Assembly (NCBI GenBank): GCA_040753875.1
Contig: JBFMDV010000025.1
Coordinates: 124,001 to 188,000 of the forward strand
From: Candidatus Zixiibacteriota bacterium
Lineage (GTDB): Bacteria > Zixibacteria > MSB-5A5 > GN15 > FEB-12
Direction of reading: 5' to 3'
DNA: 64,000 nt
A program made the translations under genes and the position numbers. Each line of letters begins with the position of its first letter. The first letter of the stretch is position 1. Shown here one piece after another: positions 1 to 64,000 of the stretch. The notes below the pieces were generated by a model that did not search any database, had not been told where the DNA came from, and saw only the letters and a program-made list of their open reading frames with translations.

Positions 1-1
1 G

Positions 2-250
2 TGTCTCATGATGCAGCTTCTTGGGCAGCCGGCGCAGGTGTACGCCGAGAACATCAGTGACCTGCAGTTCCGCTACCGGTTAACCAACGGCATGATAGTG
101 GACCTCCCGCCGGTACTTGAGGACATACGACAAATCGATATTACCGTTACCGGACGATCCCGCAATCCGGAGGTCGACCGTGAAGGACATGACAATTATC
201 GCTATCGAACCTACACCTCGTCGGTAGCTCTGCGCAATCTTGGGGTGTAA
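2..250 (+). CDS. C-terminal end of a PilW-like minor pilin (partial)
   Basis: The reading frame is open to the left edge, so only the last 82 residues are visible and the start lies outside the window. The tail ends with the pattern RTYTSSVALRNLG, typical of the C-terminus of PilW-type minor pseudopilins, where a threonine/valine strand precedes LRN. The stop lies 17 bases before a PilX-like gene, the usual PilW-PilX order in type IV pilus minor pilin clusters. The function (priming or decorating a type IV pilus or a type II secretion-like pseudopilus) is inferred from this context. No prepilin signal can be seen because it would lie upstream. Confidence 0.55.
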   Translation, partial: CLMMQLLGQPAQVYAENISDLQFRYRLTNGMIVDLPPVLEDIRQIDITVTGRSRNPEVDREGHDNYRYRTYTSSVALRNLGV

Positions 251-267
251 AGGCAGGATATATCGCC

Positions 268-1917
268 ATGAAACGACATGTACTTCGAACAGAGAACGGC
301 ATCGCCGCCCTGGTGGCGCTCATCATGATCGGCATGCTGACGCTTATTGGTCTGGCCGCCTTGACGACTTCCGACGACGAAGTGGCTATCTCAGGCAACC
401 AGCTGCAGGAGACGCGCGCCTTCTACGCCGCCGAAGCCGGCCTGGAAAAAGCTGCGGCCGCTCTACAGGTCGAGTTTGAGACTACCGGCGCACCCCCCAC
501 GACACTACCGGTGGGAACCGAAGAAGTTAACAACTGCTCCGTGTCGTATTCGGCGGTCGATGATGGACCAGCAGTTGTTGACGTACTGACAACCGGCACA
601 CTGGCGGGACTTCACGCCCTTATTAAGTCGTTCACGATAACATCGACCGGCGAGAATCCCACCGACGCCGCCCGCGTGGTGATGTCCCAGTCGTTCGAGA
701 CGGCGTTGATACCGCTGTTTCAGTTCGCCGTGTTTTACGGCAACGATCTGGAGATCGCTCCGGGCCCTGCCATGTCCTTGATCGGACGGGTACACTCCAA
801 CGGCAACATGTGGCTGCAATCCGGCGTCAGCCTGCGTATGGACAGCTACGTGACCGCCTCAGGAGATATCCTGCACGGTAGAAAGGGACCCGGAGGAGTC
901 AGCACGGGTGACGTTTTGATAAAGAACGCCGCGGGCACATACGTGTCGATGAAAGACGGCTCAGAGTGGCTCGACGCCAACGATACCAACTGGTACGATG
1001 CGTCCGTCAGCCGCTGGAACGGTCGCGTGCAGGATCAGGCCCATGGCATGACTGAGCTGAACGTCCCGTTGACCGGATCAAGCGACCCTCATAAGCTGAT
1101 AGAACCGGCCACCAGTAACCCCGATTCGTACGAAAACAAGGCGACGCTGAAGATCATCAATGGCGTAGCATACCAGAAGATTGCCGGACTATGGACCGAC
1201 GTCACTGCGGGCATGCAAGCGGCAGGAATCATTTCATATTCGGCCGACAAGTTCACGGATAAGCGTGAAAACAAGAAGGTAGATGCCACCGAGCTCGACA
1301 TCCAGGCCCTGTATAACAACCCCGCATTCGTACCGAGCAACGGCGTGATCTATTTCTCCGACGACATCGCCTCGGCGAGCGAATGGCCTGCCTTGCGTAT
1401 CAAGAACGGTTCTGAACTCGGCGATGCTCTGACTATCGCCAGCGCGAACCCCGTGTATACGCTGGGTAACTTCAACAGCGTCAACAAAAAGCCGGCCTCG
1501 ATCATGGCAGACGCGCTGACTTATTTGTCAGGCGCCTGGAACGACGCCAGAAGCGCGGATGTGAATTACACCACACGAATTGCCACTGCGACAACCGTCA
1601 ACTGCTCGTACCTGACCGGCAACGTGGAGACGGATGCCACGTATTATAGCGGCGGTTTCGAGAACCTGCCCAGATTCCTCGAAGACTGGAAGGGCAAGAA
1701 CTTCACCTGGAGCGGCTCGGCAATTAACCTGTGGGCATCGGTGCAGGCTATCGGCCCATGGGGCGCAACGGCCTACTACCGCCCCCCGAACCGTGTCTGG
1801 TCCTATGATACGGACCTGGACGACCCGAACAAGCTGCCTCCGGAAACCCCGGTGGTCCGCGTGTTCCAGCGCTCCGGTTGGAAACAGGATTACGTCAGTC
1901 TGGCAGCCGGTAACTAA
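268..1917 (+). CDS. PilX-like type IV pilus minor pilin / assembly protein
   Basis: This 549-residue protein starts with a short basic leader (MKRHVLRTENG) followed directly by a hydrophobic helix at about residues 12-33, as in class III prepilins cut after glycine. The segment ISGNQLQETRAF followed by AAEAGLEKA (about residues 52-72) is the hallmark of the PilX N-terminal domain. The rest, from about residue 90, is a large exported region without a recognised domain and is much longer than a Proteobacterial PilX (about 200 residues). The glutamate normally found at position 5 of the mature pilin is not evident, as in other PilX proteins. It follows a PilW-like gene by 17 bases and is followed by a terminator, so it is the last gene of its operon. 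Confidence 0.75.
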   Translation: MKRHVLRTENGIAALVALIMIGMLTLIGLAALTTSDDEVAISGNQLQETRAFYAAEAGLEKAAAALQVEFETTGAPPTTLPVGTEEVNNCSVSYSAVDDGPAVVDVLTTGTLAGLHALIKSFTITSTGENPTDAARVVMSQSFETALIPLFQFAVFYGNDLEIAPGPAMSLIGRVHSNGNMWLQSGVSLRMDSYVTASGDILHGRKGPGGVSTGDVLIKNAAGTYVSMKDGSEWLDANDTNWYDASVSRWNGRVQDQAHGMTELNVPLTGSSDPHKLIEPATSNPDSYENKATLKIINGVAYQKIAGLWTDVTAGMQAAGIISYSADKFTDKRENKKVDATELDIQALYNNPAFVPSNGVIYFSDDIASASEWPALRIKNGSELGDALTIASANPVYTLGNFNSVNKKPASIMADALTYLSGAWNDARSADVNYTTRIATATTVNCSYLTGNVETDATYYSGGFENLPRFLEDWKGKNFTWSGSAINLWASVQAIGPWGATAYYRPPNRVWSYDTDLDDPNKLPPETPVVRVFQRSGWKQDYVSLAAGN

Positions 1918-1940
1918 CCAGAGTTCACAACACCTTGCGA

Positions 1941-1965
1941 AAACCCGCCCTCTCGGCGGGTTTTT
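1941..1965 (+). terminator. Rho-independent terminator after the pilX-like gene
   Basis: A 9-bp stem (aaacccgcc pairing with ggcgggttt, 1941-1949 with 1955-1963) encloses a 5-base loop and ends in a T run. It lies 23 bases past the stop of the pilX-like gene. The symmetric A/T flanks could also stop the convergent SppA transcript arriving from the right. Confidence 0.85.
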
Positions 1966-1985
1966 GCGTTGATGACCACCACGAG

Positions 1986-4412
1986 CTATTCAATGGTGAT
2001 ATCAAACGGCAAACGGGCCAGCAACATTCCCTCGGCAGGCAAGTCGGCAATGTCGGCCAATTGCTCAACTGGATTCCGTCCCGTGAACACTCGTACTACA
2101 GCCCCTACCAACGGTGCGGCCGGCAGCATCACTAATGGCCGACGACGAGGATACACCTCGACCGTGTACGCATCCCCAAGCCCAAGCCGCTCGTTGAGAA
2201 AGTCCGCTGCCTTCTTGATGCCGCCAATTTCATCTATTAAACCGGCCGATAGCGCTTCACTTCCCGACCAGACACGTCCCTGTCCCAGCTTGTCAACCGA
2301 ATCGGACGGCAGCGACCTATTCTCAGCCACCAGACTCACAAAATGGTCGTAGAAGGCCTTTAGCTGACTGTAATACTTCGACCGCTCCTCATCCGTGAAT
2401 GGGCGAACCGTACTCATCATGCCGGCAAATCTCCCTCTGGTGTACAGCTCTTTGCCGAGAGCGATTTTCTGGTACAGCCCGGACAAGTCCGCTTTACCGC
2501 CATAAATGCCCACGGAGCCGGTAATGGTTCCATGGTCGGCGAACAGGTGTCTCCCGGACAACGCCACATAGTATCCCCCGGAGGCCGCAACATTCCCCAT
2601 CGAGACCACCAGCGGTTTCTTCGTGGCAGCTTTGGCGATCGAATGAAGGATCTCGTCAGATGCCAGAGCCGAGCCCCCCGGCGAATCTACGCGAAGAATT
2701 ATACCTTTCACCCGGGAATCAGCGACAGCCTGCTCCAGTGCCTGACGCATCGGTGTCGGTGTCACATCTCCGGCACGCCCAAAGGGCGAGATGTCGCCGC
2801 CGTCGGAAGTGATCTCTCCTTCAGCAACCACGACCGCCAGCGATGGCTGCTTCTCCCATCGGTCAGACATCACCGTGTCGGCCATATACTGTCCGAGCGA
2901 TTGCATTCGAGCTTTCGAACCGGCTGCGGACTTGAACTCATCCGGATAGCATAAGCCATCCACCAGGCCGGCCGTCAGAGCATCGACAGACGTAAACGGC
3001 CCATGGTCTATAATACTCCTGACCGAATCTTCGCTCAGGCCGCGCCCTTGAGCGATTCCGGCCACAAACTGGTCGTACACGTCATCGAGGAGGCGATTGA
3101 CTTGCTCCCGGTTCTCTTCTGTGGCAGCTGAACGCGTGTAGATCTCGGCAGCGCTCTTATAATCACCAATGCGGACCATATCGATCCTGGCCCCCAGCTT
3201 TTCAAGAGTCCCGCCATAAAACGTGAGCTCAGTGCGTAGTCCGACCAGATTCAGTCGGCTGACTGGACTTATCAGAATCGAATCAGCGGCACAAGCCAGA
3301 TAATAGGACAAGTTGCCGGGTTCACTGAGGTGACAAATTACCCGTTTCCCCTTCTGGCGGGCGCGCTGGAGCGCCTCCCTGATCTCCTGAGTTTTGGCGA
3401 ATCCGCCGGCATAGGGTCCAACCGAGACTTGAAGCGCGCTGACCGAGGGATCATCGGCCGCTCGGTAGAGAGTTCTCACAAGCGAGATAAACGGTATCGT
3501 CGATCGCCCAAATACGGGGCGGGGCGGGTTTTCCGGTAGCTCACCAGCAAGACTAATGGCAAGGGGACGCTGCGGCCGGGTGATCAGCGACGGTTGCATC
3601 AAATGCGTCGTCCCAATGAAAGCGGTTGTGCCGCGCCCATCACCACCACGTGAAAAGCGGCTCTTGAAACCCGCGAACTGACGCAGGATGTTTACCCGCA
3701 GACCGATCTGCCAGCCTCGATCGGAATCGACAAAGCCATTCACATACAGACCGGCGCGCGGGGACAATTCGGCATGATACACGAAATCCGCATTGTTGAA
3801 CTGCGTCTTGGTGGAAAGAAACGCGTCGACGGCGAGCGTCAGACGATCCTGCCACGTGCGATACGCCAGCGAATAGCGCTGTTCCGTCTCGGTTCGCTCG
3901 CCGTTCACTTTGCTTCGATTCAGATTGGAGTAGACCGCGGCCCAGGAGATTACGCCTCGAGTATTTCCCTGTGCGCCAATCGTCCAGTTGTGCTGCCCAT
4001 CGTACGAACCCGGGCCGTCGGGGAAATATCGGTACGACAGGCCGAGGTTGAACATCCCTCCAACTGGCATCCCGCCCGCAAACACCCATTCCTTGAAATT
4101 CCCGCCGAATTGATCGTCGAGATATCGGAAGGCAGTCGACAGCCGGTCCGCCTGCACCACCCAGCCCCAGCTTCGCGCCACATCGCCGTCGAAATAGTCG
4201 GCCATCACCTGCATGCTGGAACTGTTGAATCGTCCCAACCCGGCCGGATTCACCCAGACTGCTTCCGACCCAAACACGCTGGCCGCCGGCTGGTAATAAA
4301 ATACACCTTCCGGTTGCGCGATGCGTTTCACCGTCTGTCCCTGTGTTGATTGGGTCAGAAGCACACCGTGCCCCACAATCGCCGCCAGGAAAATGCTGAA
4401 ACTTGTCTTCAT
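1986..4412 (-). CDS. sppA: SppA-type signal peptide peptidase with N-terminal barrel-like domain
   Basis: The protein has about 808 residues. After a signal peptide (to about residue 26), residues 30-280 look like an outer-membrane beta-barrel of the PorV/UPF0164 type: a VWVNPAGLG motif near residue 54, then alternating aromatic strands. Residues 300-780 form a tandem SppA protease. The catalytic lysine is in RIGDYKSAAE (about residue 420) and the catalytic serine in NVAASGGYY (about residue 612), matching the E. coli SppA Lys/Ser dyad. SppA normally degrades cleaved signal peptides at the inner membrane; a fused barrel would place it in or at the outer membrane, which is inference. I chose ATG at 4412, which overlaps the upstream stop in a TGATG junction; a TTG one codon earlier is possible. 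Confidence 0.85.
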   Translation of the reverse strand: MKTSFSIFLAAIVGHGVLLTQSTQGQTVKRIAQPEGVFYYQPAASVFGSEAVWVNPAGLGRFNSSSMQVMADYFDGDVARSWGWVVQADRLSTAFRYLDDQFGGNFKEWVFAGGMPVGGMFNLGLSYRYFPDGPGSYDGQHNWTIGAQGNTRGVISWAAVYSNLNRSKVNGERTETEQRYSLAYRTWQDRLTLAVDAFLSTKTQFNNADFVYHAELSPRAGLYVNGFVDSDRGWQIGLRVNILRQFAGFKSRFSRGGDGRGTTAFIGTTHLMQPSLITRPQRPLAISLAGELPENPPRPVFGRSTIPFISLVRTLYRAADDPSVSALQVSVGPYAGGFAKTQEIREALQRARQKGKRVICHLSEPGNLSYYLACAADSILISPVSRLNLVGLRTELTFYGGTLEKLGARIDMVRIGDYKSAAEIYTRSAATEENREQVNRLLDDVYDQFVAGIAQGRGLSEDSVRSIIDHGPFTSVDALTAGLVDGLCYPDEFKSAAGSKARMQSLGQYMADTVMSDRWEKQPSLAVVVAEGEITSDGGDISPFGRAGDVTPTPMRQALEQAVADSRVKGIILRVDSPGGSALASDEILHSIAKAATKKPLVVSMGNVAASGGYYVALSGRHLFADHGTITGSVGIYGGKADLSGLYQKIALGKELYTRGRFAGMMSTVRPFTDEERSKYYSQLKAFYDHFVSLVAENRSLPSDSVDKLGQGRVWSGSEALSAGLIDEIGGIKKAADFLNERLGLGDAYTVEVYPRRRPLVMLPAAPLVGAVVRVFTGRNPVEQLADIADLPAEGMLLARLPFDITIE

Positions 4413-5470
4413 CAATCCGCCTTTACTCCCCGCACATATATTCTCCCCTTCCCCCGGATCGAACCGCTGATCTCGGCGTCCCCGTTGCCCGTGCGCAGAT
4501 TCAAACGATCTTTCTCCACCAGATCTGTCTTGAATCTCAGGTTGGTGGTTTCGATGGCGCCGTCTTCGTCGACGGCCAGCGAAAAATTCGCCGAGATACT
4601 GTCCGGCACGGTCACCTCGATATCCTCAAACTGGTTCGTGATCACCAGGCGGCCGTCGCGCATGGAACGTATCTCAACGATCACGGGCGCGGAATTGCCA
4701 CGCACGAAACTTGGTTCTCCCTGCGGTCGAAAATCGTTCAGATCGATCCGTCCATAACTGTTCTTGGCGTTCACCGCCCCTGTCAAACCGGTGATTTTGA
4801 TGTCGCCCCCTTCGTTGCGAAATCGGGCGGCGTTGCCAGGGCAAGCGATATTGGTGGCAACTATCGACGCATTGGTAGTGGCAGCCGAGATATCACCGGC
4901 AATCTCCTCAAGCAGAATGCGCTGGTTGGCGGTGGTAACATCCAGTTTAGCGGTCACCTTGTGCGCCTCAACCTTTCCCAGCGACGGCTGGACCACCAGC
5001 GAGTGCAGCGGCCCGACCGCGGACACGTCGAAACCGGAGGCATCGATCCCCACCACGGCGTCAGTCGGCACCACGAGATCCGCGACAACTATTCCAGCCT
5101 CGTCCTCCTTGTCCCACGGGGCCGGATTGGGCGCCCGCATCTCCAGCCGCGTGTGATCCGCCATCTGGTCGAGTGATACCGCTATCAGGTCGATATAGTC
5201 GATCCCCTTGGCTTTGCTGTCGGCTCGTGCCCGCTTGGTATAGGCCAGCGTGACGGAGTTGGACTTCTCCGTCGTGATGTTCAGCGAGCCGCTCAGTCGG
5301 ATCGCCGAACGGATCACCAGCCGCTTATGCGGACCCATAGTCACATTGGCGCGAATCTCGCGTGTGACATACAGCCCCGGTTCCTTCTCGGTTATTTCCT
5401 GCCCGCATGCCGTACCGGCCATTACGATTGCGAATACCAATCCTGACCAAACCAAAAGTGATCTCTTCAT
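4412..5470 (-). CDS. Exported DUF4097-like beta-repeat protein
   Basis: This 352-residue protein has a signal peptide (residues 1-23, ending near AGTACGQ, where the cysteine could make it a lipoprotein). The rest alternates short beta strands with G/N-rich turns, such as TNASIVATNIAC, EGGDIKITGLTG, TGNGDAEISGSI. This is the pattern of DUF4097/DUF2807 putative adhesins, which fold as a right-handed beta solenoid. Enzyme motifs are absent. Its stop overlaps the start of sppA by one base, so the two are probably translationally coupled. It lies 5 bases downstream of the TrmH-like gene, giving a three-gene minus-strand operon. A surface or periplasmic binding role is only a guess. Confidence 0.65.
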   Translation of the reverse strand: MKRSLLVWSGLVFAIVMAGTACGQEITEKEPGLYVTREIRANVTMGPHKRLVIRSAIRLSGSLNITTEKSNSVTLAYTKRARADSKAKGIDYIDLIAVSLDQMADHTRLEMRAPNPAPWDKEDEAGIVVADLVVPTDAVVGIDASGFDVSAVGPLHSLVVQPSLGKVEAHKVTAKLDVTTANQRILLEEIAGDISAATTNASIVATNIACPGNAARFRNEGGDIKITGLTGAVNAKNSYGRIDLNDFRPQGEPSFVRGNSAPVIVEIRSMRDGRLVITNQFEDIEVTVPDSISANFSLAVDEDGAIETTNLRFKTDLVEKDRLNLRTGNGDAEISGSIRGKGRIYVRGVKAD

Positions 5471-5474
5471 GTGT

Positions 5475-6266
5475 TTAACCCCGATTCCGATGATAAATCT
5501 CTCTCATGAGGATAGACCCCGCCACCGCCGCGTTGAGTGATTCCACTTTCGGTGAATGCTCAACTCTGACGCGCAGTGTGGCGGTGTGCAGCAGTGCGTC
5601 CGACAACCCCTCAGCTTCCGAACCTATCGCTACAGCGACAGGTGCGTCGGGCAGGTCGGCCTGCAGGCGGTCTAGATCCATTGAGCCACCAATATCGGCG
5701 GCCACGATTACAAACCGGTGTTGCTGCATGGCGCCAAGAATCTGATCTGTTGAGTCAACCGCCAGGTTCAGGCCAAACAATGCACCTGCCGAAGCTCGGG
5801 CCACCTTGGGCGACCACGGCTCGGCGCAGTTCCCGGCCAGAATAACGTCGTCAAAACCAAATGCCAGCGCCGACCGGAACAACGTTCCCAGATTCCCCGG
5901 ATCGCTGATATTCTCGCACACAAGAACACTACGCGTGCGCCGGGCCAGGAGTTCGGTCAAATGCATGCCCGGTACCGAAAACCGCCCGACAATCCCCTGC
6001 GGACTTCTGGAATCCGCAATCGCCGCCAGCTGCCGAGCCGGGAGCTCCTGCAACGGTATCTTCTGCCCTCTGAGACGTGTCACCAGCGCACGACCGCGCT
6101 CCGAGAGCATTGACTCCGACCAGTAGACTACCAATGGCCGGTAGTTGTGCCGGTCTGCCTCTTCGAGCAACCGAACGCCCTCCGCCAAAAACTGATGTTT
6201 CAGTTTTCTACCTTTTTTCGTCAACAGCGATGCAATATCTTTGAGTTCTGTTCGGGTCAGTGACAC
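5475..6266 (-). CDS. TrmH/SpoU-family RNA 2'-O-methyltransferase
   Basis: The protein transfers a methyl group from S-adenosylmethionine to a ribose 2'-OH in rRNA or tRNA. All three SPOUT motifs are present: NISDPGNLGTLFRSA (motif 1), VAIGSEAEGLS (motif 2) and VESLNAAVAGSILM (motif 3), which form the knotted cofactor site. An N-terminal substrate-binding domain (about residues 1-100) contains FLAEGVRLLEEA and SPQGIVG, typical of RlmB/TsnR-like members. I chose the GTG at 6266 because the product then begins MSLTRTELKDIASL, like other members; a TTG at 6296 would add ten residues. The exact RNA target cannot be told. The start lies one base from the divergent patatin start. Confidence 0.85.
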   Translation of the reverse strand: MSLTRTELKDIASLLTKKGRKLKHQFLAEGVRLLEEADRHNYRPLVVYWSESMLSERGRALVTRLRGQKIPLQELPARQLAAIADSRSPQGIVGRFSVPGMHLTELLARRTRSVLVCENISDPGNLGTLFRSALAFGFDDVILAGNCAEPWSPKVARASAGALFGLNLAVDSTDQILGAMQQHRFVIVAADIGGSMDLDRLQADLPDAPVAVAIGSEAEGLSDALLHTATLRVRVEHSPKVESLNAAVAGSILMREIYHRNRG

Positions 6267-6267
6267 G

Positions 6268-8946
6268 ATGTACCTTAAACCTGTTGTGCGAGTCAATCAT
6301 TCAGTGCGGTGCCGTTTCGGGCAAGTTAAATATCGTGTGTTTCTGCTGGTCATGGTGCTGTTCGCGCACGGCGCCGCGATGGGTGCCGACACCCTGCGAA
6401 TAGGAGGGGTCGATGGCCCTGATCCTGCCGACGACCGGCGGACCTATCCTGTGTTGTTGGCTCTGTCGGGTGGCGGAGCGCGCGGCCTGGCCTCCATCGG
6501 AGTCCTGAAGGCATTCGAAGAAAAAGGGATTCGCGTTGCGGCCGTCGCGGGAACATCGATGGGCGGCGTCATCGGGGGCCTCTACGCGTGCGGCTATTCG
6601 CCCGACGACCTCCGGCGCATCATGCGGCAAACGGATTTCAACAGCCTCTTCACCAACGAGCCGGCTCGCTCCACCATGTTCCTCACCCAGCGTCAGGAAC
6701 GGGACCGACATCTCCTGTCCATCCGCTTTCGAGGACTCCGCCCGCACATTCCACAGGGACTGACCGCCGGACAGAAGCTCACGTCGCTCCTTGCTGAACT
6801 GACTCTTCCCGCCACCTATCGCGCCGGCGGCGATTTCGGACGGTTTCGTATCCCGTTCAAAGCTGTTACTACCGACGTAGCCAGCGGCAACATGGTCGTC
6901 CTGTCTCAGGGCTCGCTGGCCGAAGCCATGCGCGCGACCATGGCGTTTCCATTGGCCTTTACCGGTCTCGACCGTGACCACCAACTGCTTATGGATGGCG
7001 GCATGGTGATGCCGATTCCAGTCGAGATTGTCCGTCAGATGTGTGACTCTGTCCCCCTCGTTGTGGCGGTCAATACCACCAGCCCCCTCCTGCCCAAGGA
7101 AGAATTGAGCACGCCGGTCGATATCGCCAACCAGGTCACCACCATCATGGTAGCCGACCAATTACGCGCGCAGTTGCACATGGCAGACTTCGTCCTGCAG
7201 CCGGTAACTGACAATTACACCTCAACAAGTTTCGCTGAAAAGGAGAGCATCATCGATGGCGGCTATCAGGCCGGACTTCTCGCAGCCGACAGTATCATTG
7301 TGCTGAGTAAGGCAATGCAGGAAGGCGGCCGTCTTGTGGTGAATGGCATTACGCTCTCATCGCGCGCAGCGGTCGACTCCAACGCGATTGCACAACATTT
7401 TGTCGGACTTCGTTTCAACCGGCAGGAGTTGGCCGACTCCCTCAAAAGCATCACTCGGCAGTACGGCCTGTTTGAGATCCGCGCCTGGTTTGATCAACCG
7501 TTTCAAGGCGAATCGAACAGCCGGTCGGAAGCACGAGCAGCCAAGCTTCACATCGATGCCTACCCATGTCTGCCTGCGAGCAAGGTACGATTTCAGTTCC
7601 AAGGGATCAGCAGTTTCACCGAAAACGAACTTCTGTCCATTATGCAGCTTCCGGATACCGCATTGTCGCCCCCGGTCCTTCGGTCGGGACTGATGCGCAT
7701 CATCGACCATTACCGCCGCGACGGTCATGATCTGGCGAACATCAAACACCCCGAGGTCGTTCACGACAGCAGCCTGGTGCGAGTCGAGATCGATGAAGCG
7801 ATCATCCGGCGAATCGTGGTAAAGCAGAACAGACACACGCGCGACTGGTTTGTCCGCTCGTACCTTCCTCTCAAGGCCGGCAAGCCGTATTCCACCGGCG
7901 CCGCGGCACGGGGGATTGCCGATATCTATGGCACCGACCTGTTTGACCGGGTTGGTTTTGATCTGCAACCGGCCGGCGACAGCGCTGTTATGACCATCAC
8001 CGTCGACGAGAAAAACTACTCGCAGGTCCGGTTGGGCTGGCACTGGCATGACGAGTACAAATCCGAGGAATTCGCCGAGCTGCTCAACGACAACTGGCTG
8101 GGGATGGGCGTCGAATATCAAATGCATGGTCGGTACAGCGACCGTCGGCGCGAACTGTTCGGCGAACTGAAAGCCAACCGCATATTTGCCACCTATCTCA
8201 CCGGACAGGTTCGGCTCTACGGCACCCGCCTGGTGCGAGTGATGTACGACGTCGAAGGCAACGAGCAGGGCATGCGCACGGAAAAACGCTTCGGCGGCTT
8301 CCTTCGCTTCGGACAGCAGATAGCCCGCCTGGGTACGGTAACGGGTCGCTTTCTGCGTGAGCAGGTGTCGTATGTCAGCGGCGATCCCGCGGTCGAGAGT
8401 CACTGGCAACGGACCAGCTTCTCCCTTGAGTCGTTGGTCGAGACACTCGACCGCTGGCCGTTTCCCGAGTCAGGCAAGAAGCATCAGTTTGAACTCGAAG
8501 CCGCGGTGAAGTTCCTTGGCGGCGAGGCCCAGTACACCCGGCTGCATTGGTCTGTGGAAGCCTATTTCCCGATTTCTGCCCGGCTCAACTATCATCCGCG
8601 ATTCGCACTTGGCTGGTCTCGCGACGGCCTGCCGCCGTCTGAACGATTCTATGTCGGCGGGCAGCGCTCGTTTGCGGGCTATCGCACCGATCGCCTCTCC
8701 GGCGACAAAATGATCCTGGTCAACCAGGAATTGAGACTGGCGCTGCCGTTGCGGTTCTATGCGACGGCTCAGTACGATCTCGGTGAAGTGTACACTATCA
8801 CCGATGATATCAAGCTCCGTAATCTTCGTCACGGCCTCGGAGTATCTCTGGCATTCGATTCCCCGCTTGGGCCGGTGGAACTCGGCTACGGGCGGGCGGA
8901 AAATGAGAGTGACCGCCTCTACTTCTCCGCCGGCCTTGATTTCTGA
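6268..8946 (+). CDS. PlpD-like patatin phospholipase with POTRA and Omp85 barrel
   Basis: The 892-residue protein has a signal sequence ending near HGAAMGA, then a patatin domain (about residues 60-370) with the oxyanion motif SGGGARG, nucleophile GTSMG (Ser about 97) and catalytic Asp in MDGGM (about 243). About residues 435-590 resemble one or two POTRA repeats. The C-terminal 300 residues form an Omp85/surface-antigen barrel with FYVGGQRSFAGYR and a final aromatic strand ending in F. This is the architecture of type Vd autotransporters such as PlpD, in which the lipase is exported through its own barrel. The start is uncertain: ATG 6268 abuts the divergent trmH start, and GTG 6304 gives an equally good signal peptide. 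Confidence 0.85.
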   Translation: MYLKPVVRVNHSVRCRFGQVKYRVFLLVMVLFAHGAAMGADTLRIGGVDGPDPADDRRTYPVLLALSGGGARGLASIGVLKAFEEKGIRVAAVAGTSMGGVIGGLYACGYSPDDLRRIMRQTDFNSLFTNEPARSTMFLTQRQERDRHLLSIRFRGLRPHIPQGLTAGQKLTSLLAELTLPATYRAGGDFGRFRIPFKAVTTDVASGNMVVLSQGSLAEAMRATMAFPLAFTGLDRDHQLLMDGGMVMPIPVEIVRQMCDSVPLVVAVNTTSPLLPKEELSTPVDIANQVTTIMVADQLRAQLHMADFVLQPVTDNYTSTSFAEKESIIDGGYQAGLLAADSIIVLSKAMQEGGRLVVNGITLSSRAAVDSNAIAQHFVGLRFNRQELADSLKSITRQYGLFEIRAWFDQPFQGESNSRSEARAAKLHIDAYPCLPASKVRFQFQGISSFTENELLSIMQLPDTALSPPVLRSGLMRIIDHYRRDGHDLANIKHPEVVHDSSLVRVEIDEAIIRRIVVKQNRHTRDWFVRSYLPLKAGKPYSTGAAARGIADIYGTDLFDRVGFDLQPAGDSAVMTITVDEKNYSQVRLGWHWHDEYKSEEFAELLNDNWLGMGVEYQMHGRYSDRRRELFGELKANRIFATYLTGQVRLYGTRLVRVMYDVEGNEQGMRTEKRFGGFLRFGQQIARLGTVTGRFLREQVSYVSGDPAVESHWQRTSFSLESLVETLDRWPFPESGKKHQFELEAAVKFLGGEAQYTRLHWSVEAYFPISARLNYHPRFALGWSRDGLPPSERFYVGGQRSFAGYRTDRLSGDKMILVNQELRLALPLRFYATAQYDLGEVYTITDDIKLRNLRHGLGVSLAFDSPLGPVELGYGRAENESDRLYFSAGLDF

Positions 8947-8992
8947 TGCAGTCCTCTGCCACCGAGTAGATGGACTGACTCCATTTTTCCCC

Positions 8993-9021
8993 TTGACACC
9001 GGACCATCAATAGCGTATTGT
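8993..9021 (+). promoter_or_regulatory. Sigma70-type promoter in the 8.95-9.7 kb gap
   Basis: A perfect TTGACA (8993-8998) is separated by exactly 17 bases from TATTGT (9016-9021). The predicted start of transcription is near 9028. It drives a unit of about 460 nt that ends at the strong hairpin at 9456. Confidence 0.7.
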
Positions 9022-9181
9022 TTATATGAGAAGGGTCACTACGAATAATACCGCGCCGGCCCCCTCCCTCACGGGTGGCCGACTCAGCGCAGACCTGAAA
9101 ACGGAACATTCCCTAAGTCCCCATCCTTCACCCTTCAGTGTTATACGTGGACGTATAGCCCTAAAGAACGGAGGAACAACT

Positions 9182-9238
9182 ATGGCAAATTGGTCTTGCT
9201 GGCCACACGTCGAGTACAGTCCTCGTCGGCGTCAGTGA
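9182..9238 (+). CDS. Possible 18-residue peptide with strong ribosome binding site
   Basis: The start ATG is preceded by the near-ideal Shine-Dalgarno aacggaggaac at 6-base spacing. The product would be MANWSCWPHVEYSPRRRQ. Two tryptophans, a cysteine and a basic tail in so short a peptide would be compatible with a leader peptide or a small functional protein, but nothing homologous is recognised. It sits in the middle of the transcript that starts at about 9028 and ends near 9485. Confidence 0.3.
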   Translation: MANWSCWPHVEYSPRRRQ

Positions 9239-9455
9239 AGACAAGTGTAAACATGGATTGGGGCGCGGAACCTCCACTCGAGTTGCACGCCCAGGGCCGA
9301 ACTGGGTCAGGGAAACGACCCCGCCTGTTGGCTCAGACAGGTATGTCTCCGATCGGCACGCTTACCTATCATCCTATCGGAGCAAACAGTTCAGCCAATT
9401 TAAGAGTGACCCGGCGCCGGTGATGGCGCCAACCATATATCCGCAGTACGAACGA

Positions 9456-9490
9456 CCCGGCGGCAAGTTATGCCGCCGGGTTTCGTCTTA
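9456..9490 (+). terminator. Strong Rho-independent terminator
   Basis: A perfect 10-bp stem (cccggcggca with tgccgccggg) around a 5-base loop is followed by tttcgtctta. It closes the transcript started at the promoter at 8993. The 9491-9703 interval after it holds no gene or recognisable element. Confidence 0.8.
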
Positions 9491-9703
9491 GACCATACCC
9501 TGTGGCGTCGCTCCCATACTTGTGTCTCCCTTTGCCTCGGACTAACCCAGGGAATCAATTTCCCTTTGAGCAACCCCTGCACAGTTTCCTCTCGGAGTTC
9601 CTTGCTGCACAACGAGTAACAGTTGCCGGGAGAGAACACCGTCCTCTATGGCATCCCCGTTGCAATTATCCCCGTCTGACAGGACCAAACTATTCAGGCT
9701 GGG

Positions 9704-9940
9704 ATGAGTATTATGAAGGTCAAGTTCGTACTTACTATGGACGACGTTGAAGTGGACAACCGGAAGATCGACCAGCTCATTATGGACTGGGAGACGGATG
9801 TCGACCAGCAGGAGATACTCGAAGTGTCCCACCAGTGGATTACAACCCAGAATTTCCTCACCAGGCGGATGATCGGCCTCACCCGCGTCGGCGAATCCTC
9901 GCTGACCATTGAACCGCTCGAAGAGGGCGGGAATGCTTGA
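9704..9940 (+). CDS. Small acidic protein of unknown function
   Basis: The 78-residue product is acidic and soluble, with no membrane segment, cysteine or known motif (it contains MDDVEVDNRKIDQL and a centre rich in Trp and Gln). A second ATG three codons later (MKVKFVLTMDD) is an equally good start. No strong Shine-Dalgarno is seen. Its stop overlaps the start of the next gene (ATGCTTGA), so translational coupling with the small membrane protein is likely. I do not recognise a family. Confidence 0.5.
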   Translation: MSIMKVKFVLTMDDVEVDNRKIDQLIMDWETDVDQQEILEVSHQWITTQNFLTRRMIGLTRVGESSLTIEPLEEGGNA

Positions 9941-10253
9941 ACACGCCGCTGCGATCGTGCGCAGCATATTTGAATTCGCAGAACAGAATGTCGGCGCCCT
10001 CGAATCGGCGCGGGATTACATTCTGCAGCGATTCGGCCAGAATGGCCTCTACGCCGCCTATGTGGTTCTCGGCGTGCTCGGGGCGGTCATCCTATATCGC
10101 CTGGTTAAGATAAGTCTGCTCGCGATCAAGTATCTGGTAGTGCCTTCTGTGGTGCTGGCGCTTCTGGCTTCGTTCGTTCTGCCGTATTCCTTTTCGACTA
10201 TCCTCCCGATCACCGTTACGCTGTGCTCGCTCATGCTCCTGGTGAAGGCCTGA
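9933..10253 (+). CDS. Small two-helix membrane protein of unknown function
   Basis: The ATG at 9933 follows agggcggga and overlaps the previous stop. The 106-residue product has an amphipathic N-terminus (about residues 1-38) and hydrophobic stretches at about residues 40-60 (YAAYVVLGVLGAVILY) and 65-105 that make two or three membrane helices. It probably works with the preceding 78-residue protein because of the overlap. No enzymatic or transport motif is visible. Confidence 0.5.
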   Translation: MLEHAAAIVRSIFEFAEQNVGALESARDYILQRFGQNGLYAAYVVLGVLGAVILYRLVKISLLAIKYLVVPSVVLALLASFVLPYSFSTILPITVTLCSLMLLVKA

Positions 10254-10424
10254 GCCCTTTCACCTTCCTTTTCTGTCCATACACTGAACCATAATTCTCA
10301 AAACGCAAACGCCGGTCGAAACAAGCTTCCCTCTGTCCGACACAACCTTACGTCATTTCGGATGATTGGGCCGTTCTCTCGCAATCATCATCGCTCAAAG
10401 GAATTCAACAACCGGAGATAGGCG

Positions 10425-10871
10425 ATGAACAGCCCTGTTACATGTGTAAATTGCGGCCACGACCTTGAACAACGACGAGGCGTCTGGCTCTGCCCGACCT
10501 GCAACACCGAGGCCGCCAGTTTCCTTCCGTTCCGCGACGACACCGATCAGGAAGGATTCGTGCTCATAGACTGCCCGGGCGCCACGCTGTATCAGCCGGG
10601 AACCGATACAATCGTGGCCGGCGCGAAGTTCCTCGACGAAGACGACCCGGTCAAAGGGTTTGAGATTGTCGACCACGCCGTATTCGCGCCGACTCATACC
10701 AAGCGCCGACGTATCAAAATCGAGGCCCTGGGCAAGATTCGACGCTGCCAGGGATGCCAGGACCTCACGGTCCGGATGCGCCGCCGCGAGGGACCGGACT
10801 TCTTCATCCCGTCGCCGAAACACCCGGGGCGAAAGAAACTGAAATCGGTCACCCCGCGGTCCAGCGGCTGA
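10425..10871 (+). CDS. Zinc-ribbon protein of unknown function
   Basis: The 148-residue product begins with a zinc ribbon, CVNC at residues 7-10 and CPTC at residues 23-26, and has a third pair, CQGC, near residue 107. The C-terminus is very basic (RMRRRE, KHPGRKKLK), which suggests binding to nucleic acid or another polyanion. The start is supported by ggagata 6 bases upstream. The 170 bases before it hold no visible signal. The gene has no clear operon partner and the family is not recognised. Confidence 0.6.
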   Translation: MNSPVTCVNCGHDLEQRRGVWLCPTCNTEAASFLPFRDDTDQEGFVLIDCPGATLYQPGTDTIVAGAKFLDEDDPVKGFEIVDHAVFAPTHTKRRRIKIEALGKIRRCQGCQDLTVRMRRREGPDFFIPSPKHPGRKKLKSVTPRSSG

Positions 10872-10939
10872 GCACGGTCACGGTGGTCGACACGGCGAGT
10901 TCGCTAATTTGTCAAAGTGCCTTTTGACGTCAATCAGCG

Positions 10940-10945
10940 TATAAT
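10940..10945 (+). promoter_or_regulatory. Perfect -10 box next to the VanZ-like start
   Basis: TATAAT occurs 6 bases before the GTG at 10952. If it is a real -10 element the transcript would begin at or next to the start codon, giving a leaderless mRNA. A TTGACG lies only 10 bases upstream, too close for a normal -35 element, so this is weak. Confidence 0.3.
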
Positions 10946-10951
10946 AGCCCG

Positions 10952-11941
10952 GTGATCGCCCCATGGTCGGAGAATAGGGGATTCCGAGCATTCGTAATGC
11001 TCGCGGGCGCGGCAGCGCTGGTGATCCCGCTGGTGTTTCTGAATATCCCGGAAAACACGCGGCTGCTTCAGGCGCTCTTCAACGCCGGGCACGCCCCGCT
11101 GTTCGGCGCTGTCTCACTTTTCTTTCTCGGATTATCGTTTACGCTCCTCGAACCGCATATCGAGCGGCGGTATTGGCACTACGTGATAGCGGCGGGCATG
11201 GCCGTGGCATTTGGCTTCGGCACTGAATACGCCCAGATTTTCACGGGGCGCGATGCCGGACTCGACGATGTCGGACGCGATATCATCGGCACCGTGGCCG
11301 TACTTGGCATCACCATGACCTACGACCGCAAGCTATTCCGTGTCCGCAGATTATCGCTAAGCAAAGTATCGACCATGCTGAGAACCGCTCTGTTCATCCT
11401 GCTCCTCAGTCCCCTCGTTCCCGTGGCGATCTGGGCGGCGGCATACGATAAGCGTGACTCGATGGCGCCATATCTCTACCGATTCGATTCCTATTTGGGA
11501 CGACACTTCGTTTGCACTGAAACCGCCGATCTCGCCGTTGTTGATCCACCTGCATATTGGAAAAACAATAGTGACGGCAAAGTCGGGCGGCTGTCCTTCC
11601 ACAAAAGTCTCTACCCACAAATGTACATCGACGAGGTCTATCCCGATTGGACCGGCTATGATAGTCTTACATTCGACATCGTTCTGCCCCGCTCGGATTC
11701 GGCGCAGCTCACGCTCCGCATAAACGACTGGGTCCACAACCAGGAGCATGGCGACCGGTTCAACAGCAGTTTCTATATTTATCATGGTCTCAACCACGTC
11801 GCAATCCCGCTTGCCGATGTCGCCCACGCGCCGCTTGGCCGGCCGATGCAGATGGACCACATCAAGACAGTCATCTTGTTCTGCGCCGAGCCGCTGGACA
11901 GCTTCACCGTTTTTATCGGCCCCATGCTCCTGACCAAATGA
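10952..11941 (+). CDS. VanZ-like membrane protein with C-terminal extracytoplasmic domain
   Basis: Residues 1-150 form a VanZ-like region: four hydrophobic helices with the motifs GHAPLFGAVS and EYAQIFTGRDAGLDDVGRDIIG (a family signature of acidic, arginine and Asp residues). A further helix at about residues 143-162 precedes a C-terminal domain of about 165 residues with a jelly-roll-like pattern (WTGYDSLTFDIVLP, LTLRINDWVHN, HGLNHVAIPLADV), similar to carbohydrate-binding domains. VanZ relatives affect teicoplanin sensitivity, but the biochemical role is unknown. The start is GTG with no Shine-Dalgarno; an ATG at 10997 is an alternative. Confidence 0.65.
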   Translation: MIAPWSENRGFRAFVMLAGAAALVIPLVFLNIPENTRLLQALFNAGHAPLFGAVSLFFLGLSFTLLEPHIERRYWHYVIAAGMAVAFGFGTEYAQIFTGRDAGLDDVGRDIIGTVAVLGITMTYDRKLFRVRRLSLSKVSTMLRTALFILLLSPLVPVAIWAAAYDKRDSMAPYLYRFDSYLGRHFVCTETADLAVVDPPAYWKNNSDGKVGRLSFHKSLYPQMYIDEVYPDWTGYDSLTFDIVLPRSDSAQLTLRINDWVHNQEHGDRFNSSFYIYHGLNHVAIPLADVAHAPLGRPMQMDHIKTVILFCAEPLDSFTVFIGPMLLTK

Positions 11942-12023
11942 CCGCGGCCACTTGTGAAACTTTCGCGCAGACGGACCCGTAATTAGTCCTAAGGTCACAG
12001 AGAAAGATCCGCAGGAGGAGATT

Positions 12024-12710
12024 GTGCACTGGCGCAAGACAGTATTGGTATTGGCGGCTCTGGCGATAGCGTCGTCAACCGCCTCCCCCGTTCGAGGCGA
12101 TGAGTACTTCGGTAACTGGTTCGGACGGATGGAAAAGGGCTCCGGGAAAATGCAGAGCGAGGAACGGGACGTGGGGGAGTTTGCCCGTATCCAGACCCAG
12201 ATCAGCGTGGATCTGCACATTGTCGTCGGCAAGCCGCAGAGCGTGGTCGTCACCATCGACGACAACCTGCTCGATAACGTCAAAACGCGTGTCCGCGGCG
12301 GAACGCTTCGGATAACCTCCCGCGGTTCCTTCAGCACACGCCACAACTGCAAGATCGAGATCACTATCCCAAGTCTGGCAGGTGTCGTTTCGGAAGGTTC
12401 CGGAAACATCTCCGTTGAAAATCTCTCCGGTGAGCGCTTCGAATTCACGCTCGCCGGCTCCGGCAATCTCACCGCCGAAGGACATGTCGATGAACTCGAC
12501 ATAGAACTTGATGGCTCCGGTGATATCGACACGCGAGAATTGACTGCGGAAGATGTCACCGTGACGGTTAATGGCTCCGGTGATGTTAAGGTGCACGCCA
12601 GGAAAGGGCTCGACGGCACTATCAATGGCAGCGGCGACATCGGGTATGTCGGCGAACCTGAGCACGTCGCGACTCGCGTGTACGGTTCAGGGAGTATTCA
12701 AGAAATATAA
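12024..12710 (+). CDS. Exported DUF2807 (GIN-domain) protein
   Basis: The GTG start follows the strong ribosome binding site caggagga. A signal peptide ends near residue 25 (SPVRG-DE). The mature part is a DUF2807 domain: FARIQTQISVDLHI near the start, then a series of turns that repeat the triplet GSG (EGSGNIS, AGSGNLT, DGSGDID, NGSGDVK, NGSGDIG, YGSGSI), each starting a new rung of a beta solenoid. Such proteins are periplasmic or surface attached in Bacteroidetes and relatives; their partners are unknown. It ends in a terminator and is a single-gene unit. Confidence 0.8.
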   Translation: MHWRKTVLVLAALAIASSTASPVRGDEYFGNWFGRMEKGSGKMQSEERDVGEFARIQTQISVDLHIVVGKPQSVVVTIDDNLLDNVKTRVRGGTLRITSRGSFSTRHNCKIEITIPSLAGVVSEGSGNISVENLSGERFEFTLAGSGNLTAEGHVDELDIELDGSGDIDTRELTAEDVTVTVNGSGDVKVHARKGLDGTINGSGDIGYVGEPEHVATRVYGSGSIQEI

Positions 12711-12744
12711 TCGCTCTACGAAAATTCACGGTTCACTTGTGATT

Positions 12745-12787
12745 GTGGCGGCATCTTGGCATTGTTCGATTTGCCGCCACACCCGTT
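12745..12787 (+). terminator. Rho-independent terminator after the DUF2807 gene
   Basis: A 9-bp perfect stem (gtggcggca at 12745-12753 with tgccgccac at 12772-12780) is followed by acccgttttt. The 18-base loop is long, but stem and T run fit an intrinsic terminator. Confidence 0.7.
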
Positions 12788-12878
12788 TTTGACGCGCCGA
12801 ATCGTTGGCAATCGACATCCACTATTGCCCCATTTCCGTCACTCCGCAAATCATCCCATCACAAACCTCAATACCGGC

Positions 12879-12907
12879 CATAACATACTGTGCCGCAGCA
12901 TGTTATG
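12879..12907. promoter_or_regulatory. Inverted repeat upstream of the dciA-gyrB promoter
   Basis: Two 8-base arms, cataacat (12879-12886) and atgttatg (12900-12907), are inverted with 13 bases between them. They lie just upstream of the putative promoter at 12921 and are AT-rich in a GC-rich region. A repressor or activator operator is possible but no known box is matched. Confidence 0.35.
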
Positions 12908-12920
12908 ACTTGGTTTTTGC

Positions 12921-12949
12921 TTGCAATTGTTTCAACAATTGGGTATCTT
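12921..12949 (+). promoter_or_regulatory. Putative promoter of dciA-gyrB
   Basis: TTGCAA (12921-12926), a 17-base spacer and TATCTT (12944-12949) lie 23 bases before the dciA-like start. The spacer contains the dyad caattgtttcaacaattg, which could bind a regulator on top of the promoter. The match to consensus is moderate. Confidence 0.4.
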
Positions 12950-12972
12950 TCAGTGTTACGGAATTGTACAAT

Positions 12973-15257
<2,285 letters not shown>

Positions 15258-15286
15258 GAAACTGACGGATAGCCCGGGAGGGGAAG

Positions 15287-16372
15287 ATGATCAAGATCGA
15301 GCTGGCTAGTGAGAACACACTACGGAAGGCATTGGACGGCAGCATGTCAGAGTTTTTATGCACGCCGTTCTTTTCAAGAGATGGCCTAAGGCTTGTCGAA
15401 CAACACTTGGCCAAGCCCAGTCAAGTAGATATCGTGCTGAGAGCCAATATCTACGATTGGGTCACTGGCTACGGCGACTTGACTGAAATGCGTGGTTTCC
15501 TCGAAGGATTAAGAGAGAGTAACGTAGTGCCGTCACTTTTCATCGTGTCGAATTTGCACGCCAAAATATACGTCGGCGTTACAAAAAAGCGCGCCTACTT
15601 TGGATCTGCGAATCTCTCGGCGGCAGCATTTCAGAGCAATGTGGAGATCATGACGTTCACTGACGGCGCCGATTCAGATCCGATCATAGAAGTCGTAGAC
15701 CAAATCAAGGCGAACGCTCTGGCGGTCTCCTTTGAGAACTTCAACGCCATGATCGACGTAACGAAAGACACGGTCGTTCGAGCGGCAAGGACGCAGAAGC
15801 AGTCCTTCGAAAGCGATCCAGACTTTGACGTCGCTGTGCAGCTATTCTCCACAGAGCTACAGAAACATGTCATACGGCGCAAGCGTGCTACCAAGACCAG
15901 TAAGTCGGCTGTATTACCAGATGAGTATGGGGACTACACTCCGCTTCCAGCCCCCTGGCCGACGATTGTGGAGTTCTTGACGTACTGCGGAGAGGTCAAG
16001 TCCAGTGTAGCTCGGGAGATAGTCGATCGTTTCGAAGGAAAGAATAACCTTCAGGGCCACATTAAGCACATTTTCTACGGCTGTCTGTTCTTCTTTTTTG
16101 AACACCCCAGCTACATTGAATCAATTCCACACGACCTTGCCAAGCGCGATCATGTGAATTGGGCCGACGAGCCCTGGCTAGCGCATTGGAAGTCATATTT
16201 GTCCAGACACAAGGGTGAGTTCTATAAGAACATAGCCTTTAGCTATCATTCGCTAATTACATATCTTCCGGCTTCACTGGGTGGCGTTCAAGTCACTGGA
16301 GGCGCATCAAGTGGCAATTTCAAGAAGATCCTCCCACTTCTCGCAAGGATGCTAAGGGACCGAATTAAATGA
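15287..16372 (+). CDS. PLD-family nuclease, probable type II restriction endonuclease
   Basis: The N-terminal part holds one phospholipase D motif: NLHAKIYV with His91 and Lys93, followed by FGSANLSAAAF (residues 105-115) and Glu120. Restriction enzymes such as BfiI and NgoFVII carry a single such motif per chain and act as dimers without a metal ion. The C-terminal half (about residues 180-361) has no known motif and may bind DNA. The stop overlaps the methyltransferase start (ATGA), which supports a restriction-modification pair. The codon usage is richer in A and T than that of gyrB, a sign of transfer. A good binding site, gggaggggaag, precedes the ATG. The recognition sequence cannot be predicted. 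Confidence 0.75.
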   Translation: MIKIELASENTLRKALDGSMSEFLCTPFFSRDGLRLVEQHLAKPSQVDIVLRANIYDWVTGYGDLTEMRGFLEGLRESNVVPSLFIVSNLHAKIYVGVTKKRAYFGSANLSAAAFQSNVEIMTFTDGADSDPIIEVVDQIKANALAVSFENFNAMIDVTKDTVVRAARTQKQSFESDPDFDVAVQLFSTELQKHVIRRKRATKTSKSAVLPDEYGDYTPLPAPWPTIVEFLTYCGEVKSSVAREIVDRFEGKNNLQGHIKHIFYGCLFFFFEHPSYIESIPHDLAKRDHVNWADEPWLAHWKSYLSRHKGEFYKNIAFSYHSLITYLPASLGGVQVTGGASSGNFKKILPLLARMLRDRIK

Positions 16373-17655
16373 TTGAAACTAACCGGATCCACCACACCAA
16401 CTGCCTAGAAGGCCTTCCGAAGTTGGAATCTCATACGGTGTCGGCCATTCACACAAGCCCTCCTTACAACATTGGCCGCGACTACAACGGGTACAATGAT
16501 TCTCTTGAGAAGCGTGAGTACCTTGAGTTTATATCAAGCGTTGTTGATGAGATGTACCGCGTCTTGCGACCTGGGGGAAGTCTCTTTTGGCAAACTGGTT
16601 ACACGAGCTTCGATGATAACTTCATTTACCCTATTGACCATCTGACTTTCCATTGCTTTACAAACGCTGGGTTCAAACTGAAGGATCGGATTATTTGGCG
16701 TTACTTTGGGGGGATGTCTTTCAAGCAAAAGTTCACAAACAAACATGAGACGATTTTGTGGTGGGTCAAACCGGGAGCTGAGTGTCATTTCGACGTTTTC
16801 CCTATCCGCGAGAGGTCTCGCGAGCTCGACCCACGTAACAATCTGTTTGGCCGTAATCCGGGGAATGTATGGGAAGTAGATCGCGTCGCCTACGGTTCCC
16901 TCGAACAGACATCTCATATTGCTGTATTTCCTGAAGAAGTATCCGATCGTATAGTGTCTTCAGCGACATGTGCTGGGGACTTGTGTCTTGATCCCTTTTC
17001 TGGTAGCGGAACTCTCTGCAAAGTGGCCAAGACACGAGGTCGTGAGTTCGTAGGGTTTGAAATCGCAGACCAGTACTACGCAGACAGCGTTAAGCGTCTG
17101 TCACTTGTCCCAACTGGCGAGTACCGCAATGTCTTGTCGGCACTAGTCAAATTGAACGCTTTTGTGGGAAATGGAAAGTCGCTAACTCTCCTCAAGCTTC
17201 ATGCACATATCGACCTTCTTCTCCGAAACCTCGGCCTTGACAAGGTCGGCCTGTTTGAAAGTCCAGACGAAATCGAATGGATAAGGACAAAGACGGACTC
17301 CTTCTCGAAGGCGCGTAAAGTCTCGTTCTGGAGATCGACCGACGATTTCTTCGAGTCCCCAAAGAACGCAGGTCACCCGCTATACGTACTCAATCAGTGT
17401 CTCGAGTACGCGTTCAAGCTCACGCGCGTTCAGAATGGTGTAATGCGTCTGCACAAGATTCTTGAATGGCACGACCAGTACATGTCCCGTAAGGATGCTC
17501 TTGCCGACGACCTCAAAGCCATATTCTCGGAAGAGAAAGAGTCATTCGTTCGCTCCGGCAGTCGAATAACTCTTAGAAACAAGTTCCGTGAGGTCCGTAC
17601 TTCCCCACGAAAGACCGCCTCCAAGAAATCGTCCCAGACCAGTTTCATTTCCTAA
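16369..17655 (+). CDS. DNA methyltransferase, beta class (N4-cytosine or N6-adenine)
   Basis: Motif IV, TSPPYN (residues 29-34), comes before motif I, DPFSGSGT (about 208-215), the order of beta-class amino-methyltransferases. SPPY rather than DPPY favours N4-cytosine, but N6-adenine is not excluded. GREFVGFEIADQYY follows motif I and fits motif II/III, completing the SAM fold. About 180 residues after 245 are an extra C-terminal domain of unknown kind. It overlaps the upstream PLD nuclease by 4 bases and presumably protects host DNA from it. Together they form an R-M unit of 2.4 kb between gyrB and an unrelated TPR gene. Confidence 0.85.
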   Translation: MIETNRIHHTNCLEGLPKLESHTVSAIHTSPPYNIGRDYNGYNDSLEKREYLEFISSVVDEMYRVLRPGGSLFWQTGYTSFDDNFIYPIDHLTFHCFTNAGFKLKDRIIWRYFGGMSFKQKFTNKHETILWWVKPGAECHFDVFPIRERSRELDPRNNLFGRNPGNVWEVDRVAYGSLEQTSHIAVFPEEVSDRIVSSATCAGDLCLDPFSGSGTLCKVAKTRGREFVGFEIADQYYADSVKRLSLVPTGEYRNVLSALVKLNAFVGNGKSLTLLKLHAHIDLLLRNLGLDKVGLFESPDEIEWIRTKTDSFSKARKVSFWRSTDDFFESPKNAGHPLYVLNQCLEYAFKLTRVQNGVMRLHKILEWHDQYMSRKDALADDLKAIFSEEKESFVRSGSRITLRNKFREVRTSPRKTASKKSSQTSFIS

Positions 17656-17695
17656 GACCTGCGGTCCGCAAACCACAGGTCGTTTCTCATACCCA
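17656..17695 (+). terminator. Possible terminator after the R-M unit
   Basis: The arms gacctg and caggtc (17656-17661 and 17686-17691) with a second ggt/acc pair inside enclose a loop, followed by gtttctc. The stem is interrupted and the T run short, so efficiency is uncertain. It separates the methyltransferase from the TPR gene. Confidence 0.4.
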
Positions 17696-17756
17696 TTGAA
17701 CCACCGTGCTGTTATGTTGTTCTAATCAGCAAGCAAATATTAGACAAGGAGACTCC

Positions 17757-18347
17757 ATGACCACAATGTCTACCCGCCTACAGCTGATGATCACCGCGCT
17801 GTCACTCCTCACCTTCGCTGCCACCAGCACCTTCGCCCTCGGCTCCGGTGAGAAGTCACCTGAGGAAAAAGCAGCCGACGACCAGAAAAAAGCCACCCGC
17901 TTGTATAACGACGGTGTCAAGGCGATGGAATCAGCGCGCACCATTGGCCAAAAGGGAGACTCGATCTTCGCATACAACTACCGCGCCACTTCGGATGCCA
18001 AAGCACGCAAGGAGTTCGAGAAAGCAGTCGGCAAATTCAATCAGGCGGTCGAGCTCAACCCAAAACTGGCCGAGGCACACAATAATCTGGGCTACTGCTA
18101 TCGGAAACTCGGCAAACTCGATGAGTCACTCAAGGCGTATGAGAAGGCCATCGGCCTGAAACCGGATTTCGCAAAGGCCCGCGAATACCGCGGCGAGACC
18201 TATCTCGCCATGGACCAACCGGACAAGGCGACGACAGAACTGGATTTTCTGAAACAGATGCGCTCACCCCTCGCCGACACGCTGGCCAAAGCCATCGAAG
18301 TCTATCAGCTCGAGGCGATCAGCGCCAAAGCGCATTCCGGCAAATGA
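17757..18347 (+). CDS. Exported TPR protein
   Basis: The start ATG follows aaggagactcc. A signal peptide covers about residues 1-27 (ending TFALG). Two complete TPR motifs are visible: KFNQAVELNPKLAEAHNNLGYCYRKLGK and SLKAYEKAIGLKPDFAKAREYRGETYLAM, with a further helix pair upstream around ARKEFEKAVG. TPR repeats mediate protein contacts; in the periplasm they are often parts of assembly or secretion machines. No enzymatic domain is present, so a specific partner is not known. It is a single gene convergent with the minus-strand gene that ends at 18371. Confidence 0.75.
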   Translation: MTTMSTRLQLMITALSLLTFAATSTFALGSGEKSPEEKAADDQKKATRLYNDGVKAMESARTIGQKGDSIFAYNYRATSDAKARKEFEKAVGKFNQAVELNPKLAEAHNNLGYCYRKLGKLDESLKAYEKAIGLKPDFAKAREYRGETYLAMDQPDKATTELDFLKQMRSPLADTLAKAIEVYQLEAISAKAHSGK

Positions 18348-18370
18348 TGACGGTGATGTAATAGGAAAGA

Positions 18371-18859
18371 CTATGCGGGGCGGCCCGATGGCCCGTCTTC
18401 TTTTTTGTCGTTAGCCGATGAATCCAATGGCGGATTCAGCACACTATCCGGGATGACCACTCGCGGCGTGAAAACACCCAACCAGCGCTGATACCATTTC
18501 CACTTCTTCTTTTCTTCCTTGAAGAACTTCTTGATACGTTTCTCACGTGCCAGCGACACGGAATCGTACGCCTCAATCCTCTGAATCATGATTTCGAGCG
18601 ACTGACGCTTCTCCAGCGCACACCGAAACGTATCGTAATCGCGCAAATTGAAAATGCTCTGGATTATCGGTTCGAAAAACACCATCGCCTGCGAACCAAT
18701 GAAATTCAAGGGCTTCACTGACTCCAAAAACAGGATCGCCGGAACGGTCCAACCCTTGTCCACAACCTTGAATGCCACGCGGTCCAGCACGGCAGCTTCA
18801 TCTTCGGGAAGTGCATCAGCCGGACTCGGCAGATCGGTGCCACCTTTGAAAAAACTCAT
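18371..18859 (-). CDS. Hypothetical protein
   Basis: The 162-residue product is soluble and highly charged, with a lysine-rich middle (EKRIKKFFKEEKKKWKWYQRW) between an acidic N-terminus and an acidic, serine-rich C-terminus. It overlaps the upstream membrane protein by 4 bases (ATGA) and probably works with it. No known domain was recognised. Confidence 0.6.
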   Translation of the reverse strand: MSFFKGGTDLPSPADALPEDEAAVLDRVAFKVVDKGWTVPAILFLESVKPLNFIGSQAMVFFEPIIQSIFNLRDYDTFRCALEKRQSLEIMIQRIEAYDSVSLAREKRIKKFFKEEKKKWKWYQRWLGVFTPRVVIPDSVLNPPLDSSANDKKEDGPSGRPA

Positions 18860-19353
18860 GGTCGGATTCCTGGTTGTAGCATATCCGCCGTCGGGCGATT
18901 GATGCGAGCCTTGACGAATGCCGTTACTTCAGTGGCATTATCATCAAAGAGTAGAAAGATGCCCCGAAAATTCTCGAGTCGCGACTGCTCAACGAACGGC
19001 GACAGGAGGATGCCGTTCTTGTCGGGCCAGCAGCTTCGGAAGATGCTCCATTCCTTGTATAGTGTATGTGTCGTCGTTTTGATCATGATCCGCCTGTCGC
19101 TCAGCCGATAGACCGTCGGAAAATAAAATTTCGACAGCGATAACAGAAGCACGACCAGAGCGAGCACGGTAAACAGTCTTGACCCCGTGCTCAGATACAC
19201 GAGCAGGCTCACCAACAGAACAAACGCCGACGTCGCTATTGCCATCATCGGCTTCCGTTTCATTGGATGGCTGGTCCACTCCAGGACCGCCCCTTCACCT
19301 TCACTGCCCGCGGTCGCTGCCGCTCCCTTTGTGTTTTGACCTGCATCGGCCAT
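18856..19353 (-). CDS. Two-helix membrane protein of unknown function
   Basis: The 165-residue product has hydrophobic segments at about residues 37-56 and 60-78, and a cytoplasmic C-terminal part containing FYFPTVYRLSDRRIMIKTTTHTLYKEWSIFRSC, reminiscent of the bacterial PH-like domain in YdbT/YcxB-type membrane proteins. The match is by eye only. It is the middle gene of a small operon with 19360 and 18371 on either side. Confidence 0.55.
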   Translation of the reverse strand: MADAGQNTKGAAATAGSEGEGAVLEWTSHPMKRKPMMAIATSAFVLLVSLLVYLSTGSRLFTVLALVVLLLSLSKFYFPTVYRLSDRRIMIKTTTHTLYKEWSIFRSCWPDKNGILLSPFVEQSRLENFRGIFLLFDDNATEVTAFVKARINRPTADMLQPGIRP

Positions 19354-19359
19354 GATACA

Positions 19360-19572
19360 CTATGCGTTTGGCTTGTCCGGCTGGCGGTACCGTTCTTTTT
19401 TCACCTGTTCCATGCTTTTCAAAAGCTCGTTAGGCTGGAACAACTTTTTTTCGACCATGAGCCGCACCAGCGCCTCCAGCGCCAGATTGTTGGAAAGCGC
19501 CAGTTCCTCGAAACTCACCTCGCGCTCCTTGCCGTCGACCACCATTTTAATCGCTACGCGTTTTTCATCCAC
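19360..19572 (-). CDS. Small hypothetical protein
   Basis: The 70-residue product has a basic start (MDEKRVAIKMVVDGKEREV) and an amphipathic helical rest, with no membrane segment. It lies 6 bases upstream of the membrane protein gene at 18856, so the three genes form an operon. No function could be recognised. Confidence 0.45.
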   Translation of the reverse strand: MDEKRVAIKMVVDGKEREVSFEELALSNNLALEALVRLMVEKKLFQPNELLKSMEQVKKERYRQPDKPNA

Positions 19573-19663
19573 AACGGTCTTTCTCTTTCAGGTTATACGT
19601 GAATGATCATGTCAAGAATCCACTGCGGTCCCGCTGTTGAAATCAGAACGTCCAAGTGTCCAT

Positions 19664-21466
19664 TCAGCGCGGTGCCGTCGGCGCTGGCGATGTGGAACGC
19701 GTCGGTTCGAGCAGCCGCGGCTGTCCCGATTCGATCTGGTACAGCGGCAGGTCAATATTCTCTCGATGTGCGCCGAAACTCAGTCTCGCGGCAGCCCCTT
19801 CAAAGGAACTGGTCGCTGACAGTTGCCGGACCAATTGCTCCCGTGTGACCACGTCTTTTGCCGTCGCCTGCGCCACCAGTTTCACCGCGTCATGTCCAAG
19901 ACACGCCAGCCGAGCCGGTTTCTTGCCGTACCGCGCCGTGTACGAGGCTGAGAACCGAAGAAACGCCTCGGATTGTCCCGCATCGAGAAACGGCGACGGA
20001 AACACCACGTTGCGCGTGATGTCACTGCCCAGCCCATAGATGGCGTCGTCGCCCCAGCCGTCGGAGCCAAGGTAATGTCCTCGGAGATTATAGAAATTCA
20101 ACTGCGGCAGGAGCAGACGAAGCTGGTCCGCGGAACCAGGCAGGAACAGACAATCCACCCGTGCCGGCGCAGCATCCGGTTCCAGCGTATCACCCCGCTC
20201 ATTTATGTAAAGCGCCGTATCTTCCGAGCGTCCAAGCAGGATCGATTTGACATCGCGTATCATACCGCCGAAATCTTTGTCGCGCGAGCGGTAGTATTCG
20301 ACCGCCACCACTTTGCCTCCCAGTTCCTTGAATCGACGCTCGAACGACCCCGCCATCGTCAGATTCTCGGAATTCGATGATGTCATGATCACCGCCGAAT
20401 CCGCCTTGAGATTTCGCACCGCGTACTCGGCCATGACTATCCCCTCAAGCTCGATATTGGGAGATAACTGGAACGATGTCTGGCTGAGAAGAGTCAGTCC
20501 GCTTTCCGTAGCCGCCGGCACCAGGAGCGGCAGCGATCTGCACGACAGCGATGCCGATGCCACCGCCGTTTCCTCGCTGGTCAATGGACCGATCACCGCA
20601 TCGATATCCGCATCGGCCAGCGTGCCCACCAGACGACCGGCCGCCACTGGCTCCCCTCTGGTATCAAACGGTACTATCGTGAGCGATCGGCCGGCCTGGC
20701 CCCGGTACATCTCTGCCGCGACCACGGCGCCATTCAAGATGTCTTCGCCGTAATTCTGAAGTTCGCCCGACAGCGGAACCGCCACACCAATGGCGATCTC
20801 TTCACCAAGAACTGCGAAATCCGACCTGTTTGCAGTCGGTCGCTTCGCCATATCCGGGCACAACGCGAGCAGCTTGGCGGCTTCGTCGTTCTGCCTCACA
20901 CTCAGCAGCCGGGTGCCGAGCGTCCGCGCCGCCAGACATCGCTGCGGTTCCGGGATCTCCACGATCCTCCCCGCATCGATGCGCAGACGCGGATTCGACA
21001 CCAGCGCCCGATCCACCGATTCGAGCGCCAATGCCTGCAGCTTCGGATCCGAGGTATGACCCAGCGCCTGAAGGTACCTGCCTACCGCCCTGTCCGGTGA
21101 CCCCGAGGCATACTGGATATTCCCCATGAAGAAATAGGCGTACGGAACATACGCCGATTGCCCGTGCTCCTTTTCAAGTCTGCGAAATGCCGCCAGCGCA
21201 TCGGTAAAATTGCCGGAATGATACAGCGCCTTACCGTAAAGATAGGTTTGAAAATCTCGATTGGCCGAATCGGCGTTGTTTCCCTGCAGTTCGCCGAGTG
21301 CGCGTACAGCCAGCGTGAACTTCCCCTCACGCATGAGTCGCATGCCATCATCGAGGGCGCGATCCGCTCCGGCAGCGGGACTTGCGGCCGACTGCGCGAA
21401 CGACCCGGCCCACAGACACGACATCGCCAGCGTCGCGCCGAGCACACGGAGAACTCTCCAGGACAT
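19664..21466 (-). CDS. TPR plus periplasmic-binding domain protein (LivJ/LpoA-like)
   Basis: A signal peptide (about residues 1-27) is followed by TPR-like helices at about residues 35-150 (RDFQTYLYGKALYHSGNFTDALAAF) and a Peripla_BP_6 (type I periplasmic-binding) domain at about residues 225-590, with IAIGVAVPLSGELQNYGEDILNGA and VDAVIGPLTSEETAVAS. This arrangement is also seen in LpoA, the activator of a penicillin-binding protein, and in ABC amino-acid receptors. No permease or ATPase genes lie nearby, so a sensory or regulatory role is more likely than transport, which is inference. It begins right after the BFN gene stop. Confidence 0.75.
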   Translation of the reverse strand: MSWRVLRVLGATLAMSCLWAGSFAQSAASPAAGADRALDDGMRLMREGKFTLAVRALGELQGNNADSANRDFQTYLYGKALYHSGNFTDALAAFRRLEKEHGQSAYVPYAYFFMGNIQYASGSPDRAVGRYLQALGHTSDPKLQALALESVDRALVSNPRLRIDAGRIVEIPEPQRCLAARTLGTRLLSVRQNDEAAKLLALCPDMAKRPTANRSDFAVLGEEIAIGVAVPLSGELQNYGEDILNGAVVAAEMYRGQAGRSLTIVPFDTRGEPVAAGRLVGTLADADIDAVIGPLTSEETAVASASLSCRSLPLLVPAATESGLTLLSQTSFQLSPNIELEGIVMAEYAVRNLKADSAVIMTSSNSENLTMAGSFERRFKELGGKVVAVEYYRSRDKDFGGMIRDVKSILLGRSEDTALYINERGDTLEPDAAPARVDCLFLPGSADQLRLLLPQLNFYNLRGHYLGSDGWGDDAIYGLGSDITRNVVFPSPFLDAGQSEAFLRFSASYTARYGKKPARLACLGHDAVKLVAQATAKDVVTREQLVRQLSATSSFEGAAARLSFGAHRENIDLPLYQIESGQPRLLEPTRSTSPAPTAPR

Positions 21467-21961
21467 CTACAGTGAGTATTTTCCGAAATCTTCAGGATTG
21501 ATGCGTTTCAGGCGTTCCCGCAGCGACTCCCGGTCGGTCGGCATATCGAGCGGCTCGGCCGTCCCCTCGCGCTTCAGGTCGAACAACTCCTCGTTCACGA
21601 AAATGGCGGCGCCGGTTTTCAGAGCGAGCGCGATCGAGTCTGAAGGGCGCGCATCGACCTGACAGGTCTGACCGTCGACGGTAAGATGAATGATCGCGTA
21701 AAACGTCTGTTCCCGTAGCTCCGTCACTTCGATCCGCTCCACGTGGGCATGAAGCGTCTCGATCACCCGCTTGAGGAGGTCATGGGTCAAGGGGCGTTTC
21801 GACCCCACGCCGGAAAGCTCCATCGCAATCGCCCAGGCTTCGGCGTGGCCGATCCAGATAGGCAGCACCTTGTCCAGCCCGGTCGGCGACAGCACCACGA
21901 CCGGCGTGTTGGTGGTCATATCCAGCGCCAGACCCTCCACCTTCACTTCAAGCATCTTCAT
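21467..21961 (-). CDS. BFN-domain bifunctional nuclease family protein (DUF151)
   Basis: The 164-residue product matches the DUF151/BFN fold: MLEVKVEGLALDM, VVVLSPTGLDKVLPIWIGHAEAWAIAMEL and ARPSDSIALALKTGAAIFVNEEL are the family's conserved blocks. Members have been reported as DNase/RNase or as stress-associated proteins of uncertain activity. It sits 3 bases after rplI, apparently within the ribosomal protein operon, so it may be expressed with translation genes. Confidence 0.85.
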   Translation of the reverse strand: MKMLEVKVEGLALDMTTNTPVVVLSPTGLDKVLPIWIGHAEAWAIAMELSGVGSKRPLTHDLLKRVIETLHAHVERIEVTELREQTFYAIIHLTVDGQTCQVDARPSDSIALALKTGAAIFVNEELFDLKREGTAEPLDMPTDRESLRERLKRINPEDFGKYSL

Positions 21962-21964
21962 GGA

Positions 21965-22411
21965 TCAGCTTTTCTTGATCACCCACAGCTTCAGATTGGC
22001 GATCACATCCTTGTCTATCTTGACCGGCACCGTGTACACGCCCAGCGCCTTGATCGGTTCTTCGAGATGAATGGCCCGCTTGTCCACCATCACCCCTTCC
22101 GTCTCCAGCAGGCCGGCGATCTCGTGTGCGGTCACCGAGCCGAACACCTTGTCCTCCTCGCCTACCAGCACTTCGGCCGAGAGCGACAAGCGCTCGATCT
22201 TGTCTTTCACCACTTCTGCGGCGCGGCGACGTTTCTTCTCGCGCGAGGTCTTTTGTTTGGCGATCTCGCCCACTGCCGCCAGGTTCGCGCGCGACGCCGG
22301 AATCGCCAGATTGCGCGGGATCAGAAAATTGCGGCCATATCCGTCCTTGACCTCAACCGTCTGACCGGCCTCGCCCAACGACTCCACGTCTTCACGAAGG
22401 ATCACTTTCAT
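21965..22411 (-). CDS. rplI: 50S ribosomal protein L9
   Basis: L9 binds 23S rRNA at the base of the L1 stalk and affects reading frame maintenance. The N-terminal domain is intact (MKVILREDVESLGEAGQTV then GYGRNFLIPRNLA), followed by a long central helix (about residues 40-75, rich in K/E/R) and the C-terminal domain to residue 148. I chose ATG 22411, preceded by gaggatatc; the frame extends upstream to 22468 but lacks homology there. It is part of the pth-rpsF-rpsR-rplI operon. Confidence 0.95.
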   Translation of the reverse strand: MKVILREDVESLGEAGQTVEVKDGYGRNFLIPRNLAIPASRANLAAVGEIAKQKTSREKKRRRAAEVVKDKIERLSLSAEVLVGEEDKVFGSVTAHEIAGLLETEGVMVDKRAIHLEEPIKALGVYTVPVKIDKDVIANLKLWVIKKS

Positions 22412-22442
22412 GATATCCTCTTTTCTAATATACGCTATTAAC

Positions 22443-23480
22443 CTACGTTTCGATACTTGTGTTCGCACCCGACAGTTTTCGCCAATCGGTGAAACTGTCG
22501 ATGAATCCGAGCAGCACTGCCGCTGCCAGACCGGCCACCTGCGTGAAAAACAGCAAGAGATAGAACAACACGCGAAGCAGACGGCTCACGCCGAATCGCC
22601 TTAGAAAATGTTCGATCACCGCCAGCCCGGATATGCAATAGAAGATCGCCATCACCACGATGGCATTGTCGGCCAGCATCCGTACGGTCTCGTTGCCCGC
22701 CAGCCGCGCCAGGATCGCCAGGATCAGCACCGGCGTGAGAGCAAACGGCACTTTCCAAAGCACAAAGTTGTCGACCCCTCGGGTGGCCTTACCGCACCGA
22801 TGGATCCGATTCAAGAACAACAAATAGCCCACACTGAACTGCGTTATAACGGTCATCACCATCGAGGCTGGTGTCAACCGAACCAGCCAGTCCAGCAGCT
22901 TCTTGATCACCTCGCCGTAGCTCTGCACCATTTCCGGTGTGTAGCCGCCGGCCAGCAGGCTGTTTTGAATATCGCTTTGCACTATCGAACTCATGCCGGT
23001 CATGAATTGCATCAGCATCGCCCATCGTGGCAGCATCTCGATCGCCGAGATAATGACCAGCAGCAGAACCCCGCTCACGTATACCATCGTGCGGGTACGC
23101 TGCGCCAGGATTAGACGACCCGCCACCACGGCCACCAGCCAGACCATACTCCAGGATGTGAGCACCAGCCAGACGTCGTCAAGTCCTCCAAGCGCGGCGG
23201 CCAGCACCGCCCCGCCCAACCCGGCCAGCCAAAGCAGAACGGTTCGGCGGTTGTACGCCATGTCAGCTATCGAGAAATACAGGAACATCGCCAGGAAATA
23301 TGCTATCGCCGAGGTGACTGCCGCTGCCGCCGCCGACCCGTCGACCCGAAACGCACCGACCTTCAACGCCGGATACAGCAACATGCCTGCTACCGCCAGC
23401 CAGGTTAGTGGCCCGCGACGGTATCGCACAGTCGACTTTGGGGCCGCCGTCTGCTCCAATTGCTCAGCGGTACGATTCAC
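22443..23480 (-). CDS. DUF2232 (YybS-like) membrane protein
   Basis: The 345-residue product has about eight hydrophobic segments, for example [17 protein letters not shown] and [16 protein letters not shown]. The YybS-like family is common between rpsR and rplI in Firmicutes and related phyla, exactly the place occupied here. The GTG start at 23480 overlaps the end of rpsR by 17 bases, which favours translational coupling. Its substrate and role are not known. Confidence 0.75.
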
Positions 23481-23700
23481 TCACAAACGGCAGGATGGCC
23501 ATGTGCCGCCCACGCTTGATCGCCTGCGTCAGCTTCCGCTGATGGGTGGCACAGTTTCCGGAAATGCGACGCGGCACCATTTTGCCCCGTTCGGTCATAA
23601 ACCGGCGCAGCAGCCGCTCATCTTTATAATCGATGAAGTTGATCTTGTTTTCGCAGAAACGACATACTTTCCTGCGTCTCTTGTCGCCAAATTCACTCAT
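23464..23700 (-). CDS. rpsR: 30S ribosomal protein S18
   Basis: The 78-residue protein has the S18 signature: [15 protein letters not shown], the loop [26 protein letters not shown], and the basic [14 protein letters not shown] tail. S18 forms a heterodimer with S6 on the 30S platform. The cysteines (two near the start and one later) suggest the zinc-binding form. It lies 33 bases after rpsF and overlaps the start of DUF2232. Confidence 0.95.
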
Positions 23701-23733
23701 GGGAATATCCTCACCTCAGATTGTCCGATCCTC

Positions 23734-24300
23734 TTACAGTTGCTCATCGTCCGTGTCGTTCGCCTCAGGCTCCTCAACCGGAGCTTCCACCGGCTTTGCC
23801 TCAACCCGCGGCTCGGGCCGTGGCGCTACCGGTGCCGGAGGCGGAGCCGATGGTGCCGGGCGACGGGAATACCGCCGATTATCCCGGTCGTCATCACGAT
23901 CACGGTCACGGTCTCTATCCCGATCACGGTCACGATACCGCTCCCGGTCCTCTCGCTCCCGCTCTTCAAGACGAGCTGCAAACTCTTTCTGGCGTTCCCG
24001 CACCGCCGCCGGGTCCCCTTCGAACACGATCGTGAGATACCGCAAATACGGTTCCTCAATTCGATAGTGGCGGTCGAGGATCGGGACAATCGTGCCGGAT
24101 GATTCGAAGATCAGACTGGCGAAATACCCTTGCGTCAGCCCCGCGACTGGATACGCCAGACGGCGCGTGCCGAGTCGATCCTCGAAGATGATCTTGCCCC
24201 CGTTGGACGTGATGACATTAGTGACCGCCTGTACCTGACGGTCTATCGTCGCATCATCGGCCTGGGGATTGACAATAAAGGTGGTCTCGTAATAGCGCAC
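23734..24300 (-). CDS. rpsF: 30S ribosomal protein S6 with long low-complexity tail
   Basis: S6 pairs with S18 on the small subunit. The S6 fold is at about residues 1-97 (VRYYETTFIVNP, LAYPVAGLTQGYFASLIFE, YLRYLTIVFEG). The GTG at 24300 is chosen because the Shine-Dalgarno aaagggaggt lies 6 bases upstream. From about residue 98 the protein continues for 90 residues: first E/R-rich, then an Arg-Asp dipeptide repeat at about residues 123-139, then Pro/Ala/Glu-rich to residue 188. E. coli S6 also has an acidic tail, but this one is far longer and mixed. The RD repeat is encoded by near-repetitive DNA at about 23895-23945 on the plus strand. Confidence 0.9.
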   Translation of the reverse strand: MRYYETTFIVNPQADDATIDRQVQAVTNVITSNGGKIIFEDRLGTRRLAYPVAGLTQGYFASLIFESSGTIVPILDRHYRIEEPYLRYLTIVFEGDPAAVRERQKEFAARLEEREREDRERYRDRDRDRDRDRDRDDDRDNRRYSRRPAPSAPPPAPVAPRPEPRVEAKPVEAPVEEPEANDTDDEQL

Positions 24301-24351
24301 GAGCGTACCTCCCTTTGGACGTTGGTTAAGGTTCAAACGGCTCCGTCGGCG

Positions 24352-24939
24352 CTACGTGTTGTTCGACGGAGCAGGGTTACTGTTATATTTCGACATCGCC
24401 TCTTCAAGACGATGGTCTATGGCAAAGTGCACTGCCTCGGTTGCTCGAACAAGCATCTCGTCGGCTTGTTTCCGCTCAGAAGCCGTAAATTTCGAGAGCA
24501 CAAAATCGACAATATCAATCGATTTGTCAACAGGCCCGATCCCCATTCTTAGGCGGGGGAACCGCTCCGTCCCGATTGTCTCGATGATCGACGCCAACCC
24601 GTTATGGCCCCCATCCGAACCCTCTGACCGAAACCGGAGAGCCCCAAGCGGCAAAGCAAAGTCATCGACCAGCACAAGCATTTCCTCAAGTGATATCTGC
24701 AACTGCTCCAACAACTTAACCGCCGCCTCACCTGAACCGTTCATGTAGGTTTTCGGCCAAGCGATCCAGACCTCCAAATCCCCTTTTTGCGCTTTAGACA
24801 GCCAATACTCGCCGAAATCCTCTTTCTCGCCAGCCTTCAATTCTACTGCTACTCGGTCCCCAAGCTCAAACCCAAGATTATGCCGAGTCCCGACATACTT
24901 CTTCCCTTTGTTGCCGAGAGCCAAAACCAGTGAAATCAT
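24352..24939 (-). CDS. pth: Peptidyl-tRNA hydrolase
   Basis: The enzyme releases tRNA from peptidyl-tRNAs dropped by the ribosome. The active-site His lies in GTRHNLGFEL; the conserved loop AWPKTYMNGSGEAV has the Asn and Met residues of the Pth family, and DDFALPLGALRFRSEGSDGGHNGLASI matches the nucleotide/tRNA-binding region. I chose ATG 24939 (MISLVLALGNKG); a longer frame adds 12 residues without homology. It is the first gene of the operon that continues with rpsF 52 bases later. Confidence 0.92.
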   Translation of the reverse strand: MISLVLALGNKGKKYVGTRHNLGFELGDRVAVELKAGEKEDFGEYWLSKAQKGDLEVWIAWPKTYMNGSGEAAVKLLEQLQISLEEMLVLVDDFALPLGALRFRSEGSDGGHNGLASIIETIGTERFPRLRMGIGPVDKSIDIVDFVLSKFTASERKQADEMLVRATEAVHFAIDHRLEEAMSKYNSNPAPSNNT

Positions 24940-25005
24940 GTCGACCAAGAAACATGATTTTCGGCGATTTGCCAAGAACCGACACTACTCGCAGACCCTG
25001 CAAAG

Positions 25006-25485
25006 TCAACTCTGCTCATAGGCACGCTGCAACGCAGCGAGATCGAATTTGACCATCTGCATCATGGCGAGCATCACCCGCTCCCTCTTGCCCGCGTCCT
25101 TGTCCGAGATCATGCGGAAGAAAGCGGTCGGAACGATCTGCCACGCCAACCCGTACTTGTCCTTCAGCCAACCACATTGAATAGGCTGTCCCCCCTCAGC
25201 GATGAGCTTGTCCCAGTAGTAATCAACTTCCGCCTGCGTCTCGCAGTTCACCACGAACGAGACCGCCTCGGTGAACTTGAACATCGGCCCGCCGTTCAGC
25301 GCCACGAACTCCTGCCCCTCGAGTTGAAATGAGACGGTCATCACCGATCCCTTCGGCCCCGGACCGTGATCGCCATACCGTGTAACGAGATTGACTTTCG
25401 AGTTCTTGAAGATCGAAACGTAGAAATTGGCCGCTTCTTCAGCCTGCGTGTCAAACCACAGAAACGGGCTGATTTTCTGAATCAT
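25006..25485 (-). CDS. PhnB-like VOC-superfamily protein
   Basis: The 159-residue product matches the DUF1801/PhnB branch of the vicinal oxygen chelate fold: start with [28 protein letters not shown], then [27 protein letters not shown] and [20 protein letters not shown]. Proteins of this kind have been called 3-demethylubiquinone methyltransferase-like, but most are uncharacterised. No obvious operon partner exists. It is followed to the right by REP-like repeats. Confidence 0.8.
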
Positions 25486-25607
25486 GTGTGACTCCCTTGG
25501 ATGTACGGTTTACTCGTTCGGACAATGTACCATCTGATACGGCGGGCGGCACCCAAGATGTTTGGTCAAATCTCGGGGGTGATTGCAGATGTGATATTTG
25601 CCGTTCA

Positions 25608-25646
25608 GTCGGGTCTTGTGGTCCGCTTCGGACCGTGTGACCCGAC
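25608..25646 (+). repeat. REP-like palindrome, GGTCYTG...GTGTGACC family, copy 1
   Basis: Arms gtcgggtc and gacccgac (8 bp) enclose an inner gtccg/cggac hairpin. The left side reads GGTCTTG and the right GTGTGACC, the asymmetry shared by all copies listed here. It lies in the gap between the PhnB-like gene and the RAYT gene. Confidence 0.7.
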
Positions 25647-25674
25647 CGCACGTGTTGTATCGGCTGCCTTGGCT

Positions 25675-25743
25675 GTCATTCCCGCGACAAGCGGGAATCC
25701 AGCCGTTGGTTCACCTGGGTACCCCGCCGCTTGCGGCGGGAAA
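25675..25743. repeat. Short palindromes of the cattCCcGC and accCCgccgc types
   Basis: Two adjacent hairpins: gtcattcccgc...gcgggaatcc (25675-25701, inverted repeat with acaa loop) and accccgccgc...gcggcggg (25716-25740). The first type recurs at 36304, 36713 and 44751; the second at 38487, 42508 and 44428. They have no coding sense. Confidence 0.6.
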
Positions 25744-25790
25744 GATAACTCAAAATAACTGGTGATAGTGACGCGCGCAGTTTCTAAGTT

Positions 25791-25841
25791 GCGGCAGGTC
25801 CTGACTTCTGCCGACCAGGCAGAAGTTGTGACCTGCCGCCC
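25791..25841 (+). repeat. REP-like palindrome, GGTCYTG...GTGTGACC family, copy 2 (RAYT downstream flank)
   Basis: Outer arms gcggcaggtc/gacctgccgc and inner arms cttctgcc/ggcagaag make a stem with a short loop. It differs from the copy at 26434 at two bases in 51 and has the same orientation. It lies 10 bases from the RAYT stop. Confidence 0.75.
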
Positions 25842-25850
25842 GTAAGGGAA

Positions 25851-26333
25851 TCACGCCCAATCCTTCCAAACTGGCACCGGTCCCGGACTGCCAGCCAAGT
25901 AGTCAGCAGCGCTGCTCCATCGCCAAAGCTCGGGCCGGATAACCAGACCCGCTCTCACCGGATTCTGATGAATGTAATCCAGCTTAATACGAAGAATCTC
26001 CTCGGCCTCGATTTGGACACGATCATATCTGGGCATCCAGACAGGCGATTTATTGATGCCAAGTACCGGCAACGATTTCTGTGCTGTGAACTTCTTTAAA
26101 TCCCGCATGAACGGGCCAAGTTGTTTTCCATCGATGAAAAGAACGACGTGCAGATGACTCGGCATGAACACGTACCCGGCGATCTTGGCCCGATAGACTA
26201 CTGCATAATGGGCAAGTGAATCGCTGAGGGCCTCGTACACTCCTGGCCAATCGCCGAGCCGTCGCCACTCCGCAAACGTTGTTGTCACGAAGAAGCAGTA
26301 CCCAGAATTTTGATCAGGATATCGCAGTCCCAT
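25851..26333 (-). CDS. REP-associated tyrosine transposase (RAYT, Y1/IS200-like)
   Basis: This 160-residue protein carries the single-strand-DNA tyrosine transposase signature MPSHLHVVLF (HuH motif, about residue 60), the context YIHQNPVRAGLVIRPELWRWSS and a C-terminal Tyr region (YLAGS). RAYTs copy or mobilise palindromic REP elements. I chose ATG 26333, preceded by agaggga, over the GTG at 26354. On both sides there are palindromes of one family (25791, 26356, 26434), as expected for a REP-RAYT unit. No second transposon gene or inverted ends is seen. Confidence 0.85.
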   Translation of the reverse strand: MGLRYPDQNSGYCFFVTTTFAEWRRLGDWPGVYEALSDSLAHYAVVYRAKIAGYVFMPSHLHVVLFIDGKQLGPFMRDLKKFTAQKSLPVLGINKSPVWMPRYDRVQIEAEEILRIKLDYIHQNPVRAGLVIRPELWRWSSAADYLAGSPGPVPVWKDWA

Positions 26334-26355
26334 GATTTCCCTCTGCGCCCGCACG

Positions 26356-26400
26356 TGTCAGGTCACACTATCCGCCTTCGGCGGACAGCAAGACCTGACA
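26356..26400 (-). repeat. REP-like palindrome, GGTCYTG...GTGTGACC family, copy 3 (inverted)
   Basis: Outer arms tgtcaggtc/gacctgaca and inner arms tccgcc/ggcgga. On the minus strand it reads GGTCTTG...GTGTGACC, so it is inverted relative to copies 2 and 4. It lies 22 bases upstream of the RAYT start. Confidence 0.7.
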
Positions 26401-26433
26401 CAACCCATTTCAAAGTCACATGCCGTAATAGTT

Positions 26434-26484
26434 GCGGCAGGTCCTGACTTCTGCCGGTCAGGCAGAAGTTGTGACCTGCCGCCC
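26434..26484 (+). repeat. REP-like palindrome, GGTCYTG...GTGTGACC family, copy 4
   Basis: Same length and sequence as copy 2 apart from two bases near the loop. It lies 8 bases from the stop of the response regulator gene and could also act as a transcription-stop hairpin for it. Confidence 0.75.
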
Positions 26485-26491
26485 TATCGCT

Positions 26492-27190
26492 TCAGGACCT
26501 CTTCCCCCAAAACCTATACCCCACCCCCCTAATCGTCTCAAAATAGACCGGGTTCTTCGAATCCTCCTCGAATATTTTCCTAATCTTCAAAATGAAATTG
26601 TCCACCGTCCGGTTGGTCGGATAAATGTGATACCCCCACACCGCGTCGAGCAACTGGTCCCGGCTCACCACCTCGCCCTCACGTTCTACGAGATATTTCA
26701 CAACCATGCACTCTTTGCGAGTCAGCACGAACTTCCCGCCCGGCCCCTCCGCCTCGTACGTCTTGAAATTGATTTTCCGCCCCTCCCACTCGTACGACCC
26801 GGCTACTGTCTCTTCCGTAGCCAGCCACGCCTGCCGACGGAAAATCCCCTGTATGCGCGCCGTCAGTTCCTGCACGTGAAACGGCTTGGTGATATAATCA
26901 TCACCGCCGGCAAGCAAACCTTCAATCTTCTGCTCTGTCTGATCACGCGCAGTGATGAACAGAATCGGCACCGTGGACCCGCCGGCCCGTATTTTCTTAC
27001 AGATTGTTAGTCCGTCCATCCCGGGCAGCATAATATCAAGCAACACCAGGTCGAACTGCCCCCGCTCGAACGCCTCGAGTGCCTGCAGGCCGTTGTCGAT
27101 ATGCATAACCTGATACCCCTCCGCTTCGAGGTTCATGATCAGACCGTCGGCCAGATGCTGGTCATCTTCAACTATCAGTATCGTTTTCAT
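26492..27190 (-). CDS. OmpR/PhoB-family response regulator
   Basis: The receiver domain (about residues 1-115) has EDD near residue 9, the phosphorylated Asp in LVLLDIMLPGMDG (about residue 52) and KPF (about 102). A winged-helix DNA-binding domain follows (about residues 140-230: LTRKECMVVKYLVEREGEVVSRDQLLDAVWG and RTVDNFILKIRKI, RGVGYRF). It overlaps the adjacent histidine kinase gene by 23 bases, a typical regulator-kinase pair. The target genes cannot be told from the sequence. Confidence 0.92.
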   Translation of the reverse strand: MKTILIVEDDQHLADGLIMNLEAEGYQVMHIDNGLQALEAFERGQFDLVLLDIMLPGMDGLTICKKIRAGGSTVPILFITARDQTEQKIEGLLAGGDDYITKPFHVQELTARIQGIFRRQAWLATEETVAGSYEWEGRKINFKTYEAEGPGGKFVLTRKECMVVKYLVEREGEVVSRDQLLDAVWGYHIYPTNRTVDNFILKIRKIFEEDSKNPVYFETIRGVGYRFWGKRS

Positions 27191-28157
27191 AGCCGTCCGC
27201 CCTTTTCAGTGTGATTGTAAACTCCGCACCCTTGCCCGCACCGTCCGATCGCGCCGTCACACTGCCACCGTGCGCACGGATGATCTCCCGGCAGAGATAC
27301 AGCCCCAATCCCGTCCCCGAATTTCGTCTCGTCATCTCATCCCCAACTCGATAGAACCGTTCGAATATCGCCGATGCCTCTTTCGGCTCGAAACCTATTC
27401 CCTCATCCGCTATCGCCAGGCTGATCCAATCCCCATCCGTGCCCAGCCGAACAGAAATATGCACCGTCTCATCGTTGTGGTATTTGAGTGCATTCTCCAA
27501 TATCGCATCGACCGCCCGCCCCATGGCCGATCTGTCACCGTGAACATACACTCCATTTGGTATCTCTCTGTCGATTGACTTAGGAACTTTCGATGGTACC
27601 CTGGCCACAACATCCAACCGTTCGGTCACCAGCGCCGACAAATCAAACCTCGATTTCTCAATATGGTACCCGCTCCGATCGAATCGCCCTGCTTCGAGAA
27701 TATCTTCCACCAGCTTCTCCAGCCTCGCCACATCTTCTTTCATGCGCGGGACGATCATCTCTTTCTTCTCTGGCGCTACCTTGGCCGATTCCAGCGTATC
27801 GAGATAGAGCTTGATGGAGGCGAGCGGCGTCTTCAGTTCATGCGTAACAGCCGACAGGAAATTCTGCTGATGGAATTTCAACTCTTCCGTCCGCACCAGC
27901 GCGCGATAAATCAGCCACGCGCCAAGGAGAATAAGAACCAGAAAGAACACACCCTCCGTCCCAACCATGATCTGCCGGGTTATTTCCTGGCGATGAATCT
28001 GCTCCACCAGCTCGGGCGAACCTCCCAGTTCCTTCGCTATATCCACCTTCTCCCCGACCACCCGTGCCATGAAAATGATCCACCAGAGCGCCTGCGCCAA
28101 CGCAAACGCCACCATCGACACAAATAGAATAAACGCCGCCCGCGGAGATAGCTTCAT
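27168..28157 (-). CDS. Sensor histidine kinase
   Basis: Two transmembrane helices (about residues 8-30 and 68-86) enclose a short periplasmic loop of about 35 residues. The HisKA domain has the phosphorylated His in FLSAVTHELKTPLAS (about residue 106). The HATPase domain has ILENALKYHND (N box), IADEGIGF (G1 box) and NSGTGLGLYLCREI (G2 box). Partner of the response regulator downstream. The loop is too small to suggest the ligand. The gene is read just upstream of copA, a possible but unproven metal link. Confidence 0.9.
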   Translation of the reverse strand: MKLSPRAAFILFVSMVAFALAQALWWIIFMARVVGEKVDIAKELGGSPELVEQIHRQEITRQIMVGTEGVFFLVLILLGAWLIYRALVRTEELKFHQQNFLSAVTHELKTPLASIKLYLDTLESAKVAPEKKEMIVPRMKEDVARLEKLVEDILEAGRFDRSGYHIEKSRFDLSALVTERLDVVARVPSKVPKSIDREIPNGVYVHGDRSAMGRAVDAILENALKYHNDETVHISVRLGTDGDWISLAIADEGIGFEPKEASAIFERFYRVGDEMTRRNSGTGLGLYLCREIIRAHGGSVTARSDGAGKGAEFTITLKRADGYENDTDS

Positions 28158-28247
28158 AGTTGGGAATATAGCTATAGGAATATGTCAATCGAAAGGAAAG
28201 AAGTCGGCGTGTGGGTTCTCGCAGGAACCCTTGCCACAACGCGCCGT

Positions 28248-30455
28248 TCAGTCCAGCTTGAGACGGCCGAGGCGCACCGAGTTCGAAACGACAAACACTG
28301 AAGATAGCGACATCGCCAGCGCCGCCAGCATGGGCGACAACGTCCACCCAAACACCGGATACAACAGCCCGGCGGCAACCGGAATCGCGACCACATTGTA
28401 AAAAAACGCCCAAAACAGATTCTGGCGAATAGTCCTCATGCTCGCTCGCGCAATCGTGAACGCCCTGTTTAACAAGTGAAGGTTCGGCTTCACCAGCACT
28501 ACATCCGCCGCCTCAATCGCGATATCGGTGCCGCTCCCCATGGCAATCCCCACATCGGCCGCAGCGAGCGCCGGGGCATCGTTTATCCCGTCCCCCACCA
28601 TCGCCACCCGGTATCCCGCATTGCGGTACGAGCCAATCACCGCCTGCTTTTGATCCGGAAGAACCTCCGCTTCATACCTTTCCAATCCAAGTGAGCGCGC
28701 CACCTCCTCGGCGGTCCGTCGATTATCCCCGGACAACATGGTCACCAGGGGAAACTGCTTTCTGAGTGCGGTAACCGTTTCCCTGGCGTCACTTCGAATT
28801 CGATCGGCCAATGCCAGGCAACCGGCCACTTTGCCGTCGATAGCCGCATACGCTACCGTCTTCCCCTGCGACATTGCCTGATCCGCGGCCAACTGCACCA
28901 GTTCCAGAGATATCTGTCGGTCCTCCATCAGACCCCTGCTTCCGATCAACAGCTCTTTGCCGTCAACGATTGCCCTCACGCCAAATCCTGGGAGCGCTTC
29001 CAGCTCGCGTACTGTCCCGAACTGAGTCCTTTGCTCGGCGGCATACCTTGCAATAGCCCTCGCCACCGGATGCTCGGATCGAGTCTCCACCGCGCCGACC
29101 AGTGACAGGAACTGTACCGACGACATCGACGGCACCGTATGAACTTCCAGGACTTGCAGCTCCCCCGATGTAAGTGTGCCGGTTTTGTCGAACACCACGC
29201 CGTTGACCTGCGCCAGCTTTTCGAGGACATCTCCGCCGCGAATGATCACACCTGTACGTGCCGCCCGCCCGGTCCCGGCTAGCACCGCGGTCGGCGTGGC
29301 CAATCCCAGTGCGCACGGACACGCAATAATCAGTACCGCGATAACGGAGCGAACCATCATCGGGCTCCCCGGTGCTGCCAGATACCACGCGACCAGCGTC
29401 ACGGCCGCCAGTACGAGCACTATCGGCACAAATACCGCCGCCACACGGTCCGCCAGTTTCTGCACCGGCGCCTTGCGCCCCTGCGCCTCTGACACCAAGC
29501 GGATGACATTGGACAAGAAACTCGCCGCTCCGGTCGCCGTCACACGCATCTCGAACGAGGTGTGTCCGTTCAACGCCCCTCCGATCACGCGATCTCCAAC
29601 CTGCTTCTCCAGCGGCAGCGATTCACCCGTCATCATCGACTCATCAACTGTCGCGGACCCCTCGCCGATTTCACCATCCGCAGGTATCCGTTCTCCCGGC
29701 TTGACCAGCACCATCATGCCGGGCTGCAACGACACCGCGTCTACTTCAATCTCAACACCGTTTATGATGGCCGTCGCTGTGGTGGGCTGTAACTGCATGA
29801 GCGCCTTGATGGCATCACCCGCCTTCCCCTTGGCCCTCGCCTCAAGAAACCGTCCCACCAGTATCAGCGTCACAATCATCCCCGCCGACTCGAAATACAG
29901 CAAGTCGTGCTGTGCCCCGCCATGTGCAACGAGCACCCAGAGACTCCAGCCGAACGCCGCCAGCGTCCCCATCGCGATCAGCGAGTTCATATTGGCTGTG
30001 ACATGGATCGTCTGTTTGGCGGCATCGGACAGAATCGAACGCCCTGCCACGAACAGCACGACCCCCGCGAGGATCGCCTGCAGCCAAGCATCAACCGTAT
30101 GTCCGAAAAGCGGTGTCAGACGCCACATTGGCAGCATGGCCAGCGCCATCAGCGGAACCGTGAGCGCCAACGAAACCAGAAAGTTTCTGCGGGCTTCACC
30201 AAGTTCCTTCTGTTGAGCGCTCAGAATATCCTGCTGGCCGACCTCCGCGCCGTATCCAAGTTCCTCGATCTTGCCGACAATACGCTCTTCATCAAGCTGA
30301 GTCGCGTCGAACGAAACCACCGCCGAATTGGTCGCCAGATTGACTCGGCACGCCTCCACCCCGTCCATCCCGCTCACACCCTTCTCTATCGATGCCACAC
30401 AACTGGCACAATGCATCCCCTCAATTCGTAGAGACAGTTCCTGACGTTGCGCCAT
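28248..30455 (-). CDS. copA: Copper-exporting P1B-type ATPase (CopA-like)
   Basis: The 735-residue protein pumps Cu(I) out of the cytoplasm. An N-terminal HMA domain holds GMHCASC (residues 13-19). The membrane segment has CPC (379-381) in [11 protein letters not shown], phosphorylation site DKTGTLT (Asp423), TGES (276-279) and GDGINDAP. NxxY and MSxxS residues in the last helices ([15 protein letters not shown]) fit Cu+ pumps rather than Zn or Ca pumps. It lies 50 bases after the ECF sigma gene and probably shares its transcript. The 91 bases between copA and the kinase are not annotated. Confidence 0.93.
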
Positions 30456-30505
30456 ACTTCACCCAATATACTCTCTGTTTTGGTGTGGAAAACGACGGAA
30501 ACCGG

Positions 30506-31138
30506 CTATTTGATCCCAAGGGCAATCAACAGTTGCGGGCAACGCTTGAGAAGTTCTTTCCGAATCTTAGCCCGCGCCCTATGAAGGTACCACCGCACGG
30601 TGGCTTCCGGCATGTTCATGATCGTCGCAACATCGTCCACGCGGCAGCCCCCGACATCGCGAAGCATAAATGCCGACCGTTGCTTGTCGTTCAGCGTGTT
30701 GGCCGCCTGCTGAATATAGCCGTCGAGCTGCTGTCGTCGAAACGCTGTTTCGGGACTCGCCGCCCGGCTCTCGACCACATCGTAAACGTTTTCGAGTGGC
30801 TCGTGGCGATGCCGTCGTATTTTGCGAAGGTGATCGATCGAGGCATTGACCGTGACGCGGTACAACCACGTGTAGAATTTCTTGGAATCGTCATAGCGCC
30901 AGATATTGGCCGCCATCTTGACAAAGACCGTCTGGGTGATATCGGCCGCCTCGTCGTAGTCACCCACGATCTTATAGGCCAGTGCGGCCACCTGACTGCG
31001 ATATCGTCGGACCAGCAAACTGAACGCATCGCGCCGTCCCTGCTTGATGGCAGCCACCAGACGCCTGACTTCCAGTTCGTCATGCTCTTCTTGAGTCAGC
31101 GGTTCGATTGGGTATTTGGCTCGCTTCCATACCGCCAT
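30506..31138 (-). CDS. ECF sigma-70 factor
   Basis: The 210-residue protein has region 2 (SLLVRRYRSQVAALAYKIVGDYDEAADITQTVFVKMA with WLYRVTVNASIDHLRK) and region 4 (LNDKQRSAFMLRDVGGCRVDDVATIMNMPEATVRWYLHRARAKIRKEL). ECF sigma factors redirect RNA polymerase to a small regulon. No anti-sigma gene is next to it; copA follows directly. ATG 31138 is chosen because ggggag precedes it; an upstream frame adds 32 residues. The gene may control the copper pump operon, which is inference. Confidence 0.85.
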   Translation of the reverse strand: MAVWKRAKYPIEPLTQEEHDELEVRRLVAAIKQGRRDAFSLLVRRYRSQVAALAYKIVGDYDEAADITQTVFVKMAANIWRYDDSKKFYTWLYRVTVNASIDHLRKIRRHRHEPLENVYDVVESRAASPETAFRRQQLDGYIQQAANTLNDKQRSAFMLRDVGGCRVDDVATIMNMPEATVRWYLHRARAKIRKELLKRCPQLLIALGIK

Positions 31139-31235
31139 AACACTCCCCTTGCCCCCTCTTGATGGTTCAACAGTTGAAACCGGACAAAGTTCCTGTGTTA
31201 TGCGATCTGCCCCCACCCTCCGCTCTCGGGCCACA

Positions 31236-31267
31236 AAAAAAGAGCCGCCCTTGCGGACGGCTCTTTC
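31236..31267 (-). terminator. Rho-independent terminator after the M23 peptidase gene
   Basis: Read on the minus strand, gaaagagccgtccgcaag pairs with gggcggctc followed by seven Ts. It lies 19 bases from the M23 stop, between it and the ECF gene, so the two are separate transcripts. Confidence 0.85.
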
Positions 31268-31286
31268 AGTTAACTAATTGATTGGC

Positions 31287-32192
31287 TTACATGCCGTTAA
31301 GAATAAACTCGCGAGGGTCAAGCGGCTTGCCGTTGCGCCAGACCTCATAATGCAGGTGCGGACCGGTCGAATAGCCGGTCGAGCCCATAAGCCCTAGAAC
31401 TTCGCCCCGCGCCACGGACTGCCCGTTCCTAACCTGGATCTTGGACAGATGGCCGAATCTCGTCAGAAAGCCGAACCCGTGGTCGACCGCTATCAGGTTC
31501 CCCAAACCACCCGGGTCCTTTCCCGCATAGACAACTTTGCCTGTGGCTGGCGCTACGATCGGTGTTCCGGCGTGGTTGGCAATGTCGACCCCCCGGTGCA
31601 TCTGGCGGTACCCGGTGAACGGGTCATAGTGCATGCCATATCCCCGTGATGCCCATCCCTGGGTGGGGTTGATCGACGGCGTGTGGTCCAGCCTGTCTTT
31701 GAGTCCGGTCAGCGCCGCTTCGACCTCGCCGAACTTGCTCAACTCAAACTCAGATACCTTGAGCAGGCGATCCACCTGCGATTCCGTAAGCACAGCGTCC
31801 TGCTGGGTCTCCGTCATTGACGCGAACCCGAGAGGTCCCGGGCCGCCAATACCGAGCTGCCGCTCGCTGACATTGATTTCGGGCAAATTGAAGAGTGTCC
31901 GAATGGCGATCTCTTTGTTCACCAGGTCGGTGAACCGGGACTCCGCCTCAGACAGTGTCCATCGGATTTTTTCGTACTTTTCGGCCAGGAACTGGTTCTC
32001 GGCCTTCAACCGCTTCAGCTCCGACTTGTTGACCCGATCGCCGAAGAATGTCGAAAGCAGGACCAGACTACCGAGTAAGATAGCTACGAAAATGCCAGGC
32101 GCGCAGTACAGCCAGATCCTTGGGATGCTGATCTGCTTGGCGTCCGAATAATTATCCGGCAGAAACCACAGAATGATCCGTTTCTTTAGCAT
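31287..32192 (-). CDS. M23-family metallopeptidase (LytM-like)
   Basis: A transmembrane helix near residues 29-52 is followed by a coiled region (ENQFLAEKYEKIRW) and a C-terminal LytM domain. Zinc ligands are in MHRGVDIAN (His, Asp) and GPHLHYEVWRNG (HLH), the HxxxD and HxH motifs. These proteins cut peptidoglycan cross-bridges or activate amidases. Residues 60-150 are likely a coiled coil in the periplasm. The ATG at 32192 is chosen over the TTG at 32195. The neighbours do not reveal a specific partner. Confidence 0.88.
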   Translation of the reverse strand: MLKKRIILWFLPDNYSDAKQISIPRIWLYCAPGIFVAILLGSLVLLSTFFGDRVNKSELKRLKAENQFLAEKYEKIRWTLSEAESRFTDLVNKEIAIRTLFNLPEINVSERQLGIGGPGPLGFASMTETQQDAVLTESQVDRLLKVSEFELSKFGEVEAALTGLKDRLDHTPSINPTQGWASRGYGMHYDPFTGYRQMHRGVDIANHAGTPIVAPATGKVVYAGKDPGGLGNLIAVDHGFGFLTRFGHLSKIQVRNGQSVARGEVLGLMGSTGYSTGPHLHYEVWRNGKPLDPREFILNGM

Positions 32193-32276
32193 CAAAACCT
32201 TCCCAGACCCTTAAGAGGGTGAAATCGGTACCCCGAGACGGCCAGGCCCGAAGTCGTATGGCAACAAACCGCCGCC

Positions 32277-32305
32277 AAGCTACCTCGGTTCAAAAGGGGT
32301 GTCAA
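32277..32305 (-). promoter_or_regulatory. Probable promoter of the M23 peptidase gene
   Basis: On the minus strand TTGACA (32305-32300) is followed after 17 bases by TAGCTT (32282-32277). The -10 box is weak but the spacing is right, giving a leader of about 80 nt before the start codon. Confidence 0.5.
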
Positions 32306-32322
32306 GGGAAAAAACCCTGCTC

Positions 32323-32463
32323 TTACTTGATCAAAACAAACTCTCTCTTAAGGACCTTGTTGATAACCTTCATGAACTTATCCCCTTCCAGGTTCTGAAG
32401 GCTGTACAGATGCCAATACGTTTTTTTCGGCAGGCCGACATTCCTTTTCTTTGTGCTTGCCAT
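32323..32463 (-). CDS. Possible 46-residue basic protein
   Basis: The ATG at 32463 has aaaaaggg 7 bases upstream. The product (about 46 residues, MASTKKRNVG...) is strongly basic and has no cysteine or membrane segment. There is no family match. The 32464-32838 interval to its right has no other gene, and its role is not known. It may be a chance frame. Confidence 0.3.
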   Translation of the reverse strand: MASTKKRNVGLPKKTYWHLYSLQNLEGDKFMKVINKVLKREFVLIK

Positions 32464-32838
32464 TGCTGTGCCCTTTTTCTGCTCCCGACCTGCCCAGAGC
32501 AGTAGGGCGATTGCCATACTGGTTTTATCGGGCGATCAAGGAATTCTTTAACGTTCCACCACCAGCAACTGCAGAGGACGTGCCGGAGAACCGCCCGAAA
32601 ACTGATTATTGGTGCCCGCTTAAGACGTTGAAATAATACATCTTAACTTTTCTTGGCGGGCTTCGTGCCGGACCAGTGCGGTCGCCGAATGCGCAGATTA
32701 TGGTCATCTGACCATAATTCCCTCAATCCCGACTGGTGGTCCGTCGGTGCCAAAACCACCGGCCCGTTGACTTGATGGCCCGTATGGTTTACCTTTGGCG
32801 CCAATTTGCTATTGTACAATCGAGAGGGTCTTCGAGCC

Positions 32839-33594
32839 GTGCTAAAAAACAGGACCGTTTTTGTAACAGGGGCATCTTCAGGTATCGGCCTCGCCACCGC
32901 CCGCAAGTTCGCAGAAGCAGGCGCCCGCGTGCTGATGGCCGCACGACGTATCGACCGACTCGAGAAACTCGCCAGTTTGTTTCAAACCGAAACCCATCTG
33001 CTCAAACTCGATGTTCGCAACAAGGCGGCTGTGGAAAAGGAAATAAGCGGACTTCCCTCGGCCTGGCAGGAGATAGACATCCTCATTAATAACGCCGGAT
33101 TAAGCCGGGGACTCGATAAGCTGCACCAGGGAGACACCGCCGACTGGGATGAGATGATCGACACCAATGTCAAAGGCCTCTTGTACGTTAGTAGAGCCGT
33201 CATCCCCGGCATGGTTAAACGCGGACGGGGTCAGATCGTCAATATCGGCTCGATCGCCGGCCATGAGCTGTACCCGGGCGGCAACGTCTACTGCGCCACC
33301 AAACATGCCGTCAATGCCCTGACCCGCGGATTGCTGATGGATCTGGTGGACACGCCAGTGAGAGTTTGCAGTGTCGATCCGGGACTGGTCCAAACCGAGT
33401 TTTCCGAAGTGCGGTTTCATGGCGACACGGAGCGTGCCGCCGGAGTATACCAGGGGTACAAACCGCTTTCCGGCGACGACATCGCCGAGTCGATACTCTG
33501 GGTATGCAGCCGCCCGGAGCATGTCCAGGTGGCCGAACTGATCATCCTGCCCAAAGCCCAAGCCTCGGCCATGGTGGTGCACAAGCAGGTCTGA
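32839..33594 (+). CDS. Short-chain dehydrogenase, YdfG-like
   Basis: The 251-residue SDR has TGASSGIG (NADP-binding), NNAGLSRG, catalytic Ser in NIGSIAG, and YCATKHAV (YxxxK). The block ASEWDEMIDTNVKGLLYVSRAV-like and PGLVQTEFSEVRFHGD are close to E. coli YdfG, an NADP-dependent 3-hydroxy acid dehydrogenase (serine, malonic semialdehyde). The GTG start at 32839 was chosen because the preceding 11 codons have no match. It is a single-gene unit; the ktrB gene starts 93 bases on. Confidence 0.85.
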   Translation: MLKNRTVFVTGASSGIGLATARKFAEAGARVLMAARRIDRLEKLASLFQTETHLLKLDVRNKAAVEKEISGLPSAWQEIDILINNAGLSRGLDKLHQGDTADWDEMIDTNVKGLLYVSRAVIPGMVKRGRGQIVNIGSIAGHELYPGGNVYCATKHAVNALTRGLLMDLVDTPVRVCSVDPGLVQTEFSEVRFHGDTERAAGVYQGYKPLSGDDIAESILWVCSRPEHVQVAELIILPKAQASAMVVHKQV

Positions 33595-33686
33595 GAAACC
33601 GTCCTTATCGCCACTATTATCTTGCATAGATCGTTGCCGACATTCCTCTTATCCGAAGCTCTGGGACAGAATCGCACGAGCACTAT

Positions 33687-35033
33687 ATGCAGTTATTGAC
33701 TCGCGTACCGGGCCGCCAGGTCATCCTCGCCTTTGGTCTCACTATTATAGTGGGAGCGTTGCTGCTGAGTCAGCCGGTCTCCGGAAGACAGCACCGGATC
33801 CCCTTCGTTGATGCCCTGTTCACTGCCACCTCAGCAGTTTGCGTAACCGGTCTCACCGTTGTAGACACCGAGAAAGACTACACCCGTTTCGGTCAGATTG
33901 TCATCCTGACACTTATCCAGCTTGGCGGCCTCGGGGTGATGACATTCATGACCGCCCTGTTTGCGGCGGTCGGAGCCAGAATGTCGTATCACGAACGTCT
34001 GGGTCTCACACAATCACTGGGAAGCGGCAAACCACTTCATTTCAAGTCGCTTCTCAAAGCGGTGTTGCTGATAACGTTTGGGATCGAGGCAATTGGCGCC
34101 CTCCTCCTGTTTGTGAAACTCCAGGATCAATTTGCGGCGCCCGATGCCGCCTTCCACGCCGTATTCCATGCCGTCTCTGCATTCTGCAATGCCGGCTTCT
34201 CAACCTTTTCGACCAACCTCGAGGCGTTTCACAACGACATTCCGGTCATCCTGATAATCGGATCCCTCATCGTAGCCGGCGGACTCGGCTTTGCCGTCAT
34301 CCGCGAGCTGGCTGATCGCGCCATTCATCCCCGCTCGACTTTGTCGCTTCATAGCAAGCTGTCGATCATCAGTACAACCGTTCTGCTTGCTGCAGGCACC
34401 GTGATCTTCTACCTGGTCGAACGGCGTTCCGCCTATGCGGGTATGAGCCTTGGTGACAAGTTGGCCAACGCGTTTTTTCAGTCGGTGACGCCTCGGACCG
34501 CCGGTTTTGACACCATAGCGCAAGGGAGTCTGACCGATGTCAGTATCCTCATTATCATTATCCTGATGTTCATCGGCGCCTGCCCCGGCTCCACCGGCGG
34601 CGGTATTAAAGCCACCACCATGTCCGTGATCTCGCTTCTGGTCTGGAATCGCTTTGTCGGGCGAAGTTCGGTGACTGCGTTTCGACGCTCCATCACCGTC
34701 GAGTCGATCGTGCAGGCCATTACTGTCTTCATTCTCGCGTCGCTTGTTATTCTGCTGATGTTCGGGGCGCTGATGTTCGTCCAGGAACGGGCGACTCCTC
34801 ACTCCGCCGGCGGTGACTGGTTTGTCCAGCATTTGTTCGAAACCGTGTCGGCCTTCGGCACCGTGGGCTTGTCGCTGGGCCTCACCCCTTCCTTGAGTAC
34901 GGGGGGCAAGATTGTTATCATTCTGACGATGTTCATAGGGAGGGTCGGGCTGCTGACCCTGGCGTTCGCGCTGGCGCGGCTCCCCAAACGCGGAGAGATC
35001 GTGTTCTCCGAAGAGTCTGTTATGGTAGGTTGA
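33687..35033 (+). CDS. Trk/Ktr potassium channel subunit KtrB
   Basis: The 448-residue membrane protein has the four pore-loop repeats of the Trk/Ktr/HKT family: SAVCVTGLTV, SAFCNAGFSTF, TPRTAGFDT and SAFGTVGLSLG, each with the central glycine of the K+ filter. The GSTGGGIKATT motif also matches KtrB. It is followed after 4 bases by its regulatory subunit KtrA, so they act as one K+ uptake system. A few hydrophobic segments at the N-terminus complete the eight helices expected. Confidence 0.92.
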   Translation: MQLLTRVPGRQVILAFGLTIIVGALLLSQPVSGRQHRIPFVDALFTATSAVCVTGLTVVDTEKDYTRFGQIVILTLIQLGGLGVMTFMTALFAAVGARMSYHERLGLTQSLGSGKPLHFKSLLKAVLLITFGIEAIGALLLFVKLQDQFAAPDAAFHAVFHAVSAFCNAGFSTFSTNLEAFHNDIPVILIIGSLIVAGGLGFAVIRELADRAIHPRSTLSLHSKLSIISTTVLLAAGTVIFYLVERRSAYAGMSLGDKLANAFFQSVTPRTAGFDTIAQGSLTDVSILIIIILMFIGACPGSTGGGIKATTMSVISLLVWNRFVGRSSVTAFRRSITVESIVQAITVFILASLVILLMFGALMFVQERATPHSAGGDWFVQHLFETVSAFGTVGLSLGLTPSLSTGGKIVIILTMFIGRVGLLTLAFALARLPKRGEIVFSEESVMVG

Positions 35034-35037
35034 GCGT

Positions 35038-35688
35038 ATGAAAGAGTTCGCTGTTATCGGTCTGGGAAATTTCGGCGCCATGGTGGCGCGCAAGCTGCAC
35101 GAACTGGGGTGCAAGATCACTGCCATCGATGTTGACAAAAACAAGGTGCAGGATCTGCAGGACCACGCGCACCAGGCAATCGCCGCCGATGCCCGCGAGC
35201 GGCGGTTCCTCGAACATATCGGCGTCGACAGCTACGACTGTTTCATCGTCTCCACCGGTCAGGATTCACACGCGTCGATCCTGATAACGCTGCATCTGAA
35301 CGATCTGAACGCTAAGCGCATCATCGTCAAAGCCAACTCCGCGGACCATTCCAAGATTCTCTATAAGGTCGGCGCCGATGAAGTGGTGATCCCCGAAGAA
35401 GATGTTGCCAGCAAGCTGGCCCGCTCCCTCGCTCAGCCCAATCTGCTGGACTTTCTGCCGCTCTCCGATGAATACTCTATCGCCGAGATCGCGCCGCCGC
35501 CCCGCTTTTATGGCAAGTCGCTCACGGATCTCAATCTCCGTTCCGAATTCCGCCTCGAGGTGATTGCCATCAAGGATGTCCTCACCGGCGACTTCCAGTT
35601 CATTCCAGGTCCGTCATTCAAGATCAAAGACACGGATATCCTTGTCGTGTTGGGGCGACAGGTCGATATCGAGCGGATCCGCGGATAA
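35038..35688 (+). CDS. Ktr potassium uptake regulator KtrA (TrkA family)
   Basis: A Rossmann RCK-N domain with GLGNFGAMVARKL (NAD(H)/ATP-binding) at residues 8-20 and IDVDKNKV follows. Residues about 135-216 form the RCK-C domain (GKSLTDLNLRSEFRLEVIAI). Such proteins form a cytosolic ring that gates KtrB. The pair lies 4 bases from ktrB with the stop of ktrB close upstream. This single-RCK version (216 residues) is the KtrA rather than the double TrkA type. Confidence 0.92.
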   Translation: MKEFAVIGLGNFGAMVARKLHELGCKITAIDVDKNKVQDLQDHAHQAIAADARERRFLEHIGVDSYDCFIVSTGQDSHASILITLHLNDLNAKRIIVKANSADHSKILYKVGADEVVIPEEDVASKLARSLAQPNLLDFLPLSDEYSIAEIAPPPRFYGKSLTDLNLRSEFRLEVIAIKDVLTGDFQFIPGPSFKIKDTDILVVLGRQVDIERIRG

Positions 35689-35701
35689 GCTCGCCGCATC
35701 C

Positions 35702-36169
35702 TCAGTGGACATAACCGTTTCGCACGGCGTGAATAAAATCGGTGTACGACGGCTCATGGCCGGCCTGGCGCAGTATCGAGGCAATCTGACCGCGATGATA
35801 GCTCCCGTGCATAATCACGTGCAGAAGAATGTCGCCCACATTGCTGGTGAACGGCTCACCCTTGCTATTCTTGTATGATACCGACCGTGTCAGACCTACC
35901 TCGTCTGCACCGCCCAGCACTGTTTGCCACATAGACCGCAACTCCGGCAATTGCCGCTCGCACTCATTTGCCGTGAACTCCGGCCAGACCGCCACCGACG
36001 ACGGCGCGTTGTGCAATCGATGCCACCAGAGCCGCTCGGCGGCGATGATATGTGCGAATATCGCAATGGCCCTTGAGGGGGATCTCCCCTCGGTAATGAG
36101 TCTCTTTACAACTTCGCAATTAGCCCAGTGGTTGTAGGCAAAGAGCCGCGACAACTCCTGTATTGGCAT
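35702..36169 (-). CDS. DinB-family protein
   Basis: The 155-residue four-helix protein has the metal-binding histidines of the DinB/YfiT family: YNHWANCEVV (His about 14), FAHIIAAERLWW and HVIMHGSYHRGQIASILRQAG. Members are thiol- or damage-related transferases with mostly unknown substrates. It is convergent with ktrA and lies alone. Confidence 0.8.
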   Translation of the reverse strand: MPIQELSRLFAYNHWANCEVVKRLITEGRSPSRAIAIFAHIIAAERLWWHRLHNAPSSVAVWPEFTANECERQLPELRSMWQTVLGGADEVGLTRSVSYKNSKGEPFTSNVGDILLHVIMHGSYHRGQIASILRQAGHEPSYTDFIHAVRNGYVH

Positions 36170-36303
36170 GGATGCTCCGAGGATCTGAGTGTGTCTTAAA
36201 GAGCTTTACGGCCCCAAGGCCATCGTTGTTTGGATAGTCCCAAGCGCGCGGCTTTGCGGCGAATATCAGATTCCAGTTTCCGGCTTAAAAACCGTGTCAC
36301 TGG

Positions 36304-36331
36304 CGTCATTCCAGCGAAAGCTGGAATCCAG
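36304..36331. repeat. Palindrome of the GTCATTCC...GGAATCCAG family
   Basis: The inverted arms tcattccagc and gctggaatcc (with gaaa loop) lie directly after the GIY-YIG gene stop. Related palindromes are at 25675, 36644, 36713-36780 and 44751-44818. Confidence 0.65.
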
Positions 36332-36333
36332 GT

Positions 36334-36621
36334 TCATTGCATCTCTTCATAGAGATCTCGCCAACTGGGGTTGAATCTCTCTATCAACGCAATTTTCCAC
36401 TCCCGTTTCCACCACTTCAGTTGCTTCTCTCGTGCAATTGCGTCTTGCGGACTGCCAAATGACTCAAAGTACACGAGAGTGTGAACGCCATAGTGCGCAG
36501 TGAAACCAGGAGTCAATTTGTTCTTGTGTTCGAACACGCGTCTGGCCAGGTCATTTGTCATCCCAATATACAGGGTACCGTTCCTCTTGCTGGCCAGGAT
36601 GTAGACATAATAGTAATGCAC
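36334..36621 (-). CDS. GIY-YIG endonuclease-domain protein (UPF0213-like)
   Basis: The 95-residue protein begins YYVYILASKRNGTLYIGMTNDLARRVFEHK, the GIY-YIG signature (YVY and YIG) with the catalytic Arg/His stretch, and is as short as stand-alone members such as YhbQ. The gene is enclosed by palindromes at 36304 and 36644. Genes of this type have been noted beside similar palindromes in other bacteria, which is recalled rather than checked. A role in processing such repeats is unproven. GTG start at 36621, no strong ribosome site. Confidence 0.8.
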   Translation of the reverse strand: MHYYYVYILASKRNGTLYIGMTNDLARRVFEHKNKLTPGFTAHYGVHTLVYFESFGSPQDAIAREKQLKWWKREWKIALIERFNPSWRDLYEEMQ

Positions 36622-36643
36622 TTCTTGCCAATCTGAACCGCAC

Positions 36644-36780
36644 TGGACCCCAGCTTTCGCTGGGGTGACCAGAAATCAGACATTCATCGGACGGAACACA
36701 AAGCCTTCTGGTTGTCACTCCAGCGCATGCTGGAGTCCAGCCCAAGCGAAAGGGTGGACCCCAGCTTTCGCTGGGGTGAC
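36644..36780. repeat. Three palindromes of the TGGACCCCAGCTTTCGCTGGGGTGAC type
   Basis: At 36644-36669, 36713-36740 and 36755-36780. The last two are an inverted pair 14 bases apart: one reads tgtcactccagc...gctggagtcc, the other tggaccccagc...gctggggtgac. The same pair layout recurs at 44751-44818. They lie between GIY-YIG and glnA. Confidence 0.65.
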
Positions 36781-36792
36781 AGAATCTGATTA

Positions 36793-38208
36793 TTACAAAT
36801 CATAATACAACTCAAACTCGTGCGGCGTGGGGCGCACCCGAATCGCCGCCACTTCTGTCCGTTTGAGCTTGATCCAGTTCTCCAGCAGATCCTCGGTAAA
36901 CACTCCCCCCTGCATCAGATATTCGTGGTCCCGCTCCAGCGCATCGAGCGCCTTCGTGAGCGAGGTTGGCAACGTGTGAATCTTCGCCAGTTCTGCCGCC
37001 GGCAATGTGTCCAGATTCTTGTCAAGCATCTTCCCGGGGTCGATCTTCCGCTTGATGCCATCCAGACCCGCCATCACCATCGCCGCATACGCCAGGTGCG
37101 GATTCATGGTGCCATCGGGCGGACGGAACTCGAACCGCATGGTCTTCGGATTCCGCTGATAACCAGGTATTCGTATGCATGCCGTGCGATTCCCCACCGA
37201 GTATGTCCCCGCCACCGGTGCTTCAAACCCCGGCACCAGCCGCTTGAACGAATTGGTCGAGGGATTCGTGAATGCCAAAAGCGAATCCACGTGCGCCAGC
37301 ACCCCGCCGATATAGTACAATCCCAGCTTGGAAAACTGCGCCGGACCCTTCTTGTCGTAAAATAGAGACCCTTTGCTGTCAGTCAGATACTGATGCACGT
37401 GCAACCCAGAGCCTGGTTCGTTGAACAGCGGCTTCGGCATAAAGGTCGCCGACTTCCCCATCCGAAAACACTGGTTCTTGATCATGTACTTGATGATCAT
37501 CGAAAGGTCAGCCATCTGCAACAGTGGAGCAAACTTCACCTCGATCTCGTGCTGCCCGGCCCCTCCAACCTCGTGGTGATGATACTTCAACTCGACTCCC
37601 ACCTTGGCCAGCATGGCCGAAATCTCCGAGCGGAGATTGTAGGTCCGGTCCATCGGCGGCGCGGCGTGATACCCTTTCTTGTATGGAATCTTGTACCCCA
37701 GACTCTCCGCATCCTGCGCCGCATTCCAGGCTGCCTCGGCCGTGTCCAGATGATAGAACGCCGACCCCGACCCCTGAAAGAAATTCACCTTGTCGAATAC
37801 GTAGAACTCAAATTCGGGGCCGATTATCGCCTGCGCTCCCTTGACTATCTTTCCGAGATACTTGTCCGCATCCTTGGTGACACGACGCGGGTTGCGTGAA
37901 TATGGCACGATCGTATCCTTCACCTCAACCATATCACCAAGCATCGAGACCGTGGGACGATCGAAAAACGGATCGATAAACGCCGTTTCCGGATCCGGCA
38001 GCATGATCATATCCCCCCGCTCTATGGATGAGAATCCAGGCATCGAGGAACCATCCACCCCGACTCCGGTCACGAACAGTTCATCGGTGAGCGATGATAT
38101 CGGCAGCGTTATATGGTGCCAGAATCCGAGCAGGTCATCGAATTTCAGATCGATATATTCAACGCTGTGGTCTTTGACGAGTTTGGTCAGCTTGTCTGCT
38201 TTCACCAT
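36793..38208 (-). CDS. glnA: Glutamine synthetase type I (GlnA)
   Basis: The enzyme makes glutamine from glutamate, ammonia and ATP. The 471-residue chain has the GSI blocks: VTGVGVDGSSMPGF-like latch region, GPEFEFYVFDK, YHHHEVGGAGQHEIEVKF, NEPGSGLHVHQYL, KRLVPGFEAPV, NRTACIRIPG and FEFRPPDGTMNPHLAYAAM. Length fits the GSI-beta class, but the adenylylation Tyr of E. coli (DKNLYDLP) is Asp here (DKNLDTLP, about residue 400). ATG 38208 with agagga upstream is chosen; a 54-codon extension to 38370 runs through the promoter. It is the last gene before the repeat region. Confidence 0.95.
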   Translation of the reverse strand: MVKADKLTKLVKDHSVEYIDLKFDDLLGFWHHITLPISSLTDELFVTGVGVDGSSMPGFSSIERGDMIMLPDPETAFIDPFFDRPTVSMLGDMVEVKDTIVPYSRNPRRVTKDADKYLGKIVKGAQAIIGPEFEFYVFDKVNFFQGSGSAFYHLDTAEAAWNAAQDAESLGYKIPYKKGYHAAPPMDRTYNLRSEISAMLAKVGVELKYHHHEVGGAGQHEIEVKFAPLLQMADLSMIIKYMIKNQCFRMGKSATFMPKPLFNEPGSGLHVHQYLTDSKGSLFYDKKGPAQFSKLGLYYIGGVLAHVDSLLAFTNPSTNSFKRLVPGFEAPVAGTYSVGNRTACIRIPGYQRNPKTMRFEFRPPDGTMNPHLAYAAMVMAGLDGIKRKIDPGKMLDKNLDTLPAAELAKIHTLPTSLTKALDALERDHEYLMQGGVFTEDLLENWIKLKRTEVAAIRVRPTPHEFELYYDL

Positions 38209-38245
38209 TAGTTCCTCTGCACACGGGTTGTGACAATTTTCACAT

Positions 38246-38274
38246 AATCTAACCAAATCTGTCGATTTTGACAA
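38246..38274 (-). promoter_or_regulatory. Probable promoter of glnA
   Basis: On the minus strand TTGTCA (38274-38269), a 17-base spacer and TAGATT (38251-38246) precede the glnA start by about 38 bases. It supports the short start at 38208. No Ntr (GG-N10-GC) motif was seen. Confidence 0.55.
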
Positions 38275-38315
38275 GCACAAGAAAACCGTCTCTGCGCCCG
38301 TCCCATTCGAACGTT

Positions 38316-38577
38316 CCGGCAGGTCTTGCCCGGCCGAGACCGTCACTTCACTCACAACCAACTTCGTCACATCGCTCTCGAGGACGGGTGTGACCTGCCG
38401 GTCTTCCCGCGTTGCGTTGGGTCCTGCCTTCCGCCGTCAGGCGGATGGTGTGACCCGACGCTTTCGTGCAACGTCGACCGGTCGGTGGTGTACCCCACCT
38501 GCTTCAGGCGGGTCCCAGTTCCTCTCGTTGCGTCGGGTCCTGCCTTCCGCCATCAGGCGGATGGTGTGACCCGACGC
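38316..38577. repeat. Three REP-like palindromes of the GGTCYTG...GTGTGACC family
   Basis: One long copy at 38317-38401 with ccggcaggtc/gacctgccgg arms; one at 38414-38461 and a nearly identical one at 38530-38577 (two differences in 48). Inner arms ttccgcc/ggcgga match those of copy 3. Between the last two there is also a ccccacctgc/gcgggt hairpin at 38487-38515. No gene lies in 38209-38684. Confidence 0.7.
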
Positions 38578-38684
38578 ACCAAAAAAGGCCGTGTGTCACC
38601 TGCCGGATATCCAGCACCATCAATTATCTTGTCCCCTTCTCCACCCCGCGCTAAGTTTCCCAGTTCAACATCAGGAGAATACAC

Positions 38685-40580
38685 ATGAAGACATTCGCTC
38701 TCATTCTCGGCTTTCTACTTTCACCATTTCTATCCCTCGCCCAGGACATCCCCCTCTTCGACACCGCCCTCGCCCAGGTCGGCCTGACCAGCGAAGATCT
38801 CCGGTTCGACCGCGATGAAATGGCCGGATGGGGCGGCGACCGATGGCGCCTCACCTATTTCACCATGTTCCACCAGAACCCGCTCAAGCTCCCCAAATAC
38901 GGCCAGATCAACCTCGAAGGTTTCAGCACCGATGTCACCAATATCACTGCTCTAATAAGCGGTGCCGGTCGACGGATAGACTGCCCGGTCCGCCGCGGCC
39001 TTATCGGCGAACAACTGGCCGAGTGGATGAATTTCCCTGACTCATTCCCCAAGCCCTCCATTACCTCCAACCGCAACGTGCTAACCGGCGAGAAATACAA
39101 AACACTGCGACAGAAAATCGATCTGTTCTTTCGCGTCGTCGATGACCCCAAGTCGATGTTTAAGCAGAGCATCAACGAGATCAACAAGGACAAACATCGC
39201 ATCAAACTCTACCAGTACTTTGTCGCCGACAGCCAGCAGTACAACGATGATGTCGAGGCGATGGTCGACAAAGTCGATTTCAACCGCATGATCGGCGGCG
39301 CCGAGGATATCGCCGAATCACTTCGCCGTCTGGCCGATTCACTGGAGTTCTGCGAGTTCCCTTCTTTCCGCGTCGAGATCAAAACCCATCAGGGGCTGAT
39401 CGTGGTGGGCACGAAAGAAGACGATAACTACGCCTATATCGCCCCGCCGCTGCTCATCATCGATGGCGGCGGCAATGACACTTATAGCTATTCGGGCTAT
39501 CCCGATGATTTCCCCCTGGCCGCCATTGTCGATGCCGAAGGGAACGACCGGTATATCTCGACTGACAGTCTTCGCCCCGGAATCGGTGGCGCCGTCATTG
39601 GTATGTCGGTGCTGATTGACAAAGCGGGCGATGACATCTATCAGGCGAAAAATCTGTCACTCGGTAGCGGCCTGTTCGGTGTCGCCGTCCTCTGCGACAA
39701 ATCCGGCAACGACAAGTACTCGTCGCGAAGCTACACTCAGGGGTGCGGCCAATTTGGGGTCGGGATACTTATCGACTCGGTCGGCAATGACTCTCTCTAT
39801 TGCTACGCCAACGCTCAGGGATACGGCTACACTAAAGGGTGCGGTCTCTGTATCAACTACGCCGGCAACGATGTCTATATCGCGGAGGACAGTATCCTGT
39901 TTGCACCCGCTTCGCAGACCAAAGAGCATAACTCCTCACTCGCGCAGGGGGTCGGATTCGGCAGACGGGCGGACTACATCGATGGTCACAGTTGGGCCGG
40001 CGGTGTTGGCATTCTGTGCGATGTCTCCGGCGATGATCACTACTCCGCCGGACTGTTCGCGCAGGGGTGCGGCTATTGGTTTGCGGTCGGGATGTTGCTC
40101 GACGGCGCCGGTAACGACCGTTACGATGCCGTCTGGTACGATCAGGGGTCCGGGGCGCATTTCGCGGTCGGGTATCTCGATGATTTCGCCGGCGATGACA
40201 TCTACACCGCTACGATGAACATGTCGATCGGCTCAGGACACGATTTCACGATCGGCTATTTCAACGAGCGGGGCGGTAACGACGTTTACAACGCGCCAAC
40301 TCTCTCCGTGGGAGCAGGGAATTTCCAGGGGATGGGAATATTCGATGACTGGTCCGGCGATGACACCTACAACACGCACGGCGGCGCAGTTCTCGGCCGT
40401 TCAAACCCATTGAATCAGGGCCCTCGCGCATTTCTAAACACCTTCGGCGTCTTCCTCGACCGCGGCGGAAACGACTCTTACAAAGAACCCTGGGCATCTA
40501 ACAGTGCCAAGTGGATCGGCCCCAAATCCGACACCACCAAACCGAGCGCGTACGAGATTGGGGTGGGGGTGGATGAATAG
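38685..40580 (+). CDS. Exported protein with twelve G(N/D)D-x-Y repeats
   Basis: This 631-residue protein has a signal peptide (residues 1-19, LSPFLSLAQ). Residues 20-240 are a helical N-terminal part of unknown kind. From about residue 263 to 600 the motif GND.Y or GDD.Y recurs at 263, 286, 315, 341, 367, 394, 449, 477, 503, 531, 558 and 595, with a period of 26-28 and, between motifs, hydrophobic strands such as GVAVLCDKS and FAVGYLDDF. Regular Asp/Gly turns with 27-residue spacing suggest a right-handed parallel beta-helix, possibly calcium-binding. Function unknown. It is a single gene with a plausible start after caggagaatacac. Confidence 0.7.
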   Translation: MKTFALILGFLLSPFLSLAQDIPLFDTALAQVGLTSEDLRFDRDEMAGWGGDRWRLTYFTMFHQNPLKLPKYGQINLEGFSTDVTNITALISGAGRRIDCPVRRGLIGEQLAEWMNFPDSFPKPSITSNRNVLTGEKYKTLRQKIDLFFRVVDDPKSMFKQSINEINKDKHRIKLYQYFVADSQQYNDDVEAMVDKVDFNRMIGGAEDIAESLRRLADSLEFCEFPSFRVEIKTHQGLIVVGTKEDDNYAYIAPPLLIIDGGGNDTYSYSGYPDDFPLAAIVDAEGNDRYISTDSLRPGIGGAVIGMSVLIDKAGDDIYQAKNLSLGSGLFGVAVLCDKSGNDKYSSRSYTQGCGQFGVGILIDSVGNDSLYCYANAQGYGYTKGCGLCINYAGNDVYIAEDSILFAPASQTKEHNSSLAQGVGFGRRADYIDGHSWAGGVGILCDVSGDDHYSAGLFAQGCGYWFAVGMLLDGAGNDRYDAVWYDQGSGAHFAVGYLDDFAGDDIYTATMNMSIGSGHDFTIGYFNERGGNDVYNAPTLSVGAGNFQGMGIFDDWSGDDTYNTHGGAVLGRSNPLNQGPRAFLNTFGVFLDRGGNDSYKEPWASNSAKWIGPKSDTTKPSAYEIGVGVDE

Positions 40581-40601
40581 CATAGAAGAGGGAGTGCCAA
40601 A

Positions 40602-41984
40602 GTGAGCCAGGAGTTAGACAAGTTTGTTAAATGCGTTAGACCGTTCTTCGACGCTTATAAGTCGTTTGATCTTCGCATTCTTACCTTTCAAAGGTTTGGC
40701 AACTGGGTGAATCTCGTCACCCAATTGATTCCGCTCTACGAGAAAGCGAGCGGCCGACCTTGGGGCACAAAGGCCCCGATTACAGATAATTTGGCACTCA
40801 TCACCGGGCGCTGGCCAATATGTGAATTCGACCCAGTCATCCGGCGTATTGCAGAAGGCAGGTATGCAGTCTGCGATTGTGAAATCGGTTACGGAAGAGT
40901 GAGTGCAGGAGAATTCCAATCGACTCAGAGGGGCTTCTTTCAGAGGACCCTCTCGCCTGACCAAGCGTATCGAGAATATGGAATCCACCAAACCGTGCTC
41001 GCTCTTTGCGCATTGGACGACAGCTTTCAGAATCTTGTTCAGGACATCGACATGCTCGACTTGGCACTGAACAGGATGAATGAGCCATACGCTGACCTAT
41101 TCGATTTAATCCACGACCAGTTTCGCCTCGCAGTCAAGATAGGGCGACGTGAGCTTTCAAGTGTCGATGTGATTGCTGTTCCACCCGTCTCTCTGGGGTC
41201 AGGAACAAGTATCGAGGATACCAGGCTTATGATAGGTATAGACGTATTTGGTGAGACCGTTATGAATGATGTTTCAATTGGAATCATCGCACGACGCGCA
41301 GGAGCGCGGGCCAACCGGGTAACCTACCGCCTTGACCAACTTGACATCCACATGGACCAAACGTCTGTTGAGCACTGGGCATTTTCAATGCCAATCCAAG
41401 AGGCGAGTAGGGTAGACCTTTTCCTAAGATACAAGAACGAAGTCGCGGACCAGAGATCACTTGAGAATCCGCGACTCGCCCCGTCACTACTGGAAATCTA
41501 CAATCAAATGGATGATGGAGGGGAGATCCTAGAAAGATTCCTCAAGGGAGAAGGAACCGACAAAGCGCGAGATTTCGAACTCGCTGTAGCCTTCCTTTTC
41601 TCGCTTAACGGATTTGCATGCATGCCATACTCTCACATGAAGGTCGGAAATCAAGAGAAACGACCTGACGGAATTGCGGTCGCGCCCAGTACACAAACAG
41701 CGGTTGTCTACGAATGTACGACCAGCTTGGCCACACAGGAGAACAAGTTGGCAAAGCTACTTGAACGCGTTAATAAGCTTCAATCTGCCGTTAGAGGTTT
41801 CGAGTTTGTCCCTGCACTCATCGTATCAATGCCGCGCGAGGCAGTTTCGCAAAGCACGTTTGGCGAAGCTAAGCAGGACGGAATCTGCGTCCTTACCGTC
41901 GAAGACTTGACGGAGTTTCTTGATCGATGCCGGAAGAGCACGAAACCAGACGAGATTCTCGCTTACATTCAGAGCCGGTTATAG
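40602..41984 (+). CDS. Orphan protein with PD-(D/E)xK-like C-terminal region
   Basis: The 460-residue protein has an N-terminal part (1-315) with no recognised motif. Residues 320-395 resemble a restriction endonuclease-like core: FELAVAFLFSLNGF (Glu326), KRPDGIAV (Asp356) and VVYECTT (Glu371), followed by a basic/helical region ENKLAKLLERVNKLQSAV. The usual ExK is replaced by ExT, so activity is uncertain. The base composition is lower in G+C than that of the neighbours, a sign of transfer. GTG start at 40602, preceded by gaggga. No methyltransferase or known defence partner lies next to it. Confidence 0.5.
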   Translation: MSQELDKFVKCVRPFFDAYKSFDLRILTFQRFGNWVNLVTQLIPLYEKASGRPWGTKAPITDNLALITGRWPICEFDPVIRRIAEGRYAVCDCEIGYGRVSAGEFQSTQRGFFQRTLSPDQAYREYGIHQTVLALCALDDSFQNLVQDIDMLDLALNRMNEPYADLFDLIHDQFRLAVKIGRRELSSVDVIAVPPVSLGSGTSIEDTRLMIGIDVFGETVMNDVSIGIIARRAGARANRVTYRLDQLDIHMDQTSVEHWAFSMPIQEASRVDLFLRYKNEVADQRSLENPRLAPSLLEIYNQMDDGGEILERFLKGEGTDKARDFELAVAFLFSLNGFACMPYSHMKVGNQEKRPDGIAVAPSTQTAVVYECTTSLATQENKLAKLLERVNKLQSAVRGFEFVPALIVSMPREAVSQSTFGEAKQDGICVLTVEDLTEFLDRCRKSTKPDEILAYIQSRL

Positions 41985-42789
41985 GGGGCACAAACCGGAG
42001 ACATCCCTGACTGTCCATGTAGGTCATTACCCCACCACTGCCAAGAACGTGGGTAGGGGTCTTGACACTCGCTTGGTGCCCCACCTAACAGGTGGGTTTT
42101 CATTCTCCTTCACCGAATCCCCGCCCACTGTCGCCGTGCTCTCGCCCGCCGTTTCCCTTCTCGCTAATTCGTATCTCATCCAACGCCAATCAGCCTGCAA
42201 ATCAACTTCGCTACAATCTCACCTTAAATTGCTCATCCAGTCCGCTCTTTGGAGATTCCTAGGCCATAATATGCCTGCTATAACGACAAAAACCGGTAAC
42301 ACACCTACTCAGGTGCCGCTTGCGAATTCGACGTAACACCATGTCAGCAAATCACATACAGCAACGTGCACTCATGAGTCCGCGCAACAGAGTGCCCGCA
42401 AGCCGCTACACCATAATGGATTACAAAGGAAATTCCTGTTTGGTGAATTCAAAAAATGACAAAACGAACCCAATTCCCCCATTGCGCCACAACAACTTCA
42501 CGGCTGGGTGGCCCACCGCTTCGCGGTGGGTTTATACACACCGGTTCTATGTTCCGGCAGCTCTTGCTCGCCCGAGACCTTACTATCGCGCGTCTCAAAG
42601 CCATCCTCACAGTCGAGGGCGAGTGTGAACTGCCGGTTTGATTCTGGATTCTCCCGAAGGTGTACCCCTCAGAACATGTGGTCCCCCATCCCTGATTCCA
42701 TAAACGGCAGACGTCCTCGTCTGCCGCTTGCGGCCAGTGGCAGACCGGGAGGTCTGCCATTTACGAGTTTCCACAACGGATTCAAAGAC
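41985..42789. other. Long non-coding interval with several hairpins
   Basis: No credible gene is present in this interval of about 800 bases. It holds the hairpin at 42080, a ccaccgcttcgcggtgg hairpin at about 42508-42532, and two adjacent hairpins at 42706-42725 (ggcagac/gtctgcc) and 42738-42758 (ggcagacc/ggtctgcc). The low-GC stretch 42300-42470 has no recognised signal. Confidence 0.5.
42080..42100 (+). terminator. Rho-independent terminator about 95 bases after the orphan gene
   Basis: A 7-bp stem (cccacct with aggtggg) and 3-base loop are followed by tttt. It lies downstream of the gene ending at 41984 and would end its transcript. Confidence 0.6.
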
Positions 42790-42813
42790 GGCGGAACCAG
42801 AAGCGGTTCCGCC
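42790..42813 (-). terminator. Hairpin directly after the EamA gene
   Basis: On the minus strand, ggcggaacc pairs with ggttccgcc with a 6-base loop, then gtctttg. The stem begins at the base after the stop codon. The T run is weak, so it may be a partial terminator or one of the local repeats. Confidence 0.5.
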
Positions 42814-43668
42814 CTACTTCCGCACCACCATCGCCACCCCCGCCAGTATTGCGGCGGCGCCGACAAGTGTCAGGGTGGAGAGTGTCTCATCGCCGAATAC
42901 AACGCCGATCAGTATCGCCACCAGCGGCGTGATGAACGCAATCAGCGAAACCGTCACGGCTTTAGTGTGTGTGAGCAGCCAGTAATATCCCAAAAACGCC
43001 ACCACCGTCCCGAATACTGCCAGATAGATGATCGACCCAACCGACTGCGAGGTGACTGCAAAATTGGACCAGTTCTCGAACAGCAGTGCGCCAAGAACCA
43101 GCAGTATTCCCCCCATGAACATCTGCACGTTTGCAGCCACCACAATGTTCACCGTGGCAGCGTACTTCTTGTGCTGTATCAACCCCCACGCCGACGCGAA
43201 CGACGCTCCCAGCGCCAGCACCGAACCCAGGAACAGCTCACCGGAGGTCTGCAGCGAATCGTACGAGATCAGCACCACGCCGGCAAACGACAGCACCAGT
43301 CCCAGCCACACCGCACCATGAATCTGCTCGGTCTTCAGCCGATAGGCGGACAACACTGCCACGAAAACCGGAAACGATGCAAACAGCACCGCGGTCATGG
43401 CCGAGTTGATATGCCGTTCGGCGAAATAGACCATCGCGTAGCTGGCGCAGTACATGAACAGCCCTGGATGCCCGACCCAAAACAGATCGCGAACCCCTTT
43501 CGGATACGCCAGCCCTTTGACTTTCACTATTGCTGTGAGAATTGTGACCGCCAGCGCGAACCGAATACTGGCCGCCCAGAGCGGGGGAGCATCGGCCAAG
43601 CCGAGCTTGATCGCCATCCAGGTGGAGCCCCAGATAACGCAGAGGACAATGTAAACGAGCGCGGTCAT
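42814..43668 (-). CDS. EamA-family (DMT) membrane transporter
   Basis: The product has ten hydrophobic helices in two EamA halves, with the characteristic YIVLCVIWGSTWMAIKLGL start and the repeated SAFASAWGLIQHKK-like second half (FLGYYWLLTHTKA, VSLIAFITPLVAILIGVVFGDE). Family members export metabolites or small solutes; the substrate cannot be given. The ATG at 43668 is preferred to the TTG at 43680. It is a single gene with a hairpin at its end. Confidence 0.85.
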   Translation of the reverse strand: MTALVYIVLCVIWGSTWMAIKLGLADAPPLWAASIRFALAVTILTAIVKVKGLAYPKGVRDLFWVGHPGLFMYCASYAMVYFAERHINSAMTAVLFASFPVFVAVLSAYRLKTEQIHGAVWLGLVLSFAGVVLISYDSLQTSGELFLGSVLALGASFASAWGLIQHKKYAATVNIVVAANVQMFMGGILLVLGALLFENWSNFAVTSQSVGSIIYLAVFGTVVAFLGYYWLLTHTKAVTVSLIAFITPLVAILIGVVFGDETLSTLTLVGAAAILAGVAMVVRK

Positions 43669-43784
43669 CGGTCGCGCCAATAACGACTAATTACAGTGCG
43701 CCGTCAATCACCTGAATCCTACCGCGGATCACGTTTAGGCGTCAGAATAAGAGCCGCAAGCGGCTGGCAACGCCACCTTTTTTC

Positions 43785-43814
43785 TTGACAATGGGTTCAG
43801 CTTCTTGCTATGCT
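43785..43814 (+). promoter_or_regulatory. Sigma70-type promoter of the HTH/DUF2087 gene
   Basis: TTGACA (43785-43790), 18 bases, TATGCT (43809-43814). It precedes the GTG start at 43887 by about 65 bases. Downstream lies the dyad tactataaagta, a possible operator. Confidence 0.65.
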
Positions 43815-43886
43815 TAACGATACTATAAAGTACTTCAAGATACGATATACTGTGACATTATTATAGTCGATATACAGGAGCAGCAC

Positions 43887-44366
43887 GTGAACGCTTACGC
43901 TGAGGGGGTCATCAAGAACACCGAGTTTTTCACCACCACCGAACTGGCCGAGAAGCTCAAAATGAACGTTCAGGTAATCACCCGAAAGGTCCAGGCCGGG
44001 GAGATTTTCGCCTATAAAATTGGCAAGGACTGGCGAATCCCGGAGCAGGCCGTGCACCAGTGGTTACAAAAACATTCCAACATCAATGGGCCGGCCGACC
44101 CCCGACAGAAAGTGGTTGGTAACTTCCTCAAGAACGACCATATCGATATTCTCCCGGCTCAGCGGAGCAAGCGCAAATATCTGCTCGAATATATTCTCGC
44201 GCAGTTCGAGCCGAACAAGGTGTACGCCGAGGAGGAGGTCAACAAGATCATCCAGCGGTACCACGAGGATTTCTGCACCGTGCGCCGGGAGTTTATCGCC
44301 GAGCGAATGATGGACCGGACCGAGGGGAAATACCGCCGCCGGACCGGGTACAAGTTTTCGGATTAG
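43887..44366 (+). CDS. HTH (excisionase-type) regulator with DUF2087 domain
   Basis: Residues 13-62 form an excisionase-like helix-turn-helix (FFTTTELAEKLKMNVQVITRKVQAGEI, WRIPEQAVHQWL). Residues 75-155 are DUF2087, with LPAQRSKRKYLLEYILAQFEPNKVYAEEEVNKII and DFCTVRREFIAERMMDRTEGKYRR. DUF2087 is often fused to ArsR-like or HTH domains and thought to be regulatory. The GTG start follows caggagcagcac. The promoter above has a dyad that could be its own operator. Confidence 0.8.
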   Translation: MNAYAEGVIKNTEFFTTTELAEKLKMNVQVITRKVQAGEIFAYKIGKDWRIPEQAVHQWLQKHSNINGPADPRQKVVGNFLKNDHIDILPAQRSKRKYLLEYILAQFEPNKVYAEEEVNKIIQRYHEDFCTVRREFIAERMMDRTEGKYRRRTGYKFSD

Positions 44367-44427
44367 CGACGGTGATTGAACGGCGTCTTGCGCCATTCAC
44401 TCACCGGCACAAACCCGCCCCAAGGGG

Positions 44428-44820
44428 CGGGGTACCCCACCGCTTGCGGAGGATCCAGGGGTTGAGCAGTGGTGACTCCAAGGCGCCGTGGTGAGCGGAG
44501 CCGAACCACGTTTGCAGGTAACCGAGTCATTGCGAGGCGCTTCGCTGAAGCAATCTCAACCGCAGGCTAGATGTTCGCATTGTCGCGTCGTAGGTCGGTG
44601 TTCCGAGCCCGCTTCTGGCGAGAAACCCGACATGGGGGGATAAGAGCCGCCAGGTCACAATCCCCTTCGGCAGAATGCCTCAGGGGATCAAGACCCGGCG
44701 GAACGAGGTTGAGGCTGGTTTGGTCGAGAAACCCGACACGCGTCGCAGCTTGTCATGCCAGCGAACGCTGGCATCCAGTCCAAACCTACGGGTGGACCCC
44801 AGCTTTCGCTGGGGTGACAC
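44428..44820. repeat. Cluster of palindromes (three families)
   Basis: A ccccaccgc/gcgg hairpin at about 44428-44450; a GGTCTTG...TGTGACC family member in inverted orientation at 44646-44701 (arms gccgccaggtc and gacccggcgg); and an inverted pair at 44751-44778 and 44793-44818 of the cattCC.GC type. The 44367-44838 interval contains no gene. Confidence 0.65.
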
Positions 44821-44838
44821 CTTTGCAAAATGGGAAGC

Positions 44839-44873
44839 AAAAAAGCCCGTCGGCGATAGCGGCCAACGGGCTT
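44839..44873 (-). terminator. Rho-independent terminator of the DUF2723 gene
   Basis: On the minus strand gaagcccgt pairs with acgggctt, followed by six Ts. It starts 23 bases past the stop. Confidence 0.8.
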
Positions 44874-44895
44874 CCGAATCGTCTGAGGAGTTCGC

Positions 44896-47661
44896 CTATT
44901 CCGTCGGAGGGTTCAGCCCCTGCGTATTTGAGATGCCAAGTATGCGCTGGAGGAACGGGTCGGACAGATTCACTTTGTACTCCGCGAACATCTGCGCTGC
45001 CTTCTGCAGATCTGTGAACTTGCCGTCCTGCGAAAGCACCGAGATCAGTTTCCGGAACCCGTAGCTGCTGTTGGGATCCAACATAAACGCATCCCACAGC
45101 TCGCGCGTCCCCTCCGCGGTCATCGCCTGGTCTTTGAGCCGTCGACCCAACTCATGCCTGGCCAGACCGAGATCCTGGCGGTAAAACAGGTTGTCCGGAC
45201 TCGCTTTGGAGAAGGCCGACAGTGTATCGATCAATTGCTGATACAGACCGTTCGCCTTCGTGGTGTCCCCCTTCTTGTCGTAATAATCGCCGAGCACCAT
45301 GTAGGTCTGCCAGTATTCCGGGTACTGTGCGATCATCTTGTTCGCCAGAGCTAGCGCCTGTTCCTCGCGGCCGCGTTTGTTTTCTTCATCGAAAACGCGC
45401 AGCGCGCTCATGCCGAGACTGATATAGACGCCGGTCGCATTCTCATCGCGGTACACCTTGGAGTTCTCCATGCCGGTGAATTTATACGTGTTCATGAACA
45501 GATCGTACGAGCGGTCAACATCAATCAGTCCCGGAATTGGGTCCTTATCCAGACGGTACACCATGCCGACTATCGCCGCGTGGTCGCGGAGACTCAACGG
45601 TGATTCGGCGTACGGCGGCGAACTGAAAAAGATCGGGTCTTTCCAACGATTCTCGATGACGATTTCATCGACCATCATTTCGCTCACCCGGACTATCCGG
45701 TTCCCCATTTGGTATGGTGACATGTATGTCTCGCGCTTGCGTGGGCGGTCGTTGAATGTCTTCCTTGGGCGCGAGAATTCAACCCCGTCCCGCACTTCCA
45801 CCGGATACCAGAGAATTTGCTCATCGGACAACGAAATAGGAACATTATAGAAATGCTTGAGCTGGTACACGTACCAGTCAACCTGCAAGAGCGAGAGGTT
45901 CACCACCCGCACGTCCTTGCGGTAATTGTACGCCTCCTGGAGGCACCAGACAGGGAATGTATCGTTGTCGCCGGAGGTGAACAGAATGGCGTTCTGATCG
46001 CAACTATCGAGGATATTTTGCGCGTACGTTCTGGCCAGCACGTTGTGGGAGCGATCATTCACTCGCCAGTTGGCATCGAGCGCATGGAGCGGCAAGAGGA
46101 CGAGCAGTGTAGTTGCGTAGACCGCTTTACTTTCCATCTCCGGTTTGCGAGCGACCACCCATTTACGGAACCACTGCGCGACCCCCGACACGCCCATCCC
46201 CATCGCGATGCCAAAAAACACAAACGCCGGCGTGAAGAAATAGTCGCGGTTGCGCACCTCCAGATAGGCATCGCCGGTCTGGAAATCATACTTGGTGCCG
46301 TCGGCGAAATTCATGTACAGGATCAAACCGACCGAACAGGCAATGAAGAGGGTGAAAAACGGAAGTCCTACTTCCCGTCTTTTTTGAATCGCCACATACA
46401 TCCCGATCATGCCGAGTAGGAAGAAGGGGAATATGAACAGCCAGCCCGGTTTGGAATACTGTCCCTCAAAGTAGGACCAGAACCCCATGTTGGGATGCCG
46501 CCCAAACTGGTTTTCCCAGGTGCCGCGACGTTTGAACATCCGCTCGGTCATGGATTGCTGACCGTACTGCTTGCGATCGAGGAAACTGACGAATGTTCGG
46601 TAATCACGGGCCGGGTGGTTCTCATCGATACGCGGATTGTCGGCCGACCGGATCGGGAGATACAGGTGGACCGAGAAACCTATGAGAGCGATTACCAGAA
46701 TTGTAAGCGCCGGTTTCCAGTCAACATTCCAGCCGCGCTTTGATGCCATCAGCGCAATGAGGATGATAGCCACCAAGCCGATCGGCATGAAGATCAAAAA
46801 CCACTCGAATGCGACCATGATTGAGGACACGCAGCCAATAGCAATCGCCACAGGCCAGTTGATTTCTTTGTACAGTAGCGCCAATAGCGCCAAAGAGGCG
46901 ATGGCCGAGAAGAGAAAGAACATCGGCTGCCCACCCCGTCCGTTGGAAAATGCGACGATCAGGAGCAGTTCCAGAAGCACGTAGCCGCAGACGAACAGGA
47001 AGTCGCGCGGCAGGGCATTTTTCTTCAGGAGGAAAAAAACCGCGCACATCGGCATCACCAGAAACACCGTCATATGAATACCGACCCCAACCAGCGCCAG
47101 GTAAAACGCCAGCACCATCATCTTGACCGCTTTGCCGGTACCGCGGTGCTCGAAATACTCAACTGTCAGCCAGACGATAAGAACCATAAGCGCCAGCGAG
47201 AGTCCATACACTTCGGCCTCGACTGCGTTGCTCCAGTTGGTCTCCGAGAAGGCCACAAAAAAGGCGCCGGCAACCCCGCCTATGTAGGCAATCCATCGGC
47301 TGAGCGCGTTGGTATCGACATCATCGAAGAAATACCGCACGATCTTGACAACCAGCAGATAGCTCAGCATAGCGGTGAAAGCTGAAGAAATGACTGAGAT
47401 GTAGTTCACTCGGTAGGCGACATCGGTTACGAATGGTATCATGGCAAACAACCGCCCGATCAGGACGAACAGCGGAGTGCCGGGCGGATGAGGGATACCC
47501 AGAATTGCCGAACAGGCGATAAACTCACCGCAGTCCCAGAACGGGATCGATCGCTGCACAGTGAGCGCATAGACGATAAACGAAACTACAAACACCAGCG
47601 CCGCCAACACGACATTGGTGCGGTCAAACTTTCTGCCGTTCAGTATGGGAAAATCAGGCAA
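44896..47661 (-). CDS. DUF2723 membrane protein with C-terminal TPR region
   Basis: The 921-residue protein has many hydrophobic helices in the N-terminal half. The conserved start VQRSIPFWDCGEFIACSAILGIPHPPGTPLFVL is the DUF2723 signature (Asp-Cys-Gly-Glu-Phe and the HPPG motif) resembling protein O-mannosyltransferase-type GT-C enzymes, in which the Asp/Glu residues of the first loop are catalytic. The C-terminal part (about residues 560-921) is soluble and partly TPR-like (EQALALANKMIAQYPEYWQTYMVLGDYYDKKGD). A glycosyltransferase role for exported proteins is likely but unproven. It is transcribed alone, ending in a terminator. Confidence 0.85.
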   Translation of the reverse strand: MPDFPILNGRKFDRTNVVLAALVFVVSFIVYALTVQRSIPFWDCGEFIACSAILGIPHPPGTPLFVLIGRLFAMIPFVTDVAYRVNYISVISSAFTAMLSYLLVVKIVRYFFDDVDTNALSRWIAYIGGVAGAFFVAFSETNWSNAVEAEVYGLSLALMVLIVWLTVEYFEHRGTGKAVKMMVLAFYLALVGVGIHMTVFLVMPMCAVFFLLKKNALPRDFLFVCGYVLLELLLIVAFSNGRGGQPMFFLFSAIASLALLALLYKEINWPVAIAIGCVSSIMVAFEWFLIFMPIGLVAIILIALMASKRGWNVDWKPALTILVIALIGFSVHLYLPIRSADNPRIDENHPARDYRTFVSFLDRKQYGQQSMTERMFKRRGTWENQFGRHPNMGFWSYFEGQYSKPGWLFIFPFFLLGMIGMYVAIQKRREVGLPFFTLFIACSVGLILYMNFADGTKYDFQTGDAYLEVRNRDYFFTPAFVFFGIAMGMGVSGVAQWFRKWVVARKPEMESKAVYATTLLVLLPLHALDANWRVNDRSHNVLARTYAQNILDSCDQNAILFTSGDNDTFPVWCLQEAYNYRKDVRVVNLSLLQVDWYVYQLKHFYNVPISLSDEQILWYPVEVRDGVEFSRPRKTFNDRPRKRETYMSPYQMGNRIVRVSEMMVDEIVIENRWKDPIFFSSPPYAESPLSLRDHAAIVGMVYRLDKDPIPGLIDVDRSYDLFMNTYKFTGMENSKVYRDENATGVYISLGMSALRVFDEENKRGREEQALALANKMIAQYPEYWQTYMVLGDYYDKKGDTTKANGLYQQLIDTLSAFSKASPDNLFYRQDLGLARHELGRRLKDQAMTAEGTRELWDAFMLDPNSSYGFRKLISVLSQDGKFTDLQKAAQMFAEYKVNLSDPFLQRILGISNTQGLNPPTE

Positions 47662-47820
47662 TCGGGCCTCCTAAAGTCCTAATCCGCGTAAGCCGATAGA
47701 GTACATAGATATATCACATATTCGCTGCGCGAAGCAGAGAATATACTACGGTCGCGACCATGCACAACTTAATTTTTACCCCGGCGACCAGGTTGCGATT
47801 CATGGTGAGAGGAGGAAACG

Positions 47821-48069
47821 ATGTTTATCTGGTGCGCTGTCCTGTTTGGACTGGGAATTGTGGCGTTCCTCGATTCGATCTTCAACATGGGTGAGATCTT
47901 TAGGACCGTCAATTCCGTGTTGTTCTTGCTGGTTTCCCTCGGCCTGTTGGTACGGACCACGACCAAAATGAAAGACAAAAAGCTCGAGACCAAGGAGGAT
48001 CGGATCTTCAACCTTGAGAAACAGCTTGGAAGTCTGAAGAAATCACAGGAACAGTTGTCGAAGTTCTAA
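47821..48069 (+). CDS. Small membrane protein with coiled-coil tail
   Basis: The ATG follows gagaggagg and gives 82 residues. A hydrophobic helix at about residues 3-22 and another at 30-46 are followed by a basic and acidic coiled coil (TKMKDKKLETKEDRIFNLEKQLGSLKKS). Its stop overlaps the end of the convergent TPR gene by 4 bases. No known family. Confidence 0.6.
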   Translation: MFIWCAVLFGLGIVAFLDSIFNMGEIFRTVNSVLFLLVSLGLLVRTTTKMKDKKLETKEDRIFNLEKQLGSLKKSQEQLSKF

Positions 48070-49895
48070 CCGACCTTGAGGTCGGTCTCGAGCTGCCGAA
48101 GTTTCTTACGCACTTCGGAGCCGAACGGATAATTTGGATACTTTTCCAGAAGTTGCCGGTAAATAGTCTTGGCTGCTTCTAACGTGGAAGGTGTGTCCGC
48201 CAGAATATCCGCCTTGAGTTTCAGGCCAAAGGGGACGTAGTAGGATTCGGGGAAATTGGCCGCGAGATCCTCGATTTCACCAAGAACTCGTGCCGTATCG
48301 CCGCGTTTCATATCCACCTGAACCATCCGAAACAAGGCATCGTCCGCCAGTGTCTTGTCGTCGTTGTTCACCAACCGTTCCAATTGGGCATGGCATGAGT
48401 CCGGCATCTGCCGCTCCTGATACCAGAGAGCATCGGCATATGCGGCCAGCAGTTCCGGAGAGCCGCCGGCATCATCCAACACCAGCAGAAGCTGTAGTGC
48501 ATCGTTGACATAGAATCCCTGAGGATATGCCACCATCAGCTTCTTCAGCATCACTTTGGCGGAATCAAACTCCTGGCGGTAGAATTTGATCGCACCCAGA
48601 TTGAAAGCTATTTCTTCGTCGATATCCTGATTGAACGGCTGGGAGGCCAGCGACTGAAACCGCTTTTCAGCAGCGTCAATATCCCCCATACGAAGATAGC
48701 AGTATGGAGTACTGCGCTGCGCGTTCAGGAAGCTCAGCCCGCGCGGAAAGCGGGTCACCACCGAATCAAAATACGACAAGGCTCGCGGATAATCCGATAG
48801 CCGGTCAAAGCAGATCATGCCCAGAGCGTATACCGCGTCCGCTTTCTCACCTTGATCGGGAGAGACGGCCACGATAGTATCGTATCGCGCCATGCCTTCA
48901 TCGAGACGCCCCGTCTGCACCAGCGCGTTGGCGTAGAGGAAAGCGGCATCACCGACCAGCGGAGTTTTGTTTTGGCGTAGCGCCAGTTGTTCCCCCATAT
49001 GCACAACCTGAGCATACAGCTTCCGGTCGGAGCATTGGCGCATGAAATAATCGGGAGAGCCGCCAGTCAGCCCCTCGAGTGTGTCACGACGCAAGCAGTA
49101 CTCGAAGGCGCGGTCAAACCGCCCGGAGCGAATATAGTAATCGGCGAGAAGTTTGACGGCCCGCGGCGCGCCACCGACCCTGGTGTGCTCGAGGAGGAGC
49201 TTCTCAACCTGAGGCGACGAATCCTCGAATTCCAACATTGCCAACAGGCGACGTTCCCCCTCCATGGCCTCGCGCGTGGTGTCTTCGGCCAGAAGCGGCA
49301 GAAATTCGTTTGCGGCATCATGGTATTTCTTCCGGCTTTCAAGCAGACTCCCTCGTTCAACCGCATACAGCAGCGGATTACCTCGAACCACTCGAACCGA
49401 ATCAATCAACTGCAGCGCATCGTCCGGCAAGCCGTGACGGATCTGGCTCTGCACCAACATCAGCATCGTACTCTGATCCGTCGGGGACAAAAGTCCGATC
49501 GCCGCACGATACGCCGACCGGGCGGAATCGAGCTGCCCCTGTTCGGCCAGCACTTCGGCCAGATCGAGACGATAGCCAAATACGTTTGGATATCTCTCGA
49601 CCAGCCGTCGGTCAAGAAGCTCCAGTTTGGCGTATCGTTTGAGCTGCTGATAGCAGTTGCGCAGAAGATTGGCAACATTCATGTCACCGGGATTGGTCTC
49701 GTACAGTGCTTCCAACATGAGGGCGGCGGCTTCAGGATTGCTTTGCCGCAGGAACGCTCGTGCCGCCGCCATCCGCTGTTCGGTCTCTGTCATTATAGGA
49801 GTCGCCGGTGGCTGGTCGGGCCGAGATTCCTGCGCCACGACCGGACGGCCAGCCAGCGCCGCGACCAGCACGATGGCTGCGAGAAACGGCGTCAC
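48066..49895 (-). CDS. Exported TPR-repeat protein
   Basis: The 609-residue protein has a signal peptide (residues 1-21, ending VVAQE) and TPR-like repeats along the chain, e.g. AFLRQSNPEAAALMLEALYETNPGDMNVANLL and YDTIVAVSPDQGEKADAVYALGMICF, and, near the end, TYRQLLEKYPNYPFGSEV as in YbgF/BamD-type repeats. It overlaps the upstream DUF4175 gene by 4 bases and must be part of that operon. No enzyme domain. Confidence 0.8.
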   Translation of the reverse strand: MTPFLAAIVLVAALAGRPVVAQESRPDQPPATPIMTETEQRMAAARAFLRQSNPEAAALMLEALYETNPGDMNVANLLRNCYQQLKRYAKLELLDRRLVERYPNVFGYRLDLAEVLAEQGQLDSARSAYRAAIGLLSPTDQSTMLMLVQSQIRHGLPDDALQLIDSVRVVRGNPLLYAVERGSLLESRKKYHDAANEFLPLLAEDTTREAMEGERRLLAMLEFEDSSPQVEKLLLEHTRVGGAPRAVKLLADYYIRSGRFDRAFEYCLRRDTLEGLTGGSPDYFMRQCSDRKLYAQVVHMGEQLALRQNKTPLVGDAAFLYANALVQTGRLDEGMARYDTIVAVSPDQGEKADAVYALGMICFDRLSDYPRALSYFDSVVTRFPRGLSFLNAQRSTPYCYLRMGDIDAAEKRFQSLASQPFNQDIDEEIAFNLGAIKFYRQEFDSAKVMLKKLMVAYPQGFYVNDALQLLLVLDDAGGSPELLAAYADALWYQERQMPDSCHAQLERLVNNDDKTLADDALFRMVQVDMKRGDTARVLGEIEDLAANFPESYYVPFGLKLKADILADTPSTLEAAKTIYRQLLEKYPNYPFGSEVRKKLRQLETDLKVG

Positions 49896-52800
49896 TTCGC
49901 AGGAACCATTGGCTGAGGTTCGTTTGAAGGTGTGCTTTCGATCTGTAACAAGGCCCGGAAGTACGCTTTGATCTGCTCTTCGTACTGCGACGGATAGTCG
50001 TTGCCGAGGAACTGCCGGAGCCGGTCCTCGAAATGGGCCCGGTCGTTTAGCAGATCGGACGGAAGATTCGGGGGGATATACACCGGCTGCTCAGCGGCCG
50101 TGGTGGCTTTTCGCTGTTCGGTGAAATCCTTGCGTTGCAGCGAGCGGGAAGCCTCGAGCATACGCGAGTAGATATTCAACTGGCGGGCGGTGGTCTCTTC
50201 GCCCGCGCTGCCTGTCGCCAGGTCCTCTTCGACCTTCTTCATTTCCTTGGCAATATCGTCGAGCCGTCCCAGTACCTGTCGCGAGTTACCGAACTCTTGC
50301 GCCAGGTCCTCAAGCGACTTGCGGATCGCTCCTTGTTCGCCGGCCAACCGTTGGAGGCTTTCTCGCCCCGGCTGTGGATTGTTGCATTGCTTCTGTGTCT
50401 CCTGGTTCAGCATGTTCTGCTTGTCGCACATGCCTTCCATCTGGGAGATGTTCTTGTTGCAGTTCCCGCCCTTATTGCACTGGTTTTGCTGCTCCAGTGA
50501 TTCCATCAGGCGTATCGAGGCGCGGTTGAGCTGTGACATGGCGTCGCGCTGCTCGCGTACGGCGTTCGGACCCCGCTGCTGGTCGAATTCCTGCATCGCC
50601 TGCGCCATGCTCTGGGTGGCTTGATCGACGATTGACCCGAGTTCAGCCGCGACAAACGGCGACTGCTTGCCGAGCTCGCTGATACTGTTTCTGAGGCCGC
50701 TGCACGAGGCCGATAGATCCTGCTGTTGCTGTGCCAGGTCACGCATCATCGATGATTGCGGACTCATGGCTGCGGCTTCCTTAAGCAGCTCCTCCTGTGA
50801 TTTGGAGAGATAGTTGGCATCATCAATTGCCCGACGCATCGCCTGCTTCAGCTTCTCCTGGTCCCCTCCTTTGAAGGCCATCTGCTGGTTCTGCATCTCA
50901 CCCAGCATTTCGCGCACGCGGGCGGCGGCTTCCTTGCCTTCCTGCTGAGCGCCGGATTTCTGCTTCTGGCTCAAGGCATCGGACATCTTTTGCATGTTCT
51001 GATCCGCCTGGTTCTTGCGGACCGCCTCAGCAAATTTCTGCGCCGCCTCGTTCTGCTCCAGTTTGGCCTCATTGATCAGCTTCTGGAGTTCCTCAGATGA
51101 ATTCTTCAGCTCCTGCATAGCCTGCGTAACGGCATCTTCCTTTGGGGCCAAGGAAGGCAACTGCTCATTACGGGCGCTGTCGGTAGAACTGTTGGTCTGT
51201 TCCTGGCGCTGGAGTATCTGCTCGGCCTGGCGCACCATCGCTTCCATCTTCTGCTCGACCTGCATCCGCTTGAGAAGGGCCAACGTGCGTTCCAGCCGCT
51301 CCATCAGCTCCTGCTGCGACATCTGGAAATCCTTCATCGCCTGTTGGAGTTTCTGGGGATCCATGTTCTTGAGCGCATCCATCAGCTTCCGCTGCGCCTC
51401 TTTCATCTCGGGCGTCGCCACTTCCTCGAACAGCTTCTGAATCTGCGCCATTTTCTCCATGATCTCGCGGCTCATAAGGGAGTTTTCTTGCAGCTTCTCC
51501 AGCGAAGAATCCATCTTCTGAGCCATACGCTGGATGTTCTCCATCATCTCGGCGTTCTTGCCCGCAATGGACTCCAGCTCTTTTTGCTGCTGCCAGTCAT
51601 TCTTCTTGGCGTCGCGGGACTGGCTGTCCAGTTTGCGGACCGCCGCTTTCAGCCGCTCCACCAGCTCTTTGCCCGTTTGCAGGAGCTGTTCCGTCTGATT
51701 TACCCGCTCGGAGTTGTCGCGGTCGGACTCTGCTATCAACTCCTCAAGCGAGGGGAGCCGCGCGATGAAGGACCGGGACTTGGTCACCTTGGGTCCGGAG
51801 ATACGGTCGTTGTCCGCCACCTCGAAATAGTAGGTGACATAATCGCCGGGGAACAACGCCAATTGGTCCATGTCCCAGTTGAGTTCCACGTCCCCTTCGG
51901 TTTTAATCCGCTCGCTGTAATGGAGTACCGCCACGTGCTCCTCCGATGTGCGCCCCTGGGAAGAGACAGTAAACTTCATGACCAGTGAAGAAAAGCCGTA
52001 ATCATCGGCAATGTGCACCTTCAGCGGGAGGATCATCTCATCGGTCAGGTTCGCATCGAATCCCGGCCGCAACACGTCGACGGTCGGGTACTCGTCAGGA
52101 ATAGCGGTGACATAGTATTCAATTGGGTCTGGGTTCGTCTCCTGGAGTCGATCCAGAAGGCGCACGTGGTACGAGCGTGACTTGTCGACCACCAGTGAGC
52201 CATCGGCGTTCTTGCCGGCGACCGCCAGTAGCTGGCGACTGGAATCGGAGAACGTCAGTTCCACCCGTTCGACCGGCAGATTGGTTTCCACTTTCAGATT
52301 GACACGCGTGCCCACGACGGCAGAAAATGAGCCGTTGTTTTCCGAAATAGTCTGCGGCGAAAGTCCGGTGTAGCTCGGATAGAACAGCGATAGGGAGATG
52401 TTGTTAACTCTCGGGCGGTCCACGACATCCACTCGCTGCACGTCGGTCTTCACCCGACCGGCCTCCACGTAGTAGTCAAACGACTTGTTGATCTGTCGGA
52501 TGGTCAGACCGATGCCAAGCGAATCTCCGGTCGACACCGCCTGGCGTCGTATGGTCCTGAGATCGAAGGGGGACTGCTGCCAGCTTCCCCCGGCAAACCG
52601 AAAGTAGAGCGTGGCGTTCTCCGGCAGTCGTTGGCCGAAAATCGAAGCCCCTATCGTGATGTCTTTGTATTTGATCCACTCGGTCGAGCCGGGGGTCGCC
52701 ACCACCTTGTAGCCAAGCGGTGGGGCGATCTCGGTAGTCGGATTCGAGAACACTTCATAGGAGTAACTGAAGAATCCCGGGAAAAGGACCAGCAATGCCA

Positions 52801-53290
52801 GACCCGCCAGCGCCGCTACCGCCATCAACCGCCCGGTCTTCAGAACCGGATGGAAGCTGACCACCTCGTTGAGGTTTAACAGTCCCGCCTGTTCGATTGC
52901 CTGTCGTTCGGTAAATGCGATCAGTTCTTCGGAATAGCCGGGCCTATGTTCGGTGCGAGCGAATTGCACGGCGGCGATCAGACGCCCCTTGAGATCGGGG
53001 TGTTTCTCTTCGAGCGCCAGAGCTACCTGGTCGATGTTACCCCCGAACAGACGGCGCAGGGCATAGCTGACAAAGAAATAGGCCGACGCGCCCACCGCAC
53101 CAAGCAGCAACACCACTTTGAACCACACTGGCAGTACCATAACATTGGCGACAAGTGACAGGAGTATCCAAACGGCCAAAGCGGCGGAGCCGGTAGCGAG
53201 GAGCCCTGCCGAAAAGAGAACCAGCCGTTGCCGAATGAGGACGGCCCGAAGGTGTCCCAGCAGTGATGAACTCGAGGTGATCCTGGTCAT
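49892..53290 (-). CDS. DUF4175-family membrane protein with long coiled coil
   Basis: The 1132-residue protein has two hydrophobic helices at about residues 25-50 and 57-80 and a third at about 155-175. Residues 180-560 are an extracytoplasmic beta-rich part (RVNNISLSLFYPSYTGLSPQT, EYYVTAIPDEYPTVD), and 560-1080 a very long charged and Gln-rich coiled coil (MRQAEQILQRQEQT, KQKSGAQQEGKEAA). This is the architecture of DUF4175. Genes of this type occur with DUF58, MoxR and DUF4159 genes in aerotolerance-like (bat) clusters; here DUF4159 is just upstream, but MoxR and DUF58 are not in view. Confidence 0.85.
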   Translation of the reverse strand: MTRITSSSSLLGHLRAVLIRQRLVLFSAGLLATGSAALAVWILLSLVANVMVLPVWFKVVLLLGAVGASAYFFVSYALRRLFGGNIDQVALALEEKHPDLKGRLIAAVQFARTEHRPGYSEELIAFTERQAIEQAGLLNLNEVVSFHPVLKTGRLMAVAALAGLALLVLFPGFFSYSYEVFSNPTTEIAPPLGYKVVATPGSTEWIKYKDITIGASIFGQRLPENATLYFRFAGGSWQQSPFDLRTIRRQAVSTGDSLGIGLTIRQINKSFDYYVEAGRVKTDVQRVDVVDRPRVNNISLSLFYPSYTGLSPQTISENNGSFSAVVGTRVNLKVETNLPVERVELTFSDSSRQLLAVAGKNADGSLVVDKSRSYHVRLLDRLQETNPDPIEYYVTAIPDEYPTVDVLRPGFDANLTDEMILPLKVHIADDYGFSSLVMKFTVSSQGRTSEEHVAVLHYSERIKTEGDVELNWDMDQLALFPGDYVTYYFEVADNDRISGPKVTKSRSFIARLPSLEELIAESDRDNSERVNQTEQLLQTGKELVERLKAAVRKLDSQSRDAKKNDWQQQKELESIAGKNAEMMENIQRMAQKMDSSLEKLQENSLMSREIMEKMAQIQKLFEEVATPEMKEAQRKLMDALKNMDPQKLQQAMKDFQMSQQELMERLERTLALLKRMQVEQKMEAMVRQAEQILQRQEQTNSSTDSARNEQLPSLAPKEDAVTQAMQELKNSSEELQKLINEAKLEQNEAAQKFAEAVRKNQADQNMQKMSDALSQKQKSGAQQEGKEAAARVREMLGEMQNQQMAFKGGDQEKLKQAMRRAIDDANYLSKSQEELLKEAAAMSPQSSMMRDLAQQQQDLSASCSGLRNSISELGKQSPFVAAELGSIVDQATQSMAQAMQEFDQQRGPNAVREQRDAMSQLNRASIRLMESLEQQNQCNKGGNCNKNISQMEGMCDKQNMLNQETQKQCNNPQPGRESLQRLAGEQGAIRKSLEDLAQEFGNSRQVLGRLDDIAKEMKKVEEDLATGSAGEETTARQLNIYSRMLEASRSLQRKDFTEQRKATTAAEQPVYIPPNLPSDLLNDRAHFEDRLRQFLGNDYPSQYEEQIKAYFRALLQIESTPSNEPQPMVPAK

Positions 53291-53346
53291 GCGGTCATCC
53301 TTACAGCAAAATCGTCATATTCGGCCCGGGTGATTCAGCGAGTATT

Positions 53347-54108
53347 CTAATATAACAACGCATACGTCAGCAGGTTCAGCCCCATCCGCATTGCTTCCGC
53401 CCGCTTGTCGGGCGGGTCGTTATGCACCTGCGGGTCCTCCCACCCATCCCCTATATCGGACTCTACCAGAAAATAGAGCACAACCCGACCGTTGATGATG
53501 GTCGCATATCCGCGTGGCGGCTTGTTATCGTGCTCATGGATTTTGGGCGGCCCGGCCGGGAAATCATAGAAACTGTGGTAAAGTGCGTGGGAAAACGGCA
53601 ACTCCACCACTTCGCGCTCCGGAAACAGCGAGGCCATCTCTTGCCGGAAGCTCTTGTCCATGCCATAGGAATCGTTCACGAACAAGAACCCTCCCGCCTG
53701 CAGGTACTGCCGCAACCGTTCCTTCTCATCCGGCGAGAACTTGATAATGCCGTGTCCGGTGGCGAACAGGAAAGGGTACTTGAACAGGTCCGGATCGTTG
53801 ACGGTTACCTGGTATTCCATGGTGTCCACCGCAAAATCCGTGTTGTCCCGTACGAACTTCAGGAAATTGGGGATCGCCGACCCGCCCCAGTACCAGTCGC
53901 CTCCGCCGGAGTAATGCAGTCGGGCGACCCTGACAGCCGATGGATTCTGGTTTAACCTGGGGGCCTGGTAATTGGGTGGAGCGCCGGGCAATACAGGCAG
54001 GATGTCCCCTGTCCTCTGCTGGGCACAAGCAGTTGCAACCAGCACCGACACCAGAACCGTCGACTTCCAGAGTATAGGACACAACTTCCCCATATGCATA
54101 ATATACAC
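53347..54108 (-). CDS. Exported DUF4159 protein
   Basis: The 253-residue product has an N-terminal signal sequence and the DUF4159 core: YSGGGDWYWGGSAIPNFLKFV, KYPFLFATGHGIIKFSPDE, RLRQYLQAGGFLFVNDSYG and ALYHSFYDFPAGPPKIHEHD. The domain is related to the ThuA/glutamine amidotransferase fold. Its role in DUF4175/DUF58 gene clusters is unknown. It is the first gene of the operon that continues with DUF4175, 57 bases on. GTG at 54108 was chosen because aaaggggag lies 5 bases upstream. Confidence 0.85.
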   Translation of the reverse strand: MYIMHMGKLCPILWKSTVLVSVLVATACAQQRTGDILPVLPGAPPNYQAPRLNQNPSAVRVARLHYSGGGDWYWGGSAIPNFLKFVRDNTDFAVDTMEYQVTVNDPDLFKYPFLFATGHGIIKFSPDEKERLRQYLQAGGFLFVNDSYGMDKSFRQEMASLFPEREVVELPFSHALYHSFYDFPAGPPKIHEHDNKPPRGYATIINGRVVLYFLVESDIGDGWEDPQVHNDPPDKRAEAMRMGLNLLTYALLY

Positions 54109-54131
54109 CCGAACTCCCCTTTTTGGCTGAG

Positions 54132-54163
54132 AAAAGGGGCCGGATCCTCAGCGAATCCGGCCC
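54132..54163 (-). terminator. Rho-independent terminator after secF
   Basis: On the minus strand, gggccggat pairs perfectly with atccggccc (9 bp, 9-base loop), followed by ccttttctc. It closes the secD-secF transcript 58 bases after secF. Confidence 0.75.
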
Positions 54164-54220
54164 GTTTAATACAATTTCGCCTCACGATTGCACGGGCGGC
54201 GCCAAACAGTTCACTATCCG

Positions 54221-55147
54221 CTACTTGAATCGGCGGGGTCTGCGTGCCTCCCATTCGACGACAATCGGGCTGGCGACAAAGATCGAGCTGTAGGTTCCAA
54301 CGATCACGCCCATGACCATAGCCAGTGAGAAGCTCCGAAGCACCGGTCCGCCAAACAGGAACAGGATAAGCACGACAATCATAACCGTCATGGCAGTATT
54401 AATCGTCCGAGAAAGCGTCTCATTGATCGAGCGGTTGACCGACGGAACGAATTCCGCCTTGCTCCGGTATTTCTTGAGATTCTCGCGGATTCGATCGTAT
54501 ACGACCACCGTGTCGGTGAGTGAATAACCGGCCAGAGTCAGCAACGCGGTAACCACCAACAGATCGAACTCGACGCCGATCAGCCAGAAGATGCCGAGGA
54601 CCGCCAGGACGTCGTGAAAGGTTGCTACTGTTGCGGCCACACCCGCTCGGAAATCGAACCGGAAGGCGATATAGATCAGAATCCCGATGAGCGATAACAG
54701 TACCGCCCAGCGGGCATCGCGGCGCAGTGTTTCTCCAACCGCCGGGCCGATAATGTGTTCGGAATCGGTAGTGAACTGGTTGCCGGCGAATTTCGTGGCC
54801 AGAAGGTCACCGATCACTTTCACCCGTTCTTTCCCCTCGGATTCCGTCTCCGGGCGCTTCGTCTTGATAATGAACGCGTTGGGATGGGTGAAATCCGTCA
54901 TTTCATTCACGATCGCATCGGGGAACGTAACAATAAGGGCACCCCGCAGGTCGGCGATATTGACCGGCTGGGCAAAATGCCCCTGCACCATGACACCGCC
55001 GGCAAAATCGATTCCCATCGGCGCTTTGCCGAGGCTGATCATGAGAAACGCCGTCAGCCCCAGGAGTACCAGGACAGAGGAGAAACCAAACGCGATCTTC
55101 CGTTTCCCGATAAAGTCTATATTCGGTACACCAATCAGTGAAAACAT
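54221..55147 (-). CDS. secF: Protein translocase subunit SecF
   Basis: SecF and SecD use the proton motive force to complete export through SecYEG. The chain has a first helix (FGFSSVLVLLGLTAFLMI), the APMGIDFAGGVMVQ motif and the transmembrane set with YIAFRFDFRAGVAATVATFHDVL and AGYSLTDTVVVYDRIRENLKKY. Length is 308, normal for the family. It lies 15 bases after secD, sharing its transcript. Confidence 0.95.
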   Translation of the reverse strand: MFSLIGVPNIDFIGKRKIAFGFSSVLVLLGLTAFLMISLGKAPMGIDFAGGVMVQGHFAQPVNIADLRGALIVTFPDAIVNEMTDFTHPNAFIIKTKRPETESEGKERVKVIGDLLATKFAGNQFTTDSEHIIGPAVGETLRRDARWAVLLSLIGILIYIAFRFDFRAGVAATVATFHDVLAVLGIFWLIGVEFDLLVVTALLTLAGYSLTDTVVVYDRIRENLKKYRSKAEFVPSVNRSINETLSRTINTAMTVMIVVLILFLFGGPVLRSFSLAMVMGVIVGTYSSIFVASPIVVEWEARRPRRFK

Positions 55148-55162
55148 GTCTATCCTCGCTCC

Positions 55163-56881
55163 TTAGATACTCAGCGTTTCATACTGTTTACGGATGTCGA
55201 ACATCGCCTTGGTAATGACGTACGCCGTGTACAGCGAGATCGTTACACCCCAGAATAATGTTACCGCAAACCCCTTGATCGGTCCTGACCCCAGAAGGAA
55301 AAGTGCTCCGGCCGTGATCAGTGTAGTCACGTGCGAATCGACGATGGTCACCCAGGCCCGGTGGTAGCCGGCCTCAATCGAGGCACGCACCGTCTTGCCG
55401 GTGCGCATCTCCTCGCGGATTCGCTCGAATATCAGGATGTTCGAATCAACCGAAATACCGATGGTAAGAATGATTCCGGCTATACCGGGCATCGTAAGCG
55501 TGGCGCCCAGCGCCGCCAGGATCGCCATCAGGAAGAACACGTTGAATAACAGGCCGATATCGGCAATGAGGCCGGAGATCCGATAATAAAAGGCGATATA
55601 CGCCAGCACCACGAGCAGCCCGAACAACGACGAATAGAACCCCTTCTTGATCGAGTCCGAACCGAGCGTTGCACCTACTACGTTCTTCTCAATGATTTCG
55701 ACCGGGGCCGGCAGGGCACCCGCTTTGAGGACGATCTCCATATTGCGGGCTTCATCGAAGGTCGCGGATCCCCCCATCTCGATCTGACCACTGTTGCGGA
55801 TCTTGGAATTGATCGTCGGCGCCGATTCGACTTTGTCGTCGAGCACGATTGCCAGCGGCTTATCGATATTGGAGCCGGTCAACTGCGCAAACCGCGCCGC
55901 ACCATCGCTGGAAAGTTTGAAGTTGACGGCGAAACCACCCATGTTCTCGCGGCCAAGCGATATCCCCTGGAGAAACCGCCCTTCGAACTGGACTTTGCGT
56001 TTCAGAAGATACAGATCGAACACTTCAAGACTCTGACGAATCTCCGAACGGGTAGACCAGGCAAACTGGACGTCGGGCGGAATCTGCGCTTTGACCTGCG
56101 GAAGGTCGAGCCATCGTGCGACCTGCGCTTTGTCTTTGGCCGCCACTGCCCATCCGGGCCACTGAGCGCCGGTGCGCGGCGTCACCAGGAATTGCTCCAG
56201 GCGGGTCGTAAACGGTTCTGTCTCGGAGTCGAGGCCGGCATTCTCGTCGAAATCGTACTTGCCGGCTGTGTCTGCTTTGGCAGTATCCTTCATGAGTTGC
56301 GCCAGCACATCTTCCGAGCCGGTCGTATCTGCACCCTTCGACGCAGTGGTTGTCGAACTCGAAGCAGTCGTGGCTGCAGCGCCGCTTTTTGATTTCTCGT
56401 ACGCTGCTACCGCCGTATCAATACGCGCCAGGATGAGATTGGCATTATCCATAGTCTCCAGCAACTTGAACTGGAGTAGTGCCGTCTGGCCGATCAGCTC
56501 CTCGGCACGGGCCGCATCGGTGTAACCGGGAAGATCCACGATGATACGGTCTGCCCCCTGTTTTTGAATGATCGGCTCAGCGACGCCGAGCCCGTCGATA
56601 CGGGCGCGAAGTACTGAGATCGCCCGATCAACGGCCCCTTCTTTGGCAGCCTTGTCCAACTCTTCCGTCTTCACACGGAGTACGACGTGGATCCCACCCT
56701 GCAGATCCAGACCGAGCCGGATCGCCTTCTGCTGCAAGCGGGTCAATCCGCCCGGTTCCTTGTCATCCAGGGCCTTCTTGTCGGCATCGCTCATGGTCCA
56801 CAGCTTGAAGGTGTTCCAGAACGCAACCAGGGCAAGGATCACCAGCGCTGCGGTGAGCACCATGCGCCATTTTTGAGACAT
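55163..56881 (-). CDS. secD: Protein translocase subunit SecD
   Basis: The 572-residue protein begins with a membrane helix (VLTAALVILALVAFWNTF) and has LGLDLQGGIHVVLRV at about residues 56-70 and, in the second half, GIAGIILTIGISVDSNILIFERIREEM typical of SecD. A Ser/Thr/Ala-rich stretch of about 40 residues at about 165-205 (SGAAATTASSSTTT) interrupts the P1 domain and is not usual. It is the first gene of the secD-secF operon. yajC is not next to it, unlike in many bacteria. Confidence 0.95.
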   Translation of the reverse strand: MSQKWRMVLTAALVILALVAFWNTFKLWTMSDADKKALDDKEPGGLTRLQQKAIRLGLDLQGGIHVVLRVKTEELDKAAKEGAVDRAISVLRARIDGLGVAEPIIQKQGADRIIVDLPGYTDAARAEELIGQTALLQFKLLETMDNANLILARIDTAVAAYEKSKSGAAATTASSSTTTASKGADTTGSEDVLAQLMKDTAKADTAGKYDFDENAGLDSETEPFTTRLEQFLVTPRTGAQWPGWAVAAKDKAQVARWLDLPQVKAQIPPDVQFAWSTRSEIRQSLEVFDLYLLKRKVQFEGRFLQGISLGRENMGGFAVNFKLSSDGAARFAQLTGSNIDKPLAIVLDDKVESAPTINSKIRNSGQIEMGGSATFDEARNMEIVLKAGALPAPVEIIEKNVVGATLGSDSIKKGFYSSLFGLLVVLAYIAFYYRISGLIADIGLLFNVFFLMAILAALGATLTMPGIAGIILTIGISVDSNILIFERIREEMRTGKTVRASIEAGYHRAWVTIVDSHVTTLITAGALFLLGSGPIKGFAVTLFWGVTISLYTAYVITKAMFDIRKQYETLSI

Positions 56882-56975
56882 ATCATAATCCTCTCGAATA
56901 ACGATTAAATACTATGTTGACTGCTGAATGAGTTGCCCGAATGAACGGGCGCCCTCCGAAAGAGGGCGGGTACAG

Positions 56976-57422
56976 TTAGCTGGTACCGGACGGCTTGGCG
57001 CCAACCAGAGTGAACTGGCGGCCAGCCTCAGTGGAGATCAGGCAGATGCTGCTCTGGAGCTCCCGCGGACCATGAGCCGGAGCGTCCGTCGACACAACTT
57101 CGAATGCCGCCGGTTTTGGGGATTCGGGAAGCTTCTTGTCATTCTGGCTCTGATTGACATATGGAATCGAGAAACAGGCCACCTGATGGGTGGTTGGTTT
57201 CCCCTTGGGTGTCATGTTATTCCGCGGCTGTTCCACCGAAGGCGTACCGGGGGTCAGCACGACCCCGTCAACCACCGGTATTGGCTCCGGTTTGACAACT
57301 ACGCCGTACGATTCCGGCCGTGATGCCCAACCGGCTGTCGAAACGGTCAGGGCTGCCACGATGACGGCTACCGCCGATCCATGCGCGACATTGACGAGAT
57401 GTTTGATGATCTTGCTCTTCAT
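56976..57422 (-). CDS. Small exported protein of unknown function
   Basis: The 148-residue product has a signal sequence (residues 1-33, ending VSTAGWAS) and a proline-rich, weakly structured mature part (VVVKPEPIPVVDGVVLTPGTPSVEQP). It has two cysteines (CFSI and SICLI). It lies 94 bases upstream of secD, with a hairpin of gccctc/gagggc at about 56945-56965 between them, and may be a separate transcript. No family recognised. Confidence 0.5.
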   Translation of the reverse strand: MKSKIIKHLVNVAHGSAVAVIVAALTVSTAGWASRPESYGVVVKPEPIPVVDGVVLTPGTPSVEQPRNNMTPKGKPTTHQVACFSIPYVNQSQNDKKLPESPKPAAFEVVSTDAPAHGPRELQSSICLISTEAGRQFTLVGAKPSGTS

Positions 57423-57482
57423 GCGATTTGGCCGAATATACCTGACGAAATCGGCAAGTCAACGTCCTTTTTCCAGCAGTCC

Positions 57483-57511
57483 TTGACACGCTACTCTCTG
57501 TTTCCTACTAT
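57483..57511 (+). promoter_or_regulatory. Sigma70-type promoter of the M16 peptidase gene
   Basis: TTGACA (57483-57488), 17 bases, TACTAT (57506-57511). The start of transcription is expected near 57518, about 63 bases before the start codon. Confidence 0.7.
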
Positions 57512-57580
57512 AAGCTGATGTCAGGTCGCGACATGGATAACAACTGCTCACGGATTGAACAGCTTCTTCGGGAGTCCCTG

Positions 57581-60322
57581 ATGAAACTCTTACAATATAG
57601 TCTTACTGCCCTTGTGGCCGTAACGGTCATCGTTCTTGCATTCGTAGTGGCGCCAGTCGCAGCCGATGAAACCTATCGCCTGCCCAACGGCATGGAAGTC
57701 ATTCTCAAGCCGAACCACAGCGCGCCCATGGTCGCCAGTCTCGTCTTTGTCCGCTCCGGCAGCAAATACGAGAGCACATACGAAAACGGCATTACGCATT
57801 TCCTCGAGCATTTGCTGTTCGACGGCACCACGCATCTCACTCGACAGCAACTCGATCAGTCGATCCGGGACCTGGGTGGCTACATCAACGCTTTCACCCA
57901 GAAAGACCTCACCGGATATCTGGTCCTCCTGCCCCGGCAATATGCCGATTACGGCATGGCCGTGCAGGCTGACATGCTCTTCAATTCCGTTTTTCCGGAT
58001 TCGGAGTTGGTCAAGGAACGGAATGTCGTAATCGAAGAGATCAAGCGGGATACCGATGCGCCCGGATCCGCGGCCGATGATTTCTTCACGCAGAAAGCGT
58101 ATGCCGGCACCGATTACAGTCGCCCGGTACTCGGATACAAAGCGTTTATCGAGAATATCCCGCGCGCCGCTGTTGTCGCCTATTGGAAGAAGTACTATGT
58201 ACCGTCGAATATGACCGCCATGATAATCGGCGATTTCGAACCTTCCGAAATGAAGCGAACGGTGGCCTCCATCCTCGGTGATATCCCTGCTGCCCTTTCC
58301 GGCACTCCGACGGAAACTCGTCCGGTGACGACTGGTGACGTACTGACCGGCCAACACCGATTTGACACCGCGGCCGCCGTCACATCGACCTACGTTAACT
58401 TCTCTTTTGCCGCTCCTCCCTTCGGCGACTCCGCGTATCTCCCCTTTGACCTGCTCACGCAGTATCTGTCGCTCGATGAGGTCTCGCCTCTCCTGAAAGC
58501 ACTCAAGGGAGGGGCCGACCCACTCGCAACGGAGGTCTCGGTCTCGCTTGGCACCTACGACGGATTCTCCCGTCTGGACATATCTGCAATCTCCGAGAAG
58601 TCTGACAACAGCGACAGCATTTGCAGGTTGATCATCTCGACCGTAGAGCGTCTGGCGGAGTTGGAACCGGATGAACAAGCGCTTGCCGGTATCAAAACGT
58701 CGTTACTTTGTGAGGAGATATATAACTCGGAGAAGCTGCACTATTATGGCTTCATGATCGCCCCGCGCCTGATGACGGCCGGCTGGTCGTTCATTCAACA
58801 GTATCCTGAGCTGTTGAGCCACGTGACCTGGGCCGAATGCCGGATGGCTGCCCGAAACTGGTTGTCCAAACCCAACTACATAGCCACGGTGGTTCGACCG
58901 CCGCGTGACTCGGCCGAGCCTCAGTACACTCCAACAGGCTTGACCGCCGAACAGGTCACCGAACATTTCGCCAAGGTGTCGTTCCCGGAATTTGATCTCA
59001 CGACCGGCGTTCCGCTCGTGATTCCCTCTACTGAATCGGTCGGACTCGAATATACTGATCGGTCACAATACTGCCGCGAGGCCTTACCCAACGGCCTGAC
59101 GGTTATCGTTAAGTCGAATCCAGACAGCCGCGTGTTTGCGGTAGATGTCCTGGGCCGAGACCGATCAGCCAATGAACCGCCCGACAAGACTGGTATTTCT
59201 GATTTCGTCAACCGCTGCCTGGAAAAAGGAACCCTGACCCGATCGGCGGCCGAGCTGTCGACGGCTCTTTCCCGGATAGGCGCCAATCTTACGCTGTATG
59301 ACAATCCATTCATTCCCTACGACGACCGCTATACGACACCCCAGTTCACGTTCGTCAAGTTCGAGACAATTGACACCTTCGCGCGCGAGGGTTTCGCTCT
59401 CTTGTCCGAACTGCTCTTGCGTCCGTCGTTCGACAGTGTTGAAGTCGAGAAGGTCCGCAAAGGGATGCTGGGAACACTTATGCGCGAAGCCGGCTCGCCG
59501 GGGCCGGTAGCGCGGGGATTATATTATCGCACGATGTTTGGCGATGGCGCCTACGCACATCCGATCATGGGCACACCTGAGACGATCAATTCGATCTCGG
59601 TCGATGATTTGCGCAAGTACCATGCGCACTTCTATGCGCCCAACAACACGGTTCTTGTTGCGACTACCAATCTCGACACCGCCGCAGTCATGGGCTGGGT
59701 CCGGGAATCGTTCGGCGCCCTGCCCCGGGATGCCGCCCCATATGTGCGACCAGCCGCGCCAGTTGATGTCGATACGACACGAACCGCGCACACCGACCTC
59801 TCCAAAGCACAAATGAGCATCTATCTGGGGCGCCCGTTGCCGGGGGCAACATCCGACGAAGCGGTGGCGCTTGAAGTGGCTACTTCCATTCTGTCGGACA
59901 GACTGTACAACACACTCAGGGAAAAGCAGGGGCTGGCCTATTCGGTCGGCGCATCCATTATGCTCGATTCAGCCTTCGGATGGTATACCTGCTCGATGGG
60001 CACAGGCGCCGACAAGTACGAACAGGCCATCGCTGGCATTCTGCTACAGATCGACAAGCTGCGTCTCGACGGTCCGTCAACCGACGAAGTGCGCAAAGCC
60101 CGGAACCAGATCTGGGGCCGCCTGATGAGCGCCAAGTTATCACGTATCAACCAATCGTACTACCTGGCTGTCGACGAGTACCTTGGCCGTCGCCCCGGCC
60201 ACGATGCTGATTACGTGCGGGAACTGGCACAAGTTACTCCCCAGTCGGTGCAACAGGTGATGTCGAAGTACTTTCGCACGGATGCTTATGTGTTAGCGAC
60301 CGCCGGCAAGAAGCAGCCGTAA
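57581..60322 (+). CDS. M16-family zinc metallopeptidase (double-domain)
   Basis: The 913-residue protein has a signal sequence (residues 1-28, VVAPVAADE). The zinc site HFLEH is at residues 73-77, with the third ligand Glu near 152 in VIEEIKRD. The chain is two M16 halves: an active N-terminal half and a C-terminal half lacking HxxEH (ALPNGLTVIVKSNPDSRVFAVDVL at about 500). The C-terminal RxY motif (LREKQGLAYSVGASI) is typical. In bacteria such periplasmic proteases degrade peptides. ATG 57581 was chosen over 57518 because gggag lies just upstream and the signal peptide starts there. Confidence 0.92.
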   Translation: MKLLQYSLTALVAVTVIVLAFVVAPVAADETYRLPNGMEVILKPNHSAPMVASLVFVRSGSKYESTYENGITHFLEHLLFDGTTHLTRQQLDQSIRDLGGYINAFTQKDLTGYLVLLPRQYADYGMAVQADMLFNSVFPDSELVKERNVVIEEIKRDTDAPGSAADDFFTQKAYAGTDYSRPVLGYKAFIENIPRAAVVAYWKKYYVPSNMTAMIIGDFEPSEMKRTVASILGDIPAALSGTPTETRPVTTGDVLTGQHRFDTAAAVTSTYVNFSFAAPPFGDSAYLPFDLLTQYLSLDEVSPLLKALKGGADPLATEVSVSLGTYDGFSRLDISAISEKSDNSDSICRLIISTVERLAELEPDEQALAGIKTSLLCEEIYNSEKLHYYGFMIAPRLMTAGWSFIQQYPELLSHVTWAECRMAARNWLSKPNYIATVVRPPRDSAEPQYTPTGLTAEQVTEHFAKVSFPEFDLTTGVPLVIPSTESVGLEYTDRSQYCREALPNGLTVIVKSNPDSRVFAVDVLGRDRSANEPPDKTGISDFVNRCLEKGTLTRSAAELSTALSRIGANLTLYDNPFIPYDDRYTTPQFTFVKFETIDTFAREGFALLSELLLRPSFDSVEVEKVRKGMLGTLMREAGSPGPVARGLYYRTMFGDGAYAHPIMGTPETINSISVDDLRKYHAHFYAPNNTVLVATTNLDTAAVMGWVRESFGALPRDAAPYVRPAAPVDVDTTRTAHTDLSKAQMSIYLGRPLPGATSDEAVALEVATSILSDRLYNTLREKQGLAYSVGASIMLDSAFGWYTCSMGTGADKYEQAIAGILLQIDKLRLDGPSTDEVRKARNQIWGRLMSAKLSRINQSYYLAVDEYLGRRPGHDADYVRELAQVTPQSVQQVMSKYFRTDAYVLATAGKKQP

Positions 60323-60377
60323 TGCATGGCTGCTGACGTGGCGGGCATGACGACATCGTCGCGCTGAAGTGAACTTG

Positions 60378-61754
60378 TCATTCCTGGTCACGGCGCGGCA
60401 GCGGAATCTGCAGTAGTCGGATCTTCTTGAGTAAATTGGATCGGTCGACACCAAGGGTCTTGGCGGCCGCCGCCACGTTCTGATTTGACGCTGCGAGTGC
60501 TTCGACAATCAGTGAGCGTTCGAAATTGCGAACCCGCAGGCCAAGCGTGCGTGCTTCACCCATGCCGTTCATGGTTCCCTGGTTCAGCAGCTTGGCGACA
60601 TCCTCCCCAAACACAACCTCCGATTCGCACAGCACGATAAGCGACTCCACCACGTCCACGAGCTGTCGAACATTCCCCGGCCAATCATAGCCAAGGCATA
60701 CGTCGATCGCGGAGGCATCGAATAGCTTGGGCGGCAGCCCCTGTTCGACCGTGAACCGGCCGGAGAAACGCGCTACGAGAAGCGGGATATCTTCCTTGCG
60801 CTCGCGCAGGGGCGGCAGCGAGATGGTCACCCCCTTGAGTCGATAGTACAAATCTTCACGGAACTTCCCCTGCTTCGTCAGTTGCGCCAGATCACGATGC
60901 GTGGCGCAGAGGATACGCACATTCGACCGTTTCAACTCGGGCGAACCGATCTTCTGGTATTCGCCGGTCTCCAGAACACGGAGAAGCTTCGCCTGCGTAG
61001 CGGGATCGAGGTCGCCGATCTCATCGAGAAACACCGTGCCGCCATCGGCATACTCGAACAGTCCCACGCGGTCGGAGAACGCGCTGGTATACGCGCCGCG
61101 CAGACTGCCGAACAGCTCTGCGGCCATCAGGTCCGAAGCCTGTTCTTCACAATTGAGGATGGCGAACTGCTTCTCTTTCCTTCGGCTGTGGGCGTGAATT
61201 GCGCGCGCCACCAGTTCCTTGCCGGTGCCGGTTTCCCCCAGGATCATAACCTTATTGTCGGAAGCGGCAATTTTGCGAATCGTATTGAACACCTCCTGCA
61301 TTACACTGGAGGTCGCAAATATGCCGTAGTCGGATGCCGCCGATTCGCTGAGCTCGGTTCGCTCGGTGCGGAGATTGAACGAATCCACCGCATTGCGCAC
61401 CGACCGCATTAACTGGGGTATCGAACGCCCTTTCTGCACGTAATCGAACGGATGTTCCGAGCTGTCGATATCGCTTTCGTCGTATTCTCCGGGGTAGCCG
61501 GTGTGAAATATGATGGGAGCCACCGGCCGGAATTCCCGGATCCGCCGTGCCGCCTGAAGGCCATCCATGCCGGCCATTTTGATGTCCATGACGACAGCGG
61601 CGATTTCGGTTCCTTCCCGAGACTTCGCCACGGCCGCCTCTCCTGAATCGGCGAGTATCACCTCGTAGTCGTCCGAAAACAGCCCCGCGAGCATTTCCAA
61701 TACACGTGGATCGTCATCCACTACGAGAATCGTTCGGCACGATCTGCCCGTCAT
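60378..61754 (-). CDS. NtrC-family sigma54-type response regulator with altered GAFTGA loop
   Basis: The receiver domain (residues 1-125) has VVDDD (about 11-15), Asp57 in VVMDIKMAGMDG and Lys108. The AAA+ domain has GETGTGKE (173-180), LDEIGDLDPATQAKLLRVLETGEYQKIG (about 243-270) and the arginine finger area ERKEDIP. A C-terminal Fis-type HTH (residues about 415-450, NVAAAAKTLGVDRSNLLKKIRLLQ) follows. The sigma54-contacting GAFTGA is GAYTSA at 220-225, a change at the invariant glycine that may prevent sigma54 activation. It lies 19 bases downstream of a histidine kinase gene. Confidence 0.9.
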   Translation of the reverse strand: MTGRSCRTILVVDDDPRVLEMLAGLFSDDYEVILADSGEAAVAKSREGTEIAAVVMDIKMAGMDGLQAARRIREFRPVAPIIFHTGYPGEYDESDIDSSEHPFDYVQKGRSIPQLMRSVRNAVDSFNLRTERTELSESAASDYGIFATSSVMQEVFNTIRKIAASDNKVMILGETGTGKELVARAIHAHSRRKEKQFAILNCEEQASDLMAAELFGSLRGAYTSAFSDRVGLFEYADGGTVFLDEIGDLDPATQAKLLRVLETGEYQKIGSPELKRSNVRILCATHRDLAQLTKQGKFREDLYYRLKGVTISLPPLRERKEDIPLLVARFSGRFTVEQGLPPKLFDASAIDVCLGYDWPGNVRQLVDVVESLIVLCESEVVFGEDVAKLLNQGTMNGMGEARTLGLRVRNFERSLIVEALAASNQNVAAAAKTLGVDRSNLLKKIRLLQIPLPRRDQE

Positions 61755-61773
61755 TGTTGCTCCCGATGATAGC

Positions 61774-64000
61774 TCATGCAGTCGGCACCCGTCCGTCCGG
61801 TGACGACACTTTCATGCGAACCACGAACCGTGTCCATTGCCCTGGCTCGCTTGAGACGTCGATACTGCCGCCGTACAGCTCCACTATGCGCTTGGCGATG
61901 GCCAGTCCCAAGCCGTTCCCCTTGCTCGGTTTCGTCGAGAAGAAAGTATCGAACACACGCGGAAGGTCACTAGCGGAAATGCCGCACCCGTTATCGGTGA
62001 CGCTTACCAGCACCTGACCTGCCTCGTGCTTCGCCTCGATGACAATACGCGGGTCCGGACACTCTGTCAAGGCATCGAGGCTATTGAGCACCAGGTTATT
62101 GAAGACCATATACAACTGGCGGTGATTCGACTGGACCCAAGGGCCACCGTCACCAGGCATCTCAATGGCCACCTGCTGTTCTTGTATGCGCATATGGTTT
62201 GCCTGGAATACCTCCGCAACAACCTTGCACAGGTCCACCGTCTCAAGCGCGGCTTCCGTATCCAGCTTTGTGTACTGCGAGATCAGCTCCGTCACGCCGA
62301 TGGCGCGCGCCACTGCCTCCACGGCGGTCCTGGCAAACCGGTCGGATTGCATACTGTCCGGTACCGTCGGCGCCTTCTTCGCGAGCATCTTGTACAGCGC
62401 CGCCTCGGCGGGAAACAGTGCGTTTCGTATTTCGTGGGCGAATCCGCCGGCGATGTCGCGCGCCTGCCGGTACTTCTCCTGTGCCACTATTGTAGCCTGG
62501 GCCGCTTTGAGCGCCTGGTGAGTTCGTTCAAGTTCTTCTTTTTGCTGCGTGATAAGACGCGCGCTGGCCTTCGCCCGATAGCGAAAATAGTTGAGCAGCA
62601 CCAGCGCCACAACCAGCCCTGACAGGGTCATGAGAATGGGTGTTTGATAGTTCACGTAGATCACTGTCAGCATTTCCACGATCCCGCGTCTTTGAAAAGA
62701 TCCAACCACATAATTATTCGGGCCTGAAAACAAGAACACGCTCGTCTTGCCTGCCGAATCCAGGTAAAGGGACTGAACTTCAGAGACATTGATCGGAATA
62801 GCGGCCAGTTGGTCGAACTCCGTGGTAAAAATCCCGCTTTGGAAGATCAGCACTGGTTCATCAATGCCGGAAACCCGGAATTCGCCCATGAATTTCCCTA
62901 GTGACGCCGTGTCAGTGACCGCCAGCAGGTTAAGGGCGGTATCGTAGATCTCGACGCGACTCCAGGCAGGCATCAGCCATATGGCCTGCTGCGGAGGGCG
63001 CCCATACTCGCGACTCCACAGGTCATCGGCCGCGCCATTGACCCGCAGGCTCCGGAGCGCCCGCCCATGCCGGTCGATCTTCGTTAATATGGAACGGCCG
63101 GGGACGAACGTCTCGCTATCCGAACTCTCGTAGTCCACATTATGCCCCACGTAAAAGTACTCGTGAGATTCTCCCCGCCGAAGCATGGGGGTGGATGCCC
63201 GGTGCACGACCGTGCGGCAGAACGTGATCTCGCCGCGAGCATTCACCACTGCGAGTTGGCCTATATTATCGTCGAAGACGCTGTCGGTGAGACCGATCGC
63301 TTGTCGACTGGTGCAGAAGATCACTCCGGGATCGATAGAATCCCGCAGGTTCATGAAGTTGTACCACAGCACGGGAGTCGCCACTGGGACCGACCATTCG
63401 ACCCGCCGTGCCTCCATATCGACACAATATACACCCCGGGGGTCGCCTGGACGCGGCGAGTACATGTAGACAAACACCTCACATTGCCCGTCGTAGTCAT
63501 AGTCTTCGGCCAGCAGCATGAGCATCCGCGGCTCGCCGGCGCCGCCGGTATGACGCGACAGCGAACAAAGAAAAATGCTGTCCATCGTCCCGGTCTCCGG
63601 ATAGAGCCGTATCACCCATGCTGAGTCCTCGCCAAGCATGGCAGCCGCCACTTCATTCTGGCCGGTTCTGGAATCACGATACGCTAAGACATCTGTGACC
63701 GGCAAAGGGATACGAACCTGGCTTTTCACTCTCCAGGGATATTCTATATTGGACGCAATGGCTGCCGCTTCGGGAGAACCATACGGATTGAGAACGGCCA
63801 CCATCCTGGCCGGCGACTCCCCTACATGCCCGACCTTCAAAACGTGGGCAGGACGAATCGTAGCGGCACGACCTATCCCTTCCTCACGGGTAAACACAAC
63901 ATCGAGCGTGTACGGTAGCCAGGTATCGTCATAGGCGTATCTTATGTGAAGCCGTTCAACCGCCGCTGTGTCAACGGTCCACAAGAACAACAACGCAAGA
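61774..64000 (-). CDS. Sensor histidine kinase with large N-terminal sensor part (partial)
   Basis: The frame is open to the right edge, so the start lies outside. About 450 residues of exported sensor region (repeated LYPETGT, DYDYDGQCEVFVYM, like an FG-GAP or beta-propeller) are followed by a transmembrane helix (LMTLSGLVVALVLLNYF), a coiled linker and a kinase core. The H box is AGGFAHEIRNALFPAEA, the N box NNLVLNSLDALTE, with DNGCGIS and GNGLGLAIAKRIVE. Partner of the NtrC-like regulator just downstream. The sensor part would detect an external signal that cannot be named. Confidence 0.88.
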   Translation of the reverse strand, partial: LALLFLWTVDTAAVERLHIRYAYDDTWLPYTLDVVFTREEGIGRAATIRPAHVLKVGHVGESPARMVAVLNPYGSPEAAAIASNIEYPWRVKSQVRIPLPVTDVLAYRDSRTGQNEVAAAMLGEDSAWVIRLYPETGTMDSIFLCSLSRHTGGAGEPRMLMLLAEDYDYDGQCEVFVYMYSPRPGDPRGVYCVDMEARRVEWSVPVATPVLWYNFMNLRDSIDPGVIFCTSRQAIGLTDSVFDDNIGQLAVVNARGEITFCRTVVHRASTPMLRRGESHEYFYVGHNVDYESSDSETFVPGRSILTKIDRHGRALRSLRVNGAADDLWSREYGRPPQQAIWLMPAWSRVEIYDTALNLLAVTDTASLGKFMGEFRVSGIDEPVLIFQSGIFTTEFDQLAAIPINVSEVQSLYLDSAGKTSVFLFSGPNNYVVGSFQRRGIVEMLTVIYVNYQTPILMTLSGLVVALVLLNYFRYRAKASARLITQQKEELERTHQALKAAQATIVAQEKYRQARDIAGGFAHEIRNALFPAEAALYKMLAKKAPTVPDSMQSDRFARTAVEAVARAIGVTELISQYTKLDTEAALETVDLCKVVAEVFQANHMRIQEQQVAIEMPGDGGPWVQSNHRQLYMVFNNLVLNSLDALTECPDPRIVIEAKHEAGQVLVSVTDNGCGISASDLPRVFDTFFSTKPSKGNGLGLAIAKRIVELYGGSIDVSSEPGQWTRFVVRMKVSSPDGRVPTA

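Follow-up and report, generated by a model that had tools for sequence, protein, structure and literature searches.

Between a patatin/Omp85 gene (6313–8943) and a small gene, p78, the 64,000-nt stretch of Candidatus Zixiibacteriota DNA analyzed here (hereafter, the window) carries a promoter and a terminator that bracket about 460 nt without a convincing protein. The sequence-only reading of this locus had proposed either a novel regulatory RNA or a leader peptide system, which raises the question of whether the RNA or its short open reading frame (ORF) is the meaningful product. Our comparison among relatives argues for a conserved and structured unit of transcription in its own right, in which the translation start is also kept, and the product that counts is probably the RNA rather than a protein, because the ribosome site in many relatives yields at most a few amino acids.

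Transcription unit upstream of p78

The elements named in the sequence-only reading were recovered in the window (Table 1). The promoter, the 18-codon ORF, and the Shine-Dalgarno (SD) sequence that it had called ideal were all present, and the terminator, described as a perfect 10-bp hairpin, turned out to have perfect arms of 11 nt each (9455–9465 and 9471–9481, separated by 5 nt). The hairpins were likewise confirmed; the RNA (9026–9490) folded at −181 kcal/mol with a z of −4.3, none of 100 shuffled sequences was as stable, and the fold of the window sequence alone predicted a branched RNA with a long-range closing helix. In this single genome, the promoter was not beyond chance (3 promoter-like sites vs 1.4 ± 1.2 expected in shuffles), the T-tract of the terminator was poor (TTTCGTCTT), and the terminator was unlisted in the sequence-signal scan, with clean T-runs occupying the same place in relatives. 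Conservation rather than a single-genome score lifted the promoter above chance, and comparison among relatives turned a weak single-genome case into a strong one. A second small hairpin (CCACA...GTGG / GGGA...TCCC; window 9490–9530) seemed to trail the terminator in many relatives.

Table 1. Features of the RNA unit and of the adjoining p78 region, in window coordinates
Feature	Position	Strand	Remarks
Sigma-70 promoter of the RNA, TTGACA-17-TATTGT	8993..9021	+	Equivalent promoter in relatives
Predicted RNA	9028..9485	+	Start placed ~7 nt past the -10 box and end placed at the terminator; fold; unit in relatives
C-rich stretch	9124..9136	+	Predicted SD pairing partner; pairing not above control
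SD sequence, GGAGGA	9170..9175	+	Core conserved; A/U-rich stretch immediately upstream in relatives
18-codon ORF	9182..9238	+	ATG at 9182 kept among relatives, peptide sequence not; the window lacks the early stop seen in relatives
Hairpin after the AUG	9193..9242	+	Begins 10-14 nt past the A of ATG in most relatives
ACCTATCATCC motif	9364..9374	+	Common to part of family f1
CGCAGTACGA motif	9442..9451	+	Directly before the terminator; consensus CGNAATACGA
Intrinsic terminator hairpin	9454..9482	+	Found in 43 of 46 distinct rows (window included)
Near-palindromic site, TTGCTGCACAACGAGTAA	9602..9619	+	In the spacer; strongly conserved in the alignment of relatives
Sigma-54-type promoter of the p78 genes, GGCAT-N5-TTGCA	9650..9664	+	Pattern in 64 of 76 loci
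p78	9713..9940	+	75-aa protein MKVKFVLTMDD...; constant neighbour of the RNA

The earlier statement that the unit resembles no common RNA class also held, since no Rfam 15 family matched the window over the gathering cut-off, and opened thresholds (E up to 5) added two chance-level hits (E 1 and E 4.2), one of them on the other strand. The genome's RNase P RNA (RF00010; contig C20, 270 bits), of which bacteria usually have a single gene, and tmRNA (RF00023; contig C4, 175 bits) were located elsewhere, and ARAGORN found no tmRNA in the window.

Conservation of the unit and its linkage to p78

BLASTN searches of 60 relatives with the intergenic region matched only the window's own genome; because the sequence was too divergent for this approach, synteny was needed to find homologues. 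A protein search with the patatin/Omp85 gene revealed four relatives with the same gene order and a gap of similar length, and alignment of these gaps revealed a common promoter, SD-ATG pair, CGNAATACGA motif, and terminator. The patatin/Omp85 gene was usually not adjacent to p78 in relatives. A search with p78 identified this gene in 46 of 54 family genomes and at 76 loci in titled GTDB records, most of them named Zixibacteria, and the full unit (sigma-70 promoter, SD and AUG, hairpin, and terminator) was situated ~200–240 nt upstream of p78 in relatives. Comparison of homologous intergenic regions, a check that the sequence-only reading had suggested, showed a unit at p78 loci with its position and structure kept.

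Within family f1, 42 of the 44 genomes that have p78 carried the unit upstream of it: 35 by a match to the profile R1 at the right place and 7 more by pattern or by eye (G006 at L049, G062 at L034, G007, G010, G019, G036, and G070). As for the remaining two, the contig of G033 ends too early, and G025 (locus L033) has p78 with coding-like sequence upstream instead of the RNA. L034, which belongs to the same genus as L033, carries the RNA. The profile search placed the unit in at least 6 of 15 f4 genomes. Among the 76 GTDB loci, the unit was present at 42 (41 with the SD-ATG pattern at the expected distance, plus L086 by profile) and was not found at 34, mostly with a more divergent p78 and in part on contigs that end early. 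p78 is also present in Zixibacteria where the RNA was not found.

The profile R1 represents the SD-ATG core by sequence only (41 rows, 68 positions) and was built without structure because the first 43-row alignment misaligns the hairpin; L049 (at a contig edge), L107, L056, L088, and L133 were left out of it. When R1 was run over 79 whole genomes without reference to p78, 30 loci were obtained, 29 of which adjoined p78, including loci in genomes whose copies were not in the profile; the thirtieth (L171) was an ordinary coding gene, and matches in outer-class genomes stayed at background level. A second R1 match (G075:C65:74270-74318; E 8.8e-5) occurred in a genome already holding a p78-linked copy. 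Duplicate loci within one genome were removed, and for the counts over 40 distinct rows, six rows that were at least 75% identical to a retained row or came from the same close group were removed as well. A promoter score of 8.5 or more was reached in 37 of the 44 rows whose sequence extends 100 nt or more ahead of the SD (the window being one row). A terminator was detected in 26 of 29 rows, and in these 26 it ended 192–230 nt before the base aligned to window position 9704. Judged by these sequence comparisons, the unit appears to be a single-copy gene with a predicted RNA of ~320–510 nt in most rows. It has so far been seen in Zixibacteria only and is inherited together with the p78-p106 genes.

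The conserved gene set that follows (9713–10868) comprises p78, the hydrophobic p106, and a protein with cysteine pairs, none with a Pfam family. p78 is ~70–85% identical across genera; searches of Pfam, NCBIfam (over cut-off), and PHROGs assigned it to no family, and the genes after it gave no informative family matches. Its AlphaFold model (mean pLDDT, 74.5) had no Foldseek match at E 0.001 and no VIA-align Z of 5 or more, so that the model names no function. The pattern GGCAT-N5-TTGCA, which we take to be a promoter of the sigma-54 type, is preceded in the spacer by the near-palindromic site, a possible activator site for this promoter. Both are strongly conserved in relatives, and p78-p106 look activator- and sigma-54-controlled. 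The linkage of the RNA to the p78 genes suggests that they share a common physiological task.

Translation start, early stop codons, and the downstream hairpin

The translation start was kept among relatives, and the peptide was not. ORF length ranged from 1 to 55 codons over the 46 rows with no shared peptide, so the product of the 18-codon ORF, whose conservation had been put forward as a test of the earlier proposal, is not conserved. Exactly two codons were present in 17 of the 46 rows. Among the 40 distinct rows, 20 had an in-frame stop within codons 2–4, as opposed to 3 rows in one out-of-frame reading and 5 in the other; the p value for this frame bias (3e-8) is too small, since related rows were counted as separate. 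The early stops use different codons and all three stop codons, yielding M-stop, ME-stop (UGA, UAA, UAG), MK, MD, MI, MII, MIE, MGP, and MGS, and this variety suggests that the stop itself, not a nucleotide motif, has been kept. Sites of the AUG-GAG-UGA type occur, for example, in L060 and L039. Two loci, L110 and L159, have a second ATG six bases after the first; L110 was read from the second in the early-stop count and from the first in the ORF-length survey. The later-found distinct rows L159, L165, G007, and G019 stand outside the 40-row counts, and three of them, L159 (from the second ATG), L165, and G007 (by eye), also stop by codon 4.

The layout of a bacterial minigene (strong SD, start, one to four codons, and stop), in the sense of a stop soon after an SD-led AUG, is therefore seen in half of the distinct rows and not in the window; the absence of an early stop in the window and in 22 of the 46 rows indicates that it is not needed everywhere. 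A p78+p106 tree had low resolution, with strong support for 8 of its 43 inner branches. On this tree, an early stop is present in each of the six rows that form the deepest clade, and no fewer than 10 changes of the trait are needed. The early stop looks ancestral and repeatedly lost, the window included, with the direction of change inferred from this tree. Kept among the rows are the ribosome site and, in half of them, a near-immediate stop codon.

The hairpin after the AUG was kept despite unrelated sequences among the rows. An uninterrupted stem of at least 10 pairs was found in 14 of 40 rows vs 1.0 expected (none of 40 shuffled sets had more than 4), and a stem of at least 8 pairs in 23 of 40 vs 7.2 expected. 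Mean folding z was −1.3 for the 95 nt from the ATG and −1.8 for the middle part of the RNA. Compensatory changes, another check raised in advance, were sought with RNAalifold on five close groups. Compensated pairs appeared in several helices (the terminator, the post-AUG hairpin, and local stems), but many pairs were broken in the groups of three, and no whole-length consensus structure was common to all groups. Sequestration of the SD by the upstream C-rich stretch was also considered, but its pairing (0.797) was no stronger than with shuffled flanks (0.792), and an SD switch is thus not supported.

A candidate ribosome-loaded RNA and its alternatives

The reading that we prefer, with roughly even confidence for and against, is that of a structured, essentially untranslated, lineage-specific RNA that acts in trans and is loaded with a ribosome at the minigene, the ribosome shielding an A/U-rich stretch. 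The RNA would be transcribed from its sigma-70 promoter and ended at its own terminator, and a ribosome would be loaded at the strong SD and AUG. In many relatives, translation would terminate ahead of the hairpin, with only one to three codons read, and the ribosome held at the site would keep nucleases away from the A/U-rich stretch that precedes the SD, setting the life and activity of the RNA. The RNA may then act in trans; its partners or targets would most likely be connected with the p78 operon. Such shielding is modelled on the protection proposed for leader minigenes of E. coli (PMC8708949). A bolder and more tentative version would see here a ribosome-programmed noncoding RNA spread across a bacterial order, with a strong initiation site, often a near-immediate stop, and a hairpin at the ribosome edge, on which ribosomes start, stop, and stay; it could serve as a ribosome-bound regulator or could sense the capacity for initiation and termination, in either case with a tie to a sigma-54 operon.

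The strict linkage and order of the RNA and p78, together with the nearly constant distance from the terminator to p78, would also suit a cis-acting leader, an attenuator in which some sigma-70 transcripts continue past the terminator into p78-p106, depending on how the tiny ORF is translated. We regard this as unlikely. p78 has its own sigma-54-type promoter and conserved upstream site, which could alone explain the constant distance; the start codon precedes the terminator by ~200 nt or more, and p78 follows the terminator at ~200–240 nt; and neither the length nor the peptide of the ORF is conserved, at odds with the conserved leader peptide of an attenuator. The complement of the terminator 5′ arm within the RNA reached 6.6 uninterrupted pairs vs 6.9 in shuffles (38 rows; uninterrupted pairings only). 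The leader peptide half of the original proposal is not supported, and the novel regulatory RNA half is, as the unit is conserved, independently promoted and terminated, structured, and without an Rfam match.

A further trans-acting reading, in which the AUG is irrelevant and GGAGGA and UAUGGAG bind CsrA so that the RNA titrates this protein like CsrB/RsmZ, seems improbable to us. CsrA is encoded in 38 of 41 genomes, with a single gene in that of the window, two ANGGA-like sites are situated at the core, and ANGGA occurred 3.7 times per RNA vs 2.0 expected; however, GGA motifs were hardly enriched (8.6 vs 7.5 expected), the SD/AUG core itself probably accounts for the surplus, and the frame-specific early stops would be left unexplained. 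We hold it to be no likelier that the unit is a lineage-specific 6S RNA or another housekeeping RNA missed by Rfam models. Its single copy and strong promoter would fit, and the slot looks empty, with no 6S RNA (RF00013) hit in 13 genomes including the window's, an absence that says little because the control search was positive in only 5 of 14 known genomes. 6S RNA is about 180–200 nt, a rod with a central bubble, whereas the RNA here is about twice that length and predicted to be branched, and RNase P RNA and tmRNA are found elsewhere in the same genome. A dual-function RNA whose real product is the window's 18-codon peptide is very improbable despite the strong and well-spaced SD, as the 46 rows share no peptide and, in 20 of the 40 distinct rows, the ORF is closed by codon 4 at the latest.

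Our literature search on small RNAs of Zixibacteria returned nothing relevant, and no description of the unit came from searches on start-stop, minimal, or two-codon ORFs in bacteria; most subscription journals lay outside this search, which is accordingly no proof of novelty. With this unit, a phylum for which no relevant small-RNA literature was found gains a structured RNA family not described before. If ribosome loading at a start-stop element is the working part of the RNA, we know of no earlier minigene whose conservation lies in a stand-alone RNA and not before a gene, and a plain test of what start-stop elements do would become possible.

Among known systems, CsrB/RsmZ resemble the preferred reading in that CsrA is present in the host and two GGA sites lie at the core, but here GGA is hardly enriched, and the only CsrC (RF00084) hit was at chance level on the other strand. 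SgrS and RNAIII, the latter of a size similar to the RNA here, are likewise independent structured transcripts with a ribosome site; their peptides, tens of residues long, are conserved, whereas no peptide is conserved here. GOLLD, ROOL, and OLE are larger than the RNA here. They are large structured bacterial RNAs outside the housekeeping set (PMC12286853), a likeness to our unit, which differs in having no Rfam match, belonging to a different lineage, and carrying a ribosome site. A parallel in design is offered by the two-codon minigenes of bacterial leaders, axe-txe mg2 and ler of the EHEC LEE1 operon (PMC8708949), which act in cis, possibly by mRNA protection, and combine a strong SD, an AUG, one sense codon, and a stop, with the ribosome, not the peptide, thought to be important. 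Unlike these minigenes, which stand just before a protein gene, the predicted transcript here contains no protein gene and stops at a terminator of its own, a conserved hairpin follows the start site, and the element has been kept across genera.
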